In this document: one piece after another, positions 1-64,000 of the stretch
Layout: every line of letters starts with the position of its first letter
Numbering within the stretch: position 1 is the stretch's first letter
NCBI GenBank assembly: GCA_028282195.1
Contig: JANQII010000102.1
Coordinates: 20,799 to 84,798 of the forward strand
DNA length: 64,000 nt
DNA from: Prolixibacteraceae bacterium
GTDB taxonomy: Bacteria > Bacteroidota > Bacteroidia > Bacteroidales > Prolixibacteraceae
Direction of reading: 5' to 3'
The notes under the pieces: generated by a model
Databases searched by the model: none
Told to the model about the DNA's origin: nothing
What the model saw: the letters and a program-made list of their open reading frames with translations, nothing else
Made by a program: the position numbers and the translations under genes

Positions 1-1
1 T

Positions 2-1396
2 ATCCGTTTAAACGAGGATCAGGTAAAAAAATACATCGAATTATTTGATTCAAATGTAAATGAAGGTACTAAACCATTGAAGTTTGTTCCTGCTTCAGGC
101 GCTGCAAGTCGCATGTTTAAATCTTTGTTTTCTGCCAAAGAAAAACTGGATGCAGGTGCATCTGAAGAAGAAATTTTAAAAGATAATGATATTAACCAAT
201 TTCTGACTGATTTACAGAAGTACGCTTTCCTTCCTGAACTGGAAAAACTAGCCGGTAAAAGTTCATCGGAATTGAGTTTGCTGGAAATTCTAAACCTTGT
301 TCTTACCGAAGAAGGGCTTAACTACGGAAATCTTCCAAAAGGTTTACTATTGTTTCACAAATATGAAGACAAGGCCAGAACCCCGTTTGAGGAACATTGT
401 GTAGAAGGCGCCCTTCATGCAAAAGATAACCGTTCAGGTGTTCAGCTCCATTATACGGTTTCACCGGAACATCAGCAAGCTTTTGAGGCTCATTTAAAAG
501 ACATCAAGTCTAAATACGAAAGCAGGTTTGGGGTTAGTTACTCAATTAGTTTCAGCCAGCAAAAACCATCAACCGATACCATTGCCACAACAATGGATAA
601 TGAGCCATTCCGAAATAAGGATGGAACTCCACTCTTTAGGCCGGGTGGACACGGTGCTTTGCTTGAAAACCTGAATGACCTGGATGCCGATATCATCTTC
701 ATAAAAAATATCGACAATGTAGTTCCTGACTTTATAAAAGATGAAACAATAAATTATAAGAAAGCCCTGGCTGGCCTGTTGATTTATTACCAGAAGAAAA
801 TATTTGATTATCAGCGTATTTTTGATACCCATCATTATTACGCGCTTGATAGTGCATTCTTTGCTGAAGCTTCAAACTTTCTGGAAAATATTTTGAATTC
901 GAAACCACCACAAAGTCAGTATTATACTGAAAAAGAAGATTTATACCATTACCTGAAAGCCAAATTTAACCGGCCAGTCCGGGTTTGTGGCATGGTTAAA
1001 AATGAAGGTGAACCTGGAGGAGGTCCTTTCTGGTCAAAGAACAGAGATGGGTCGGTGTCTCTTCAGGTTGTAGAAAGTTCGCAAATAGATTTGGATAATG
1101 CCCAACAAAAAGAGTTAGTGAACAATGCAACCCACTTCAACCCTGTTGATTTAATTTGTGCGGTAAAAAATTTCAAAGGTGAAAAATTTGACCTTTTAAA
1201 ATACAGAGACCCTAAAACGGGTTTTATCTCTTATAAATCGAAAGATGGAAAAGAACTGAAAGCCCAGGAACTACCAGGGTTATGGAATAGTGCTATGGCA
1301 GATTGGAATACCTTGTTTGTTGAAGTTCCGATAATAACGTTTAACCCGGTAAAGACGGTGAATGACCTGTTAAGAAAGGAACACCAGCCGGAGTGA
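2..1396 (+). CDS. DUF4301 family protein (5' end truncated by the window edge)
   Basis: The frame is open from base 2 (IRLNEDQVKKYIELFDSNVNEGTKPLKFVPASGAASRMFK...), so the track's TTG start at 77 is internal; FVPASGAASRMFK is typical of DUF4301. Confidence 0.8.
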   Translation: MRLNEDQVKKYIELFDSNVNEGTKPLKFVPASGAASRMFKSLFSAKEKLDAGASEEEILKDNDINQFLTDLQKYAFLPELEKLAGKSSSELSLLEILNLVLTEEGLNYGNLPKGLLLFHKYEDKARTPFEEHCVEGALHAKDNRSGVQLHYTVSPEHQQAFEAHLKDIKSKYESRFGVSYSISFSQQKPSTDTIATTMDNEPFRNKDGTPLFRPGGHGALLENLNDLDADIIFIKNIDNVVPDFIKDETINYKKALAGLLIYYQKKIFDYQRIFDTHHYYALDSAFFAEASNFLENILNSKPPQSQYYTEKEDLYHYLKAKFNRPVRVCGMVKNEGEPGGGPFWSKNRDGSVSLQVVESSQIDLDNAQQKELVNNATHFNPVDLICAVKNFKGEKFDLLKYRDPKTGFISYKSKDGKELKAQELPGLWNSAMADWNTLFVEVPIITFNPVKTVNDLLRKEHQPE

Positions 1397-1443
1397 GAAC
1401 TTTAGGAAAGTATTGTTATTTTTGCATACGCAATTGATATTTT

Positions 1444-2862
1444 ATGAACGAGGACGCAAGAGATTTTTACGAAGGTGATGACATAATTGAAGCTGTTGGC
1501 CGTTTTAAGAAAATGATGGCCAGTAAGCAATTTCAATATTTCGATGTATATGAAATTGAAGGAATTGGTGACTTCTTCCTTGATGAAGGAAAAATAAAGA
1601 TGGCTCAGGAAGCTATTGACTTTGGCCTTGAAATGCATGCTTCTGCAATTTCCCTAAAGATTAAAAAAGCCCAAATTTTATTGGTCGATGGTAAAGTCGA
1701 AGAAGCCCTTGAAATAACTCAATTCGTTGAAAAGATTGAAGATACGAACTCTGATGTATACCTGATAAAAGGATCAGCATTAATTCTGCTGGGCAAAGAT
1801 GAAGAAGCAATTGAAGCTTATGAAAAGTCTATTTTCTACAGCTATGAAGAGCAAGATGAATTGCATTATAACATTGGAATTACTTTGGGCCAGGCTGGTT
1901 ATACCCAAAAAGCGATTGAGTTTTTAAGTCGTGCCCACGATCTTAACCCGAAGAACGAACTTGTATTGTACGAGTTAGGCTACTATTTTGATAAAGAGCT
2001 AAAATCTGAAGAAACCATTAACTATTATAACAAGTACCTGGATATTGATCCTTTTAATTCATCGGTTTGGTACAACCTGGGGATTACATACAACCGCACT
2101 GGCGAATATAAAAAAGCAGTTGAAGCGTATGATTATTCAATAGCCCTGAACGATCAGTTTGAGCAGTCATACTTTAACAAGGCTAATGCGCTCACAAACG
2201 ACAATTGTTACGAAGAAGCGATTGAGTGTTACAAAGCGTATTTAGGACTTGACAAAGATAATGATGACGCTTACTGCTATTTAGGCGAGTGTTACATGAA
2301 CCTAAACCGTAACAATGAAGCTTTGATTAGTTATCAAAAAGCAATTCGTTTAAATAAAAATAACGCAAATGCCTGGTACGGTTCTGGTTTAATTATGTGG
2401 ATGGAGGGTCAATTAACCGAAGGACAGACATTCATCAAAAAAGCCATTAAGCTTGATGAAGAGAATGCTGATTTTTGGATGATCTACGGGAAGATAAACG
2501 AGGAACTTGGGTTGTATGAACAAGCTGAATCAGCATTTGAGATGTCAACCATGCTTGAGCCAATAAATTCTGAATGTTGGGTTTATTATGCCGAAATGCA
2601 ATACGACCTGGGCAAACTAAGTAAAGCAATTGATATACTGAAGCAAGCCTGTAAATATATTTCTGACGATTCGGGCATTAATTACAGGCTAACTGCATAT
2701 TTGCTGGAAAACAAGGAAGAAACATCCGCAACCGGTTATTTTGAAAAAGCGCTTAAAGCTGACTTCAACGGCCATAACGATCTATTCAACTACTACCCTG
2801 AGGCCAACCAGAACGAAACAATAAAAAAGCTCATAAAAAAATACCAATCCTCTAAATTATAA
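1444..2862 (+). CDS. Tetratricopeptide repeat protein
   Basis: 472 aa with many TPR motifs (e.g. WYNLGITYNRTGEYKKAVEAYDYSIALN); TATTTTTG -7 element just upstream (~1421). Confidence 0.9.
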   Translation: MNEDARDFYEGDDIIEAVGRFKKMMASKQFQYFDVYEIEGIGDFFLDEGKIKMAQEAIDFGLEMHASAISLKIKKAQILLVDGKVEEALEITQFVEKIEDTNSDVYLIKGSALILLGKDEEAIEAYEKSIFYSYEEQDELHYNIGITLGQAGYTQKAIEFLSRAHDLNPKNELVLYELGYYFDKELKSEETINYYNKYLDIDPFNSSVWYNLGITYNRTGEYKKAVEAYDYSIALNDQFEQSYFNKANALTNDNCYEEAIECYKAYLGLDKDNDDAYCYLGECYMNLNRNNEALISYQKAIRLNKNNANAWYGSGLIMWMEGQLTEGQTFIKKAIKLDEENADFWMIYGKINEELGLYEQAESAFEMSTMLEPINSECWVYYAEMQYDLGKLSKAIDILKQACKYISDDSGINYRLTAYLLENKEETSATGYFEKALKADFNGHNDLFNYYPEANQNETIKKLIKKYQSSKL

Positions 2863-2929
2863 ATTGCTGGTCAGGCTACCCCATTGTTAAAATGCTTAAC
2901 TTGCAACTTTTCTACAAACGACTAAAAGA

Positions 2930-3688
2930 ATGAATTTCAATTTACCTTTACTACCTGAACGCCCTGAAAAACCAAGGCAATCTGGTCTTACTATGGTTAT
3001 GGACAAAGGATTAAGCACACGGGAAGCTGAAAACCTTTGTGAAGTAGCATCTTCTTATATTGATATGGTAAAACTTGGTTTTGGCACAGGCCTTATAACA
3101 CCAAACACAAAAGAAAAAATCAAAATATATCAAAGTGCTGGAATCACCCCTTATTTCGGTGGAACCATGTTTGAAGCCTTTATTGCCCGCGACATGTTCG
3201 ATGAGTTCATACAATTTATTAGCGAATGCGGAGTGAACATGGCTGAAGTATCTGATGGCGTACTTCCAATTGAACACAATAAAAAATGTGAATACATTCA
3301 AGGTCTCGCTAAAGATTTTACGGTTCTTTCAGAAGTTGGTACAAAACTAAAAGGAAAGGAAATCAGCAATGAAGAGTGGATTAACTGGATGAAAAAAGAA
3401 CTGGAAGCCGGTGCCTGGAAGGTAATTGCCGAAGCCAGGGAAAGTGGTAATATTGGCATTTACAAAGAAGATGGTTCTGCTAACAGCCAATTGATCCTTG
3501 ATATACGTGAACAAATTGATGTTTCTAAGATATTGTGGGAATCTCCATTAAAAAGCCAGCAGGTGTGGTTTATCAAATTGCTTGGTCCTAACGTGAATCT
3601 TGGAAATATTAATAGCAATGAAGTAATTGCTTTGGAAACACTTCGCCTTGGATTAAGAGGGGACACATTACTCAGTTTTCTTCCTTAA
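2930..3688 (+). CDS. comA: Phosphosulfolactate synthase (ComA family)
   Basis: 252 aa; DKGLSTREAENL, KLGFGTGLI, GITPYFGGTMFEAF, EVSDG, ESPLKSQQVWFIKLLGPNVNLGNI resemble ComA. Confidence 0.85.
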   Translation: MNFNLPLLPERPEKPRQSGLTMVMDKGLSTREAENLCEVASSYIDMVKLGFGTGLITPNTKEKIKIYQSAGITPYFGGTMFEAFIARDMFDEFIQFISECGVNMAEVSDGVLPIEHNKKCEYIQGLAKDFTVLSEVGTKLKGKEISNEEWINWMKKELEAGAWKVIAEARESGNIGIYKEDGSANSQLILDIREQIDVSKILWESPLKSQQVWFIKLLGPNVNLGNINSNEVIALETLRLGLRGDTLLSFLP

Positions 3689-3819
3689 TACTAATTTACC
3701 AAAATTTAACACAAGCGAAATAAAATCATAAAGACATCATAATCAGAAACTTGAAACAATTACCAAAAGATAAAACTCAACTCTTATTTAGATTTAATAA
3801 AAATTTACACCGGTTTTCT

Positions 3820-3849
3820 TTTGATTTTTAAATCTTAAGTCTATTTTTG
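3820..3849 (+). promoter_or_regulatory. Bacteroidota sigma-ABfr-type promoter upstream of the leader peptide
   Basis: TTTG (3820-3823), 18-nt spacer, TATTTTTG (3842-3849), matching TTTG-N~19-TAnnTTTG. Confidence 0.7.
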
Positions 3850-3880
3850 AATCGTATTAAAAGACAAAAAAGTCTCATAA

Positions 3881-3973
3881 ATGAGTAATCACACTTCTGT
3901 AAATAAAATGATGAATGTTGCATGTGCTATGATGTGTATGTGTAGAAATCATTTTGTGCAGAAGGAAGAATGA
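3881..3973 (+). CDS. Putative Cys/Met-rich leader peptide (30 aa), attenuator uORF
   Basis: ATG at 3881: MSNHTSVNKMMNVACAMMCMCRNHFVQKEE, stop TGA 3971-3973; 3 Cys and 5 non-initiator Met, mostly in codons 10-21; followed by a terminator just before the operon. Confidence 0.7.
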   Translation: MSNHTSVNKMMNVACAMMCMCRNHFVQKEE

Positions 3974-4039
3974 ATATGAACTAATATATTGAATCGATAT
4001 AAACTCAAAAGCCCTTCTGTACCAGCAGAGGGGTTTTTT
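3892..4039 (+). promoter_or_regulatory. Candidate trp-like transcription attenuator (segments 1-4)
   Basis: Seg1 CTTCTGTA 3894-3901; seg2 GTGCAGAAGG 3956-3965; seg3 CCCTTCTGTAC 4012-4022; seg4 CAGAGGGG 4026-4033. 1:2 (8 bp), 2:3 (10 bp, one GU) and 3:4 (8 bp + U-run) pairings are mutually exclusive. Confidence 0.7.
4012..4039 (+). terminator. Rho-independent terminator (attenuator 3:4 hairpin)
   Basis: CCCTTCTG-TACCAG-CAGAGGGG followed by TTTTTT (4034-4039), immediately upstream of the next CDS. Confidence 0.8.
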
Positions 4040-4052
4040 ATTGAAAAAAATT

Positions 4053-4949
4053 ATGGTTGAACTTTTAAAAACAAATCGAACTGATTCGCTAAACACCAGG
4101 GAACTGATCCTCCAGAAGTACCTTAAGAGAGAACTCAAAACCGGGGTCTTTCTGCAAACGTGCAACAGAATTGAATGGTACAAGGGAGATGGGGACATTA
4201 CCGAAAATATTGCTCGTCACCTGTTTCGTGTTGTAGCAGGATTAGAGTCTGCTCTAATTGGAGAAACTGCAATTGCCGGACAAGTTAAGCGTGCCTATCG
4301 TCTGGCTCATGAAAACGGAAGGCTAAGCAAGAGCCTTCACAAACTTTTTCAAACATCATTTTTTGTTGCAAAAAAGGTGAAGAGGGAAACAGGCATTTCA
4401 AAAGGTGCAATGTCCCATGGGCAATCAGTTGTACAAATTCTTCAGAATAAAAAAACGAACCTTGCGAACCAAAAGGTCACGCTTATTGGAGCAAACAATC
4501 TTACTGAAAGTATTATCCGGTTTTTAAGGTCTAAGGGGGCAAGCGTTTTCTTTATTGGAAACAGAACTTTTGAAAAGGCATCAACCCTTGCAAGCAAATA
4601 TGACGGTAAAGCTTTCCAATTTCAGGAATTACCAAACATCCTGGAAGAAACGGACATTCTTATCTCTGCCACTTCAGCCCCACACCAGGTATTAAAAAAA
4701 GAGCAGCTTCCTAAAAACAAGCAAATGATACTATTTGATTTAGCTGTTCCCCGGGATATCGACCCAAGGGTTTCTGACCTGGAGAATATGGAACTATTCA
4801 ATATTCAGGAAATTGAACAAGAAATTATTAAAAACCGCAAACTGCGCTCTGAAGAAGTTTTAAAAGCTGAAGCTATTATTGAGTATGAACTGGAACGTTT
4901 CTTTGAAACTTTCGCAAAATCAGTTAACCAACAAAAACTTGCAGTATGA
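4053..4949 (+). CDS. Short glutamyl-tRNA reductase-like protein (HemA paralogue lacking most of the C-terminal dimerisation domain)
   Basis: ~298 aa; catalytic QTCNRIEWY, VAGLESALIGE.AIAGQVKRAY, NAD-binding VTLIGANNLTE; ends soon after the NAD domain. ATG at 4053 preferred over TTG 4041. Confidence 0.85.
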   Translation: MVELLKTNRTDSLNTRELILQKYLKRELKTGVFLQTCNRIEWYKGDGDITENIARHLFRVVAGLESALIGETAIAGQVKRAYRLAHENGRLSKSLHKLFQTSFFVAKKVKRETGISKGAMSHGQSVVQILQNKKTNLANQKVTLIGANNLTESIIRFLRSKGASVFFIGNRTFEKASTLASKYDGKAFQFQELPNILEETDILISATSAPHQVLKKEQLPKNKQMILFDLAVPRDIDPRVSDLENMELFNIQEIEQEIIKNRKLRSEEVLKAEAIIEYELERFFETFAKSVNQQKLAV

Positions 4950-5176
4950 AAGAAAAAGCCTACAGGAGCGTAGCTAAAACAGTTTCATGGAGGACACTTG
5001 GAACAATAGACACCATAATAATTGCGTGGTTTGTTGTAGGGAAACTTGAATTTGCAATTACAATTGGTGGCGTAGAGTTACTTACAAAAATGGTTTTGTA
5101 CTACTTTCATGAGCGTACATGGAACAAAATAAAGTTTGGAAAAACAAACGAATCAGATATTGAATATCACATTTAA
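4946..5176 (+). CDS. DUF2061 small membrane protein
   Basis: 76 aa; KTVSWRTLGTIDTIIIAWFVVGKLEFAITIGGVELLTKMVLYYFHERTW is typical of DUF2061; ATGA overlap with the preceding CDS. Confidence 0.85.
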   Translation: MKEKAYRSVAKTVSWRTLGTIDTIIIAWFVVGKLEFAITIGGVELLTKMVLYYFHERTWNKIKFGKTNESDIEYHI

Positions 5177-5177
5177 A

Positions 5178-5645
5178 ATGGAAAAGAACTTTTTACCCAT
5201 AGCAATCAATATTTCCGGCGAAAAGATACTTGTCATCGGCGGAGGCAAATCTGCCTGGAGCAAAATTCAAATCCTGCAACGTTTTGATGCGGAGATTGAA
5301 GTGATTGCGAAAGAAGTTAGTCGGGAGATTAAGGAAAGTGGCATTCAATATAAAGAAAAAGCATACGAAGCTCCAGATTTAAACGGATACCTGATGCTTT
5401 ACTCTTGCACCAATAATCCTGAGTTGGATAAACAAATTGAAAGTGATGGCAGAAAAGCAGGAGTACTAGTCAATATCCATGACAAACCAAGGCTATGCCA
5501 GTTTGTTTCACCGGCCATTTACCAGGATGGTGATATTCGGGTAGCAGTAAGCTCAAATGCAAAAAATGTATTTGCATCCATACAGATTAGAAATGAGATA
5601 CAAGAATTTTTAGAAAACAAAAAAGCTAAAGAGATAGAAAGATGA
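5178..5645 (+). CDS. Precorrin-2 dehydrogenase / sirohydrochlorin ferrochelatase (Met8/CysG N-terminal-like)
   Basis: MEKNFLPIAINISGEKILVIGGGKSAWSKIQIL Rossmann motif and siroheme operon context; ATG 5178 preferred over 5136. Confidence 0.85.
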   Translation: MEKNFLPIAINISGEKILVIGGGKSAWSKIQILQRFDAEIEVIAKEVSREIKESGIQYKEKAYEAPDLNGYLMLYSCTNNPELDKQIESDGRKAGVLVNIHDKPRLCQFVSPAIYQDGDIRVAVSSNAKNVFASIQIRNEIQEFLENKKAKEIER

Positions 5646-7432
5646 GCATCAAATTAAGCCCATTAAATGAGAACCAGCTTAAAGCCCTCGAACAGCTTAG
5701 CGAGGGATTGGAGAAAGAGCAAGCCATTTGGTTGAATGGCTACTTTCAGGGGCTGACCGGAGCAAAACTTAACGGACATGCCCCACAGGCCAGTAATGGA
5801 GAAAGCATACCTACTGCTGTTGAGCAAATACCACTGACCATTCTTTATGGTACACATACAGGCCGTTGCGAAAACTTAGCAAAAAAGCTATGCGAACTGG
5901 CATCAGGAAAAGGCATTGATTGTAAAATTCACCCAATGGATGATTACAAACCCAGGCAGTTGAAAGATGAAAAGAACCTGTTTGTGATTGTAAGCACCCA
6001 TGGTGAAGGCGAACCTCCTGAAATGGCTGAAGAGTTTCACGAATTCATTATGGGAAAAAGGCTTCCAAAACTAAATGGATTGAATTACTCTGTCCTTGCT
6101 TTGGGAGATAAAAGTTATAAACTGTTCTGCCAAACAGGAATTGATATTGACAATGCATTGAAAAAAGCCGGTGCAGCAGAACTGTATCCCATTGTGAAAT
6201 GTGATGTTGATTTTGAAGATAATGCTGAAAGCTGGACAAATGCTGTAATTGATAAACTGGCAAGTACATTACCTGCCCAAACTCAATCATCAGCAAGTTT
6301 AAAGCAGCAAGTTGAAAGCAAAACGTATACAAAAAAGAATCCTTTTAAAGCAACGGTAATTGATAAAACCAGAATAACCGGACGAGATTCCGATAAGGAA
6401 GTATTTCATTTAGAAATATCGCTGGAAGATTCCGGTATAACTTATGAACCAGGTGATTCCTTAGGAATAATCACTGAAAATCCGCCACAGTTGGTAAATC
6501 AGATTATTGAAAAACTGGGAGTTGATAAATCAGAACTGGTTGAAACAAAAGAAGGGCAAGTACCTTTTGAAGAAGCATTGAAGCATCATGTTGAAATAAG
6601 CCTGTTAACACGGGATGTTATTCAAAAATATGCAGACAAAACACAAACAGAAGGTGTTGCAAAGATTCTGGAGGATGATCAGTTACTTGATGAGTATTTG
6701 TATGGTTACGATGTTTTAGACTTGTTAACTGAGTTTCCTTTTGAGTTTACTGCTTCTGCTTTTATTGAATTATTAAGGCCGCTTCCGGCACGTTTATACT
6801 CAATATCGTCAAGTCAGGCAGCCGTAGAAGATGAAGTCCACATTACGGTTTCCAGGGTAAATTACAACAACAAAGGACGGGAACGGGTTGGCGCCTGTTC
6901 AAGCTTTTTAGCAGACCGAATTGAAGTTGATGATGAGTTATTGATTTATATAGACAAGAACCCAAACTTCAGGCTACCACTAAACGGAACACCAATTATT
7001 ATGGTGGGTGCAGGAACCGGAATTGCCCCTTATCGTGCATTCTTACAGGAAAGGGAAACCAACAACCAAAAAGGCAACAGCTGGCTGTTCTTTGGAGATA
7101 GACGGTTTAATTCTGATTTTCTGTATCAGCTTGAATGGCAGAAACTACTAAAAAAAGGTTACCTGGAGAAAATTCATCTTGCCTTCTCCCGTGATCAGGA
7201 TGAAAAGATTTACGTTCAGCACAAACTGAAAGAAAATCAGGAAGAACTTTTCAAATGGATTGAAAAAGGAGCAAACTTTTACCTCTGTGGCGATATGAAA
7301 TACATGGCCAAAGATGTACAGCAAACCTTGCTTGAAATTATTCAGGCACAAGGGGGTTTAACTCCAGAAAAAGCGAAAGAATACTTTAAAAAATTAAAAA
7401 AAGAAAAACGCTTCCAGGCGGATGTGTATTGA
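5642..7432 (+). CDS. cysJ: Sulfite reductase [NADPH] flavoprotein alpha component
   Basis: 596 aa; flavodoxin (ILYGTHTGRCENLAKKL), FAD (RLYSISSS) and NADPH (VGAGTGIAPYRAFLQER) motifs, C-terminal VY. Confidence 0.95.
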   Translation: MSIKLSPLNENQLKALEQLSEGLEKEQAIWLNGYFQGLTGAKLNGHAPQASNGESIPTAVEQIPLTILYGTHTGRCENLAKKLCELASGKGIDCKIHPMDDYKPRQLKDEKNLFVIVSTHGEGEPPEMAEEFHEFIMGKRLPKLNGLNYSVLALGDKSYKLFCQTGIDIDNALKKAGAAELYPIVKCDVDFEDNAESWTNAVIDKLASTLPAQTQSSASLKQQVESKTYTKKNPFKATVIDKTRITGRDSDKEVFHLEISLEDSGITYEPGDSLGIITENPPQLVNQIIEKLGVDKSELVETKEGQVPFEEALKHHVEISLLTRDVIQKYADKTQTEGVAKILEDDQLLDEYLYGYDVLDLLTEFPFEFTASAFIELLRPLPARLYSISSSQAAVEDEVHITVSRVNYNNKGRERVGACSSFLADRIEVDDELLIYIDKNPNFRLPLNGTPIIMVGAGTGIAPYRAFLQERETNNQKGNSWLFFGDRRFNSDFLYQLEWQKLLKKGYLEKIHLAFSRDQDEKIYVQHKLKENQEELFKWIEKGANFYLCGDMKYMAKDVQQTLLEIIQAQGGLTPEKAKEYFKKLKKEKRFQADVY

Positions 7433-7768
7433 GTTGCGGGTTGCGGGTTACGGGTTACTGTTATCAAATAACTAATGATCAATAATCAATGACCAATAAC
7501 TAATAACAAATGACTATTTACTAATGACTAAAATGAAACAAGATACTGGATGCCTGATGTTGGATACTTGATAGCCCGTAGGGCTAAAACATTAGTAGCC
7601 CGGGGTAAATGATACCGGGAATTCGGGGGAATGCAATCCCGGGATATAATGATCAGGCCATAAAGGCGCAACTGCATTCATTGCAAATAATAATGGATTT
7701 TCATGCGCCGCAAACAAACAAGTAAAAGGAAGCAATGAGAGATAAAATGATTTTAAATACTGAGAAAA
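7433..7768. repeat. Intergenic repeat cluster inside the cysJ-cysI spacer (heptad repeats plus GTA-loop palindrome)
   Basis: gttgcgg gttgcgg gttacgg gttactg; taactaa tgatcaa taatcaa tgaccaa taactaa; TAGCCC-GTA-GGGCTA at 7573-7587. Confidence 0.7.
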
Positions 7769-9466
7769 ATGAGCAACGAAATAGATTGGACAACTCTTTC
7801 AGAAGTTGAAAAAATAAAATATGACAGCAACTACTTACGTGGAACATTGGTTGAAAGTCTGGCTGATCCGGTTACCGGAGCAATCGCTGATGCGGACACT
7901 CAACTATCAAAATTCCATGGGATTTACCAGCAACACGACAGGGATTTGGAGAAAGAACGCAAACGCCAAAAGCTGGAGCCAGCTTTCTCATTCCTGATCC
8001 GTGTGAGGCTTCCCGGGGGTATTGCTACCTCGCAGCAATGGCTACAGATGGATAAACTTGCAGATGAACGTGCCAACGGAACCCTTAAGCTCACTACCCG
8101 TCAGGCATTTCAACTGCATGGTGTAATTAAAAAGAAACTGAAGCCAACCATTCAAGGCATTAACGATGCATTAATGGATACCATTGCTGCCTGTGGTGAT
8201 GTCAACCGCAATGTAATGTCGCATGCCAATCCTGCTGAATCGGAGCTACACGCTGAGGTTTATCAATTGGCTAAAGACATTTCAGCACATTTAACGCCAC
8301 AAACTTCAGCCTACCACGAAATTTGGCTGGATAAAAAATTAATTGCCAATTCCAAATCGGATGTAGAACCCATTTACGGAGATCGCTATTTGCCTCGCAA
8401 ATTCAAAATGGCTGTGGCTATTCCCCCGTATAACGACACGGATATTTTCTCTCAGGACCTGGGCTTCATTGCCATTGAAGAAAAAGGTAAACTAATTGGC
8501 TACAATGTTAGTGTTGGTGGCGGACTTGGCTCTACATTTGGTGTTCCTGAAACCTACCCTCGCTTAGGGGATGTTATTGGTTTTTGTACTCCTGAACAGG
8601 CTGTTGATGTTGCCGAAAAAGTTGTATTGGTTCAAAAAGACTATGGCGACAGGCAAAACCGCAAACATGCCCGCTTAAAATACACCATTGATGATCGTGG
8701 TCTGGCCTGGTTTAAAGACGAGTTAAACAAATATTTGGGATACAAACTACAACCGGCCAAACCTTACACATTTACACGTAATGGCGACCGGTACGGATGG
8801 AAAAAAGGAACAGACGGCAAATGGAGCCTGAACCTGTTTGTAGAAGGTGGACGGGTAAAAAATACAGATCAACTTCAACTTAAAACAGCTTTAAAAGAAG
8901 TTGCAACGGAAGTGCCTGACGCCCAATTCATTTTAACAGGTAACCAGAACTTAATCATTGGAAATACATCTGAAAAGGCCAAAGTAGCAGCCATTCTGAA
9001 AAAATATAATGTTTGGCCGGTTGGGCTTTCAGGATTGCGGCAAAATTCAATCGCCTGTGTTGCAATGAACACTTGTGCCCTTGCCTTTGCAGAAGCCGAA
9101 CGCTACCTGCCAGATTTAATTACTAAAATTGAATCCATTCTGGAAGAACATCGTTTAATAAAAGAAGAGATTATTATTCGAATGACAGGCTGCCCCAATG
9201 GATGCGGTCGCCCTTACCTTGCCGAAATAGCATTCATCGGCAAATCACCTGGGCATTATAACCTCTATTTAGGCGGAAACTTTAATGGAACCCGTTTGAA
9301 TACATTGTATAAAGAAACGCTCTCTGAAGAAGAAATTCTTAATGAACTACGGCCAATTATTGCCGATTTTGCTGAAAACAGAAATCCAAAAGAAAGATTT
9401 GGGGACTTTGTAATCAGAAAAGGATATGTGAAAGAAATTAAAGAAGGAAAAGAATTTAAACATTGA
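7769..9466 (+). CDS. cysI: Sulfite reductase hemoprotein beta subunit
   Basis: 565 aa; LTTRQAFQLHG, siroheme/4Fe-4S motifs CVAMNTCALAFAEAERYLP and RMTGCPNGCGRPYLAEIAFIG. Confidence 0.95.
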   Translation: MSNEIDWTTLSEVEKIKYDSNYLRGTLVESLADPVTGAIADADTQLSKFHGIYQQHDRDLEKERKRQKLEPAFSFLIRVRLPGGIATSQQWLQMDKLADERANGTLKLTTRQAFQLHGVIKKKLKPTIQGINDALMDTIAACGDVNRNVMSHANPAESELHAEVYQLAKDISAHLTPQTSAYHEIWLDKKLIANSKSDVEPIYGDRYLPRKFKMAVAIPPYNDTDIFSQDLGFIAIEEKGKLIGYNVSVGGGLGSTFGVPETYPRLGDVIGFCTPEQAVDVAEKVVLVQKDYGDRQNRKHARLKYTIDDRGLAWFKDELNKYLGYKLQPAKPYTFTRNGDRYGWKKGTDGKWSLNLFVEGGRVKNTDQLQLKTALKEVATEVPDAQFILTGNQNLIIGNTSEKAKVAAILKKYNVWPVGLSGLRQNSIACVAMNTCALAFAEAERYLPDLITKIESILEEHRLIKEEIIIRMTGCPNGCGRPYLAEIAFIGKSPGHYNLYLGGNFNGTRLNTLYKETLSEEEILNELRPIIADFAENRNPKERFGDFVIRKGYVKEIKEGKEFKH

Positions 9467-9469
9467 ATC

Positions 9470-10210
9470 ATGGAGTTACCTTCAATTTTTATTGGTAGAA
9501 AACTAAGCTCCCTAAGCCGCAAGTGGCTGGAAAGCGAGCAAATAAAATTTATTGAACAACCGCTCATCCGGATAAACTATAAAAAACCGCTGTTGGCCTT
9601 TTTTAAGTCATACGGAGATGAACCCAAAAAGTGGGTAGTAACCAGTTCTTATGCAGCCTATTGGTTATTGCGCTTCTCAGACAAAATTGGCTTAAATGAA
9701 AAGGATAAAGTTTATTGCTTGTCTGAAAGACAACAAAGCATTTTAAAAGAATGCAATGTGCAGGCGGTTCGTTCCAAATCACCCAATGCTAAAAGCCTGG
9801 CTGAATTAATTATCAGCGAAGATACCGGATTGAAAGTTATTTATTTAAGAGGCAACAAATCGCTGAACCATTTGCCAGAACAATTGACTGCCGGCAATAT
9901 TGATTGGCAAGCTGTTGAAGTTTACCAAAACACGGCTATTGAGATTTTTCTGAATGAGGTATTTGATGGTTACTTGTTTTTTAGCCCGAGCGGAATAAAA
10001 AGTTACAAGCAAGCCGGGAACTTTCCAGAACCTAAAGCTGATATCCTGGCCATTGGGAATACAACAGCACAAGCAGCATGGAAAGAGTTTCCAAACAGGG
10101 TATTGGTGTCTCCTGAGCAGGAAGAACTTTCGTTTGTAAAATATGCTATTCAGCGAATAAAAGAGAAATTGGATGAACCAGAGGCTGATAGCAGGGTTAT
10201 AGTTGAATAA
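9470..10210 (+). CDS. hemD: Uroporphyrinogen-III synthase
   Basis: 246 aa; VVTSSYAAYWLL, GYLFFSPSGIKSY, AIGNTTAQA; located in a siroheme operon. Confidence 0.8.
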   Translation: MELPSIFIGRKLSSLSRKWLESEQIKFIEQPLIRINYKKPLLAFFKSYGDEPKKWVVTSSYAAYWLLRFSDKIGLNEKDKVYCLSERQQSILKECNVQAVRSKSPNAKSLAELIISEDTGLKVIYLRGNKSLNHLPEQLTAGNIDWQAVEVYQNTAIEIFLNEVFDGYLFFSPSGIKSYKQAGNFPEPKADILAIGNTTAQAAWKEFPNRVLVSPEQEELSFVKYAIQRIKEKLDEPEADSRVIVE

Positions 10211-11051
10211 CAATTATAATCTTTTGGCAAGTACAATTTCCATATTAGGATGTGGCTGGCTAGGCCTCCCGTTTGGCAAGCACCTGTTATTCAAAGGCTT
10301 TCAGGTAAAAGGCTCAGTAACCGCTAAAGAAAAAACCGGTGACCTGGCAAGGTCTGGAGTTGAACCGTTTCAGGTTGTTTTACAAACGAATAAAGCAATT
10401 GTAAGTGATGAGCGCTTTTTTAAAACCGATGTGCTTGTAATTGCCATTCCCCCTGCCCGGGTAGAATCCATTGAATCAATATTTGTACAACAGATTTCAC
10501 AAGTGATCCCATACATTACAAAATATCAAATACCTAAGGTTTTGTTTATTTCTTCTACTTCTGTTTATAATGAAGAAAACCAAATGGTTAAGGAAGATGA
10601 TGTTTTTATTCCAAACAAATCAAGTGGACGTGCTTTATTAATTGCAGAGAAGCTACTTCAGGAACATGAAGCATTTAAAACAACTGTAATTCGCTTTGGG
10701 GGTTTAATCGGGCAAGATCGTAATCCTGCCCGTTTTCTGATTAGGAAAAAAGAAAAATTAAGCGGAACAAAACCCGTCAACTTAATTCATCAGGATGACT
10801 GTATTTCTATTTTGTACCAAATTATTCTTAAAGACATTTGGGGTGAAACGTTTAATGCCTGTTGTCCTGATCATCCAACACGTAAAGCTTTTTACACGAA
10901 AGCTTCCGAGGTTTCCGGGCTTCCTTGTCCAACGATGAGTGATCAAAAAGTAAAATTCAAATTGGTTGACAGCAGCAAATTGGTCAAGATTTTAAATTTT
11001 CAATTCAAGTATAAAAACCCGTTGGATTACCTGGCTGCAAGTAGCGAATAA
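10203..11051 (+). CDS. NAD(P)-dependent epimerase-like SDR protein (YeeZ-like)
   Basis: 282 aa; ISILGCGWLGLPFGKHLLFKGFQVKGSVT, VLFISSTSVYNEENQMVKEDD, HQDDCISIL. Confidence 0.75.
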   Translation: MNNNYNLLASTISILGCGWLGLPFGKHLLFKGFQVKGSVTAKEKTGDLARSGVEPFQVVLQTNKAIVSDERFFKTDVLVIAIPPARVESIESIFVQQISQVIPYITKYQIPKVLFISSTSVYNEENQMVKEDDVFIPNKSSGRALLIAEKLLQEHEAFKTTVIRFGGLIGQDRNPARFLIRKKEKLSGTKPVNLIHQDDCISILYQIILKDIWGETFNACCPDHPTRKAFYTKASEVSGLPCPTMSDQKVKFKLVDSSKLVKILNFQFKYKNPLDYLAASSE

Positions 11052-11084
11052 GCACTTTCATAAAATCCCGATAAATAATTTTAA

Positions 11085-11855
11085 ATGAATAGAGAACAAT
11101 CTTTACATCAAGGATTTATTTCTATAGTTGGTGCCGGACCAGGTGACCCTGATTTGCTAACGGTAAAAGCATTAAAAAGAATTGAGCAAGCCGACGTAAT
11201 TCTTTACGATGCTTTGCATGGAACAGAAATTCTGGAATTAGCTGGTCCAAAAACTGAATTGATTTATGCCGGTAAAGTCTATTGCGATGGACAGCACCCA
11301 ACTGAACGTCAGGAAAAGATTCACGCCCAGCTGAAAAAACTCGCTCTTGAAGGAAAAAAGGTTGTCCGCCTAAAAGCTGGTGACCCTTTTATTTTTGGGC
11401 GTGGTGCTGAAGAACTTGCTTTTTGCTTAAAAGAAGGATTGAATGTTGAAATTATTCCCGGAATTACTGCTGGCCTGGCCGCTGCCACCTGCTTTCATAT
11501 ACCGGTGACATTGCGTAATGTCAATAGTATGGCTTTATTTTATACGGGACATAAACGCAAAGGAGGATTTGATGAAATTGAAGTTGTTGCATCGGTATTG
11601 AAAACCAATGCACCTGTTATTGTCTACATGGGTTTGAAAAACCTGGTTTTATTTTCAAAAGAACTTCTTCAACTTGATATTGCCCCTGAAACCCCTGTTC
11701 AAATAGCCAGTAAAGTTGGGCATTCTGATCAACAACTTTATACAACAAATTTGAAAGAAGCTGAACCGTTTTTAAAAGAAAATGATCCCGTTATGCCAGC
11801 AGTAATTATTTTGGGTAGCTATGCGAATCAGGTAGATAACAAATCTGCTATTTGA
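11085..11855 (+). CDS. cobA: Uroporphyrinogen-III C-methyltransferase
   Basis: 256 aa; GAGPGDPDLLTVKALKRIEQADVILYDAL, RLKAGDPFIFGRGAEEL, PGITAGLAAA. Confidence 0.95.
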   Translation: MNREQSLHQGFISIVGAGPGDPDLLTVKALKRIEQADVILYDALHGTEILELAGPKTELIYAGKVYCDGQHPTERQEKIHAQLKKLALEGKKVVRLKAGDPFIFGRGAEELAFCLKEGLNVEIIPGITAGLAAATCFHIPVTLRNVNSMALFYTGHKRKGGFDEIEVVASVLKTNAPVIVYMGLKNLVLFSKELLQLDIAPETPVQIASKVGHSDQQLYTTNLKEAEPFLKENDPVMPAVIILGSYANQVDNKSAI

Positions 11856-11859
11856 TTTT

Positions 11860-12882
11860 TTACCAATCTGTGTTTTTTATCCAATCCACTACAAATTTTG
11901 CATTTTCATAGGGAATGTCCGGCAAAAAGCCATGCCCCAAATTAAATATCCATTTATCATTTTCTTTGAAGAAAGGCTTGTATTTTTCCAGTTCTGCTGC
12001 AATTTCATCATGTGTGGCATAAAGAGTTCGTGGATCAAGGTTTCCCTGAAGGCCTACTTTCTCATGAACCAGTTTACGGGCATCATTTATTGGCATTTGC
12101 CAGTCAATACCCACAAAGTCAGCAACATCCGGCGTTACATATTTTAAGCCTGTTCCAACTCCTTTAGGAAAGAAAATAAACGGAGTTCCTGTTTCACGAA
12201 CTGCTCTGCTAATTTTCAGGACTGCCGGCATAAAAAGCTCGTTGTACATTTCAACAGGAATCAAATTGGCGTGCGTTTCAAAAAGCTGAAAAGCGTCAAT
12301 GCCATGCCCAATCTGTTTTTTTGCATAAACCACTGATAAATCTGCAATGGCATCAATTAGTTTAATTGCTTCTTTTTTATGCTGAAACAAAAACCTGATC
12401 GCATCAGGAAAGTTCGGGTTGGAACTAATTCCCTGGATCATGTAGCAAAGTGTTGTAAGTGGAGCACCACAAAAACCAATTAGCGGAATATTGGAAGGCC
12501 GTTGTTTGATAATTTCGTCAATCGCGGCATAGATGTACTCTAACTTTGATGGATCAGGATTTAAATGAGAAGCAGGATTTATGAGCCCTTTTAACGGTTT
12601 ATTGAAAACCGGCCCATGATCAGTAAACTCCAGTTCCATTCCCATGGCATTCGGAATAACAAGGATATCAGAAAATAAAATTGCAGCATCAACTCCCAGA
12701 TCATCAACAGGCATAAGCGTAACTTTCGCAGCCAGCTCTGCATCATCCATTAGTTCACGAAAAGTGTACTGCTCTTTCAGTTTGTTATAATTGGGTAAAA
12801 CCCGACCAGCCTGGCGCATAAACCAAACCGGAGGCCTTTTAGTCTTTTTTCCCTGAAGCGTATCTAAAAATATGGAATGCAT
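11860..12882 (-). CDS. hemE: Uroporphyrinogen decarboxylase
   Basis: 340 aa; RPPVWFMRQAGRVLPNYN, FSDILVIPNAMGMEL, GLQGNLDPRTLYA, NLGHGFLPDIPYEN. Confidence 0.97.
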   Translation of the reverse strand: MHSIFLDTLQGKKTKRPPVWFMRQAGRVLPNYNKLKEQYTFRELMDDAELAAKVTLMPVDDLGVDAAILFSDILVIPNAMGMELEFTDHGPVFNKPLKGLINPASHLNPDPSKLEYIYAAIDEIIKQRPSNIPLIGFCGAPLTTLCYMIQGISSNPNFPDAIRFLFQHKKEAIKLIDAIADLSVVYAKKQIGHGIDAFQLFETHANLIPVEMYNELFMPAVLKISRAVRETGTPFIFFPKGVGTGLKYVTPDVADFVGIDWQMPINDARKLVHEKVGLQGNLDPRTLYATHDEIAAELEKYKPFFKENDKWIFNLGHGFLPDIPYENAKFVVDWIKNTDW

Positions 12883-12892
12883 TGAAAATTTG

Positions 12893-13011
12893 TAATTGGT
12901 AACTAGTCATTGATTATTGATTATTGATTATTGATTATTGATTATTGGTCATTGGTCATTTGGTTATTAGTTATTTGATAACAAAACCCGAAACCCGTAA
13001 CTCGCAACTCG
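12893..13011. repeat. Heptad repeat block between hemE and hemL; inverted relative of 7433-7540
   Basis: Repeated 'attgatt'; the reverse complement shares GAGTTGCG...ACGGGTT and the identical TGTTATCAAATAACTAAT core with the cysJ-cysI spacer. Confidence 0.75.
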
Positions 13012-14301
13012 TTATAAACTCCTCAGTGCTTGTTCATTTGCCTGAATAATTGCAGAAATATCATCTTCTGAATGTGCGTCAGAAACAAACAGGCATTCAA
13101 ACTGCGATGGTGCCAGATAAATCCCGCTTTCAAGTGACTGTCTAAAATAAGCCGCATACCTTTCAGTGTCTGATCTCATAGCCTGATCAAAACTCTTTAC
13201 TTCTTTTTCTTCGGTAAAAAATAATGTCATCATTGAACCAACCCTATTGATTACGCCAGGCACACCTGTTTTCTCCAGGTTGCTTCGAATTCCGGCTTCC
13301 AGTAAAGCAGTCTTACCTCCCAGTTTGTCATAAATAGCAGGATTGTCCTTCAATGTTTTTAGCATTACAGTTCCTGCAGCCATCGCCAGCGGATTCCCGG
13401 AAAGTGTTCCTGCCTGATAAACCGGCCCCTCGGGTGCAAGTTTCTCCATAATATCTTTTCGGCCTCCATAAGCACCAACCGGCAAACCACCTCCGATAAT
13501 CTTACCCAGGGTTGTCAGGTCAGGTTGAACCCCAAAACGTTCCTGAGCACCACCGGCACCAAGCCTGAAGCCTGTAATAACCTCGTCAAATATCAATAAC
13601 GAACCATACTGGTTTGTAATGTCCCTTAATCCTTGCAGAAAACCATCTTCAGGCAAAACAACCCCCATATTACCTGCAACCGGCTCAAGAATAATCGCAG
13701 CAATATTTTCACCATGCTCTGCAAAAAGCTTTTCAACGGATTCGAGCTTGTTGTATTCAGCCGTTAACGTATTCTGAGCAGAAGCTTTTGTAACGCCAGG
13801 GCTATCAGGCAGCCCCAACGTGATAGCCCCGGAACCAGCTTTAATCAGGAAACTATCCGCATGTCCATGGTAACATCCGGCAAACTTAACAACCAATTCA
13901 CGGCCTGTAAATCCACGGGCTAACCGAAGAGCACTCATTGTTGCTTCAGTACCTGAGTTTACCATCCGAACCTTTTTAATTGATGGAACCATTTCAGTAA
14001 TCAACTGAGCCATTTCATTCTCGATGAGCGTTGGAGCACCATAACTTGTACCGAGCTCTGCTGCTTCCTGTATTGCTTTTATAATATTGTCATGGGCATG
14101 ACCAAGAATTAACGGCCCCCAGGAAGATACAAAATCGATATACTTATTTCCATCAATATCCCAAATCTTTGAACCTTTCGCTTTAGCTATAAAAACCGGA
14201 TCAGTCTGTACACTTTTAAATGCCCGTACCGGTGAATTTACACCACCGGGAATAAGCTCTTTTGCTTTACTGAATGCGTTAACGCTATTGTTGTTTGTCA
14301 T
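13012..14301 (-). CDS. hemL: Glutamate-1-semialdehyde 2,1-aminomutase
   Basis: 429 aa; [65 protein letters not shown]. Confidence 0.97.
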
Positions 14302-14547
14302 TATTATTGTTTTATGTCATCCCGAGAACCTACCCAATTTTATTAGGTATAATGAGGAAATGACAGTTTATTTTTAGTTATATGACCCTGTCAGGTGCAA
14401 GCACACTGACAGGTCTTTGTCTTTTCCCAAAACCTGTCAAAATTCAAAGAACCTGACAGCGTTGAAACAACTGAACAAAAATCTGTCATTGGCAACTTGT
14501 TTCGGGATCTGTTTTTTAAGTTTTCCTAAATAGTATAAAGATCCCTA

Positions 14548-14563
14548 TCCGGCAGCCGCCGGA
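14548..14563. repeat. Small intergenic palindrome (TCCGGCAGCCGCCGGA)
   Basis: TCCGGC-AGCC-GCCGGA; similar to CCGGCAGCTGCCGG at 36977-36990. Confidence 0.6.
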
Positions 14564-14574
14564 CGGGATGAAGA

Positions 14575-15567
14575 CTACACTCTGTTCCCTTTCTTTAATT
14601 CACTCAACACAAATTCCTTCGCATGGTAGGTAATAATTACATCAGCTCCGGCCCGTTTAATTGATGTCAGGATTTCCTTGATTAAACGCTCTTCGTCAAT
14701 CCACCCATTTGAACCTGCTGCTTTTACCATCGAGAATTCACCACTTACATTATAAGCCACTACAGGAATATTATAATTCGATTTCACACGATTAATAACA
14801 TCCAGATAACTTAGGGCCGGTTTCACCATAACCATATCAGCACCTTCTTCCAAGTCAGTCTCAACCTCACGAAGCGCTTCATCGCTATTGGCAGGATCCA
14901 TCTGGTAAGTGCTGCGATCACCAAACTGAGGAGCACTCTCGGCTGCATCGCGGAATGGCCCGTAAAAGCCGGAAGCAAATTTTGCAGAGTACGACATAAT
15001 TGGCGTATTTTTGAAACCATTGGCATCCAACTGTTCGCGAATGGCTGCAACGCGCCCATCCATCATATCGCTTGGCGCTATCACATCTGCACCGGCATTT
15101 GCCAATGTTACAGACTGGGCAGCCAAAGTTCGAAGTGTGCTGTCGTTATCCACATCACCGTTAATGATGGTTCCGCAGTGACCATGGGTAGTGTACTCGC
15201 AATTACAAACATCTGCAACAATCATCATATCCGGAAGCACCTTTTTGATTGCGCGAATAGCCTGTGGCACAATAGCATCGTGCTCACAAGCTACAGCTCC
15301 CGTGTCATCTTTCTGTGCAGGAATACCAAAAAGCAGAATTTTATCTACCCCGGTCGATTCATACAAATCTTTTACTTCTTCAACCAATAATTCAATGGAT
15401 AACTGAAAATTGCCAGGCATTGATTGGATTGGATTTCGTACATTCTCACCAGCAATTACAAAATAAGGCATGATTAAATCATCCCGATTCACTTCAGTTT
15501 CGCGAATCATATTGCGTATTGCCGCTGTTTTTCTTAATCGTCTTAGTCTGGTTACCGGAAAACTCAT
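14575..15567 (-). CDS. hemB: Delta-aminolevulinic acid dehydratase (porphobilinogen synthase)
   Basis: RLRRLRKTAAIRNMIRET, ADVCNCEYTTHGHCG, SPSDMMDGRVAAIR, SYSAKFASGFYGPFRDAA, MVKPALSYLD; MSFPVTRLRR start preferred over the track start 15612. Confidence 0.95.
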   Translation of the reverse strand: MSFPVTRLRRLRKTAAIRNMIRETEVNRDDLIMPYFVIAGENVRNPIQSMPGNFQLSIELLVEEVKDLYESTGVDKILLFGIPAQKDDTGAVACEHDAIVPQAIRAIKKVLPDMMIVADVCNCEYTTHGHCGTIINGDVDNDSTLRTLAAQSVTLANAGADVIAPSDMMDGRVAAIREQLDANGFKNTPIMSYSAKFASGFYGPFRDAAESAPQFGDRSTYQMDPANSDEALREVETDLEEGADMVMVKPALSYLDVINRVKSNYNIPVVAYNVSGEFSMVKAAGSNGWIDEERLIKEILTSIKRAGADVIITYHAKEFVLSELKKGNRV

Positions 15568-15710
15568 ACTATTCGTTTTTGATTTGTTTTTAACGTAATT
15601 GACTATTCTCAATCAAACCTTCATAGCTGGGTTTGATAGAAACAGCTATAGGTTTTTAGTAATTTCTTGAATTGTTATTCTTCTGTTTTTTTCTTCGATT
15701 ACTTAATATC

Positions 15711-16640
15711 TTAGCTAGTTCTGATTTTATTTAAAATTTCTTGTCCCCCTTCATCCAGGATACTTTGAGCAAGTTCGATGGCCAGCACTGAAGCTTCGTC
15801 AAAAGAACAAACGGTCGACTTTTTAATCATTTCTTTTCCATCTAAACTACAAACCATAGCAGTTAAGTTTATCTGTTCATTTTCTATTGCTGAATAACAG
15901 CCTACCGGAACCTGGCAGCCACCTTCTAAATGACGTAAAACTGCCCGCTCTGCCAATGTTGCTATCCGCGTTTGCTCGTCAGTAATTTTATCCAGTTTTT
16001 GCTGAGTTGAAAAATCATCTTCTCTTATTTCAACTGCAATTGCGCCCTGTCCCACAGCCGGAAGCATAACTTCAGGGTTAAGATACTCTGTTATCACTTC
16101 ATTGTACCCTAACCTTAACACACCAGCTGCTGCAATAACCATAGCATCACAAAAACCATCATTCATCTTTTTAATGCGGGTATCCACATTTCCACGAATA
16201 TCAATAACCGTTAGCTCAGGATTGTACTTGAGAAGTTGCGCTCTTCTGCGCAAACTGGAAGTGGCTATTTTATCTTTAGCTGTAAATTCAGAAAGCTTAC
16301 GACCATCTTTTGAAATAAACACATCCCTAACATCAGCACGCTTAAGCATTCCACCCAAAATCAAACCTTCTGGCAATTCAGTAGGCAAATCTTTTAAGCT
16401 GTGTACGGCAATATCAACTTCATTATCATATAAAGCCTGTTCAATTTCTTTGGTAAAAAGCCCTTTATCTCCAATTTTTGATAAAGAAACATCCAGAATT
16501 TTATCACCCTTTGTCTTTATAATTTTAATATTCACCCCAATATTTGGATGAGCTTTTTCAAGTTCAGATTTTACAGCTTCAGCTTGCCACAAAGCAAGTT
16601 TACTACCTCTTGTCCCAATGGTAACCGTTTGCTTATTCAT
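15711..16640 (-). CDS. hemC: Hydroxymethylbilane synthase (porphobilinogen deaminase)
   Basis: 309 aa; IGTRGSKLALWQAEAV, HSLKDLPTELPEGL, ATSSLRRRAQLL, LEGGCQVPVGCYS. Confidence 0.97.
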   Translation of the reverse strand: MNKQTVTIGTRGSKLALWQAEAVKSELEKAHPNIGVNIKIIKTKGDKILDVSLSKIGDKGLFTKEIEQALYDNEVDIAVHSLKDLPTELPEGLILGGMLKRADVRDVFISKDGRKLSEFTAKDKIATSSLRRRAQLLKYNPELTVIDIRGNVDTRIKKMNDGFCDAMVIAAAGVLRLGYNEVITEYLNPEVMLPAVGQGAIAVEIREDDFSTQQKLDKITDEQTRIATLAERAVLRHLEGGCQVPVGCYSAIENEQINLTAMVCSLDGKEMIKKSTVCSFDEASVLAIELAQSILDEGGQEILNKIRTS

Positions 16641-17880
16641 TTGAAAAAGAAAAAAGATCGTTTATGATTTTGACACACTCTGCTTTTCGGCCATTATCGC
16701 TAATGGCCTTCAAATTTTTAATCAATGAATTTACAATTTTTTCAGTAATATGTTTACCATACTTTTCGATAGTCTCATATTCACCTTTACTGTGAAATTT
16801 CCTGAAAACCTCCAGTTCAGTATGGTTAATCTCATTTACTTCAGAAATCATAGTTTGAATAACCGGTGATAATTTTTTTGTACTCAACCAATTTGAAAAC
16901 TCATTTTGTTTTTCGTCAATAATGCTTTCAGCTTCGTTTATGTAAATTTTCTTTTTCTCCATATTTTGGTTAACTACTTCTTGTAAATCATCAACATTGT
17001 AAAGGGTAATAAAGTCAAACTCATTCAGTTTCTGGTCTATATTCCGGGGAACACCAAGGTCAATCAATACAGTTTGTTTGCTCGTACTGAATAGTGAAAA
17101 CATCCCCAAATCAATAATTGGCTCTTTAGAGGAAACTGAGCTAACAATAATATCAGCATTATTAATTCCTTCCTTTAGCTTCCTGAAATCTAACACAGTG
17201 CCTTCATATCGTTTTGCGAGTTTTTCAGCTTTTGAAATTGTTCGGTTTGAAACAACAATATTCCTACAAGCTTTTTTGTACAGATTTTTAATAGCTAGTT
17301 CTCCCGTTTCACCTGCCCCAATTAATAGAATCTTTTTATCAGTTAGCTGCTCAAAAATGCTGCTACACTTTTCAACAGCAGCATAGCTAACAGAAAATGC
17401 ACCATTACTTAAGCCCGTTCTTGTTCTGACTTGCTTCCCTGTTTCAAGTGCTTTATAAAAAAGACGTTTAAGAATCTTACCAGCAGAACCAATGTCTTCA
17501 GCATGGTTAATGGCATCTTTTACCTGAGCAACAATTTGATATTCGCCAATAATCATCGATTCTAATCCGGAAATTACCCGAAAAAGATGATTGACTGCAT
17601 CAATGGTCTTAAACTGATAAAAGTATGATTCGATGGAATCTTCCTGAACTTTGGTCTTTAAATAATTAAAAACAGAACCAAATGCCCCTGTGTAATACTT
17701 TTCTTGTGCTGAAAAATAAAACTCGGTACGGTTACACGTTGAGATGATGACCAGCTCATCAAAATGTAGATTCTTTAGTATTATTTTGGATAAGTCGGTA
17801 TATTCTTCCTTGTTGAACGCAAATTTCTCTCGAATATTTACGGGAGCCGATTTATGGCTTAAGCCTACTACCCCAATCAT
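16633..17880 (-). CDS. hemA: Glutamyl-tRNA reductase (full length)
   Basis: 415 aa; GLSHKSAPVNIREKFAF, ISTCNRTEFYF, ISGLESMIIGEYQIVAQVK, full C-terminal dimerisation helix. Confidence 0.97.
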   Translation of the reverse strand: MIGVVGLSHKSAPVNIREKFAFNKEEYTDLSKIILKNLHFDELVIISTCNRTEFYFSAQEKYYTGAFGSVFNYLKTKVQEDSIESYFYQFKTIDAVNHLFRVISGLESMIIGEYQIVAQVKDAINHAEDIGSAGKILKRLFYKALETGKQVRTRTGLSNGAFSVSYAAVEKCSSIFEQLTDKKILLIGAGETGELAIKNLYKKACRNIVVSNRTISKAEKLAKRYEGTVLDFRKLKEGINNADIIVSSVSSKEPIIDLGMFSLFSTSKQTVLIDLGVPRNIDQKLNEFDFITLYNVDDLQEVVNQNMEKKKIYINEAESIIDEKQNEFSNWLSTKKLSPVIQTMISEVNEINHTELEVFRKFHSKGEYETIEKYGKHITEKIVNSLIKNLKAISDNGRKAECVKIINDLFSFSNE

Positions 17881-17919
17881 ATTGGATAATTTAATTTGTT
17901 ATTGATTTCTTTTTTGTGT

Positions 17920-18279
17920 TTAAAAAATCAATACAGGAGGAGAAAGGCCTGAACGAGATGTTCGATAGATTTCTTCATGAACCGGGGTATTGGAAGTTGA
18001 AATATTTATTACCAAAGAATAATCAAAGAAATCAACACAACAGAATTTGAACTGAGTGCTTTGATCGATATTTTTTACATTACTGATTTTACCAAAGAAA
18101 TAAGAATCTTCTTCAGTTGCTGAATAGCTTTGTCCTATGAAAAAATAAGCAATATTTTTCTCATCAAGCCCTGCAAGCATAACTTCCTTATCCTTGTTTA
18201 TTCCTAAAGTAAGAAAAAACATAAGCCCGACTCCGATCAGGTAAGGCAAGAATGAACCGGCTATTCCGAGAAAAAACAT
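17920..18279 (-). CDS. Hypothetical membrane-associated protein
   Basis: 119-aa ORF with a hydrophobic N-terminus; no family recognised. Confidence 0.5.
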   Translation of the reverse strand: MFFLGIAGSFLPYLIGVGLMFFLTLGINKDKEVMLAGLDEKNIAYFFIGQSYSATEEDSYFFGKISNVKNIDQSTQFKFCCVDFFDYSLVINISTSNTPVHEEIYRTSRSGLSPPVLIF

Positions 18280-18435
18280 AGTGTTATTAAATTAAAAACC
18301 ACAAAATAAAAAGACTATTTCAAAAATGAAAGTTTATTTAATTGGTATTTGTTAACTCTCATGCGTTCAATTTTTTCGATTTTAACAACAATACAAAGCT
18401 ACTTATGTTTTTAGATGAACCCGTATTTTCAACTT

Positions 18436-18470
18436 AACAGCAAAAAAAAGCTCCCAGATTTCTGAGAGCT
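18436..18470 (-). terminator. Terminator downstream of the C1 peptidase gene
   Basis: AAGCTCcCAGatttCTGaGAGCTT inverted repeat flanked by A-rich sequence. Confidence 0.65.
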
Positions 18471-18476
18471 TCATTG

Positions 18477-19691
18477 TTATAAATTTAGTTTCTTTCGAAT
18501 ATGCTTTGGAATGCCATCCTTATGGACCATTATACTCATCGTTTTGTAACGAATATATGGTTTCGATGCATAAAAATAGCCTTTGAAATCATTGTACTCA
18601 CCCCACGAGTTTTTAACCCTGTAGTAAAAAGTCCCTTCCTGATCTTTAGCCGTACCAACAATTAACATTCCATGATCATCTGTTGTTTGGTAGTTATCAA
18701 AAGCCAATTGGCGCATCTCCTGGGTAATTTCTTTTTCTTTTCCGGGCTTCTCAAGTTTATAAAGATCAGCTTCTTTTTCTTTTTCTGACATGTCTTCCCA
18801 CTTGGCAATCTCAGCATCACTCATTTCATCTTTATTTAATTCTGGAATAACGGCAACACCTTTTTTTGAAGTATTGAAACCTTTTTCACTTACATCAGCA
18901 GCCCAAGCCACTGAGAATTCATTTTCAAGTGAAAAATCAATAACTTCTTCCAATTCATCCAAAGGAACATTATAAACCTGCCCCCACATCCAGTTATCAG
19001 GAACTTCAATAATGAATTGTTTGTAAAATGGGTGGTGGGTGTACGAGCTAATTTGAACATAATCATCCATATCCAAACCAACATATTCATCAGCAAAACT
19101 CTTTGGTGTATATTCTTTACCTTCAAATTCAAAAGTTTCAGGAATTTCTCCCAAATATGAATTTAATGTTCCCCGAATTGCATCGCGCCAGGCTGTGCTC
19201 AATTTTTTATTACGGTTTAAAATCACAGCATCAACCTGTTCTTTCAACACACGGTCCATTTCGCCATGAACGTGTTTTTCTTCTCCATAGTGTAAGCCAT
19301 GATAAATCTCTTCAGGTACAATTCCATAATTCCTGATCATATTAATTACATCATGAAAAGCACCACCCGCAGCAAAATTCAAATTACCATGTAAACGAAC
19401 GTGTTTCACTGCTTTCTCGTCGTAGGTATGCCAAACAATAAACATCTCTGACAAATCAATCTCTGGTTTTCCCAAACGCAACATTTCTGCTTCAAGAAAA
19501 CCCAGACCAGAAAATGACCAGCATGTCCCTGAACGGTTTTGATCTTTAACCGGAGTATCTTTTAAAACTTTTACATCAGTGAATTTATAACCCTCTTCTT
19601 TTTTCTCATCGTCCTCTGCTACTACAATTCCTACAGACAGTAAGGATAGAGCAAACAATAAAAATATAGCCCTAAGATCTTTCATATTCAA
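18477..19691 (-). CDS. Secreted C1 family cysteine peptidase (bleomycin hydrolase/PepC-like)
   Basis: 404 aa; signal peptide, DTPVKDQNRSGTCWSFSGLGFLEAE, DDHGMLIVGTAKDQEGTFYYRVKNSWGEYN. Confidence 0.9.
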   Translation of the reverse strand: MNMKDLRAIFLLFALSLLSVGIVVAEDDEKKEEGYKFTDVKVLKDTPVKDQNRSGTCWSFSGLGFLEAEMLRLGKPEIDLSEMFIVWHTYDEKAVKHVRLHGNLNFAAGGAFHDVINMIRNYGIVPEEIYHGLHYGEEKHVHGEMDRVLKEQVDAVILNRNKKLSTAWRDAIRGTLNSYLGEIPETFEFEGKEYTPKSFADEYVGLDMDDYVQISSYTHHPFYKQFIIEVPDNWMWGQVYNVPLDELEEVIDFSLENEFSVAWAADVSEKGFNTSKKGVAVIPELNKDEMSDAEIAKWEDMSEKEKEADLYKLEKPGKEKEITQEMRQLAFDNYQTTDDHGMLIVGTAKDQEGTFYYRVKNSWGEYNDFKGYFYASKPYIRYKTMSIMVHKDGIPKHIRKKLNL

Positions 19692-19929
19692 AATAATTTA
19701 ATATCCCCTTTAAAATTTGTTTAAATATATAAAAATTCAACTCTCGTTTTATATCGTTTTTTATGATTTCTGACAGGATTTATTAACAAATAAAATAACG
19801 AGTTGATTCAAATTTAACACATATGTAGTAATTCAGGGATAAAAATTACAACAAAACATAATGTTTCATTCTTGAAAAATAAAAAAGACCTCATAATGAG
19901 ATCTTTCCTATACAATATTTTGTGTATGA

Positions 19930-21483
19930 CTATTTAGCGTAATTAACAGAACGTAATTCGCGAATTACTGTAATCTTAATCTGACCAGGATAAGTCATTT
20001 CATCCTGAATGTGTTTTGCGATATCATAAGAAAGCTGTTCAGACTCCTGATCGGTAATCTTATCACTTCCAACAATTACGCGCAGCTCTCGACCTGCCTG
20101 AATTGCATAGGTCTTAAGCACACCCGGATAAGAAAGTGCCAAATCTTCCAAGGCCTTCAAACGTTTGATGTAAGATTCAACCACCTCACGGCGGGCACCA
20201 GGGCGGGCACCTGATATAGCATCACAAACCTGTACGATGGGCGCAAGTAATGATTCCATTTCAACTTCATCGTGGTGGGCACCAATTGCATTTGAAATAT
20301 CTGGTTTTTCCTTGAACTTCTCAGCAAGTTTCATACCCAGAACTGCGTGTGGTAATTCCGGCTCATCATCTGGCACTTTGCCAATATCGTGAAGCAATCC
20401 GGCACGTTTTGCGCGTTTAGGATTTAGGCCAAGCTCTGAAGCCATAATCGCACAAAGATTGGCAACCTCACGTGAATGCTGAAGCAAGTTTTGCCCATAA
20501 GATGAACGATACTTCATTTTACCAATCAGGCGAATCAATTCGGGATGTAATCCATGAATACCTAAATCGATTGTAGTGCGCTTACCGGTTTCAATGATTT
20601 CTTCTTCAACCTGCTTTTTCACTTTATCAACTACTTCTTCAATACGTGCCGGGTGAATACGACCATCAGTTACTAATTGATGAAGCGCCAAGCGAGCGAT
20701 TTCGCGACGTACAGGATCAAAGCCTGAAAGTACAATCGCTTCAGGCGTGTCGTCAACAATAATCTCAACACCTGTAGCAGCTTCCAAAGCCCGGATATTA
20801 CGTCCCTCGCGACCAATAATCCGACCCTTAATTTCGTCACTCTCAATGTGGAATATGGTTACTGCATTTTCAATAGCAGTTTCAGTTGCAACACGCTGAA
20901 TTGTTTTTACAACAACTTTTTTTGCTTCTTTATTTGCAGTTAACTTGGCATCTTCCATAATCTCGTTGATGTAGGATAATGCTTCAGTTTTAGCTTCATT
21001 TTTAAGAGATTCAACCAGCTGGGTTTTTGCTTCCTCTGCCGACAAGCCCGAAATTGCTTCCAGCTGTTCTACTTGCTGACGGTGCATTTTTTCAAGATCT
21101 TCTTCTTTATGCTGCACTACACTTAACTGGTTGTTCAAATTCTCGCGAATGGCATCAACTTCGCGTTTAGTAGTTTCAAATTCTTTTTGTTTTCTCTGGA
21201 ACTCATCTTTGCGTTGCAGAAAAGCTGATTCTTTTTGTTTCAGCTTATTCTCAAGAACGCCCATCTTGCTGTTCTTGTCATTAATGTACTTTTCGTGCTC
21301 AGATTTCAGCTGCAGGAATCTCTCCTTTGCTTGCAGCATCTTATCTTTTTTAATGACTTCCCCTTCAGACTCAGCCTCTTTTATTATTTTCTTCTTTTTA
21401 CCCTGGATGGCCTTATCCCACAAAAAGTAGGCAAGCACCCCTCCACCTAAAAAGCCAGAAACTGTGTATATTAATATTTCCAT
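19930..21483 (-). CDS. rny: Ribonuclease Y
   Basis: N-terminal TM, coiled coil, KH domain ([31 protein letters not shown]), HD ([12 protein letters not shown]); [14 protein letters not shown] start. Confidence 0.95.
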
Positions 21484-21576
21484 ATCAAAGTTATTAATTA
21501 ATAAAAAAGCCATGCTCAGAATTACCCTGTTCAAACGAACAGAATAACCAAAGCGGGCTTTGACTATATTTGGTTA

Positions 21577-21870
21577 CTAATCGTTCAACAACAAATAATC
21601 ACTCAGTTGTTCGTTAAGCTTTCTAATTTCATCTACAAAGGGAGAATCGTCTGCTTTATCTTCCATTTCCAAATTCTTCAATACAAACTGAAAAGCAGTC
21701 ATTGCAAGGAAGTCCTGAGAATCGTGGTTAGCATATTTGGTTTTGTACTGAAGAATAATCTCGTTTAACATTTTAGCAGCTTTCCGGTACTTTTCCTCTT
21801 GTTCCCGATCGATTTTAAGCGGATAAACCCGTCCATCGATTTTTATTGTTATTGAAAGCTTGTCCTTCAT
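21577..21870 (-). CDS. zapA: Cell division protein ZapA
   Basis: 97 aa; KLSITIKIDGRVYPLKIDREQEEKYRKAAKMLNEII. Confidence 0.85.
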   Translation of the reverse strand: MKDKLSITIKIDGRVYPLKIDREQEEKYRKAAKMLNEIILQYKTKYANHDSQDFLAMTAFQFVLKNLEMEDKADDSPFVDEIRKLNEQLSDYLLLND

Positions 21871-21885
21871 TTTAATGATGCATTA

Positions 21886-22179
21886 CTACACATTCAACTG
21901 AGCAATACACTTATCAATTTCCCGCACTATTTTATTTAATTTCTGCTTAGCAGATTGTTGCTCCACCTGCGAAGCAGCAAATACTTTTGCTAACTTAATA
22001 TTCTCATACTTCCTGACGAGCATCTCGTTTTCTTCCTGAAGACTGACCATTTCATTTTTTAAAGCCTGTAGCTGATCTTGCAATTGCTTGTTATCTTCCT
22101 TTAAGCGATCGTGTTTTCGGATCAGCAGCCTAAATTTAGTCTTGAATTCATCGAGTAAAACTTGATCTTGCTCGGTCAT
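21886..22179 (-). CDS. Coiled-coil hypothetical protein (ZapB-like position)
   Basis: 97 aa, strong heptads, directly upstream of zapA. Confidence 0.7.
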   Translation of the reverse strand: MTEQDQVLLDEFKTKFRLLIRKHDRLKEDNKQLQDQLQALKNEMVSLQEENEMLVRKYENIKLAKVFAASQVEQQSAKQKLNKIVREIDKCIAQLNV

Positions 22180-22324
22180 TGCTGCATGCTTTCCTGGACA
22201 AAATTAATATTTTTGCCCAATTGATCATGCTAAGATAAGCTTATTTGTGAAAACCCCACCGGCTTTGAACAAAACTTATGTGATCAAGTTTTAGGTAAAT
22301 GATACGATAAACCAACTGCTTTTT

Positions 22325-24034
22325 ATGAGGTTAGCTTTTTTTGTACTGATATTTTCGATTTCACAACATATTTTTTCACAAGAAATAGATCGGAATTATT
22401 TTGCTCCGCCAGTAAAAATCCCGATTCTTCTAACAGGAAATTTTGGAGAACTGCGCAGTAACCATTTTCATTCCGGAATTGATATAAAAACTGAAGGAAA
22501 AACCGGGCTTCCAATTTATGCTGCTGCAGATGGCACAGTTTCCCGCATCAACATTTCGCCTGTCGGTTTTGGCCTGGCATTATACATTGATCATCCTAAC
22601 GGAACCACCACAGTATACGGTCATTTACAAAAATTCAGGGATGATATTCAAAAATATGCCCGTGACATTCAATACCAAAGAGAATCTTTCCGGGTTGACC
22701 TGACTGTTCCAAAAGGAAAATTCAACATTAAAAAAGGTGAACTAATTGCATATGGAGGAAATAGCGGGAGTTCAAGTGGCCCACACCTTCATTTTGAAGT
22801 GAGAAAAACAAGTAACCAGCATCCTGTTAACCCGCTTCATTTCAATTTTCCGGTTAAGGATGATATGAAACCCAAAGTGCTTTCGGTAATGATTTATCCT
22901 CTCTCTGAAAACGCCCATGTAGCTTCCAGGCAAACCCCGAAAAGAATCGAAACGGTTTATTATGATGGTGCATATCATTTAAAAGGGAATCCTGTTCTTT
23001 CAGTATATGGCGATATTGGTTTTGGTCTGCAAGCATTGGATTACCTGAATGGGAGCTGGAGTAAATGCGGAGTTTACAAAATCAAGTTATCTGTAAACAA
23101 AAAGCCTGTTTACACTTTTTTGATGGATGAATTTAGTTTTTCAGAAACCCGTTATTTGAATAGCCACATTGACTATGAACACTATCAAACCAACTGGCGA
23201 CGAGTGCATAAAAACTGGATTGAGCCAGGTAATAAACTGACTAACTATCACGAAGTCCAAAACAGGGGGATAGTCAATTTATCGGATGGGCAGGTTCATC
23301 AAGTTGACTATGAAATAACTGACGTTCATGGGAACCTGAGCAAACTCTCGTTTAAAGTAAAGTCAAAAGAATTCACTGTTTTAGCAAAAGAAAAGAATGG
23401 CCTTAAGGTTTTTCACAATAAACCTGCCTCCATCTCAAAAGCTGATTTTTCTGCACAGTTTAAAGCGGAAACATTTTATTCGAACCATACTCTTGAATAC
23501 GAAAAGAAACCGTCCAATAATTTATTCTTTTCTGAAATTCATAAACTTCACCGCTCTTCAACTCCGGTTCACAAGCATTTTGATTTAAGTATAAAGGCTA
23601 CGGGTTTGCCGGACAGTTTACAGGAAAAAGCAATTATTGTAAGCATCAACGAAAAAAACAGCAAAAGCTATTCAATGGGTGGAGAGTTTAAGGATGGTTG
23701 GGTTAAAACCAGAATTCGTTCACTGGGAACTTTTGCAGTTTCTGTGGATACCATCGCTCCAACTATTCGATCGTTAAGCATCCGAAATAAGAAAAACTTA
23801 ATTGAAAAGAACCGAATCCGATTTAAGATTAAGGATGATTTGTCAGGGATTTCTAAATACAGGGGAGAAATTGATGGGAAATGGGTGCTTTTTGAATACG
23901 ATGCAAAAAATGCTTTGATCGAATACAAATTTGATCCAGAGCGTATTGATTTTCAAAAAAATCACAAGCTAGAACTTACAGTTACTGATGCTAAAGGAAA
24001 TGAAACAGTTTACCAGGCAAACTTTTTTAAATAA
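22325..24034 (+). CDS. M23 family metallopeptidase
   Basis: 569 aa; signal peptide, [57 protein letters not shown]. Confidence 0.92.
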   Translation: MRLAFFVLIFSISQHIFSQEIDRNYFAPPVKIPILLTGNFGELRSNHFHSGIDIKTEGKTGLPIYAAADGTVSRINISPVGFGLALYIDHPNGTTTVYGHLQKFRDDIQKYARDIQYQRESFRVDLTVPKGKFNIKKGELIAYGGNSGSSSGPHLHFEVRKTSNQHPVNPLHFNFPVKDDMKPKVLSVMIYPLSENAHVASRQTPKRIETVYYDGAYHLKGNPVLSVYGDIGFGLQALDYLNGSWSKCGVYKIKLSVNKKPVYTFLMDEFSFSETRYLNSHIDYEHYQTNWRRVHKNWIEPGNKLTNYHEVQNRGIVNLSDGQVHQVDYEITDVHGNLSKLSFKVKSKEFTVLAKEKNGLKVFHNKPASISKADFSAQFKAETFYSNHTLEYEKKPSNNLFFSEIHKLHRSSTPVHKHFDLSIKATGLPDSLQEKAIIVSINEKNSKSYSMGGEFKDGWVKTRIRSLGTFAVSVDTIAPTIRSLSIRNKKNLIEKNRIRFKIKDDLSGISKYRGEIDGKWVLFEYDAKNALIEYKFDPERIDFQKNHKLELTVTDAKGNETVYQANFFK

Positions 24035-24253
24035 CAGACGGTCATTTCATATTGACTACTTTTTTTTCTTAGCGACCTTTGCACTGACTTAAAATCTTTG
24101 CGGTAAAATATTTAAACGCAAAGACAACAAAGTTATCGCAAAGAATTATAAGTTGAATTTATAGCATTCCCAGAAAAACTCTCGAACATTTTATTCTAAT
24201 GGTTGATAGCAAACTGTTAAAAAATCTTCAGAATACCCAAATGTGATTTTTCT

Positions 24254-24286
24254 TTTGCCGCTACCATAAAAAAGCTGTTATCTTTG
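24254..24286 (+). promoter_or_regulatory. Bacteroidota-type promoter for fabD
   Basis: TTTG (24254-24257), N21, TATCTTTG (24279-24286). Confidence 0.65.
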
Positions 24287-24313
24287 CCGCGTTTAAAATT
24301 TAAAACACACATT

Positions 24314-25201
24314 ATGAAGGCTTACGTATTTCCCGGACAAGGAGCTCAATTCCCAGGAATGGGTAAAGATTTGTACGAAAACTCTCCTGAAGCAAGGGAA
24401 CTTTTTGATAAAGCAAACGATATTTTAGGTTTCAACATCACTGAAATCATGTTTGAAGGTGAAGTTGAAGACCTAAAGCAAACTAAAGTTACGCAACCAG
24501 CTATTTTCTTACACTCGGTTTTACTGGCTAAAACATTAAAAGATTTTAAACCGGAAATGGTTGCCGGTCACTCATTGGGTGAGTTTTCTGCACTAGTTGC
24601 AAATGGAACATTGAATTTTGAAGATGGCTTAAAGTTGGTTTCTCAACGTGCCATAGCTATGCAAAAGGCTTGTGAAATTGAACCATCAACGATGGCTGCA
24701 ATTGTTGGTTTGGAAGATGCTATTGTAGAAGAGGTATGCGCTTCAATTGAAGATGTTGTTGTGCCGGCAAATTATAATTGCCCTGGGCAGCTAGTTATTT
24801 CAGGTTCAATTGCCGGTATTGGTAAAGCTTGTGAAATCCTTACAGAAAAAGGGGCACGCCGTGCATTGAAGCTGGTTGTTGGTGGAGCTTTCCACTCACC
24901 ATTGATGGAGCCTGCACGCGAAGAATTGGCTGCAGCTATTGAAGCAACTGAATTCAATACTCCGATTTGCCCTGTTTACCAAAACGTAAATGCGGCTCCA
25001 ACTTCTGATCCTGCAGTAATTAAAGAAAACCTGATTGCTCAGTTAACAGCTCCGGTACGCTGGACAAAAACCATGCAAAATATGATCGCAGATGGTGCTT
25101 CTTCATGGACAGAGATTGGTCCGGGGAAAGTGCTTCAAGGTTTGATGATGAAAGTTGACCGTAAAATGGAAACTTCTGGGATCAACAGCTACGAAGGATA
25201 A
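24314..25201 (+). CDS. fabD: Malonyl-CoA:ACP transacylase
   Basis: MKAYVFPGQGAQFPGMGKDLYEN, AGHSLGEFSALVANG, GAFHSPLMEPA; start at 24314 preferred. Confidence 0.95.
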   Translation: MKAYVFPGQGAQFPGMGKDLYENSPEARELFDKANDILGFNITEIMFEGEVEDLKQTKVTQPAIFLHSVLLAKTLKDFKPEMVAGHSLGEFSALVANGTLNFEDGLKLVSQRAIAMQKACEIEPSTMAAIVGLEDAIVEEVCASIEDVVVPANYNCPGQLVISGSIAGIGKACEILTEKGARRALKLVVGGAFHSPLMEPAREELAAAIEATEFNTPICPVYQNVNAAPTSDPAVIKENLIAQLTAPVRWTKTMQNMIADGASSWTEIGPGKVLQGLMMKVDRKMETSGINSYEG

Positions 25202-25225
25202 AAACTTTGTATAGAAGATATATTC

Positions 25226-25257
25226 AAAAGCTGCACTTTCAAGTGTGGCTTTTTTTC
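25226..25257 (+). terminator. Terminator downstream of fabD
   Basis: aaaAGCTGCACTTtcAAGTGTGGCTttttttt hairpin. Confidence 0.65.
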
Positions 25258-25451
25258 GTTTTATCTCTTTGGTTTTTCATCTCATACCGGTTAGACAAAA
25301 ACATCGCAACAGCGCATAAAGACATTGAAAACATCCCCAAATAATTACTTTGATTATTTGACCATTGTAAATTTTCATAATCCAGAGAATAGATATTTAC
25401 GATTAGTAATACTAAGGCTAAAATTAAAATAACAATTCTTGCTTTCTTCAT
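25239..25451 (-). CDS. Small membrane protein, hypothetical
   Basis: 70 aa, two hydrophobic stretches; overlaps the fabD terminator region. Confidence 0.4.
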   Translation of the reverse strand: MKKARIVILILALVLLIVNIYSLDYENLQWSNNQSNYLGMFSMSLCAVAMFLSNRYEMKNQRDKTKKSHT

Positions 25452-25539
25452 ATATTAGAAATTCAATTTTATCAAATATAGTAAATCACTACTAACCGGG
25501 TAAAATAGATTGAAACCGCTATGCTTCTTTATCATTCTA

Positions 25540-25671
25540 ACCTCTACGAGGTATTGGCTGATAAGGGGTCAACATTTCTACCATATTTTATCCGCAACGC
25601 GGAAATTCTCCGTAGGAGATAAAGTATTGTAAAACAAGGTAAATACGAAGTAAATCATTCCACGTAGTGGA
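25540..25671. repeat. Array of four 13-nt mini-hairpins (5-bp stem, 3-nt loop)
   Basis: ACCTC-TAC-GAGGT (25540-25552), TCCGC-AAC-GCGGA (25591-25603), TCTCC-GTA-GGAGA (25607-25619), TCCAC-GTA-GTGGA (25659-25671). Confidence 0.75.
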
Positions 25672-25769
25672 TTAACAAATTGTACCCGAACAGTAGTGAT
25701 AGTAAATTACTTTTCTAATGGCACAGTTTTTGGATTTTGCTTACCAACAGAAACAGAAAAACAACAGTC

Positions 25770-26138
25770 ATGAAAAGAATTACCTACAAAAACAGCCTTA
25801 TTAAGCTTGCAAGCTTAATGTTCTTCATTCTACTATTTACACAATGCAGAAAGGATGAAGATGAAAACTACCGGATACTAATCGAAAACCACTGTGACTT
25901 TGGAATAAAAGTTTACTACGATAACCAGGACATTGAATATTACGGAGGGGATTTTGAAGAAATTGATGTAATAGGCGCTGTTACTTTTGTTGGACCGTAC
26001 GAGGATAAAGTTGTCTTTTCAAAATACACCTCGGTTTGGGTTGAACCGGAAGTTAATCTTAGAGCCCGGAAATTCAGAAGTTATAATGATGGTCCATGGA
26101 GAAAGAAAATTATTGTCATGGATGAAGATTTTTATTAA
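25770..26138 (+). CDS. Hypothetical lipoprotein-like protein
   Basis: MKRITYKNSLIKLASLMFFILLFTQCRKDED lipobox-like signal (Cys after a hydrophobic stretch). Confidence 0.6.
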   Translation: MKRITYKNSLIKLASLMFFILLFTQCRKDEDENYRILIENHCDFGIKVYYDNQDIEYYGGDFEEIDVIGAVTFVGPYEDKVVFSKYTSVWVEPEVNLRARKFRSYNDGPWRKKIIVMDEDFY

Positions 26139-26156
26139 AGGTGTGGAGATTTATAA

Positions 26157-26190
26157 CTTATCAGCGGATAAATCCGCTGCACCCTACTCC
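26157..26190. repeat. REP-like palindrome copy A
   Basis: cttatcAGCGGATaaATCCGCTGCACCCTAC; the minus strand reads GTAGGGTGCAGCGGAT...ATCCGCT. Confidence 0.7.
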
Positions 26191-26262
26191 TCCAATAAGC
26201 ATTAGAGTTTCAGGAACAACTTCTAGCTTAATTGTTCCAAATCCACTATAAATTCATTAAAT

Positions 26263-26454
26263 TTGAAAAAAATACGGTTTAAAATGGTATCCACATTGAA
26301 AAAAGGTGCTACAAGAAAAGACATCAATCTCATCCTGAAAAAGATGCTCTTAAATAAAGGCAAAAGTATAAATTTAAAAAAATACTTTGGAAAACTGAAC
26401 TTTCAGGACGACCCCCTGATAATCCAAAAAGATCTCCGTAATGAGTGGGAATAG
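26263..26454 (+). CDS. Putative antitoxin partner of the PIN toxin
   Basis: 63-aa ORF ending 14 nt inside the PIN-domain ORF start. Confidence 0.6.
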   Translation: MKKIRFKMVSTLKKGATRKDINLILKKMLLNKGKSINLKKYFGKLNFQDDPLIIQKDLRNEWE

Positions 26455-26812
26455 CATCTTACTGGATACCAACATTATTTTGTACTTCTTAAGTGGAGAT
26501 CAAACACTTTTAGAAATTCTTGAAGACAAACGAATTTATATTTCATTTATCACAGAACTTGAACTTCTGAGCTATAGTAAACTATCAGATTCAGATTCTT
26601 CATTGATTAAATTATTTCTGGAAGAATGTATCATCATCGACATAAATCCTGAAATAAAAAAACACACAATAAAAATAAGAAAAGAGTACGGTTTAAAACT
26701 ACCTGACAGCATAATATCTGCAAGTTCAATATATCTTAACATTCCTTTGCTAACAGCAGATAAAGGGTTTCAAAAAGCCCAATTACTCAATCTGATCATT
26801 TATGAAAAATAA
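26441..26812 (+). CDS. PIN domain toxin (VapC-like)
   Basis: 123 aa; SILLDTNIILYFLSGD, ITELELLSYSKL, LKLPDSIISASSIYLNIPLLTADKGF. Confidence 0.85.
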   Translation: MSGNSILLDTNIILYFLSGDQTLLEILEDKRIYISFITELELLSYSKLSDSDSSLIKLFLEECIIIDINPEIKKHTIKIRKEYGLKLPDSIISASSIYLNIPLLTADKGFQKAQLLNLIIYEK

Positions 26813-26837
26813 TACTTTTTTGGTGTGACAGTTTATA

Positions 26838-26868
26838 ATATATCAGCAGATTTTATCCGCTCCACCCT
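26838..26868. repeat. REP-like palindrome copy B (degenerate)
   Basis: atatcAGCaGATtttATCCGCTcCACCCTAT. Confidence 0.55.
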
Positions 26869-26883
26869 ATTTTTTTCTATAAA

Positions 26884-26940
26884 CAGGGTACGGAAGTTTC
26901 CAACTTCCGATGATCTGAGGTTAAAAACCTCATCACCCAA
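26884..26940. repeat. REP-like double palindrome copy C
   Basis: GGAAGTTTCCAACTTCC and GAGGTTAAAAACCTC followed by atCACCC; resembles 29583-29640. Confidence 0.65.
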
Positions 26941-27318
26941 ACAAGAGCTCTCAACAGCATGAATAAAATTAATCATCTCACCATGCATCACAAAAAGCTC
27001 TTCTTTCTCAAAATCGACAAACGCATCATAATCCCCTTTCGTCCTGTTCTGAAAAGCGTTCCTTAATATTTTTTATCAATTAATCCGGTTATCACAAACT
27101 CCTTGTTGAACCAACCGATCAACTGAGCATGCCTGGAAGTTTCAAAACCATTTTTGACAGCCAGGGCTGTTACGGCATAATATAATCCCATAATATATCC
27201 GATTCACAGCTACAGCCAACTTATCTGACTCAATAAGAAATTTTGCCAGTTCCACTGTTTCTCTGGCTTGTTCAACCCGATATACAATTAGGGGGTTTCT
27301 GCTATTATCATTTATCAT
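26885..27318 (-). pseudogene. HEPN domain protein remnant (frameshifted)
   Basis: MINDNSRNPLIVYRVEQARETVELAKFLIESDKLAVAVNRIYYG / LYYAVTALAVKNGFETSRHAQLIGWFNKEFVITGLIDKK / ILRNAFQNRTKGDYDAFVDFEKEELFVMHGEMINFIHAVESS: HEPN homology across three frame segments; start overlaps the MNT stop (ATGA). Confidence 0.75.
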
Positions 27319-27638
27319 GCGCGGTACCCTTGTTTTATTGCCTTAATAAAAATCGGCTGTTTCCCCCGTGGGCCATCTAAATCGGCATCGCTCAAAATGT
27401 GGGTATCTGTTAAAATGCCATATTTTAAATCAATATCATAACAAATATCTGAGACCTCTCTTTCCAATTTCCAGTCAGCTCGATTTTTTACAAGGACAAG
27501 AATATCAAAATCCGAGCTATTAGTACTACTATCAGACAATTGCGAACCAAATAAGATAACATCCTTCAAATTGTCATGTAAGCTATTCATAAGGCTCTTC
27601 TTCAAATCGGTCAATATTGCAATCTTATTTTCGTCCAT
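27315..27638 (-). CDS. MNT-type nucleotidyltransferase domain protein
   Basis: 107 aa; DVILFGSQLSDSSTNSSDFDILVLVK (GSxxx...DxD). Confidence 0.85.
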   Translation of the reverse strand: MDENKIAILTDLKKSLMNSLHDNLKDVILFGSQLSDSSTNSSDFDILVLVKNRADWKLEREVSDICYDIDLKYGILTDTHILSDADLDGPRGKQPIFIKAIKQGYRA

Positions 27639-27724
27639 CTTTCAAAACCTTTTTTTCAAAGATAATAAATCATGAATAATTACCCTACAAATGATTTTAC
27701 CGGAAGGAGCACTATGACAAGCTC

Positions 27725-28048
27725 TTATATTATAAGCAGACTTTGATAAGTTCGCCAACTCCACTCTCCTTTAGACAAAATACCTCTTCTCCTACAAGTA
27801 TACTTATACCAATAATTCCCTTCAACCCTATAAACAACATCATTTTCTTCCCAACGAGCACACTCATAACCAGAAGCACAATCACCATTATCCCAATAAC
27901 CATACTCATTCCAGGAACAACCACCATCCCCGGGTGTGGCAAACTCCGATTCGCCATAATACATAACCACTACGGATCGGAATCCGCAGCACCCGGGCAA
28001 GGAGAATATGGGCTGGTCTTTAAAAAAACAATTCGCACCATACTCCAC
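27725..28048 (-). CDS. Trp/Tyr/Cys-rich hypothetical protein (possible gene remnant)
   Basis: GDCASGYECARWEENDVVYRVEGNYWYKYTCRRRGILSKGEWSWRTYQ; its 5' part is overlapped by REP copy D. Confidence 0.3.
   Translation of the reverse strand: MEYGANCFFKDQPIFSLPGCCGFRSVVVMYYGESEFATPGDGGCSWNEYGYWDNGDCASGYECARWEENDVVYRVEGNYWYKYTCRRRGILSKGEWSWRTYQSLLII
27929..27998. repeat. REP-like double palindrome copy D, upstream of the RAYT gene
   Basis: CCCGGGTGTGGCaaactccgatTCGCCA...GGATcggAATCCgcaGCACCCGGG. Confidence 0.7.
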
Positions 28049-28093
28049 TCATCCAAATATATATTTGTATCTTGAAGCATAAATTCCATCCCA

Positions 28094-28744
28094 ATGAAAA
28101 AGAAAGAATACTACAAGCACCGCCTTCCCCACTTCCAGCAACCCGGTCAGGCATATTTTGTAACCTGGAGTTTAAGCGATGCCATTCCTCGCAAAGCATT
28201 AATGCGCTATTCAAAAAAACTGGAACAGCTTAAGAATCAAATAATATTCCAGGAAAAACAGCATTCAACAAGACAAATAATTAACAAACTGAAATCAGAG
28301 TATTCCTCAACCAAAGGTAAATACCTAAAAGCCTATAATAATTTACTGCATACAAAGAAGATGACCTCAATTGACTTAATGTCTCCACGTATTATTGAAA
28401 TATTAAAGGAAAGCTTTCACTTTTGGGAACAGCAAAAACTGGAGAATTTCGCTTATTGTATCATGCCCAATCACATCCATTGGGTATTTGGATTATATGA
28501 GAAGGACCAGGACAATGCACCTGTTTATTTACAGGATATCCTATACTCTGTAAAACGTTTCTCCGCGAATAAGATTAATAAGCACTTGAAACGCCGGGGA
28601 ACAGTTTGGCAAAAAGAGAGCTTTGACACTACTATCAGGGATAACAATCATTTGTATTACGCAATAAAATATACACTTAATAATCCTGTCAAAGCCAGAT
28701 TTGTAAAAGACTGGAAAGATTGGCCTGGCTGCTGGTGTTTTTAA
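28094..28744 (+). mobile_element. REP-associated tyrosine transposase (RAYT, Y1_Tnp family)
   Basis: 216 aa; RLPHFQQPGQAYFVTWSLSDA, ENFAYCIMPNHIHWVFGL (HUH), NKHLKRRGTVWQKESFDTTIRDNNHLYYAIKYTLNNPVKARFV. Confidence 0.93.
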
Positions 28745-28754
28745 TAGTAAGGAT

Positions 28755-28826
28755 CCCTACCTGCCCGGGTATGGCGAATTCCGATTCGCCATTCTAACCC
28801 GCGGATAAAATCCGCTGCACCCTACT
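28755..28826. repeat. REP-like double palindrome copy E, downstream of the RAYT gene
   Basis: gCCCGGGTaTGGCGAATtccgATTCGCCAttctaacccGCGGATaaaATCCGCtGCACCCTAC; GTAG foot on the minus strand. Confidence 0.8.
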
Positions 28827-29535
28827 CTTCCAACAGCTCAGAAAAGTTCATTTCCTCATTACCTTTATTTGCCTCTATCACTTGTTGATCGCCACAAATT
28901 AATGTACGGGCAGGGTATTTATCCAACATGGGGTAATCATGGGTAGCCATTAAAATGGTTTTCCCTTGCTCATTAACTTCTTTAAATATTTTCATTAAAT
29001 CCTCCGAAGTTTCCGGATCAAGGTTTCCTGTTGGTTCATCGGCAAGTATAATTTCAGGATCATTGAGCAAAGCCCTTGCAACTACTATGCGCTGTTGCTC
29101 ACCACCGGAAAGTTCATGTGGCATTTGCTTTTGATGCTCGGTCATTCCAACTTTCTCAAGTACTTCTTCAACACGGCTTTTAATATCTGCCTGCTTCCAA
29201 CCGGTTGCTTTCAACACAAAAGCAAGGTTTTCATATACATTGCGATCAGACAACAAACGAAAATCCTGAAAAACAACGCCCAACTTTCTTCTTAAAAAAG
29301 GAACTTCTGAACGTTTAATTTTTTGCAAGTCGTAACCAGCAATATTGGCTTCGCCGGCATACAAACCAAGTTCAGCATTAAGAATTTTAATTAAGCTTGA
29401 TTTTCCACTCCCCACCTTACCAATAAGATAAACAAACTCTCCAGCTTCAATGTCAAGATTTACATTATTCAAAATAAGCTTTTCCTGTTGAAATACATCA
29501 ACATTTTTTAGAGAAATAATCGCATTGTTTTCCAT
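28822..29535 (-). CDS. ftsE: FtsE-like ABC transporter ATP-binding protein
   Basis: 237 aa; LIGKVGSGKSSLIKIL (Walker A variant), LSGGEQQRIVVARALLNDPEIILADEPTGNLDPETS. Confidence 0.88.
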   Translation of the reverse strand: MENNAIISLKNVDVFQQEKLILNNVNLDIEAGEFVYLIGKVGSGKSSLIKILNAELGLYAGEANIAGYDLQKIKRSEVPFLRRKLGVVFQDFRLLSDRNVYENLAFVLKATGWKQADIKSRVEEVLEKVGMTEHQKQMPHELSGGEQQRIVVARALLNDPEIILADEPTGNLDPETSEDLMKIFKEVNEQGKTILMATHDYPMLDKYPARTLICGDQQVIEANKGNEEMNFSELLEE

Positions 29536-29582
29536 GTAACTAGTTTTTGATTGCTCTTCACAAAACTAACTTTTCCCCGATT

Positions 29583-29640
29583 AAGGGTGTGAAAGTTTCC
29601 AACTTCCAGTTAATATGCGGTTAAAAACCGCAGCACCCAA
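29583..29640. repeat. REP-like double palindrome copy F
   Basis: gggtgtGAAAGTTTCCAACTTCcagttaatatGCGGTTAAAAACCGCaGCACCC. Confidence 0.7.
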
Positions 29641-29769
29641 AAATAAAAAAAACACTTTGCAAATAATAATGTAGGGAAATAAACAGTTTCTTGTTAAGAA
29701 GTCGGTTGCTGAACCGGCCAGATTCGAAAACAGATTAGCTATTTTTATCAAAAAAATAAAACAAAGTCT

Positions 29770-32700
29770 ATGAGAACAAAATGTTTTCTGCTTATGCTGC
29801 TGGTTGGTTTGTTCCCGGCAATGCTTTTTGCACAGCAAACTGAATATTACTCTTCTCTTGCAGCAGACATCCAACAGGCAAAAGAACTTTTCAATAAAAA
29901 TAAATTTATCGCGGCCCAGGAAAAATTTGAAAGCATTTCAAAAGAAGCCGGGATGGATACTGAGATACAGTCGGAAGCCATGTTTTATCAAGCCATTTGT
30001 GCTTTACGACTTGAAAATGACAACAGCCTTAAGCTGGTAGAGCAATTTATCGACAAACATCCTGAAAGCCCATACACCAACAAAGCCTGGTTTGAACTTG
30101 GAAACTACCAGTTCAATGAAGGTCAATATGGTAAAATGCTGAAATCGTATCGTAAACTTAAATCGGGATCATTGAGTAAAGATGATCAGATAAAGATCAG
30201 CTACCAAAAAGGTTACTCCTATTTCAAAACAAAAAAATACCAGCAGGCAGAAAAGGAATTTACCAGAATAAAAGACACTAAAAACTTGTATGCTGCACCC
30301 GCCAGGTACTACTGGGCACATATTAAATACATGCAGGAAGATTATGATGCAGCTATTTCTGAATTTGAGAAATTGAAGGATAATCAGGCTTTCGCAGGGG
30401 TTATTCCTTTTTATATGAGCCAGATTTATTATAAGCAAGGCAAGTATGGAGAGGTAGTTGATTTTACAGTTCCGCTTTTAAGCAAAGTGAAAGCAGACCA
30501 GAAGCCTGGCCTCGAAAAGATTATTGGAAGTTCGTACTTTCATTTAAATCAGTTTGACAATGCCATTCCTCATTTTGAAAACTATTTTGATGAAACCAAA
30601 AGCCGTCAGCGTGATGAAAACTACATGTTAGGTTATTGCTACTATGTAAATGGTGACTATGTAAAAGCTATTGCCCCATTGGTTTTTGCATCGAAAGGAA
30701 AAGACGAGCTAGCACAAAATGCTTACTATCATTTAGCAGACTCATATATCAATGCTGGCGATAAAGACAAAGCCAGGGTAGCATTTGAAGCAGCTTCTGA
30801 AATGGATTTTAATGCTGAAATAAAAGAAGACGCTCTTTTCAATTTTGCAAAAATCACTTACGAGCTTTCCTATTCTCCTTTCAACGAAACGATAAAAGCA
30901 TTTGATAAATACATTTCGCTTTACCCTAATTCGGAAAGGAATGATGTAGCTTACGATTATTTGGTGAATGTTTACATGAGTACCAGCAATTACAGGGATG
31001 CAATTGCCTCCATTGAAAAAATACAGGTAAAAAATACTTCCGTAAAGAAAGCATATCAAAGAGTAACTTACTACCGCGGACTGGAAATGTTCAACAACCT
31101 TGATTACATAGGTGCAATCAAGTTCTTCGACACCTCCTTACAAAACGGACAATATAACAGCAACCTGAAAGCATCAGCTACCTTTTGGAAAGCCGAAGCC
31201 AATTATCGTTTGCAGGATTACAATTCTGCAATTGCAGGATTTAACCGCTTTTTGCAAACTCCTGGTGCTATTTCATTACCCGAATTTCAAACCATTTATT
31301 ATAACCTGGGGTATGCTTATTTTAAGCTGGAAGATTATACTTCATCAAAATCGATGTTTGAAAAGTTTTTACTAGCTAATAAAGATGACAGAACTGAAAA
31401 GCTTGCTGATGCTTTTAACCGTTTAGGAGATTGTCTGTATCTCTCCAGGGACTACAAAAACGCCATTAAAAGCTATGAAGAATCATATAGTTTGAAAAGC
31501 TATGATCCGGATTACGCGTTGTTTCAAAAAGCTATTTGTCTTGGCCTTTTACAAGAGCAAGGACAAAAAATAAGCACTTTACGTTCACTTGTTCAGACGT
31601 TTAACGAATCGGCTATGCTTGATGATGCATTTTACGAACTGGGTAGAGCATGCGAACGTAACGGGCAACCCAAAGTGGCTTCCGGCTATTACCAGGATTT
31701 GCTGGACGAGCACCCACAAAGCAGCTACCGTCCCAAAGCCATGCTTCAGTTAGGATTGATCCTATACAATCAGGGAGACTTCAAAAAGTCTATGCCTTAT
31801 TATAAACAAGTTGTTGAGCAATACCCGGATAGCCCTGAAGCACAGGCCGCACTGCTTGGAATTAAGAACAATTATGTAGAAATGAACAATGTGGATGGGT
31901 ATTTTGCGTACACACGCAGATTAGGTTCCGGAGTTCATGTTTCAATCTCAGAACAAGATTCATTAAGTTACCTTGCTGCCGAGAAGCTTTACATGGCAAG
32001 AGACCCAAAAGCGAAAGATCAGCTTGAAAAATATCTGCGATTATATCCTTCCGGAAGCTTTGCCATAAACGCACATTTTTATTTAGGAGAAAGTCGTTAT
32101 CAGGACAAAGAATTTAACCTTGCCTTAAATAACTATGAGTACGTACTGGATCAATCCGATAATATATTTACAGAACCCGCTTTATCTAAGGCTTCAGAGC
32201 TTCAATTTAATGCATCGAATTATGAAAAAGCCTTAAGCTATTTTGAAAGACTCGAGCAAACTTCGAACACCAAATGGAATTTATTAAAAGCCCGTGCAGG
32301 AAAAATGCGCTGCTACTATGAACTGGCAAATTATCCTGCCACGATTGATGCGGCTAAAAGCTTGCTAACTTCCGATAAGCTAACGGACATATTAAAACGA
32401 GAAGCCAATTACAAGCTTGCCAAAAGTTATTACAACAATAATCAAGCTGCGAAGTCACTTCCGATATTTGGAGATCTGGCTGAAGATACCAAGTCACAGG
32501 AGGGAGCAGAAGCAAAATTCCTGATTGCTGAAATTCTGACCAGTCAAAACAATCTTGAAAAAGCGGAAGAAGAAGTGATGGATTTCATTTCGAAGAATAC
32601 CCCACACCAATTTTGGTTAGCAAAAAGTTTTATCCTTCTTTCGGATATATATTTAACTCAAGGAGATGAATTCCAGGCAATGCATACCATTAAAAGTATT

Positions 32701-32835
32701 GTTGAAAATTACCCGGTTGAAGATGACGGAATTATCGAAACAGCTTCGGCAAAACTAAAACACCTTGAAGATAAAATACAGGCAAGCCAGCAAACAGAAG
32801 AAAGCCCAATGAAAATTGATATCAACCAACGCTAA
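29770..32835 (+). CDS. Large tetratricopeptide repeat protein, secreted/periplasmic
   Basis: 1021 aa; signal peptide and many TPR units. Confidence 0.9.
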   Translation: MRTKCFLLMLLVGLFPAMLFAQQTEYYSSLAADIQQAKELFNKNKFIAAQEKFESISKEAGMDTEIQSEAMFYQAICALRLENDNSLKLVEQFIDKHPESPYTNKAWFELGNYQFNEGQYGKMLKSYRKLKSGSLSKDDQIKISYQKGYSYFKTKKYQQAEKEFTRIKDTKNLYAAPARYYWAHIKYMQEDYDAAISEFEKLKDNQAFAGVIPFYMSQIYYKQGKYGEVVDFTVPLLSKVKADQKPGLEKIIGSSYFHLNQFDNAIPHFENYFDETKSRQRDENYMLGYCYYVNGDYVKAIAPLVFASKGKDELAQNAYYHLADSYINAGDKDKARVAFEAASEMDFNAEIKEDALFNFAKITYELSYSPFNETIKAFDKYISLYPNSERNDVAYDYLVNVYMSTSNYRDAIASIEKIQVKNTSVKKAYQRVTYYRGLEMFNNLDYIGAIKFFDTSLQNGQYNSNLKASATFWKAEANYRLQDYNSAIAGFNRFLQTPGAISLPEFQTIYYNLGYAYFKLEDYTSSKSMFEKFLLANKDDRTEKLADAFNRLGDCLYLSRDYKNAIKSYEESYSLKSYDPDYALFQKAICLGLLQEQGQKISTLRSLVQTFNESAMLDDAFYELGRACERNGQPKVASGYYQDLLDEHPQSSYRPKAMLQLGLILYNQGDFKKSMPYYKQVVEQYPDSPEAQAALLGIKNNYVEMNNVDGYFAYTRRLGSGVHVSISEQDSLSYLAAEKLYMARDPKAKDQLEKYLRLYPSGSFAINAHFYLGESRYQDKEFNLALNNYEYVLDQSDNIFTEPALSKASELQFNASNYEKALSYFERLEQTSNTKWNLLKARAGKMRCYYELANYPATIDAAKSLLTSDKLTDILKREANYKLAKSYYNNNQAAKSLPIFGDLAEDTKSQEGAEAKFLIAEILTSQNNLEKAEEEVMDFISKNTPHQFWLAKSFILLSDIYLTQGDEFQAMHTIKSIVENYPVEDDGIIETASAKLKHLEDKIQASQQTEESPMKIDINQR

Positions 32836-32852
32836 CAGAAAATTACTGAAAC

Positions 32853-34604
32853 ATGAAGAATAAACTCATTCAATATAGTTTTATACTGACATTCGTTTTT
32901 GCTCCTTTCTTTTCAAATGCGCAACAAGACAGTCTTCGCAAAGAAGTTGAAGTAGTAAAAGCATATCAACCGAGCATATCAGACGCATTTAAAATAAATG
33001 ACATTCCAAAAATTGAAGATGCCAAAACTGATAAACCAACCTTTAATTATAAAATAAATCCACAACCCGTTTTCCGTACTTTTTCAACCGATCCTGTACA
33101 AGCAGCTGAAATGGTTGGTGAACCTAAAGCTGAGGTCGGGAAAGGGCTTTTAAAAGCCGGAGTTGGCAATTATCAAACCCCTTACGCCGAATTATTCTAC
33201 AATGCTGATGGCGGAAAGAATTCAGACTTTGGCCTACACTTTAAACACATTTCATCAAACGGTAAGGTAAAGCTGATTAATGACGATAAAGTAAAGGCGC
33301 CATTTAGTAATTCATTAGCAGAACTATACAGCAAACATTACCTCAGTGGTTCCAACCTGCAAACCAAGCTTTATTTTAGTCGTGATGCTCATCGTTATTA
33401 CGGATACACTGGTCCGCAAATTGCAGACGAAAGAAAAGAAACAGTTATAAGTAACTGGCAACAAAAACAAGCTTTTACAAAAGGTGGCCTTTCACTTGAC
33501 TTATACAGCAATGAGTCAAACAGGGCCGACACAGATTATGCGATCAAGCTAAACTATCAATATTTCAGCACAAAAACCGGTCAAACTGAAAATTTTGCTG
33601 AACTAAGCACCAGCCTTGCTCATGAATTTGACTCATTTAAAGGTTTGCTTGATGCTTCTGTTAGTTATTTAAATACTGATAGCATTTTCAACACAACCAG
33701 CAATGCTTACGGAAAAAAACAACAAATCCTGCTCAATGCCAGCCCAGCCGTATTACTGGAAGCCGACAATGCCTTACTCAAAGCGGGACTCAACCTTTCT
33801 TTAATGATTGACGATGATGAAGATGCTCGTTTCCTGCTTACACCAAACATTCGTGGAGAATGGTCCCCAATTGAGAATATTATCAAAGTTTATGCAGGCG
33901 CTGGTGGTTTTCTGCAACACAATCATTACTCAGTTATAGCCAAAGAAAATCCTTTTGTAAACCCTTACCAGGATATTAAAAACAGCGAACATCAATACAT
34001 ATTATTTGGGGGGATTAATGGTAAATTCAGTCAAAAGTTCAATTACAGGATCCAGCTTGATTATGCTTCAATTAAGAGTGAACATTTTTATGTCATAAAC
34101 AGCATTACAGACCCAAACATTAACACCATAGAACCCATAAGCTTAGACAATACTTTTGAGGTAATATATGATGATTTAAATCAACTAACTGTAATCACCG
34201 AATTATATTATACAGCGTCTGATTTATTTAATTTTCATTTTAAAGGGAATTTCTATTCCTATGATTTAGAAGTGCTTGAACACCCATGGCATAAACCTGA
34301 GTTTGATGCAACTATTTCAACTCTGTTTAAACCAGATGGCCCTTTAAGTTTCACGGCAGATGTTATCATTATCGGGGAACGTAATGCAACAGAAATATCA
34401 ACCTTAACTACAGAAGGGTTTCAGGCCAGAAATATAACTATGGATCCTGTTTTTGATCTGAATTTTGGGGTTGAATATCAATACAGTCCTCAGCTGAGCT
34501 TTTTCGGTCGTGCAAACAACTTTGCCTTCCAAAAATATGAAAGTTGGTCAGGCTATGCAAAACAAGGTTTTAACCTCTTGTTTGGAGCTAGTTATTCGTT
34601 TTAA
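32853..34604 (+). CDS. Outer-membrane beta-barrel-like protein
   Basis: 583 aa; signal peptide, KEVEVVKAYQPSISDAFKINDIPKIEDAKT, beta-rich with C-terminal FNLLFGASYSF. Confidence 0.75.
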   Translation: MKNKLIQYSFILTFVFAPFFSNAQQDSLRKEVEVVKAYQPSISDAFKINDIPKIEDAKTDKPTFNYKINPQPVFRTFSTDPVQAAEMVGEPKAEVGKGLLKAGVGNYQTPYAELFYNADGGKNSDFGLHFKHISSNGKVKLINDDKVKAPFSNSLAELYSKHYLSGSNLQTKLYFSRDAHRYYGYTGPQIADERKETVISNWQQKQAFTKGGLSLDLYSNESNRADTDYAIKLNYQYFSTKTGQTENFAELSTSLAHEFDSFKGLLDASVSYLNTDSIFNTTSNAYGKKQQILLNASPAVLLEADNALLKAGLNLSLMIDDDEDARFLLTPNIRGEWSPIENIIKVYAGAGGFLQHNHYSVIAKENPFVNPYQDIKNSEHQYILFGGINGKFSQKFNYRIQLDYASIKSEHFYVINSITDPNINTIEPISLDNTFEVIYDDLNQLTVITELYYTASDLFNFHFKGNFYSYDLEVLEHPWHKPEFDATISTLFKPDGPLSFTADVIIIGERNATEISTLTTEGFQARNITMDPVFDLNFGVEYQYSPQLSFFGRANNFAFQKYESWSGYAKQGFNLLFGASYSF

Positions 34605-34955
34605 ACAAAGACTTTTTAGCTAAATAAAACGAGTAAATTTTTCAATATTTTCTCCACCTCTCTAATAGGCTGAAAATCTGCACCTTAGTTTTCAACATTT
34701 TGTTGAAAACTTTAACATATTGCAATACCCTGAGATAGCTGATCTAAGCATATTTTTAGTATATTTGTGTGTTATATGTAGCGGGAAAAGAATGATGAGC
34801 AAAAGATTGAAATTTAGACACCTTTCGAACCATATATCCATCATAAAAATGAGCTTCGGGGAATCGGATAAATGAACCGATTTTCAAAATAAAAAATTTA
34901 GAATGTGCTCCGCCACATGGAACTGGTTTTTTGAGTAAAATTAAACAGAATATAG

Positions 34956-36926
<1,971 letters not shown>

Positions 36927-36976
36927 TACACAGAGGTTCTCAAAAACCAAACCTTAACCAGTGCATGTCATCCTGT

Positions 36977-36990
36977 CCGGCAGCTGCCGG
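36977..36990. repeat. Small intergenic palindrome (CCGGCAGCTGCCGG)
   Basis: Perfect 14-bp palindrome in the gyrB-LOG spacer. Confidence 0.6.
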
Positions 36991-37110
36991 ATCTGGATCT
37001 TCGTCTAAACAGACTCTGAAACAAGTTCAGGGTGACGGTCAGTCATTAGGGTTTTTGAGAATTTCTTTGTTTATCTAGCATCCAGTATGTAATAATCCAG
37101 AATCCAGTTT

Positions 37111-37695
37111 ATGAAAATCTGTATTTTTTCTTCCTCCAGTAACGCCATTAATCCTGTTTATATTGAAGAAGCCATTAAGCTTTCAAAATTAATTGGCGGA
37201 CAGAAACACACACTTGTAAATGGTGGTGCCAATGTTGGCTTAATGGAAACCGTTTTGAAAGAAGCTAAAAATGCAGGTGCAAAAACCATTGGGGTCATTC
37301 CCGAAAAGCTGAATGGTCATAAATTGGCATCAGATCATGCTGATGAATTGATTGTATCAAAAGACATGATGGAACGCAAATCTATCATGCGTAATTTATC
37401 AGATGCTTTCATTGCTTTACCTGGTGGCTTCGGCACCTTAGAAGAAATACTTGAGGTTATAACTCTCAAGCAGCTCGACTACCACAATAAAGCCATCATC
37501 TTTCTAAATACTAACGGGTTTTACAATGATCTATTCAAGCAATTTGAGCGTACTTTTGATGAGAAATTTGCCAAACCTGCCTACAGGGATTTATATTTTA
37601 TTGCCAACACAAGCGAAAAAGCAATCAACTATCTAAAAAGCTACTCACCACCCCAACCAATTAATAAATGGTATAAGGTTCCTCAAAAGAGTTAA
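37111..37695 (+). CDS. LOG family protein (TIGR00730, cytokinin riboside 5'-monophosphate phosphoribohydrolase-like)
   Basis: 194 aa; LVNGGANVGLM, ALPGGFGTLEEILEVITLKQL (PGGxGTxxE). Confidence 0.9.
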   Translation: MKICIFSSSSNAINPVYIEEAIKLSKLIGGQKHTLVNGGANVGLMETVLKEAKNAGAKTIGVIPEKLNGHKLASDHADELIVSKDMMERKSIMRNLSDAFIALPGGFGTLEEILEVITLKQLDYHNKAIIFLNTNGFYNDLFKQFERTFDEKFAKPAYRDLYFIANTSEKAINYLKSYSPPQPINKWYKVPQKS

Positions 37696-37885
37696 GCAAC
37701 TGGTTCTTTAAATCAATTTTAAATAAGCCCTCATTTTTAAAACATATACATAACTACATATTTTACTAATGTTTTTTTAATATCTTAAAGGCAATCCTGG
37801 AAACATGGAAACCTTTGAGCCTTGTTTTTGTTAAAAATGGTGAAAATTATTTGCCGCAAACAAACACAATTTAAAAACCATAAAT

Positions 37886-40147
37886 ATGTTTGATCTTGAA
37901 TTGATTAAAAGTACCTACGGGAATTTTGGCGTCCGTATACAAAAAGCCAGAGAAGTCCTGAAAAAACCACTTACACTTTCTGAAAAAATCCTTTACTCTC
38001 ATCTATTTAATCCTGAGGAAGTAAAAGACTTTCAACGAGGAGTTGACTATGTTGATTTTGCACCTGACCGTGTTGCTATGCAAGATGCAACTGCACAGAT
38101 GGCTTTACTCCAGTTTATGAACTCTGGAAAAAGTAAAACTGCAGTTCCCTCTACAGTTCATTGTGACCATCTTATTCAGGCTCATGTAGAAGGAGTGACA
38201 GATTTAAAACACGCCCTAAACACCAACAAGGAAGTTTTCAATTTCCTTGAATCAGTATCAAATAAATATGGAATTGGTTTTTGGAAACCTGGTGCAGGTA
38301 TTATTCACCAGGTAGTTTTGGAAAACTATGCTTTCCCCGGAGGAATGATGATTGGAACCGACTCACACACCGTGAACGCCGGAGGGCTAGGAATGATCGC
38401 AATTGGAGTTGGCGGTGCAGATGCGGTTGACGTGATGGCAGGAATGCCCTGGGAATTGAAATTCCCGAAGCTGATTGGTGTTAAACTAACAGGCAAACTA
38501 AATGGCTGGACAGCCCCCAAAGATATAATCTTAAAAGTAGCTGGAATACTTACTGTTAAAGGTGGGACCGGTTGTATCATTGAATATTTTGGCGAAGGTG
38601 CAGAAGCACTTTCTGCAACTGGAAAAGGAACTATTTGTAACATGGGAGCAGAAGTAGGTGCAACAACTTCAACCTTTGGCTATGATGAATCCATGGAGCG
38701 TTACCTCAGGTCAACAGGACGATCTGAAGTTGCTGACTTAGCTAATGGAGTTAAAGAGCATCTTATGGCAGATCCAGAGGTTTACACAAATCCGGAACAG
38801 TACTTTGATCAACTAATAGAAATCAACCTGGATGAATTGGAACCACATATAAATGGGCCATTTACCCCAGACCGTGCTACGCCTATTTCAAAAATGGCAG
38901 AAGAAGCCGAAAAAAACGGGTGGCCAACTAAAATTGAAGTTGGTCTGATTGGTTCGTGTACTAATTCATCTTATGAAGATATTTCAAGGGCTGCATCCCT
39001 TGCAAATCAAGCAATTGAAAAAAAGCTTGTTGCCAAATCAGAGTTTACGGTTACCCCGGGATCGGAACAGGTAAGGTACACAATTGAGAGAGATGGTTTT
39101 ATAGACACCTTTTTAAAAATCGGTGGTAAAGTTTTCGCCAATGCCTGTGGCCCCTGTATTGGTCAATGGAACCGGCCATCAGTAAAAGACGGACGTATTA
39201 ACACGATTATTCATTCGTTTAACAGAAATTTTTCGAAACGAGCTGATGGAAACCCAAACACGCATGCATTTGTTGCGTCTCCCGAACTGGTAACGGCAAT
39301 GGCCATTGCGGGGGATTTGCGTTTCAATCCATTGAAAGATTCATACACCAATGAAGAAGGCGAACAAGTAATGCTTGATCCTCCACATGGATTTGAATTA
39401 CCACCAAATGGATTTGACGTTAAAGATCCCGGTTACCAGGCACCAGCTGAGGATGGTTCTTCTGTTGAAGTTGTAGTTGCAGATGACTCTAATCGTTTGC
39501 AGTTACTGACAGCTTTTGAACCATGGAATGGCAAAAACATTGAAGGGGCAAAACTTCTGATAAAGGCGGAAGGCAAATGTACTACCGACCATATTTCAAT
39601 GGCAGGTCCCTGGCTTCGTTACCGTGGTCATTTGGACAATATATCAAACAATATGTTGATAGGAGCTGTAAATGCTTTCAATGGTGAAACCAATAAAGTA
39701 AAAAACCAGTTGACTGGGGTTTACGATGAAGTTCCCAAAGTTCAGCGTGAATACAAAGCTACAGGAGTTCCATCAATAGTAGTTGGTGACCACAATTACG
39801 GAGAAGGCTCTTCACGTGAGCATGCCGCTATGGAACCACGTCATTTGGGAGTAAAAGCTGTTATTGTAAAATCATTTGCCAGAATCCACGAAACCAACCT
39901 CAAAAAACAGGGTATGCTTGGGTTAACTTTTGCAAATGAAAATGACTATGACAAAATCAACGAAAATGACACCTTCAACTTTATTGATTTAGTTGATTTT
40001 GCTCCCGGCAAACCGCTTACACTTGAAATAGTACATAAAGATGGAAGCAAGGAGAATATCATTTTAAACCACTCATATAATCAACAACAGATCGATTGGT
40101 TTAAAGCAGGCTCAGCATTAAATCTCATAAAAAAACAAAATTCATAA
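37886..40147 (+). CDS. acnA: Aconitate hydratase (mitochondrial-like)
   Basis: 753 aa; [92 protein letters not shown]. Confidence 0.95.
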
Positions 40148-40169
40148 CTAATCATAAAAACACCCGAAA

Positions 40170-41396
40170 ATGAAAAAAATTAAAGTAGTTAATCCGGTTG
40201 TTGAACTGGATGGGGACGAAATGACCCGGGTTATTTGGTCATTCATTAAAGAAAAACTGATTTTCCCTTACCTTGACTTGGACATCAGGTATTTTGATCT
40301 GGGCATGGAAAGCCGCGATGAAACCGACGATCAAATTACAATTGATGCAGCGCATGCAATTAAAAAATACGGTGTGGGAATTAAATGTGCTACCATCACC
40401 CCTGATGAAGCACGAGTTGAAGAATTTGGATTGAAACACATGTGGAAATCCCCAAACGGTACTATCCGAAATATACTGGGAGGAACTGTTTTTAGGGAAC
40501 CCATTATTATTAATAATATTCCACGGTTGGTTCCGGGCTGGAAAAAACCAATTTGTATCGGACGTCATGCTTTTGGTGACCAATATCGTGCAACCGATTT
40601 CCTTACAAAAGGAAAAGGCAAACTAACCATTACTTTTACTCCTGAAGATGGAAGTGAGCCACAATCATTCGATGTATATGATTTTGAAGGCGATGGCATT
40701 GCAATGGCCATGTACAACACGGACGAATCGATTATTGGATTTGCCCGTGCCTGCATGAACCAGTCTCTTGATAAAACCTGGCCGCTTTATATGTCAACTA
40801 AAAACACCATCCTTAAAAAATATGATGGCCGTTTTAAAGACCTTTTCCAAAAAGTTTTTGACGAAGAATTTAAAGACAAATTTGAAGCAGCTGGCATAAC
40901 TTACGAGCATCGTTTGATCGACGACATGGTTGCTGCAGCCATGAAATGGGAGGGTGGCTTTGTTTGGGCATGTAAAAATTACGATGGCGATGTACAATCA
41001 GATACTGTTGCTCAAGGCTTTGGATCACTGGGGTTAATGACCTCAACATTAGTTACCCCTGACGGACAAACGATGGAAGCTGAAGCTGCCCACGGCACAG
41101 TTACCAGGCATTACCGTCAGCACCAACAAGGCAAGCCAACATCAACAAACCCAATTGCTTCAATATTTGCATGGACCCGTGGTTTAGCTTTCAGGGGCAA
41201 ACTTGATGACAATCAGGAACTCATTAATTTTTCAGAGACACTCGAACAAGTTTGCATTGAAACTGTTGAAAGTGGAAAAATGACCAAAGACCTTGCTCTC
41301 ATCATACATGAAAAAGATTTAAAAGAAGAACATTATCTCACAACAGAAGAATTTTTAAGTGCTATCGATGAGAATCTGCAAAATAAATTGGGCTAA
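40170..41396 (+). CDS. icd: NADP-dependent isocitrate dehydrogenase, eukaryote-like (type II)
   Basis: 408 aa; [54 protein letters not shown]. Confidence 0.93.
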
Positions 41397-41407
41397 CTGA
41401 ATATTGC

Positions 41408-42673
41408 ATGGGAAGTAAAATAATAATAAATAATGGTAAGCTTCAAGTACCAGATAACCCAATAATCCCTTTTATTAAAGGAGATGGTATTGGGAAGGAC
41501 ATTACTGTTCCAAGTCAACGGGTATTGAACGCTGCCATTGAAAAAGCCTATGGAGATTCAAAAAAGTTAGCCTGGAAAGAAGTTCTTGCAGGAGAAAAAG
41601 CTTATAAAAAAACGGGGAATTACCTACCGGAAGACACACTTGCAGAATTCAAAAAATATCTTGTAGGAATTAAAGGACCACTGCAAACCCCTGTTGGCGG
41701 AGGTATTCGATCATTAAATGTTGCATTACGACAAACACTTGATTTATACGTTTGCCTACGACCAGTTCGCTGGTTTAAAGGTGTACCCTCACCGATCCGC
41801 TATCCTTCTTTGGTTGATATGCATATCTTCCGTGAGAATACGGAAGATATTTATGCCGGGATAGAGTTTATGACAGGCGATGAAAAAGCTCAAAAGTTTC
41901 GTGATTTTCTGATTAATGAGATGGGATCAACACAGATTCGGTTCCCTGAAACAACATCTTTTGGAATTAAACCAATTTCGAAAGAAGGTTCTGAGCGATT
42001 GATCAGAGATGCTATTCAATATGCAATAGATAGAAATCTTCCTTCTGTAACATTGGTTCATAAAGGAAATATTATGAAGTTTACGGAAGGTGCTTTTAAA
42101 AACTGGGGATACGATTTAGCTGAGAATGAGTTTGAAGCAGATGTTTTCACATGGAGACAATATGAAAATATACAGACTGAAAAAGGGCAAATTGATGCTC
42201 AAAAAGCATTGGAAGAAGCTAAAAAAACGGGAAAAGTCATTATAAAAGATGTTATTACCGATGCTTTTTTACAGGACAGTTTACTTCATCCATATGATCA
42301 TTCTGTAATTGCCACAATGAATTTGAACGGTGATTATGTTTCGGATCAACTTGCTGCAATGGTAGGTGGAATTGGAATTTCTCCCGGTGCAAACATCAAT
42401 TATCAAAGTGGCTATGCCATTTTCGAAGCTACCCATGGTACAGCCCCGAACATCGCCGGAACGGGAAAAGCAAATCCAAGTTCTTTGATTCTTTCGGGAG
42501 TAATGATGCTTGAATACCTGGGTTGGAATGAAGCTGCGGAACATGTACTTGATGCAATGGAGCATGCTTTTTCAAAAAGAAGGGTAACATCTGATCTATA
42601 TGCAATGATGGAAGGGGCAACACTTTTAACAACAACTGAATTTGCTGATGAAATTATCAGTAATATTCATTAA
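41408..42673 (+). CDS. icd: Isocitrate dehydrogenase, E. coli Icd-like (type I)
   Basis: 421 aa; [77 protein letters not shown]. Confidence 0.93.
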
Positions 42674-42710
42674 CTTACTAGGCAAAAACGAATAACTAAA
42701 AATAATAACA

Positions 42711-44033
42711 ATGGAATACATTAAAAATCGGTTTTATCAAAAGGCAAGCAAGTGCATTGCTGAATATCAAAAGCTCAAATCAGAGTATAGTGACAAAGTT
42801 CTGGCAGAAGTAACTGTTGGACAGGTAATGACAGGTATGAAAGGCGTTCCAAGCCTGATAACAGATACATCAAAGCTTGACCCAACTACAGGGATTCGTT
42901 TCCGTGGTTATTCAATTCCTGATTTAAGAGAAAAACTTCCGCGTTTAAATCCGGAAGGTGAACCACTTCCTGAAGGTCTTTTCTATTTAATGCTTATTGG
43001 TGAGATACCTGAAAGAGATGACGTTTTAAACATTAGCAAAGACTGGGCCACACGAGCACACGTTCCACAGCACGTGTTTGACGTAATCGACGCATTGCCT
43101 AAAAATTCAAAACCAATGACCCAGTTCAGTGCAGCAATTTTGAGTATGGCCACTGATTCGATTTTCCAAAAAGCTTATCGTGCAGGTGTTCATAAAAAAC
43201 ATTACTGGGACACAACTTATGAGGATGTGATGAACCTGATTGCCCGCCTGCCAAGAATTGCAGCGTACATTTACAGGCGTAATTTCCACAATGATGATCA
43301 TATTGAACCAGATCCGCGTCTTGACTGGGCAGGTAACCTGGGGCACATGATGGGACACGACAGCGAAGAAGTGAAACGTTTACTTCGCCTTTATATGGTA
43401 ATTCATGCTGACCATGAAGGTGGTAATGTTTCTGCACACACGACTCACCTGGTTGGCTCGGCCCTAAGTAATCCATACTATGCTTATGCAGCTGGTATGC
43501 TGGGCTTGGCAGGACCACTTCACGGATATGCAAACCAGGAGGTAATAAACTGGATTTTTGATTTAATTCAGGAACTTGATACCGAAAAACCAAGCGAAGA
43601 GCAAATCATTGAATATGCGAAAAAGACCCTTGCTGAAGGTCGTGTTATTCCAGGCTATGGACATGCTGTATTGCGCCAAACGGACCCTCGTTTTACAGCA
43701 CAACAAGAGTTTGCTAAGAAATATGTAAAAGATGATTCGCTGATTCACATTGTGAATACGCTTCATAAAGTTGTTCCTCCGATTCTTGAAGGAACCGGAA
43801 AAGTGAAAAATCCATGGCCAAATGTAGACGCTTATTCCGGATCGCTACTTTACCATTATGGAATTGAGGAACACACATTTTATACTGTTCTTTTCGGGGT
43901 TTCAAGAGCACTTGGAGTATTGGCTTCATTAATAATGGATCGTCTTTATGGGCTACCTATTGAACGTCCATCATCATTTCCTCTTAAATGGTATAAAGAA
44001 AAAGTTAATGATACCAGTTCTGAAGGCTGTTAA
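42711..44033 (+). CDS. gltA: Citrate synthase (eukaryote/mitochondrial-like)
   Basis: 440 aa; GIRFRGYSIPDLREKLP, HADHEGGNVSAHTTHLVGSALS, GLAGPLHGYANQEV, VIPGYGHAVLRQTDPR. Confidence 0.93.
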   Translation: MEYIKNRFYQKASKCIAEYQKLKSEYSDKVLAEVTVGQVMTGMKGVPSLITDTSKLDPTTGIRFRGYSIPDLREKLPRLNPEGEPLPEGLFYLMLIGEIPERDDVLNISKDWATRAHVPQHVFDVIDALPKNSKPMTQFSAAILSMATDSIFQKAYRAGVHKKHYWDTTYEDVMNLIARLPRIAAYIYRRNFHNDDHIEPDPRLDWAGNLGHMMGHDSEEVKRLLRLYMVIHADHEGGNVSAHTTHLVGSALSNPYYAYAAGMLGLAGPLHGYANQEVINWIFDLIQELDTEKPSEEQIIEYAKKTLAEGRVIPGYGHAVLRQTDPRFTAQQEFAKKYVKDDSLIHIVNTLHKVVPPILEGTGKVKNPWPNVDAYSGSLLYHYGIEEHTFYTVLFGVSRALGVLASLIMDRLYGLPIERPSSFPLKWYKEKVNDTSSEGC

Positions 44034-44058
44034 ATCAATTAAAAATATCGTATGTGAG

Positions 44059-44084
44059 ATGCCCTTTTCGAAGGGCATTTTTTT
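44059..44084 (+). terminator. Rho-independent terminator of the acn-icd-icd-gltA operon
   Basis: ATGCCCTT-TTCG-AAGGGCAT followed by a T-run. Confidence 0.92.
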
Positions 44085-44348
44085 GCTTTCCCTGGAAAAT
44101 ATTTCTCTTTTAATTTTCATTCTTACAGAAAATCAACCTTTATCCGAATTTATCAAATCAAAAAAGCAAACTCATTTTCAAAAAATTAGATGTTCAACTG
44201 TTAATTTCCTGCATACATTGACTGTTAATATCGCTAAAAAAAGACAAAAAAATCTCCTAAGTACCCTATTAATACTGACTATATGGGAGTTACTAACATT
44301 TGTTGATTTCGTACGTGAATTTAAAGTGAATTTAAAACCTCAAAAAAA

Positions 44349-44381
44349 TTTGCACCAAGTAACTTATCTTTAGTACTTTTG
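44349..44381 (+). promoter_or_regulatory. Bacteroidota-type promoter of the unassigned ncRNA
   Basis: TTTG (44349-44352), N21, TACTTTTG (44374-44381). Confidence 0.7.
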
Positions 44382-44387
44382 ATTGTA

Positions 44388-44921
44388 TCAGGTGAGCGAT
44401 AAAAGGCAGCTCAGAAAATGTGGAGGCGAAAAAAGCTCTTAGCCGAGCCAGATTCAACTCTTCCAAATCCTTGGATTTGCACATTGAAAGAGCCGAAGTT
44501 TTAGCCACAAAAGACCAGTTCTTTTAAAGCTTGAATAATAACGAACCCCGTGCAAACGGGCAAGTAGTTTTTATAAATGACAAACTCTTCTGCTGAAGAA
44601 CCCCGGTTCTGAAACGGAAGTGAGATTACAGAAGCCTCGGTTTTTGAAATCAACATCAGAAATGAAGATCGCAAGACCTATCATATCTGGAGGATGTCAA
44701 AAACTTCGTCTGGGAAGGTAAATCCTTCGGGAATTACCGAAAAGACATCCGGAAAATGCAACTGTAAAAGGGAACATGGGAAGGATAAGGGTTATCAGAA
44801 ATGGTTTCGGCCACGGAAGATAGCCAGCCAAAATAACAGTAGCCTGACATGGAAGGTAATTTCGATTACCCGAAGTGGATGGGAGCTATTCATACCCGAA
44901 TGGTTCCCATTATTGTTTTTA
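44388..44921 (+). ncRNA. Unassigned structured RNA (~530 nt) with its own promoter and terminator
   Basis: Hairpins: TGAGC/GCTCA (44393-44413), CAAAT..ATTTG (44464-44479), CCCG-TGCAAA-CGGG (44547-44560), GGATGTC/GACATCC (44692-44750) enclosing GGTAAaTCC-TTCG-GGAaTTACC (44717-44738), GATAA-GGG-TTATC (44784-44796), TGGT-TTCG-GCCA (44802-44813), GGTAAT-TTCG-ATTACC (44855-44870); terminator at 44879-44921. No convincing ORF. Confidence 0.7.
44879..44921 (+). terminator. Terminator of the unassigned ncRNA
   Basis: ATGGGAGCTATTC-ATACCC-GAATGGTTCCCAT (13 bp, two G-U) followed by TATTGTTTTTA. Confidence 0.75.
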
Positions 44922-45014
44922 TACACTTCGCAAATGCTTATATTTTATTCTCGAAACCGGATCACTTCAATATTCGGGTGGGTAACTTTGTTGAATTTCT
45001 GATCCTCGTATAGG

Positions 45015-45135
45015 GGGAATTTGATTCTTGATTCTCGATTCTTGATTCTCGATACTTGATTCTCGATACTTGATTCTCGATACTTGATTCTCGATACTTG
45101 ATTCTCGATACTTGATTCTTGATGGATACTCGATT
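45015..45135. repeat. 14-bp tandem repeat (ttgattctcgatac) built from heptads
   Basis: About five consecutive ttgattctcgatac units with flanking ttgattc/tcgattc heptads. Confidence 0.9.
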
Positions 45136-45526
45136 GTTGGATTACCTGATTTTGATTTGGAATTTGTTTTTTGGGATTTGGAATTTTACCTCAGTGCTTA
45201 TAATTTGTCGCCTGCGCAACCCCTAACCCGGCAGTCAGGTACTTATCCATTTTTTGTTCCTTATTTCTTATTTTAACTTTCTGTATTTGGAAACAATGGG
45301 TGTCATCTTTTGGAAAGATGAACCCCCTGTACAACTCGTAACTCGTAACTCGCAACCCATATTCTCAGCTTCTCCCTTTCCCACTTTCTCACCCTCTCAC
45401 CAACCTGAATTATGAAGTGCTCCTCGAAACCAACCTCTGAAGTTAACATTAACTTTACAAAACCTGCTTATTACTTATACATCTTCAAAATAACTTTTAG
45501 GTAATTCTTAGTGCAGGATTAATTTC

Positions 45527-45534
45527 TATATTTG
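45527..45534 (+). promoter_or_regulatory. -7 element TATATTTG upstream of the acetyl-CoA hydrolase gene
   Basis: TAnnTTTG match ~40 nt before the ATG at 45574. Confidence 0.5.
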
Positions 45535-45573
45535 CGCCAAATTTTAAGAGCAATATATTCTAATTATAAAATT

Positions 45574-46890
45574 ATGAAACAGATCAAATTCATATCTCCA
45601 GAGGAGGCAGTTAAAGTTATAAAATCGGGCGATCGCGTACACCTTAGTAGTGTGGCTGTTACACCCCATACGCTTATTAAGCCCATGGTTGAAAGAGGAA
45701 GGAATGGAGAATTTTGTGATGTAAAGGTACAACATATCCATATTGAGGATAAAGTAGATTTTGCAAATCCTGAATTTGAAGGAATATTTGTTTCAGAGCA
45801 GTTCTTTGTTGGGGCTAACCTACGTAAACAAACCCAGGCTGGTTATGCTGATTATATTCCTGTTTTCCTAAGTGAAACCCAAAAACTTATTCGTGAAGGA
45901 TATTTGAAAGTAAATGTAACAATGATCATGTGCTCACCTCCTGATAAGCATGGTTTTGTTTCTCTTGGAACTTCTGTTGATGCAACTCTTGCAGCTATTG
46001 AATGTTCAGATGTTGTGATTGCTGCAGTTAACCCAAATGTTCCACGTGCGTGGGGTGACGCTATGGTTCACATTGACGAGATTGATTTATTTGTTGAAGA
46101 CGACATTCAATTATATGTTCACGATCCGGCACCATTAACCGACCTGGATATTGCTATTGGTAAAAATGTTGCTGAATTGGTAGAAGACGGTGCTTGTTTA
46201 CAAATGGGTATTGGAGGTATTCCCAATGCAGTTCTGGCACAACTGGGAAACCACAAAGACCTTGGTGTCCATACTGAAATGTTTGCTGATGGTATTCTTC
46301 CTTTGGTTGAAAAAGGGGTTGTTACCGGTAAACATAAAAATATCGACAAAGGTAAAATGGTAGCTTCATTCTTAATGGGATCACAAGCTCTTTACGATTT
46401 TGTTGATGATAACCCACGTGTCGCAATGATGGATGTTGCCCACACAAACAATGTGCATGTTATTCGTAAAAATGACAAAGTAACTGCGATTAACTCAGCA
46501 CTTGCAATCGACTTAACGGGTCAGGTTTGTGCCGATTCAATTGGAATTAAACACTATTCAGGTGTTGGTGGACAAATTGATTTTATTCGCGGTGCAGGTC
46601 ACTCAATAGGTGGTAAACCAATTATTGCTTTACCATCTGTAACGGCAAAAGGCGTTTCTAAAATCTGTCCAACCTTAATTCAGGGATCAGGCGTTGTTAG
46701 CACAAGAGCTAATATGCACTGGGTAGTTACTGAGTATGGGGCTATCAACCTGTACGGAAAGACCCTTCAGGAACGTGCCCGTCTACTGATTTCAATTGCA
46801 CACCCGGAACACAGGGAAGAATTGGATAAAGCTGCATTTGAACGTTTCGGGGCTCACTTTCACTTTGTATCAAAACATCAGGAAGTATAA
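45574..46890 (+). CDS. Acetyl-CoA hydrolase/CoA-transferase family protein
   Basis: MKQIKFISPEEAVKVIKSGDRVHLSS, CSPPDKHGFVSLG, GIGGIPNAVLAQLG, GVGGQIDFIRGA, WVVTEYGAINLYGKTLQERA; ATG 45574 preferred. Confidence 0.9.
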   Translation: MKQIKFISPEEAVKVIKSGDRVHLSSVAVTPHTLIKPMVERGRNGEFCDVKVQHIHIEDKVDFANPEFEGIFVSEQFFVGANLRKQTQAGYADYIPVFLSETQKLIREGYLKVNVTMIMCSPPDKHGFVSLGTSVDATLAAIECSDVVIAAVNPNVPRAWGDAMVHIDEIDLFVEDDIQLYVHDPAPLTDLDIAIGKNVAELVEDGACLQMGIGGIPNAVLAQLGNHKDLGVHTEMFADGILPLVEKGVVTGKHKNIDKGKMVASFLMGSQALYDFVDDNPRVAMMDVAHTNNVHVIRKNDKVTAINSALAIDLTGQVCADSIGIKHYSGVGGQIDFIRGAGHSIGGKPIIALPSVTAKGVSKICPTLIQGSGVVSTRANMHWVVTEYGAINLYGKTLQERARLLISIAHPEHREELDKAAFERFGAHFHFVSKHQEV

Positions 46891-46898
46891 GATAACTC

Positions 46899-46925
46899 AG
46901 GCAGGCTTATCCCTGCCTTTTTAAT
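46899..46925 (+). terminator. Terminator after the CoA-transferase gene
   Basis: GGCAGG-CTTATC-CCTGCC followed by TTTTT. Confidence 0.8.
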
Positions 46926-47157
46926 TGCCTAAACCTGACGAATATTATTAAATAATTATCAACTATTTAATAAGCTTGCAGTCTTATTAAAATCGTTCTT
47001 TTTTGAATAGTCTAATTTTGTTCAGCATTTACAATGCAAAAAAATTTATCTGCATTTTCGAATTTTTGAGCTATTTGTTTGAAAAGCTTTACTGAATAAT
47101 GTTTAGAGATGGAATAGGAAATATTTTTTTCATTTATATATTTTTAATTACAATACG

Positions 47158-47562
47158 ATGAAAGTATCACATATTGAACACATTGGAATAGCAGTAAAAA
47201 GCCTTGACGAGGCCATACCTTATTACGAGGATGTATTAGGTATGAAATGTTATGCCATTGAAGAAGTGACAGATCAAAAAGTAAAAACAGCCTTTTTCAA
47301 AGTAGGCGACACCAAAATTGAACTTTTGGAATCCACTGATCCGGCAGGCCCAATTGGTAAATTTATTGAAAAGAAAGGGCAAGGAATCCATCATCTTGCA
47401 TTTGCAGTTGACAATGTAAACGAAGCTTTAACTGAAGCGGAAAGCAAAGGTGTTCAGCTAATTGACAAAACATCCCGTAAAGGAGCTGAAGGATTGAATA
47501 TTGGTTTTCTTCACCCAAAAGCAACCATGGGTGTATTAACTGAGTTTTGCTCTGAACAATAA
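47158..47562 (+). CDS. mce: Methylmalonyl-CoA epimerase
   Basis: 134 aa; IEHIGIAVKSLDEAIPYYEDVLGM, GIHHLAFAVDNV, GVLTEFCSEQ. Confidence 0.93.
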   Translation: MKVSHIEHIGIAVKSLDEAIPYYEDVLGMKCYAIEEVTDQKVKTAFFKVGDTKIELLESTDPAGPIGKFIEKKGQGIHHLAFAVDNVNEALTEAESKGVQLIDKTSRKGAEGLNIGFLHPKATMGVLTEFCSEQ

Positions 47563-47589
47563 TCTGAAATATCTCTATTTATAATACCG

Positions 47590-49149
47590 ATGAGCAATCA
47601 AGATAAAATCAAGAAACTAATTGACTTACGTGCAGAAGCCAAGTTAGGCGGCGGGATCAAAAGAATTGACTCCCAGCATGCAAAAGGAAAATTTACTGCA
47701 CGGGAACGTATTGAAATGTTACTTGACGAAGGTAGTTTCGAAGAGTTCGATATGTTTGTAACCCACCGTTGCACCAATTTTGGAATGGAAAAGAAAAAAT
47801 TCCTTGGAGATGGTGTTATTACCGGTCACGGAACAATTGACGGACGTGTTGTTTACATTTTTGCGCAAGATTTCACCGTATTCGGAGGTTCTCTTTCTGA
47901 GACTTTCGCAATGAAGATCTGCAAGATTATGGACATGGCCATGAAAGTAGGTGCACCACTAATTGGAATTAACGATAGCGGGGGTGCCCGTATCCAGGAA
48001 GGTGTGACAAGCCTGGCAGGCTATGCAGAGATTTTCGAACGCAACATTCTTGCTTCCGGGGTAATCCCGCAAATTTCGGCAATCTTTGGCCCGTGTGCCG
48101 GGGGTGCAGTTTACTCCCCTGCCCTTACCGACTTCATTATGATGACCGAGGAGAATTCGTACATGTTTGTTACCGGCCCTAAAGTTGTTAAAACGGTTAC
48201 CGGTGAGGACATTTCAACTGAAGACCTTGGTGGAGGTAAAATTCATGCAAGCAAATCGGGTGTTGCCCACTTCCTTGCTGAGAATGAGCAGGAAGGGATC
48301 ATGCTTATTCGTAAGCTGTTAAGTTACCTTCCACAAAATAACCTGGAGGAAGCTCCAGTAATAGAATGCAACGACCCTATTGATCGTTTGGAAGATTCTT
48401 TGAATGAAATTATTCCTGAGAATCCCAACCAGCCGTACGAGATAAAAGATGTAATTCATTCATTAGTTGATAATGGTGAGTTTTTAGAAGTTCACAGGAA
48501 TTATGCTAAAAATATCGTTGTCGGTTTCGCCAAATTTGACGGTCAATCTGTAGGTATTATTGCAAATCAGCCTAATTACCTTGCCGGTGTCCTTGATATT
48601 GAAGCTTCACGTAAAGCTGCCCGCTTTGTACGCTTCCTGGACTGCTTTAACATTCCAATTATTACATTGGTAGATGTTCCCGGGTTCTTACCTGGCAGTG
48701 GACAGGAATATGGCGGTATTATAACTCACGGCGCCAAACTGATGTTTGCATACGGAGAAGCTACTGTTCCTAAAATTACGATCACACTTCGAAAATCATA
48801 TGGTGGTGCACACGATGTAATGTCATGTAAACAACTGCGTGGTGACTTAAACTATGCATGGCCATCTGCAGAAATTGCTGTAATGGGTGCTGCCGGGGCA
48901 GTTGAAGTTCTTGAAGGTCGTAAAATCAAGAAAATTGAAGATCCTGAAGAAAGAGCAGCTTTTATCGCTAAACACGAAGAGGATTACAAAGAAAAATTTG
49001 CTAATCCATATCAGGCTGCTTCACTTGGTTATATTGATGATGTGATTGAGCCAAGAAACACCCGTTTCCGTATTATTCGCGGACTACAAAGTCTTGCAAC
49101 CAAAAAACTGGTGAATCCTCCAAAGAAACATTCTAACATTCCTTTATAA
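47590..49149 (+). CDS. mmdA: Acyl-CoA carboxyltransferase (methylmalonyl-CoA decarboxylase alpha / propionyl-CoA carboxylase beta)
   Basis: 519 aa; [78 protein letters not shown]. Confidence 0.94.
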
Positions 49150-49156
49150 TAGAACG

Positions 49157-49516
49157 ATGAACAGTTTAGCAATCATATTAGCTTCCCTTACTGATGTAGG
49201 ATTTACAGTGGCACTGGTTGGTTTTTCTATCGTACTGATTTCATTGACTTTGCTTGTATTGGTATTCACCCGTTTACCCAAGCTGATCAATATTAAATTG
49301 AAAAAACGACCCAGGAAACTGGAGTCTCATTGCGAAGATGAAGTATGTCATATTGAAGGGAACGTAACCGCTGCTATCAGTACTGCGCTACATCTCTATT
49401 TTAACGAACTACATGATGAAGAAAGTAATATTGTAACCATTAAAAAGGTACGCAAGGCTTATTCTCCATGGAGTTCTAAAATTTACAGTGTGACCAATAA
49501 CTGGCCGCGTCAATAA
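49157..49516 (+). CDS. OadG family (gamma subunit of the Na+-pumping decarboxylase)
   Basis: 119 aa; single N-terminal TM (VGFTVALVGFSIVLISLTLLVLVF), operon position. Confidence 0.75.
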   Translation: MNSLAIILASLTDVGFTVALVGFSIVLISLTLLVLVFTRLPKLINIKLKKRPRKLESHCEDEVCHIEGNVTAAISTALHLYFNELHDEESNIVTIKKVRKAYSPWSSKIYSVTNNWPRQ

Positions 49517-49673
49517 ATGTTTCCTTAAAAAGAAGAAAAATGAAACGAACATGAATTTTAGCATGCTAAACTTCACACTAGAGCATGATTACCCCAATAA
49601 CTATCGGGGCATCGAGAGTTCCCTGTCTGCCGACAGGCAGGCATCTGGCAATTGAAAAATAAATAATAAACAG

Positions 49674-50096
49674 ATGAAAAAGTACAAATTTACCATAAGC
49701 GGCGATGCGTATGATGTTCACATTCAGGATTTGGAAGACAATGTTGCCACAATTGAAGTGAACGGAACAAAATACGAAGTGGAAATTCACGCCGAAGTTA
49801 AACAGAATAAAACACCAAGACTTGTTCGTAAACCAGTTGTTCAACAACCGGGCGAAGGGCAAATCCAGAAATCTGCTGCCGGAGGTCAAACTATTAAAGC
49901 ACCTCTGCCAGGTACAATTTTGAAGATTTCTGTAAAAGAAGGTGATGAAGTTAAAACCGGTCAAAACCTAATGATTATGGAAGCAATGAAAATGGAAAAC
50001 CAGGTTCTTGCTGAAAAAGATGGAGTTATTAGCGCCATCAAAGTAAAAGAAGGTGATGCCGTTCTTCAGGATGATATTTTGATTGAAATCAGCTAA
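49674..50096 (+). CDS. Biotin carboxyl carrier protein subunit
   Basis: 140 aa; APLPGTILKISVKEGDEVKTGQNLMIMEAMKMENQV (biotinyl-Lys EAMKM). Confidence 0.95.
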   Translation: MKKYKFTISGDAYDVHIQDLEDNVATIEVNGTKYEVEIHAEVKQNKTPRLVRKPVVQQPGEGQIQKSAAGGQTIKAPLPGTILKISVKEGDEVKTGQNLMIMEAMKMENQVLAEKDGVISAIKVKEGDAVLQDDILIEIS

Positions 50097-50111
50097 TTGA
50101 AAGGAATTCAA

Positions 50112-51752
50112 ATGAAAAATATACTTCTGATAATAGCTGCTTTCCTTATTTTGCTTCCTCAGTTTGCCTGGGCTAATGGACCACTTACGGAAGAATTAAC
50201 TTCCGGAAAATGGATTAACAGGGCGGGGGGTTACGTAGCAAACCCCACTTATGATGCTGAAAGCAGTGAAGATAAGAACCCGAGAACAGTTGAGCGTTTC
50301 AAAACCTTAGGCTTTGATGAAGACTATTCTTTCATCCTTGATTCTGCCAAGCAACGTTACACAGGTAAATGGCATTTGGAAAACGACAAAGTAGTCCTGC
50401 TCTTCAATGCTAAAAAAATTACCCATCTCCGTAAAAATACTGATCCGAACAGCATGGGATCAAGCTATACCACAAGAGATGAAATTATTAAGCTACCTAA
50501 AAGAGTGCTCAGCATTAACAGCGATGGAGAGTTAAGTGGCGATGGCTTTATTTATAAGCAATATCCGAATGCAGTTTCGGGCCTGTATAACTTTTATGAA
50601 TTTTCAGGTTTTGCCAACGTAACATGGCAACACCTGGTAATGATGCTGGTAGGGTTCTTTTTTATCTTCCTGGCTATTAAGTACGATTTTGAGCCATTAC
50701 TGCTTATTCCAATTGGTTTTGGTATTTTAATTGGGAATATTCCCATGTTCCAGGCAGTCGACTTCAACCTAAAGTTGGGGGTTTACGAACCTGGTTCAGT
50801 TTTGAATATTCTTTACCAGGGGGTTGTTCAAGGGTGGTACCCTCCATTAATTTTCCTTGGTTTGGGTGCAATGACAGATTTTTCTTCATTAATCTCAAAC
50901 CCAAAATTGATGCTTTTAGGTGCTGCGGCTCAAATTGGTATCTTTCTAACCTTCCTTGGGGCACTATACCTTGGATTCTCTGCTCCTGAAGCTGGTGCAA
51001 TTGGTATTATTGGTGGTGCTGATGGCCCAACAGCGATCTTTATTTCTTCCAAACTGGCAAATGGTGTTAACATCATGCCTAATGGGGAAACGGTTAAAAA
51101 CCTGATTGGTCCTATCGCAATTGCTGCTTATTCTTACATGGCCCTTGTACCTGTTATTCAACCTCCTGTAATTCGTTTGTTAACAAGTAAACGTGAGCGT
51201 AGAATTAAGATGAAACCACCAAGAGCAGTTTCTAAACTGGAGAAAATCCTCTTCCCTATTGTTGGGTTAATGCTTACCGCGTACATTGCTCCTTCTGCAT
51301 TGCCTCTGTTGGGTATGCTTTTCTTCGGAAACTTGCTGAAAGAATCAGGCGTTACTAAACGTTTGGCAAATACTGCCAGCAACGCTCTAATTGATACGAT
51401 TACTATCCTGTTAGGGATTACAGTAGGTGCATCAACACAAGCTGATGTATTCCTGACACCATCATCAATTAAAATCTTCGGACTAGGTGCTGCATCATTC
51501 ATCATTGCAACTGCAGGTGGTGTATTGGGCGCAAAACTAATGAACCTGTTCCTTTCCAAAAGAAATAAGATTAATCCGATGATTGGTGCTGCTGGTGTTT
51601 CAGCTGTTCCTGATAGCTCCAGGGTAGTTCAACACTTAGGCTTAAAGTATGACCCTTCTAACCACTTGCTGATGCATGCAATGTCACCTAATGTATCTGG
51701 TGTGATTGGCTCTGCAGTTGGTGCTGGTATCCTGCTTAGCTTCTTAATGTAA
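50112..51752 (+). CDS. Na+-translocating decarboxylase beta subunit (OadB-like) with an N-terminal extracytoplasmic extension
   Basis: GADGPTAIFISSKLAN, GNLLKESGVTKRLANTASNALIDTITILLGITVGAST; preceded by a signal-like peptide and ~150 aa soluble region. Confidence 0.93.
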   Translation: MKNILLIIAAFLILLPQFAWANGPLTEELTSGKWINRAGGYVANPTYDAESSEDKNPRTVERFKTLGFDEDYSFILDSAKQRYTGKWHLENDKVVLLFNAKKITHLRKNTDPNSMGSSYTTRDEIIKLPKRVLSINSDGELSGDGFIYKQYPNAVSGLYNFYEFSGFANVTWQHLVMMLVGFFFIFLAIKYDFEPLLLIPIGFGILIGNIPMFQAVDFNLKLGVYEPGSVLNILYQGVVQGWYPPLIFLGLGAMTDFSSLISNPKLMLLGAAAQIGIFLTFLGALYLGFSAPEAGAIGIIGGADGPTAIFISSKLANGVNIMPNGETVKNLIGPIAIAAYSYMALVPVIQPPVIRLLTSKRERRIKMKPPRAVSKLEKILFPIVGLMLTAYIAPSALPLLGMLFFGNLLKESGVTKRLANTASNALIDTITILLGITVGASTQADVFLTPSSIKIFGLGAASFIIATAGGVLGAKLMNLFLSKRNKINPMIGAAGVSAVPDSSRVVQHLGLKYDPSNHLLMHAMSPNVSGVIGSAVGAGILLSFLM

Positions 51753-51774
51753 AAAAACCATACTATTATATTGT

Positions 51775-51812
51775 AAAAGGCTGTTTGAAAATTCTCTTTC
51801 AGCCTTTTCTTT
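51775..51812 (+). terminator. Terminator of the decarboxylase operon
   Basis: AAAGGCTG...CAGCCTTTT followed by a T-rich tract. Confidence 0.7.
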
Positions 51813-51899
51813 TTGATTAAAACTCCCTTTCAAACTAAAAATATTAACTGTATTTTTGGAAGAATGATTATACCTAAATCAATATAAACTTTATTAAAA

Positions 51900-52658
51900 A
51901 TGAAAAAATTATTTCTATTATTACTAACTGCAATTTTACTTATTCCTGCTTTCTCTGAAGAAAAAGAAGAACAAGTGGAAAAGCTGGACGTGTTAGTATT
52001 TTCTAAAACTGCTGGGTTCAGGCATAAATCAATTTCAAATGGTATTAAAATGATGTTTGACCTTGCCACAGAACAAAGCTGGGAAGTTACTTCGACTGAG
52101 AATCCAGGTTTATTTTCGCTGGATTTTTTAATGAATTTTGACGTGGTTGTATTCCTAAACCCAACACAGGATGTTCTTTCGAACAAACAACAGAAAGCAT
52201 TTGAAACATTTATGAATACCGGAAAAGGCTTTATTGGCATTCATGCAAGCGCTGATTGTGAATATGATTGGGAATGGTATGGCAAATTGAATGGTGCTTA
52301 TTTTAAAACCCACCCGCCTGCACAAGAAGGTAAAGTGATATTTGAAAACTTTGATCACCCTTCGATGGAAGTATTCAAAGGAATGGACAGTTATATCACT
52401 GTTGATGAATGGTATACTTTCAAAGCTAATCCACGTGAGCATGTAAATGTTCTGGCGCGATTAGATGAAGACTCTGTTGTGAAAAGTGAGAATGACGATT
52501 GGAAAATGGGTGACCATCCAATAATCTGGTGGCAGGAGTTTGACGGAATTCGTTCATTCTACACTGTTTTTGGACACACTGATGAAGCTTTTGACGATCC
52601 AAATGTTCGTGCACATATTGCTGGTGCAATTAATTGGGCCGGGAAACGAATTGACTAA
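51900..52658 (+). CDS. ThuA domain-containing protein
   Basis: 252 aa; VLVFSKTAGFRHKSISNGIKM, GFIGIHASADCEYDWEWYGKLNGAYFKTHP, HPIIWWQEFDGIRSFYTVFGHT. Confidence 0.92.
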   Translation: MKKLFLLLLTAILLIPAFSEEKEEQVEKLDVLVFSKTAGFRHKSISNGIKMMFDLATEQSWEVTSTENPGLFSLDFLMNFDVVVFLNPTQDVLSNKQQKAFETFMNTGKGFIGIHASADCEYDWEWYGKLNGAYFKTHPPAQEGKVIFENFDHPSMEVFKGMDSYITVDEWYTFKANPREHVNVLARLDEDSVVKSENDDWKMGDHPIIWWQEFDGIRSFYTVFGHTDEAFDDPNVRAHIAGAINWAGKRID

Positions 52659-52751
52659 CAAACAATCTTTACAATTACCCCCTCCGTCCCCCTAATTCCG
52701 ATAGCTATCGGGAGGGGACAAATTATTCAGCGAAAGCTGGATAATTAGGGG

Positions 52752-52964
52752 TTACCCAAATTGCAAACTTTGTTGTGGCCCTTCGGGGCGTTTGGCATTA
52801 AATTCCTCAATAATCTGATCAATGCTTAGAAGGCATTTACCGCAAGTTGTTCCTGCTGTAGTAATCTTTTGGATATCAGCAGTTGTTCTTGCCCCTTTTT
52901 TTAATGCTGAAAGGATTTCTTTCTCGGAAACCATACTGCATATACAAATAAGCCTGTTTCCCAT
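52752..52964 (-). CDS. (2Fe-2S)-binding protein, BFD-like
   Basis: 70 aa; LICICSMVSEKEI...TTAGTTCGKCLLSI (C-x-C, C-x2-C). Confidence 0.85.
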   Translation of the reverse strand: MGNRLICICSMVSEKEILSALKKGARTTADIQKITTAGTTCGKCLLSIDQIIEEFNAKRPEGPQQSLQFG

Positions 52965-53371
52965 TATTTGTCCTCCAGAATAGTTACAACAACCGATCGT
53001 TTATCACGAGGCCCATCAAATTCGCAGAGAAAAATATTTTGCCAGGTAGACAAACCCATTTTCCCATTTATAACAGGAATTGTTTCAGAAGGGCCAACCA
53101 AGCCAGCTTTTAAATGAGAGTCGCCGTTGTTATCTTGTGCATCGTGTTGCCATACTCCGGCAGGAATCAACTTTTTTAAAAGCCTGACAACGTCATTCTG
53201 AACAGAGTCATCCCAGTTCTCCTGGATCATAATTCCTGCAGTAGCTCCCTGCACATAAACACTTACCAGCCCCTGCTGAACACCACTTTTTTTTACAACA
53301 TGTTCAACCTTGGGTGTAATATCATAAAGCCCATTGTGTTGATTGGTTGGTATATGAATTACTTCCAGCAT
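52964..53371 (-). CDS. YjbQ family (UPF0047, secondary thiamine-phosphate synthase)
   Basis: 135 aa; GLVSVYVQGATAGIMIQEN, DNNGDSHLKAGLVGPSETIPVINGKMGLSTWQNIFLCEFDGPRDKRSVVV. Confidence 0.93.
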   Translation of the reverse strand: MLEVIHIPTNQHNGLYDITPKVEHVVKKSGVQQGLVSVYVQGATAGIMIQENWDDSVQNDVVRLLKKLIPAGVWQHDAQDNNGDSHLKAGLVGPSETIPVINGKMGLSTWQNIFLCEFDGPRDKRSVVVTILEDK

Positions 53372-54174
53372 TATATCACAAACTTATTTTCAATATACAG
53401 CTTCACCTGCCTGTATGCCTCATAAACTTCATCTTTTTTTGACATTGATTCGTATATTTTCCTTATTAGCTGCTTTTCATTTAGCAAATGAAAACTACTT
53501 TTGAAATTTAAATCAAAAACCATCGATATCAAAAAAAGTTTATAATCATCAAGTGATTTTAAATCGCCTTTCAAAACTGATTTTTGTTGAGTGATCCGTT
53601 TGATAACGGACTCATTGATTTGATTGCTTTTAGGTAATCCAAATCCTAAAGATGAAATGTTAAACGATCCGTCACGTTTAAGGTTATCCACATTCGTTTC
53701 CCAAATATCAAGCTTATCAGCATCTCTCAGAATCTGACAAAACAAAAGTGTTTGTTTATCCAATTTATCTGGTAGATCTACCAGGTTATGATGACGAATT
53801 GCTTCAATAATAATCTGCTTATTTCCATCAGCTACACTCAACATGAACTCCTGGTTCTCAAGCACCGAAACACTTAACTCTGCATGATTTTCTGAATCCA
53901 GATCATTAAATGTACGGTATTTTTTAAACTGCTCAAATCGACCTATATCATGCCACAGGCCAATAAACCCAGCCATCTTCTGCTCTTCTTTGTCAAGAAA
54001 GGATTTTTCAGCAATCAAACTACATAGTTTTGCAACACGTTCAGAGTGATTTTTTTTCAATTGAAGCGATTCCGCAACCAATTCATCTTCAGTACTAATA
54101 AAATTATCAACATACTTTGCAAAAAAAAGATGACCTGCTTCAATCGTTTCCTTCTCGAAGGTTATTGTTTCCAT
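53371..54174 (-). CDS. HD domain protein
   Basis: 267 aa; GLWHDIGRFEQFKKYRTFND, EAIRHHN, ILRDADKLDIWE. Confidence 0.85.
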   Translation of the reverse strand: METITFEKETIEAGHLFFAKYVDNFISTEDELVAESLQLKKNHSERVAKLCSLIAEKSFLDKEEQKMAGFIGLWHDIGRFEQFKKYRTFNDLDSENHAELSVSVLENQEFMLSVADGNKQIIIEAIRHHNLVDLPDKLDKQTLLFCQILRDADKLDIWETNVDNLKRDGSFNISSLGFGLPKSNQINESVIKRITQQKSVLKGDLKSLDDYKLFLISMVFDLNFKSSFHLLNEKQLIRKIYESMSKKDEVYEAYRQVKLYIENKFVI

Positions 54175-54362
54175 AGGGGCACAAAAATAAGTATTTTGTA
54201 TTCTTAACGATTAGCAAAAGCATTCATTTTATCAACAATCTCTTTAAGTTGAACGAATACTTTAACTTTTCTTTTGAAAATGGTTGAAAAAAAAATGTTT
54301 TGCTATTTTTGCACGGCACAGTTCCCATACCTTCCTCCGGTAGGCAGGGTTCAATGATAAAT

Positions 54363-54434
54363 GGTCCCATAGTTCAATGGATAGAATACAAGATTCCGGT
54401 TCTTGCGATCTGGGTTCGAATCCCGGTGGGATCA
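54363..54434 (+). tRNA. tRNA-Arg (anticodon CCG)
   Basis: GGTCCCATAGTTCAATGGATAGAATACAAGATTCCGGTTCTTGCGATCTGGGTTCGAATCCCGGTGGGATCA; anticodon stem CAAGA/TCTTG, loop TTCCGGT, T-arm GGTTCGAATCC. Confidence 0.95.
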
Positions 54435-54460
54435 CTTTTCGGGAAATCAAACAAAACCAA

Positions 54461-54494
54461 AAACCTGTAAGTTATTTGATTTACAGGTTTTTAT
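54461..54494 (+). terminator. Terminator downstream of tRNA-Arg
   Basis: AAAACCTGTAAgttatttgaTTTACAGGTTTTT hairpin with T-run. Confidence 0.85.
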
Positions 54495-55030
54495 ATTTTC
54501 AACAATATCAATATAGCCCATACTATATCAAATAACTGGTGAGCAATACGGTGAGTAGTTTTTTTCATATATTTGATTAAGCAAGGAACTATAACCCCCT
54601 ATTTATCAAACTCATACGCACTAAATATGCCTATCTTGTTTTAATAAAATTTGTTTGATTTATATGGATATATACAAGTAAAAATACCCCTACTATCGTC
54701 TAAATACCTTTCAAACTAACCCAACCAAAATGATAGTCTTTAAGCAGGAAAAACTTCTTTTCCGGCTCAAAAAGAATCATTAAAACGTAGATGACATTTA
54801 TTGACTTTATAGAATATTATCCACATAATAAGTAAAAACCGTGTACAAATCCAGTATAAATCCATTTTGTTACCCATATCAAACAATACAAAAATAAACA
54901 ACTAATAAACAACACATTAAGTCACCTCAACATGCATTTCAGGTAGTTTTCAGGTAGCTCTTTTTTTGACATTTTACCCCCATCCAGCTTATGTTTGATA
55001 TGTCAAAAAAATGCTAAAAGTGAAAATGAC

Positions 55031-55294
55031 ATGGAAGTAAAAAACATCAAACAAAATCAAAGCTCATTGGATTTTTCAAACACCTTACTTGAAAAGTATC
55101 CGGAATTGTCCCCTACTGAACTTAAGATTTGTTCCTACCTCCGAATGAACCTTTCGAGCAAAACGATTGCGCAAGTAACCAACAGGAGTTTAAGAACAAT
55201 TGAATATACAAGGAACAACATTCGAAAGAAAATGAAGCTCAAACATCAGGAAAACTTAATTAAGCATCTAATTACCATACAAAAAAACCAGTAG
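55031..55294 (+). CDS. Solo LuxR-type helix-turn-helix protein
   Basis: LSPTELKICSYLRMNLSSKTIAQVTNRSLRTIEYTRNNIRKKM; DNA-binding domain only; internal ATG at 55031. Confidence 0.8.
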   Translation: MEVKNIKQNQSSLDFSNTLLEKYPELSPTELKICSYLRMNLSSKTIAQVTNRSLRTIEYTRNNIRKKMKLKHQENLIKHLITIQKNQ

Positions 55295-55530
55295 TTTTCA
55301 GGTGGTATCTTATCGCAAGAATATGATCAATCACACTTACATTTGACATACATGCCCTTTACATGTAAGGCAAACTGGTATTACATAAATAAAACAACAT
55401 GAAAAATAATCTGCAGGTATATTCTGCAAATCCCTGCAATCCTAAACTACCTATATATAACAAACACAAATACAGACACTTATAAGCCAAATTCATACAA
55501 AACAAAAAAATACAACTAAAGAACAACAAC

Positions 55531-56022
55531 ATGAGAAAAGGTTTTACAATGATGCTAATGATATGCCAATTCTTTTTGGTGCAACATACAAAAGCCCAGC
55601 TGCACTCAGCAATGGGCAGTTCCGGTGGCGAATATGAAGGGAAAGATTATCGCCTTTCGTTCACAATTGGCGAGGCAGCCATTCAAACACTGGAGAGTAC
55701 AAACTACATCCTTACCCAGGGTTTTCAACAACCCCAACTTTGGGTGACATCAATTGATGGGTTTACCGAACTAAAGAACAATATCCAGATATACCCAAAC
55801 CCCGCTATTGAATACCTGGTAATAAGTACCGATAAAGCACTGCCCGGGCAGGCTATCTGCCGGCTTTATGATATGAACGGGCAATTAAAACACAAATCCT
55901 TTCTTGACGGTACAAACACCACCATTGATCTGCAGGGACTCGCCCCTGCCCCTTATTTCATGAAAATCAGTTACAAGGGCAATACCTTGAAAACAACTAA
56001 AATCATTAAGCAAAGTATTTAA
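55531..56022 (+). CDS. T9SS type A sorting domain-containing protein
   Basis: 163 aa; signal peptide, IQIYPNPAIEYLVISTDK...CRLYDMNGQLKHKS...APYFMKISYKGNTLKTTKIIKQ. Confidence 0.92.
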   Translation: MRKGFTMMLMICQFFLVQHTKAQLHSAMGSSGGEYEGKDYRLSFTIGEAAIQTLESTNYILTQGFQQPQLWVTSIDGFTELKNNIQIYPNPAIEYLVISTDKALPGQAICRLYDMNGQLKHKSFLDGTNTTIDLQGLAPAPYFMKISYKGNTLKTTKIIKQSI

Positions 56023-56138
56023 AACGGGCCTGTAAATACAAAACAAGCATGTTACGGGCTTTCTATGGGGAACAGGCTTCTTACAAATTAAGCCTGAACA
56101 AGCAACACGAAAATTCATAAAAATCAATACATCCAAAA

Positions 56139-59100
56139 ATGTTAAAACAAATGAAAAAGCTTCTTTACTTTATGGTAGTCCTGCTGCTGGGCTTAAGTGG
56201 CATGGCACAGGACGGGAACAGGTTCAATTACCAGGCCGTGGTGCGTGATGCATCCGGGGGTATCCTTCCCAACAAGCAAGCAGTGATCGATATTGAGATC
56301 ATCAAAGGGACAGTAAACGAACAAGTAATTTATACTGAACAATGGGACGTGCAGACCACAGCACTCGGGCTGGTCAACCTCGAAATCGGGTCGGGCGACC
56401 CGGAAACCTTTGAGGAAATTAGCTGGGCCAGCGAGCCTTATTTTATATCGGTCACCATTGATGGTGAGTTTATGGGCAAGAGCCAGCTTTTGAGTGTACC
56501 GTTTGCCATGAAAGCCATAAGCTCGGTAAACGACCAGGTAGACGACGCAGATGCCGATCCTCAAAATGAGATCGAACTGCCAACCCAAAGCATTTATGAT
56601 AAGAACAGGGCACTGGTTGCTGATGGCTACGGAAATGTGAAATGGAAAACAATTTCATCATCAGGCAGTGTAAGTGTTGTCAATGACTTAACTACCGGGG
56701 GAACTGATAAAGCCCTTGCAGCCGAACAAGGGAAAACACTGAAGACATTGGTCGATGCAAAACTAAACAAATCCGCTTTGGAGAACAGCCTTTCCGCAGG
56801 AGGTACTGACAAAGCACTAACTGCTGAACAAGGCAAGAAACTATATGAACTGCTCGGCGACAAGGTTGATAAAGTAAATGGCAAAGGGCTTTCAACCAAC
56901 GATTTTACCGATACCGAAAAATACAGGCTGGCCGATGCAGAAATACAGAGCAACAAAAACCAGGCAAATGGTTATGCCGGATTGAACGGCGACAAAAAAA
57001 TAGATGTCTCACAACTGCCTGCCATGACCATCAACAATGTATACCCGGTAAGCAGTCAGGCAGCACAACTGGCTCTTTCTGCCAACCAGGGGGATGTGGC
57101 CATACGCACTGATTTACAGAAAAACTACATTCACAACGGAGGTGTTGCAGGTACCATGGGCGACTGGACCGAACTGGCCTCACCCAACGTGGAAGTGACC
57201 AGTGTAAACGGCAAAACCGGCAACGTAATGGTCGAAATATCCGATATTGGAAACCTGCAGTATGAGCTGCTCACAAAGGCTTCTGCATCGGAAACCTACA
57301 CCAGGACACAAACCGACGGGCTACTGGATACCAAAATCGATAAAGAAAGCGGTAAAAGGCTATCGACCAATGACCTGACCGATGACCTGAAACTCAAACT
57401 GGAAGGGGCAGAAGAAGTGAGCAACAAGAACCAGGCAAACGGTTATGCCGGTCTGGATGCCAATAAAAAGATAGATGCCTCCCAACTTCCGGCAATTACC
57501 ATTAACAATGTATTCCCGGTAGACAGTGAAGCGGCACAACTGGCGCTCTCGGCCAATACCGGTGATATTGCCATACGCAGCGACAATAACAAAAACTACA
57601 TCCATAATGGGGAAACCGCCGGAGACATGACAGACTGGACAGAAATGGCTTCTCCAAATGTAGAAGTAACCAGTGTGAACGCGAAAACAGGGGACGTCGT
57701 AATTGGCATTGCCGATATTGCCACCCTGCAAACTGAACTGGATGCCAAACTGGCCAAAGCCAGCCTGGTAGACGACCTCACTTCGGGTGGTTCGGACAAA
57801 CCTTTAACAGCTGAACAGGGAAAAGAACTGAAAAGCCAGTTGGACGGTAAGGTTGACAAAGAAACCGGCAAAATACTTTCTTCGAACGATTATACCGACG
57901 CCGAAAAAAACAAACTAGCTGGAGCAGAAATACAAAGTAACAAAAACCAGCCAAACGGCTATGTGGGGTTGGATGCTGCCAAAAAAATAGATGTGGCACT
58001 GCTGCCCGATATTACCATTAACAATGTATTCACTGCAACTAGTGAAGCAGAACAATTAGCATTCGTGGTGAAGTTGGGCGACGTGGTCATCCGTAATGAT
58101 ATCAAAAGAAACTACATCCATAACGGGGGCACTTCCGGTACTATGGCTGACTGGGCAGAAATGGCTTCACCGGACATTGATGTGACCAGCGTGAACGGTA
58201 AAATGGGTAATGTGGTGATTGACATTGCCGATATTGCCAGCCTGCAAAGCTCACTTGATGCGAAAGCTGCATCGGCAGATACCTATACAAAAACCGAATC
58301 GGACAATCTTTTGGATGATAAAGTAGATAAAGTAACGGGCAAAGAGCTTTCGGATAATAATTATACCGATACCGAAAAAACAAAACTGGAAGGTACAGAA
58401 GAAAAAAGCAACAAGAACCAGGCTAACGGTTACCCGGGACTAGGTGCTGACGGCAAAATTGATGTGGCACAACTGCCAGCCATGACCATTAACAGTGTGT
58501 TCTCGGTTGCCAGTCAAGCTGAACAACTGGCCCTTAGCGCTACCACAGGTGACATAGCTATACGTAGCGATAACAATAAAAACTATATCCACAATGGGGG
58601 GTCGGCAGGCGATATGACCGACTGGACAGAAATGGCATCGCCCAGTGTGGACGTAACCAGTGTGAACTCCAAAACAGGGGCAGTAGTAATTGGCATTTCG
58701 GATATCGCAACCCTTCAGGGCGAGCTGGATGCGAAAGTGGCCAAAACCGACCTGGTGGATGACCTGACAACAGGAGGTACAAACAAAGCCCTGACCGCCG
58801 AGCAGGGAAAAGCACTAAAAACATTGATTGATGCAAAAGCGGCAACTACCGACCTGGCACCAATAGCCACATCGGGCAGTTTTAACGACCTGGTTGATTT
58901 ACCGACAAACCTGGATACGGATTCTTCGGATGATTTTGACGGCTCATTCAACAACCTGACCGATGTTCCTGCTAATCTGGACGTGGACGGTACAGATGAC
59001 CTCACTACAGCTGACCTGGTCAATAACCTGTCTTCGGGTGGTACCGGCAAAGCCCTGACCGCCGAACAGGGGAAAGTGTTGAATACCCTGCTTAGCGGGA

Positions 59101-62100
59101 AAGTGGATCAGGAAACAGGGAAAGGGCTTTCTGAAAACGATTTTACAACAGCCGATAAACTCAAACTGGACGGGGCGGAACAAGTGAGTAACAAAAATGT
59201 TCCAAATGGTTACGCGGGACTGGATTCAAACAAGAAAATTGATGCTTCACAACTGCCTGCCATCACCATTAACAGTGTTTACTCGGCAGCAGATGAAGCT
59301 GAACAGCTTGCCCTTTCGGCCAACCAGGGGGATGTGGCCATACGGACCGATGAAAACAAAAACTACATTCACAACGGCGGAAATACCGGAACCATTGCGG
59401 ACTGGACAGAAATGGCATCACCCAATGTGGACGTGCTCACTGTAAACGGCAAAACCGGTAACGTGACCATAGACATTGCCGATATTGCAAACCTGCAAAG
59501 CTCACTCGATGAAAAAGCAGCATCGGCAGATACCTATACAAAATCAGAATCGGACAATCTCCTGGATGATAAAGTAGATAAAGTAAGCGGCAAAGAACTT
59601 TCGGATAATAATTATACCGATGCCGAAAAAACAAAACTGGCAGGTGCAGAAATACAAAGCAATAAAAACCAGGCCAATGGTTACCCCGGACTGGGTGCTG
59701 ATGGTAAAATTGATGTGGCACAACTGCCAGCTATTACCACCAACAGCGTGTACCCGGTTAGCAACGAAACCGAACAACTGGCCCTTTCTGCCCACACAGG
59801 GGATATTGCCATACGCAGCGACATTAATAAAAACTACATCCACAACGGGGGAACTGCCGGTGACATGACCGACTGGACAGAAATGGCTTCGCCAGACGGG
59901 GCCGTGACCAGCGTGAATACCAAAACAGGAGATGTAGTTATTGGCATTTCTGACATTGCCACCCTGCAAGGCGAACTGGACGGTAAGCTAACCAGCTCGG
60001 ACATCATTGACAATATCACTTCAGACAACACCGACAAAGCACTGTCTGCCAAACAGGGTAAAGAACTCAAAGCCCTGATTGATGCGAAAGTAACGACAGC
60101 CGACCTGGCCGATATTGCCACTTCGGGAAGTTACAATGACCTGACCGATTTACCGGCAAACCTGGATACGGATGCCTCGGATGATTTTGATGGTTCATTT
60201 AACAGCCTGACCGATGTCCCTGCCAACCTGGACACCGATGCCAGTGATGACCTAAGCACAGGCGATATTATCAATAATTTAACTGCTGGCGGTACAGCCA
60301 AAGCACTGTCTGCCGAGCAGGGAAAAATACTGAAAGGACTGCTGGACGATAAAGTGGACAAAGAAGCAGGAAAAGGACTTTCAGATAATAATTATACCGA
60401 TGCCGAAAAAACAAAACTGGCCGGGGCAGAAGAAAAAAGCAACAAAGACCAGGCTAACGGGTACGCCGGGCTGGATGCAAACAGCAAGATTGATGCAGCA
60501 CAATTGCCGGAAATGGCTATTGACAATGTATTCACTGTCCCTGACGAAGCGGCACAAACATCCCTTACGGCTGAAAAAGGGGACATGGCCATTCGTACCG
60601 ATGAAAGCAAAAACTACGTCCATAACGGGGGCAGTTCGGGCACCATGGCCGACTGGACAGAACTGCTAGCGCCGGCAGCGGCAGTAACGGCAGTGAATAG
60701 TAAAACAGGCAACGTGGTTATTGGCATTGCCGATATTGCAAGCCTGCAAAGTGAACTGGATGCCAGGGCAACATTATCTGAAACCTATACAATAACAGAA
60801 AGCGATAACCTGTTGGATGATAAAGTCGATAAAGTAAGCGGCAAAGGGCTTTCTGAAAATGATTTTACCAATGCCGAAAAAACCAAACTGGCAGGGGCAG
60901 AAGAAAAAAGTAACAAGAACCAGGCAAACGGTTACCCGGGACTGGGTGCAGACGGGAAAATCGATGCGGCACAACTGCCTGCCATTACCACCAACAATGT
61001 GTATTCCGTAAGTAGTGAAGCAGAACAACTGGCCCTTTCCGCCAACTCGGGGGACATAGCCATACGCAGCGATATAAACAAAAACTTTATCCACAACGGG
61101 GGAACGGCCGGTGACATAACGGACTGGACAGAAATGGCCTCGCCTGACGGTGCCGTGACCAGCGTGAACACCAAAACCGGCGATGTGGTCATCGGGATTG
61201 CAGACATAGCCAGCCTGCAAAGCGAACTGGATGACAAGCTGCCGAAAGCCAACCTGGTGAATGACCTGACCACAGGCGGTACAAGCAGTGCCCTTACAGC
61301 CGAACAGGGGAAAGAACTGAAAACACTGCTGGATGACAAAGCAGACCTGGACTCCCCAACGTTCACGGGCACACCTTCACTGCCAACCGGGGCAACCGCT
61401 GTGACCCAAACCGTTGGTGACAACTCCACCAAACTGGCAACAACGGCTTTTGTGAGTGCCATGGCAGCGGCAAGCAATGTACCCATTGGCGACGGGGCAG
61501 GGAAAATGCTTTACTGGGACAATGTGAACACCAAATGGGACCAAACGGATTTTATAAAAATGATGACCACTTCCAACACGGCCATTAACATTAACAACAG
61601 TTCGTACCCCTATGCCAAACTAAATGTAAATGCGGCAAGTTATGCTGCACCGGCTACGTCCGGGACAACACAAGCCGGGGGTGCCATAAGGATAGGATCT
61701 CCGTCTTCAGCTGTTGTTATGGATATTGGAACCCATGGGGGAATTGGAGGTACCTGGATACAATCAACAACCGGTGCCAACCTGGCTTCAAATTACCCGC
61801 TAAGCCTGAACCCTAACGGCGGGGAGGTTCGTATTGGCTCAGGGGGTTTAAAAAGTGGTGGATCCATTACCCCTGCCGTCAGCAGTAGTTATAGTTTGGG
61901 CAGTTCAAGCAACAGATGGTATGACTTGAGTCTAAGCAGGGCTATTCAAGCAACCAACAACTTTTACATACATGATGGGAACAGAAACAGAATTCAACTT
62001 GGTACTAGCAGCACGGCATTGTTTTCGCCTGATGGGAGTAACTCCATGATAGTGGGTAATACTTACAGTCAATCGTCAAAAAGTTTCTTACCAACCGCAA

Positions 62101-63020
62101 ATAATTCTATGGATTTAGGGAATAGTTCCTACAAATGGAGAAACCTGTACCTGCAAAGTGACCTGCACCTGGCTGATGACATCATGGCTTCAACAAACTT
62201 TACAATTTATGATGGAACAAGAAATCGTTATGTGCAAGAAAGCAATGCTTTAACATTGTATTCCGGTAACGCAGGGAGTTATTTGCAGGTAACTAACAGT
62301 AGTGTAATTTTGGGCGCTAATAGCAATAATGGCTATTTGCAATTGAATGCTGGTGAGATGGTGATAAGAGGTACCATCAGGTCTATTATTAATAATGCGT
62401 ATGACCTAGGTACAAATTCCTATAAATGGCGTGACCTGTACCTAGGAGATGATATCATGGCTACAAAAGCTTTTTCAATTCATGATGGAACCAGGGATCG
62501 GATACAGACAAATACCGCTTATACAGTACTCTTCTCACCCGGTGGAAACAACTTATCTGTTGGGAATGGTTATACGTATTCAGGTAATCATTTTTGCCCC
62601 GCTTCTACTTCTTCTTATGACCTGGGAATAAGTACTCATAGGTGGAAAACTATTTATGCAACAAACGGAACAATAAACACTTCGGACCGGAGCTTAAAAA
62701 AGAATATCAAAGACCTTCCGGCAGGGCTAATAAAAGCTATTTCGAAACTACGCCCGGTAGAGTACGAATGGAAAGAAAATGAAAACGGCAAACACATTGG
62801 TTTTATTGCCCAGGAAGTAGAGGCAGTTTTTGCAGGCAGTGGGCTTAATCCCAAAGAATATTTTGCCATTCAGCAACCCGATGAAGAAAGCGAGTATTAC
62901 TCGCTGGTATACAGCGAATTTGTAGCTGCCATTTTAGGCTATACCCAACAGGTCGAAAAACGGGTTGAAACCCTTGAAGCTGAACTGGAAGCTATTAAAG
63001 CTCACTTAGGCATAAAATAA
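56139..63020 (+). CDS. Giant phage-tail-fibre-like repeat protein with C-terminal S74 intramolecular chaperone domain
   Basis: 2293 aa; signal peptide; eight copies of NGY.GL....KID...LP...I..V...; GG(T)DKALTAEQGK modules; C-terminal NTSDRSLKKNIKDLPAGLIKAISKLRPVEYEWKENENGKHIGFIAQEVEAVF. Confidence 0.93.
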   Translation: MLKQMKKLLYFMVVLLLGLSGMAQDGNRFNYQAVVRDASGGILPNKQAVIDIEIIKGTVNEQVIYTEQWDVQTTALGLVNLEIGSGDPETFEEISWASEPYFISVTIDGEFMGKSQLLSVPFAMKAISSVNDQVDDADADPQNEIELPTQSIYDKNRALVADGYGNVKWKTISSSGSVSVVNDLTTGGTDKALAAEQGKTLKTLVDAKLNKSALENSLSAGGTDKALTAEQGKKLYELLGDKVDKVNGKGLSTNDFTDTEKYRLADAEIQSNKNQANGYAGLNGDKKIDVSQLPAMTINNVYPVSSQAAQLALSANQGDVAIRTDLQKNYIHNGGVAGTMGDWTELASPNVEVTSVNGKTGNVMVEISDIGNLQYELLTKASASETYTRTQTDGLLDTKIDKESGKRLSTNDLTDDLKLKLEGAEEVSNKNQANGYAGLDANKKIDASQLPAITINNVFPVDSEAAQLALSANTGDIAIRSDNNKNYIHNGETAGDMTDWTEMASPNVEVTSVNAKTGDVVIGIADIATLQTELDAKLAKASLVDDLTSGGSDKPLTAEQGKELKSQLDGKVDKETGKILSSNDYTDAEKNKLAGAEIQSNKNQPNGYVGLDAAKKIDVALLPDITINNVFTATSEAEQLAFVVKLGDVVIRNDIKRNYIHNGGTSGTMADWAEMASPDIDVTSVNGKMGNVVIDIADIASLQSSLDAKAASADTYTKTESDNLLDDKVDKVTGKELSDNNYTDTEKTKLEGTEEKSNKNQANGYPGLGADGKIDVAQLPAMTINSVFSVASQAEQLALSATTGDIAIRSDNNKNYIHNGGSAGDMTDWTEMASPSVDVTSVNSKTGAVVIGISDIATLQGELDAKVAKTDLVDDLTTGGTNKALTAEQGKALKTLIDAKAATTDLAPIATSGSFNDLVDLPTNLDTDSSDDFDGSFNNLTDVPANLDVDGTDDLTTADLVNNLSSGGTGKALTAEQGKVLNTLLSGKVDQETGKGLSENDFTTADKLKLDGAEQVSNKNVPNGYAGLDSNKKIDASQLPAITINSVYSAADEAEQLALSANQGDVAIRTDENKNYIHNGGNTGTIADWTEMASPNVDVLTVNGKTGNVTIDIADIANLQSSLDEKAASADTYTKSESDNLLDDKVDKVSGKELSDNNYTDAEKTKLAGAEIQSNKNQANGYPGLGADGKIDVAQLPAITTNSVYPVSNETEQLALSAHTGDIAIRSDINKNYIHNGGTAGDMTDWTEMASPDGAVTSVNTKTGDVVIGISDIATLQGELDGKLTSSDIIDNITSDNTDKALSAKQGKELKALIDAKVTTADLADIATSGSYNDLTDLPANLDTDASDDFDGSFNSLTDVPANLDTDASDDLSTGDIINNLTAGGTAKALSAEQGKILKGLLDDKVDKEAGKGLSDNNYTDAEKTKLAGAEEKSNKDQANGYAGLDANSKIDAAQLPEMAIDNVFTVPDEAAQTSLTAEKGDMAIRTDESKNYVHNGGSSGTMADWTELLAPAAAVTAVNSKTGNVVIGIADIASLQSELDARATLSETYTITESDNLLDDKVDKVSGKGLSENDFTNAEKTKLAGAEEKSNKNQANGYPGLGADGKIDAAQLPAITTNNVYSVSSEAEQLALSANSGDIAIRSDINKNFIHNGGTAGDITDWTEMASPDGAVTSVNTKTGDVVIGIADIASLQSELDDKLPKANLVNDLTTGGTSSALTAEQGKELKTLLDDKADLDSPTFTGTPSLPTGATAVTQTVGDNSTKLATTAFVSAMAAASNVPIGDGAGKMLYWDNVNTKWDQTDFIKMMTTSNTAININNSSYPYAKLNVNAASYAAPATSGTTQAGGAIRIGSPSSAVVMDIGTHGGIGGTWIQSTTGANLASNYPLSLNPNGGEVRIGSGGLKSGGSITPAVSSSYSLGSSSNRWYDLSLSRAIQATNNFYIHDGNRNRIQLGTSSTALFSPDGSNSMIVGNTYSQSSKSFLPTANNSMDLGNSSYKWRNLYLQSDLHLADDIMASTNFTIYDGTRNRYVQESNALTLYSGNAGSYLQVTNSSVILGANSNNGYLQLNAGEMVIRGTIRSIINNAYDLGTNSYKWRDLYLGDDIMATKAFSIHDGTRDRIQTNTAYTVLFSPGGNNLSVGNGYTYSGNHFCPASTSSYDLGISTHRWKTIYATNGTINTSDRSLKKNIKDLPAGLIKAISKLRPVEYEWKENENGKHIGFIAQEVEAVFAGSGLNPKEYFAIQQPDEESEYYSLVYSEFVAAILGYTQQVEKRVETLEAELEAIKAHLGIK

Positions 63021-63059
63021 AAGCGTGCTGCGATAGTTTATCGCATGGATGTATTTAAC

Positions 63060-63185
63060 ATTTACTGATCGGATGACTTCGAGTCATCCGATCAGTATCT
63101 TCAAAGCAACCGTCACACATTCCCAAACCACGTCATCCTGTCCCCCAAAGAAACCCGTCATGCTCTCCCCAACGACGTCATCCTG
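63060..63185. repeat. Long direct repeat copy 1 (with 15-bp-stem palindrome)
   Basis: ACTGATCGGATGACT-TCG-AGTCATCCGATCAGT then atcttcaaagcaaccgtcacacattccc...; near-identical to 63736-63862. Confidence 0.92.
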
Positions 63186-63382
63186 TTCCCCAACGACGTC
63201 ATCCTGAACTTGATTCAGGATCTCCGTCGGACAAGGAAGGCGCAACCAGAAACAGATTCCGAATCAAGTTCGGAATGACTGTAGGCAGGAGTTCGGAATG
63301 ACTGTGTCAACTCCTCTTAGCGGTTTAAAACCGCTAAGAGGATAACAACCAACTTAAGCGAAAGAAATAACAAATTGTAAAA

Positions 63383-63637
63383 ATGAACCAAAAAGAAATT
63401 AAAAACATTACCATCCAGTTGTTTAAGCTGGAATACAATAAACCCCAGCCAAGGAAAGACGCCCCTGAGTTGAGTGTGGATGTTTTTATTTTAGATAAGG
63501 ACGGTCTGCATGGATTGGCCTTCTTTTCTTTTAAAGAGGAAAAGTGGTACGTTCATACAGATACTTTTGTGGGCTATATGAAGTGCCCCATTGAAGCAAA
63601 CTGGATGTGGTACTACCCCCCGGTAAATTCATGGTAA
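63383..63637 (+). CDS. Hypothetical protein (84 aa)
   Basis: MNQKEIKNITIQLFKLEYNKPQPRKDAPELSVDVFILDKDGLHGLAFFSFKEEKWYVHTDTF...; balanced composition; sits between two direct repeats. Confidence 0.6.
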   Translation: MNQKEIKNITIQLFKLEYNKPQPRKDAPELSVDVFILDKDGLHGLAFFSFKEEKWYVHTDTFVGYMKCPIEANWMWYYPPVNSW

Positions 63638-63735
63638 GCTTTATTCCTTTCGCTGGCGCAAATTTGTAATTTGTGCCAACTATTTCTTGCTTTTACAAAG
63701 CAAAACATGGATAACATATCCGCACTAGCCTCGGG

Positions 63736-63862
63736 ATTTACTGATCGGATGACTTCGAGTCATCCGATCAGTATCTTCAAAGCAACCGTCACACATTCCC
63801 CAAACCACGTCATCCTCTCCCCCAAAGAAACCCGTCATCCTCTCCCCAACGACGTCATCCTG
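63736..63862. repeat. Long direct repeat copy 2
   Basis: Near-identical ~126-nt copy of 63060-63185, same palindrome. Confidence 0.92.
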
Positions 63863-64000
63863 AGACCCAAAAATTTTCATTTAGTAATGTGGGATGACGT
63901 AAGGTTGGTGTTACCTTTGAGGTTTTGACTACACAGTGTGACCGAACATCAGTATAGTGCTTCGAGCCTGTTCCTGAGCATGGTCCCAAAAGAATGAGCA

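Follow-up and report, generated by a model that had tools for sequence, protein, structure and literature searches.

A predicted cysteine/methionine leader-peptide attenuator in front of a sulfite reductase and siroheme operon of a Prolixibacteraceae bacterium

The sulfite reductase/siroheme operon in the window (the whole 64,000-nucleotide stretch analysed here) is very probably preceded by a ribosome-mediated transcription attenuator that responds to sulfur amino acids. The parts of this element, its mutually exclusive pairings, their conservation, the constraint on the reading frame and the association with sulfur genes are apparent from the sequence and its covariation. The recurrence of leader, terminator and antiterminator in front of sulfur genes in the family, the class and the phylum far exceeds chance.

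The leader region of the window begins with TTTG at 3820-3823, followed by an 18-nt spacer and TATTTTTG at 3842-3849, an arrangement which we take to be the promoter type of Bacteroidota. The leader ORF ends with a stop codon at 3971-3973 (Table 1). An earlier note on this DNA had placed the promoter, the ORF with its Cys codons and stop, and three alternative pairings, and all of these coordinates proved right on direct reading. The terminator described there is also present, with the 3:4 core formed by CCCTTCTG (4012-4019) and CAGAGGGG (4026-4033) and followed by T6 at 4034-4039, but its stem is longer than had been stated, comprising 14 pairs at 4007-4038 with a folding energy of -18.6 kcal/mol. 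The 183-nt leader folds with a z-score of -5.3, none of 200 dinucleotide shuffles being equally good. The 2:3 duplex reaches -16.8 as compared to -6.6 +/- 2.1 in shuffles (1/200), and the 1:2 duplex -12.3 as compared to -8.6 (9/200). A covariance model of the family leaders, applied to the 64-kb window, gave the leader site 120.7 bits and the runner-up 24.5, the former score not being independent, since the model includes the window sequence. A promoter and terminator consensus scan of the window leader returned no matches, because the promoter does not conform to sigma-70 hexamers and the U-run is taken up by the stem.

Table 1. Features of the leader region and of the downstream operon (window coordinates)
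Feature	Position	Strand	Basis
Inverted repeat TTATTTAGATTTAATAAA, possible transcription-factor site	3784..3801	+	motif conserved upstream of leaders
Putative Bacteroidota promoter, TTTG-N18-TATTTTTG	3820..3849	+	read from sequence
Leader peptide ORF, 30 codons, MSNHTSVNKMMNVACAMMCMCRNHFVQKEE	3881..3973	+	sequence; Cys/Met cluster of orthologues; frame-preserving indels
Met/Cys regulatory codon cluster	3908..3943	+	Cys 3923, 3935, 3941; Met 3908, 3911, 3929, 3932, 3938
Segment 1, protector strand, CTTCTGTA	3894..3901	+	pairs with TGCAGAAG 3957-3964
Segment 2, GTGCAGAAGG, within leader ORF, just 5' of stop	3956..3965	+	pairs with CCTTCTGTAC
Intrinsic terminator, 3:4 hairpin: 14 pairs, tetraloop, U-tract	4007..4039	+	-18.6 kcal/mol; 3:4 covariation
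Segment 3, CCTTCTGTAC, common to antiterminator and terminator	4013..4022	+	2:3 and 3:4 pairing, covariation
hemA2, shortened glutamyl-tRNA-reductase-like, first gene of operon	4053..4949	+	TIGR01035 profile positions 92-333 of 416; Pfam GlutR_N (partial), Shikimate_DH
DUF2061 membrane protein gene	4946..5176	+	PF09834
Siroheme synthase N-terminal-type (precorrin-2 dehydrogenase), start probably ATG 5178	5136..5645	+	TIGR01470, PF13241
cysJ, sulfite reductase flavoprotein	5642..7432	+	TIGR01931 above cut-off
cysI, sulfite reductase hemoprotein	7769..9466	+	TIGR02041 above cut-off
Uroporphyrinogen-III synthase family (HemD)	9470..10210	+	PF02602
NAD(P)-binding SDR/epimerase-like protein	10203..11051	+	weak Pfam and NCBIfam matches, below cut-off
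Uroporphyrinogen-III C-methyltransferase (SUMT, cobA/cysG C-terminal)	11085..11855	+	TIGR01469 above cut-off

The identity of the operon as one for sulfite reduction and siroheme synthesis, as had been proposed, is upheld by matches of CysJ, CysI and SUMT to models of equivalog level. The genome contains two glutamyl-tRNA reductase (GluTR) genes, the operon copy at 4053-4949 and another at about 16894-17601 on the minus strand; the operon copy is short, with 298 amino acids, and covers the hemA profile only from position 92 to position 333. A search of genome contigs with the hemA2 protein gave a single match, a distant relative from Nitrospinota. The gap between cysJ and cysI (7433-7768) is unusually long and repeat-rich, the repeats being GGTTGCGGGTTACGGGTTAC and units similar to AATGACTAATAAC. 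The gene adjoining the leader upstream (2930-3688) encodes another sulfur-related enzyme, phosphosulfolactate synthase (ComA, PF02679).

Conservation of the uORF and its Cys/Met cluster, by which the earlier note had proposed to judge its reading, was found in front of the three closest operons that start with a hemA-like gene and of one operon from another family. Within the family, the three hemA2 orthologues closest to that of the window (53-54% protein identity) are preceded by the leaders MRNSSENKMNRMTCMMCMCCGIYFKQRDNGL and MMMNFSEITMCKMACMMCMCCAKHFEQKN (two of the genomes are near-identical), after which CTTCTG...CAGAGGGG and a U-run lie directly 5' of the hemA2 start. In the other family, which belongs to the same order, hemA2 also opens the operon (L071) and follows an unrelated leader, MVNFKTMKYNLNINRNYVMCADMCWMCSMPFIYQRV, whose stems differ from those of the window (ATCAAAGGG / CCTTTTGAT) while the logic is alike. 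L071 is the only order-level hemA2 that clearly opens its operon; no leader stands directly in front of the remaining eight of nine, most of which are operon-internal.

The seed motif ATGATGTGYATGTGY occurs in 55/141 genomes of the family, and a reversed control pattern gave one match. Outside the family many seed matches are chance matches within coding regions. As retrieval by the seed is biased, operons were also collected by their DUF2061 protein, that is, blind to the leader, and a Cys/Met leader ORF was found within 300 nt before 42 of the 44 DUF2061-first operons of the family, compared to none of 16 true hemA genes and 48/3000 (1.6%) random windows. In a class-wide search, distant DUF2061 genes had no recognisable Cys leader. 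Altogether 59 non-redundant leaders were assembled, 40 through the Cys/Met seed, in which the conservation of MMCMC is given by construction, and 19 through genes, which are free of this bias.

Cys/Met leaders also precede genes for OsmC, carbonic anhydrase, a PLP-dependent protein of the cysteine-synthase type and a PAPS_reductase-fold protein, read as cysD. A second leader in the genome of the window (L212), MNYTFKNMCMCCCEITTRGRYI, has its own terminator and stands before a cysK-like gene, presumably cysK as recognised from its start sequence; the cysD and cysH genes of this genome have no such leader. The carbonic anhydrase and OsmC genes carry Cys/Met leaders of their own (L088, L094 and L096, L117, L118, L120, L130, L131), which suggests sulfur-linked roles of these proteins in Bacteroidota. 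In another family, a TonB-dependent receptor gene is preceded at a distance of about 50 nt by short ORFs ending in S(S/Q)MMCMC(W) (L043, L045, L046), which are perhaps a Cys/Met-sensing leader of a different type.

The covariance model detected distant loci in the class and the phylum. It matched 63 of 296 class genomes, a figure that is not a count of leaders, as most of the weak matches are unconfirmed. Leaders were also seen in further classes of the phylum, where they stand in front of genes resembling cysH and metY. In several other families two Cys/Met leaders stand in series, namely before metY (L221, L222), cysH (L224) and a probable sulfite reductase gene (L223, L225, L226, L227, L230), the latter judged from its start sequence; metY was identified by Pfam matches to similar proteins and cysH by PF01507. 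In most cases each tandem unit possesses its own terminator and 2:3 complementarity, and at two metY loci (L229, L236) the terminator of the second unit was not resolved by the terminator script. The control of siroheme and sulfite reductase genes put forward originally is supported, but it is not confined to this operon: by sequence, the Cys/Met leader belongs to a multi-gene regulon across the phylum and is not specific to the operon of the window.

On the promoter side, the box TAnnTTTG (-7 box) is present 15-75 nt, typically 26-50 nt, 5' of the leader ORF in 48/59 leaders, compared to a mean of 2.9 and a maximum of 9 in shuffles. Further upstream, some 85-111 nt before the leader start, 12/59 leaders have a motif TTTATTTAGAnTnAATAAA. 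This inverted repeat lies 5' of the promoter and resembles a transcription-factor site; its copy at 3784-3801 is the only one in the 64-kb window, and it is also found before L079, L090, L095, L097, L122, L152 and others. Between the -7 box and the leader ORF of L078, L087, L090, L095, L097, L101 and others lies a palindrome of CRP-like form, TGTGACAAAAGTCAC(A), which in genus g6 and others is directly 3' of the promoter; the window has AGACAAAAAAGTCT at the same position.

An intrinsic terminator was detected in 58/59 non-redundant leaders. The 2:3 duplex has a mean energy of -14.0 kcal/mol, compared to -8.1 for dinucleotide-shuffled sequences, with 47/59 leaders at p<=0.05; for the 1:2 duplex the means are -13.9 and -8.7, and only 37/59 leaders are significant singly. 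Covariation of all three helices, the second expectation raised at the outset, is observed in an alignment of 53 sequences. The 1:2 helix is 83.3% paired with 31 double-change cells (13.8 in shuffles), the 2:3 helix 91.9% with 28 (10.9) and the 3:4 helix 98.5% with 36 (8.8), and for each helix 0/500 shuffles reached the observed count, although these counts are inflated by the relatedness of the sequences. Pairing drops sharply when the partners are slid out of register. The joint replacement of whole segments with pairing kept, seen in unrelated leaders as CGGAAGA/TCTTCCG, ATATGGAGGAGA/TCTTCCATAT and TGTGGAGGG/CCCTTCACA, is a stronger argument for the predicted helices than the double-change counts.

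The ORF is constrained as a reading frame. The distance from the start to segment 1 is constant modulo 3 in 53/53 leaders, and the phase between the last Cys codon and segment 2 is divided 45/8, while no phase is kept between the stop and segment 3 (20/17/16); indels preserve the frame within the ORF and not beyond it. Before segment 2 the 53 aligned leaders contain on average 3.8 Cys and 4.7 Met codons, with a minimum of 2 each. Speaking against the reading, no synonymous excess was found in the core of the ORF, where 42 synonymous and 209 non-synonymous substitutions were counted; constraint is limited to the Cys/Met run. The median distance from the end of the last Cys codon to segment 2 is 13 nt, and that from segment 2 to the stop 11 nt. 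Given the footprint of the ribosome, this geometry fits an attenuator in which segment 2 would be free when the ribosome is at the control codons and masked when it is at the stop. Of the trp/his-type arrangement invoked in the earlier note, control codons, terminator, antiterminator, protector and spacing were all found.

In simulated folds with segment 3 just made and a ribosome on the last Cys codon, the 2:3 pairing forms in 57/58 leaders, and with the ribosome at the stop or absent the 3:4 pairing forms in 58/58. At full-length equilibrium the terminator prevails over the antiterminator in 57/58 even with a stalled ribosome, hence antitermination must be kinetic and timing matters. In the window leader the start of the first Cys codon is 22 nt beyond the 3' end of segment 1; a Cys-stalled ribosome is therefore not clearly placed over that segment as it is in trp, and the freeing of segment 2 is the key to the switch.

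Leader translation, termination and the response to cysteine or methionine may be pictured from these elements as follows. RNA polymerase would start near 3856, as judged from the -7 box, followed by a ribosome that translates the 30 codons of the leader. Given an ample supply of Cys-tRNA, and perhaps of Met-tRNA, this ribosome would reach the stop and cover segment 2, the 3:4 hairpin would form and transcription would end before hemA2; if the leader is not translated, segments 1 and 2 would pair and the terminator would again form. A shortage of charged tRNA would stall the ribosome in the Met/Cys cluster, the last Cys codon of which ends about 13 nt before segment 2. Segment 2 would then pair with the nascent segment 3, the terminator would not form and the sulfite reductase/siroheme operon would be transcribed.

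The sensed signal is predicted to be either Cys alone or Cys together with Met. The set of genes favours cysteine, while the codon runs, which mix Cys and Met, allow both. That the same attenuator gauges methionine, or both amino acids as a measure of sulfur amino-acid supply, is a genuine though tentative possibility. Met codons exceed Cys codons before segment 2 and the two alternate (MCMCMC), a ribosome stalled at the first Met pair (3908) would cover segment 1 while the first Cys codon (3923) lies beyond it, and similar leaders precede metY in other families. However, the downstream genes are mostly on the cysteine side (sulfite reduction, cysH, cysD, cysK/M), some sulfite reductase leaders have 4-5 Cys in the run and Met only before it (MKMMNTACCCCC), and AUG codons near starts are common by chance. 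Since Met codons are as abundant as Cys codons, the 'cysteine' of the original proposal may better be worded as 'sulfur amino acids'.

An action of the leader mainly on the translation of hemA2, by coupling or reinitiation and not by termination, would be in line with the short distance of 79 nt between the leader stop and the ATG at 4053. It is nevertheless very unlikely, as a canonical terminator with a U-tract intervenes in nearly all leaders and the first gene is 150-290 nt farther downstream at some loci (L078, L110, L133). Slightly less probable still is a functional Cys-rich micro-peptide, for example a metal-binding one, with an ordinary terminator behind it. The peptide is indeed conserved and Cys-rich, and the terminator is 3' of its ORF, but residues beyond the Cys/Met run are free to vary, and where the ends are conserved, as QK at the C-terminus and SS(E) at the N-terminus, they overlap the RNA segments that pair; moreover, the terminator is directly 5' of the first gene of the operon, and the 2:3 complementarity would be left unexplained. 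The least credible alternative, to be given hardly any weight, is a riboswitch binding cysteine or a metabolite, in which the ORF is incidental: the strong terminator, the alternative hairpins and the sulfur genes downstream would suit it, but the window leader and five related loci match no Rfam family at the gathering threshold, S-box, SAM riboswitch and T-box included, one stem sequence readily substitutes for another from locus to locus while no aptamer core is conserved, and indels preserve the reading frame. What stays constant is the Cys/Met codons and the pairings.

The attenuator reading, extended to the phylum, gives about an even chance that much of sulfur assimilation in Bacteroidota is under Cys/Met attenuators in place of riboswitches, some of them in tandem, reading Cys and Met as a combined gauge. 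If so, tandem pairs would either multiply termination or require stalling twice, and the purpose of two attenuators in series is a question which they raise. Such leaders would provide RNA-level control of sulfur assimilation for a phylum in which Rfam has no matching element at these loci, and would imply close coupling of transcription and translation in Bacteroidota. They would also bring OsmC, carbonic anhydrase, DUF2061 and the shortened GluTR-like gene under the control of sulfur amino acids, a clue to the function of these proteins.

The logic and anatomy of attenuation are known from trp and his, while for a Cys/Met attenuator regulon in Bacteroidota and its tandem arrays no description was found in Rfam or in the literature searchable as full text; a prior mention (e.g. 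Lopatovskaya et al. 2010) is possible. S-box/SAM riboswitches and T-boxes likewise control sulfur amino-acid genes through RNA-level termination, in other phyla, but the present leaders are without an aptamer core and depend on a reading frame. Within the same phylum, leader-peptide attenuation was suggested upstream of amino-acid biosynthesis operons of Flavobacterium psychrophilum, where the main text of the report gives no leader and names no cysteine or sulfur operon (PMC9723704).

Cys-rich uORFs before cys genes are shared with mycobacteria, in which polycysteine leaderless uORFs are reported to be cysteine-responsive (Canestrari et al. 2020, as cited in PMC9094748 and PMC13236596), and such uORFs were predicted in Actinobacteria without a conserved terminator hairpin (PMC1262725). 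In contrast to those, the leaders described here have an intrinsic terminator, covarying 1:2, 2:3 and 3:4 helices and Met mixed with Cys. A leaderless start, with AUG at the 5' end of the transcript, was not seen, as the -7 box is 15-75 nt upstream in 48/59 leaders, with the start site placed from that box.

The closest resemblance in anatomy is to the E. coli-type trp, his, thr, leu and phe attenuators, which similarly have a leader ORF with control codons, translated in those systems and predicted to be so here, together with segments 1-4, a protector, an antiterminator and an intrinsic terminator, and in which a ribosome at the stop masks segment 2, as it would here. Unlike in those systems, the control codons here are Cys and Met and are located between segments 1 and 2, the hosts are Bacteroidota, several loci possess two units in series, and the operons are those for sulfate/sulfite assimilation, siroheme, cysK/M, OsmC, carbonic anhydrase and metY.
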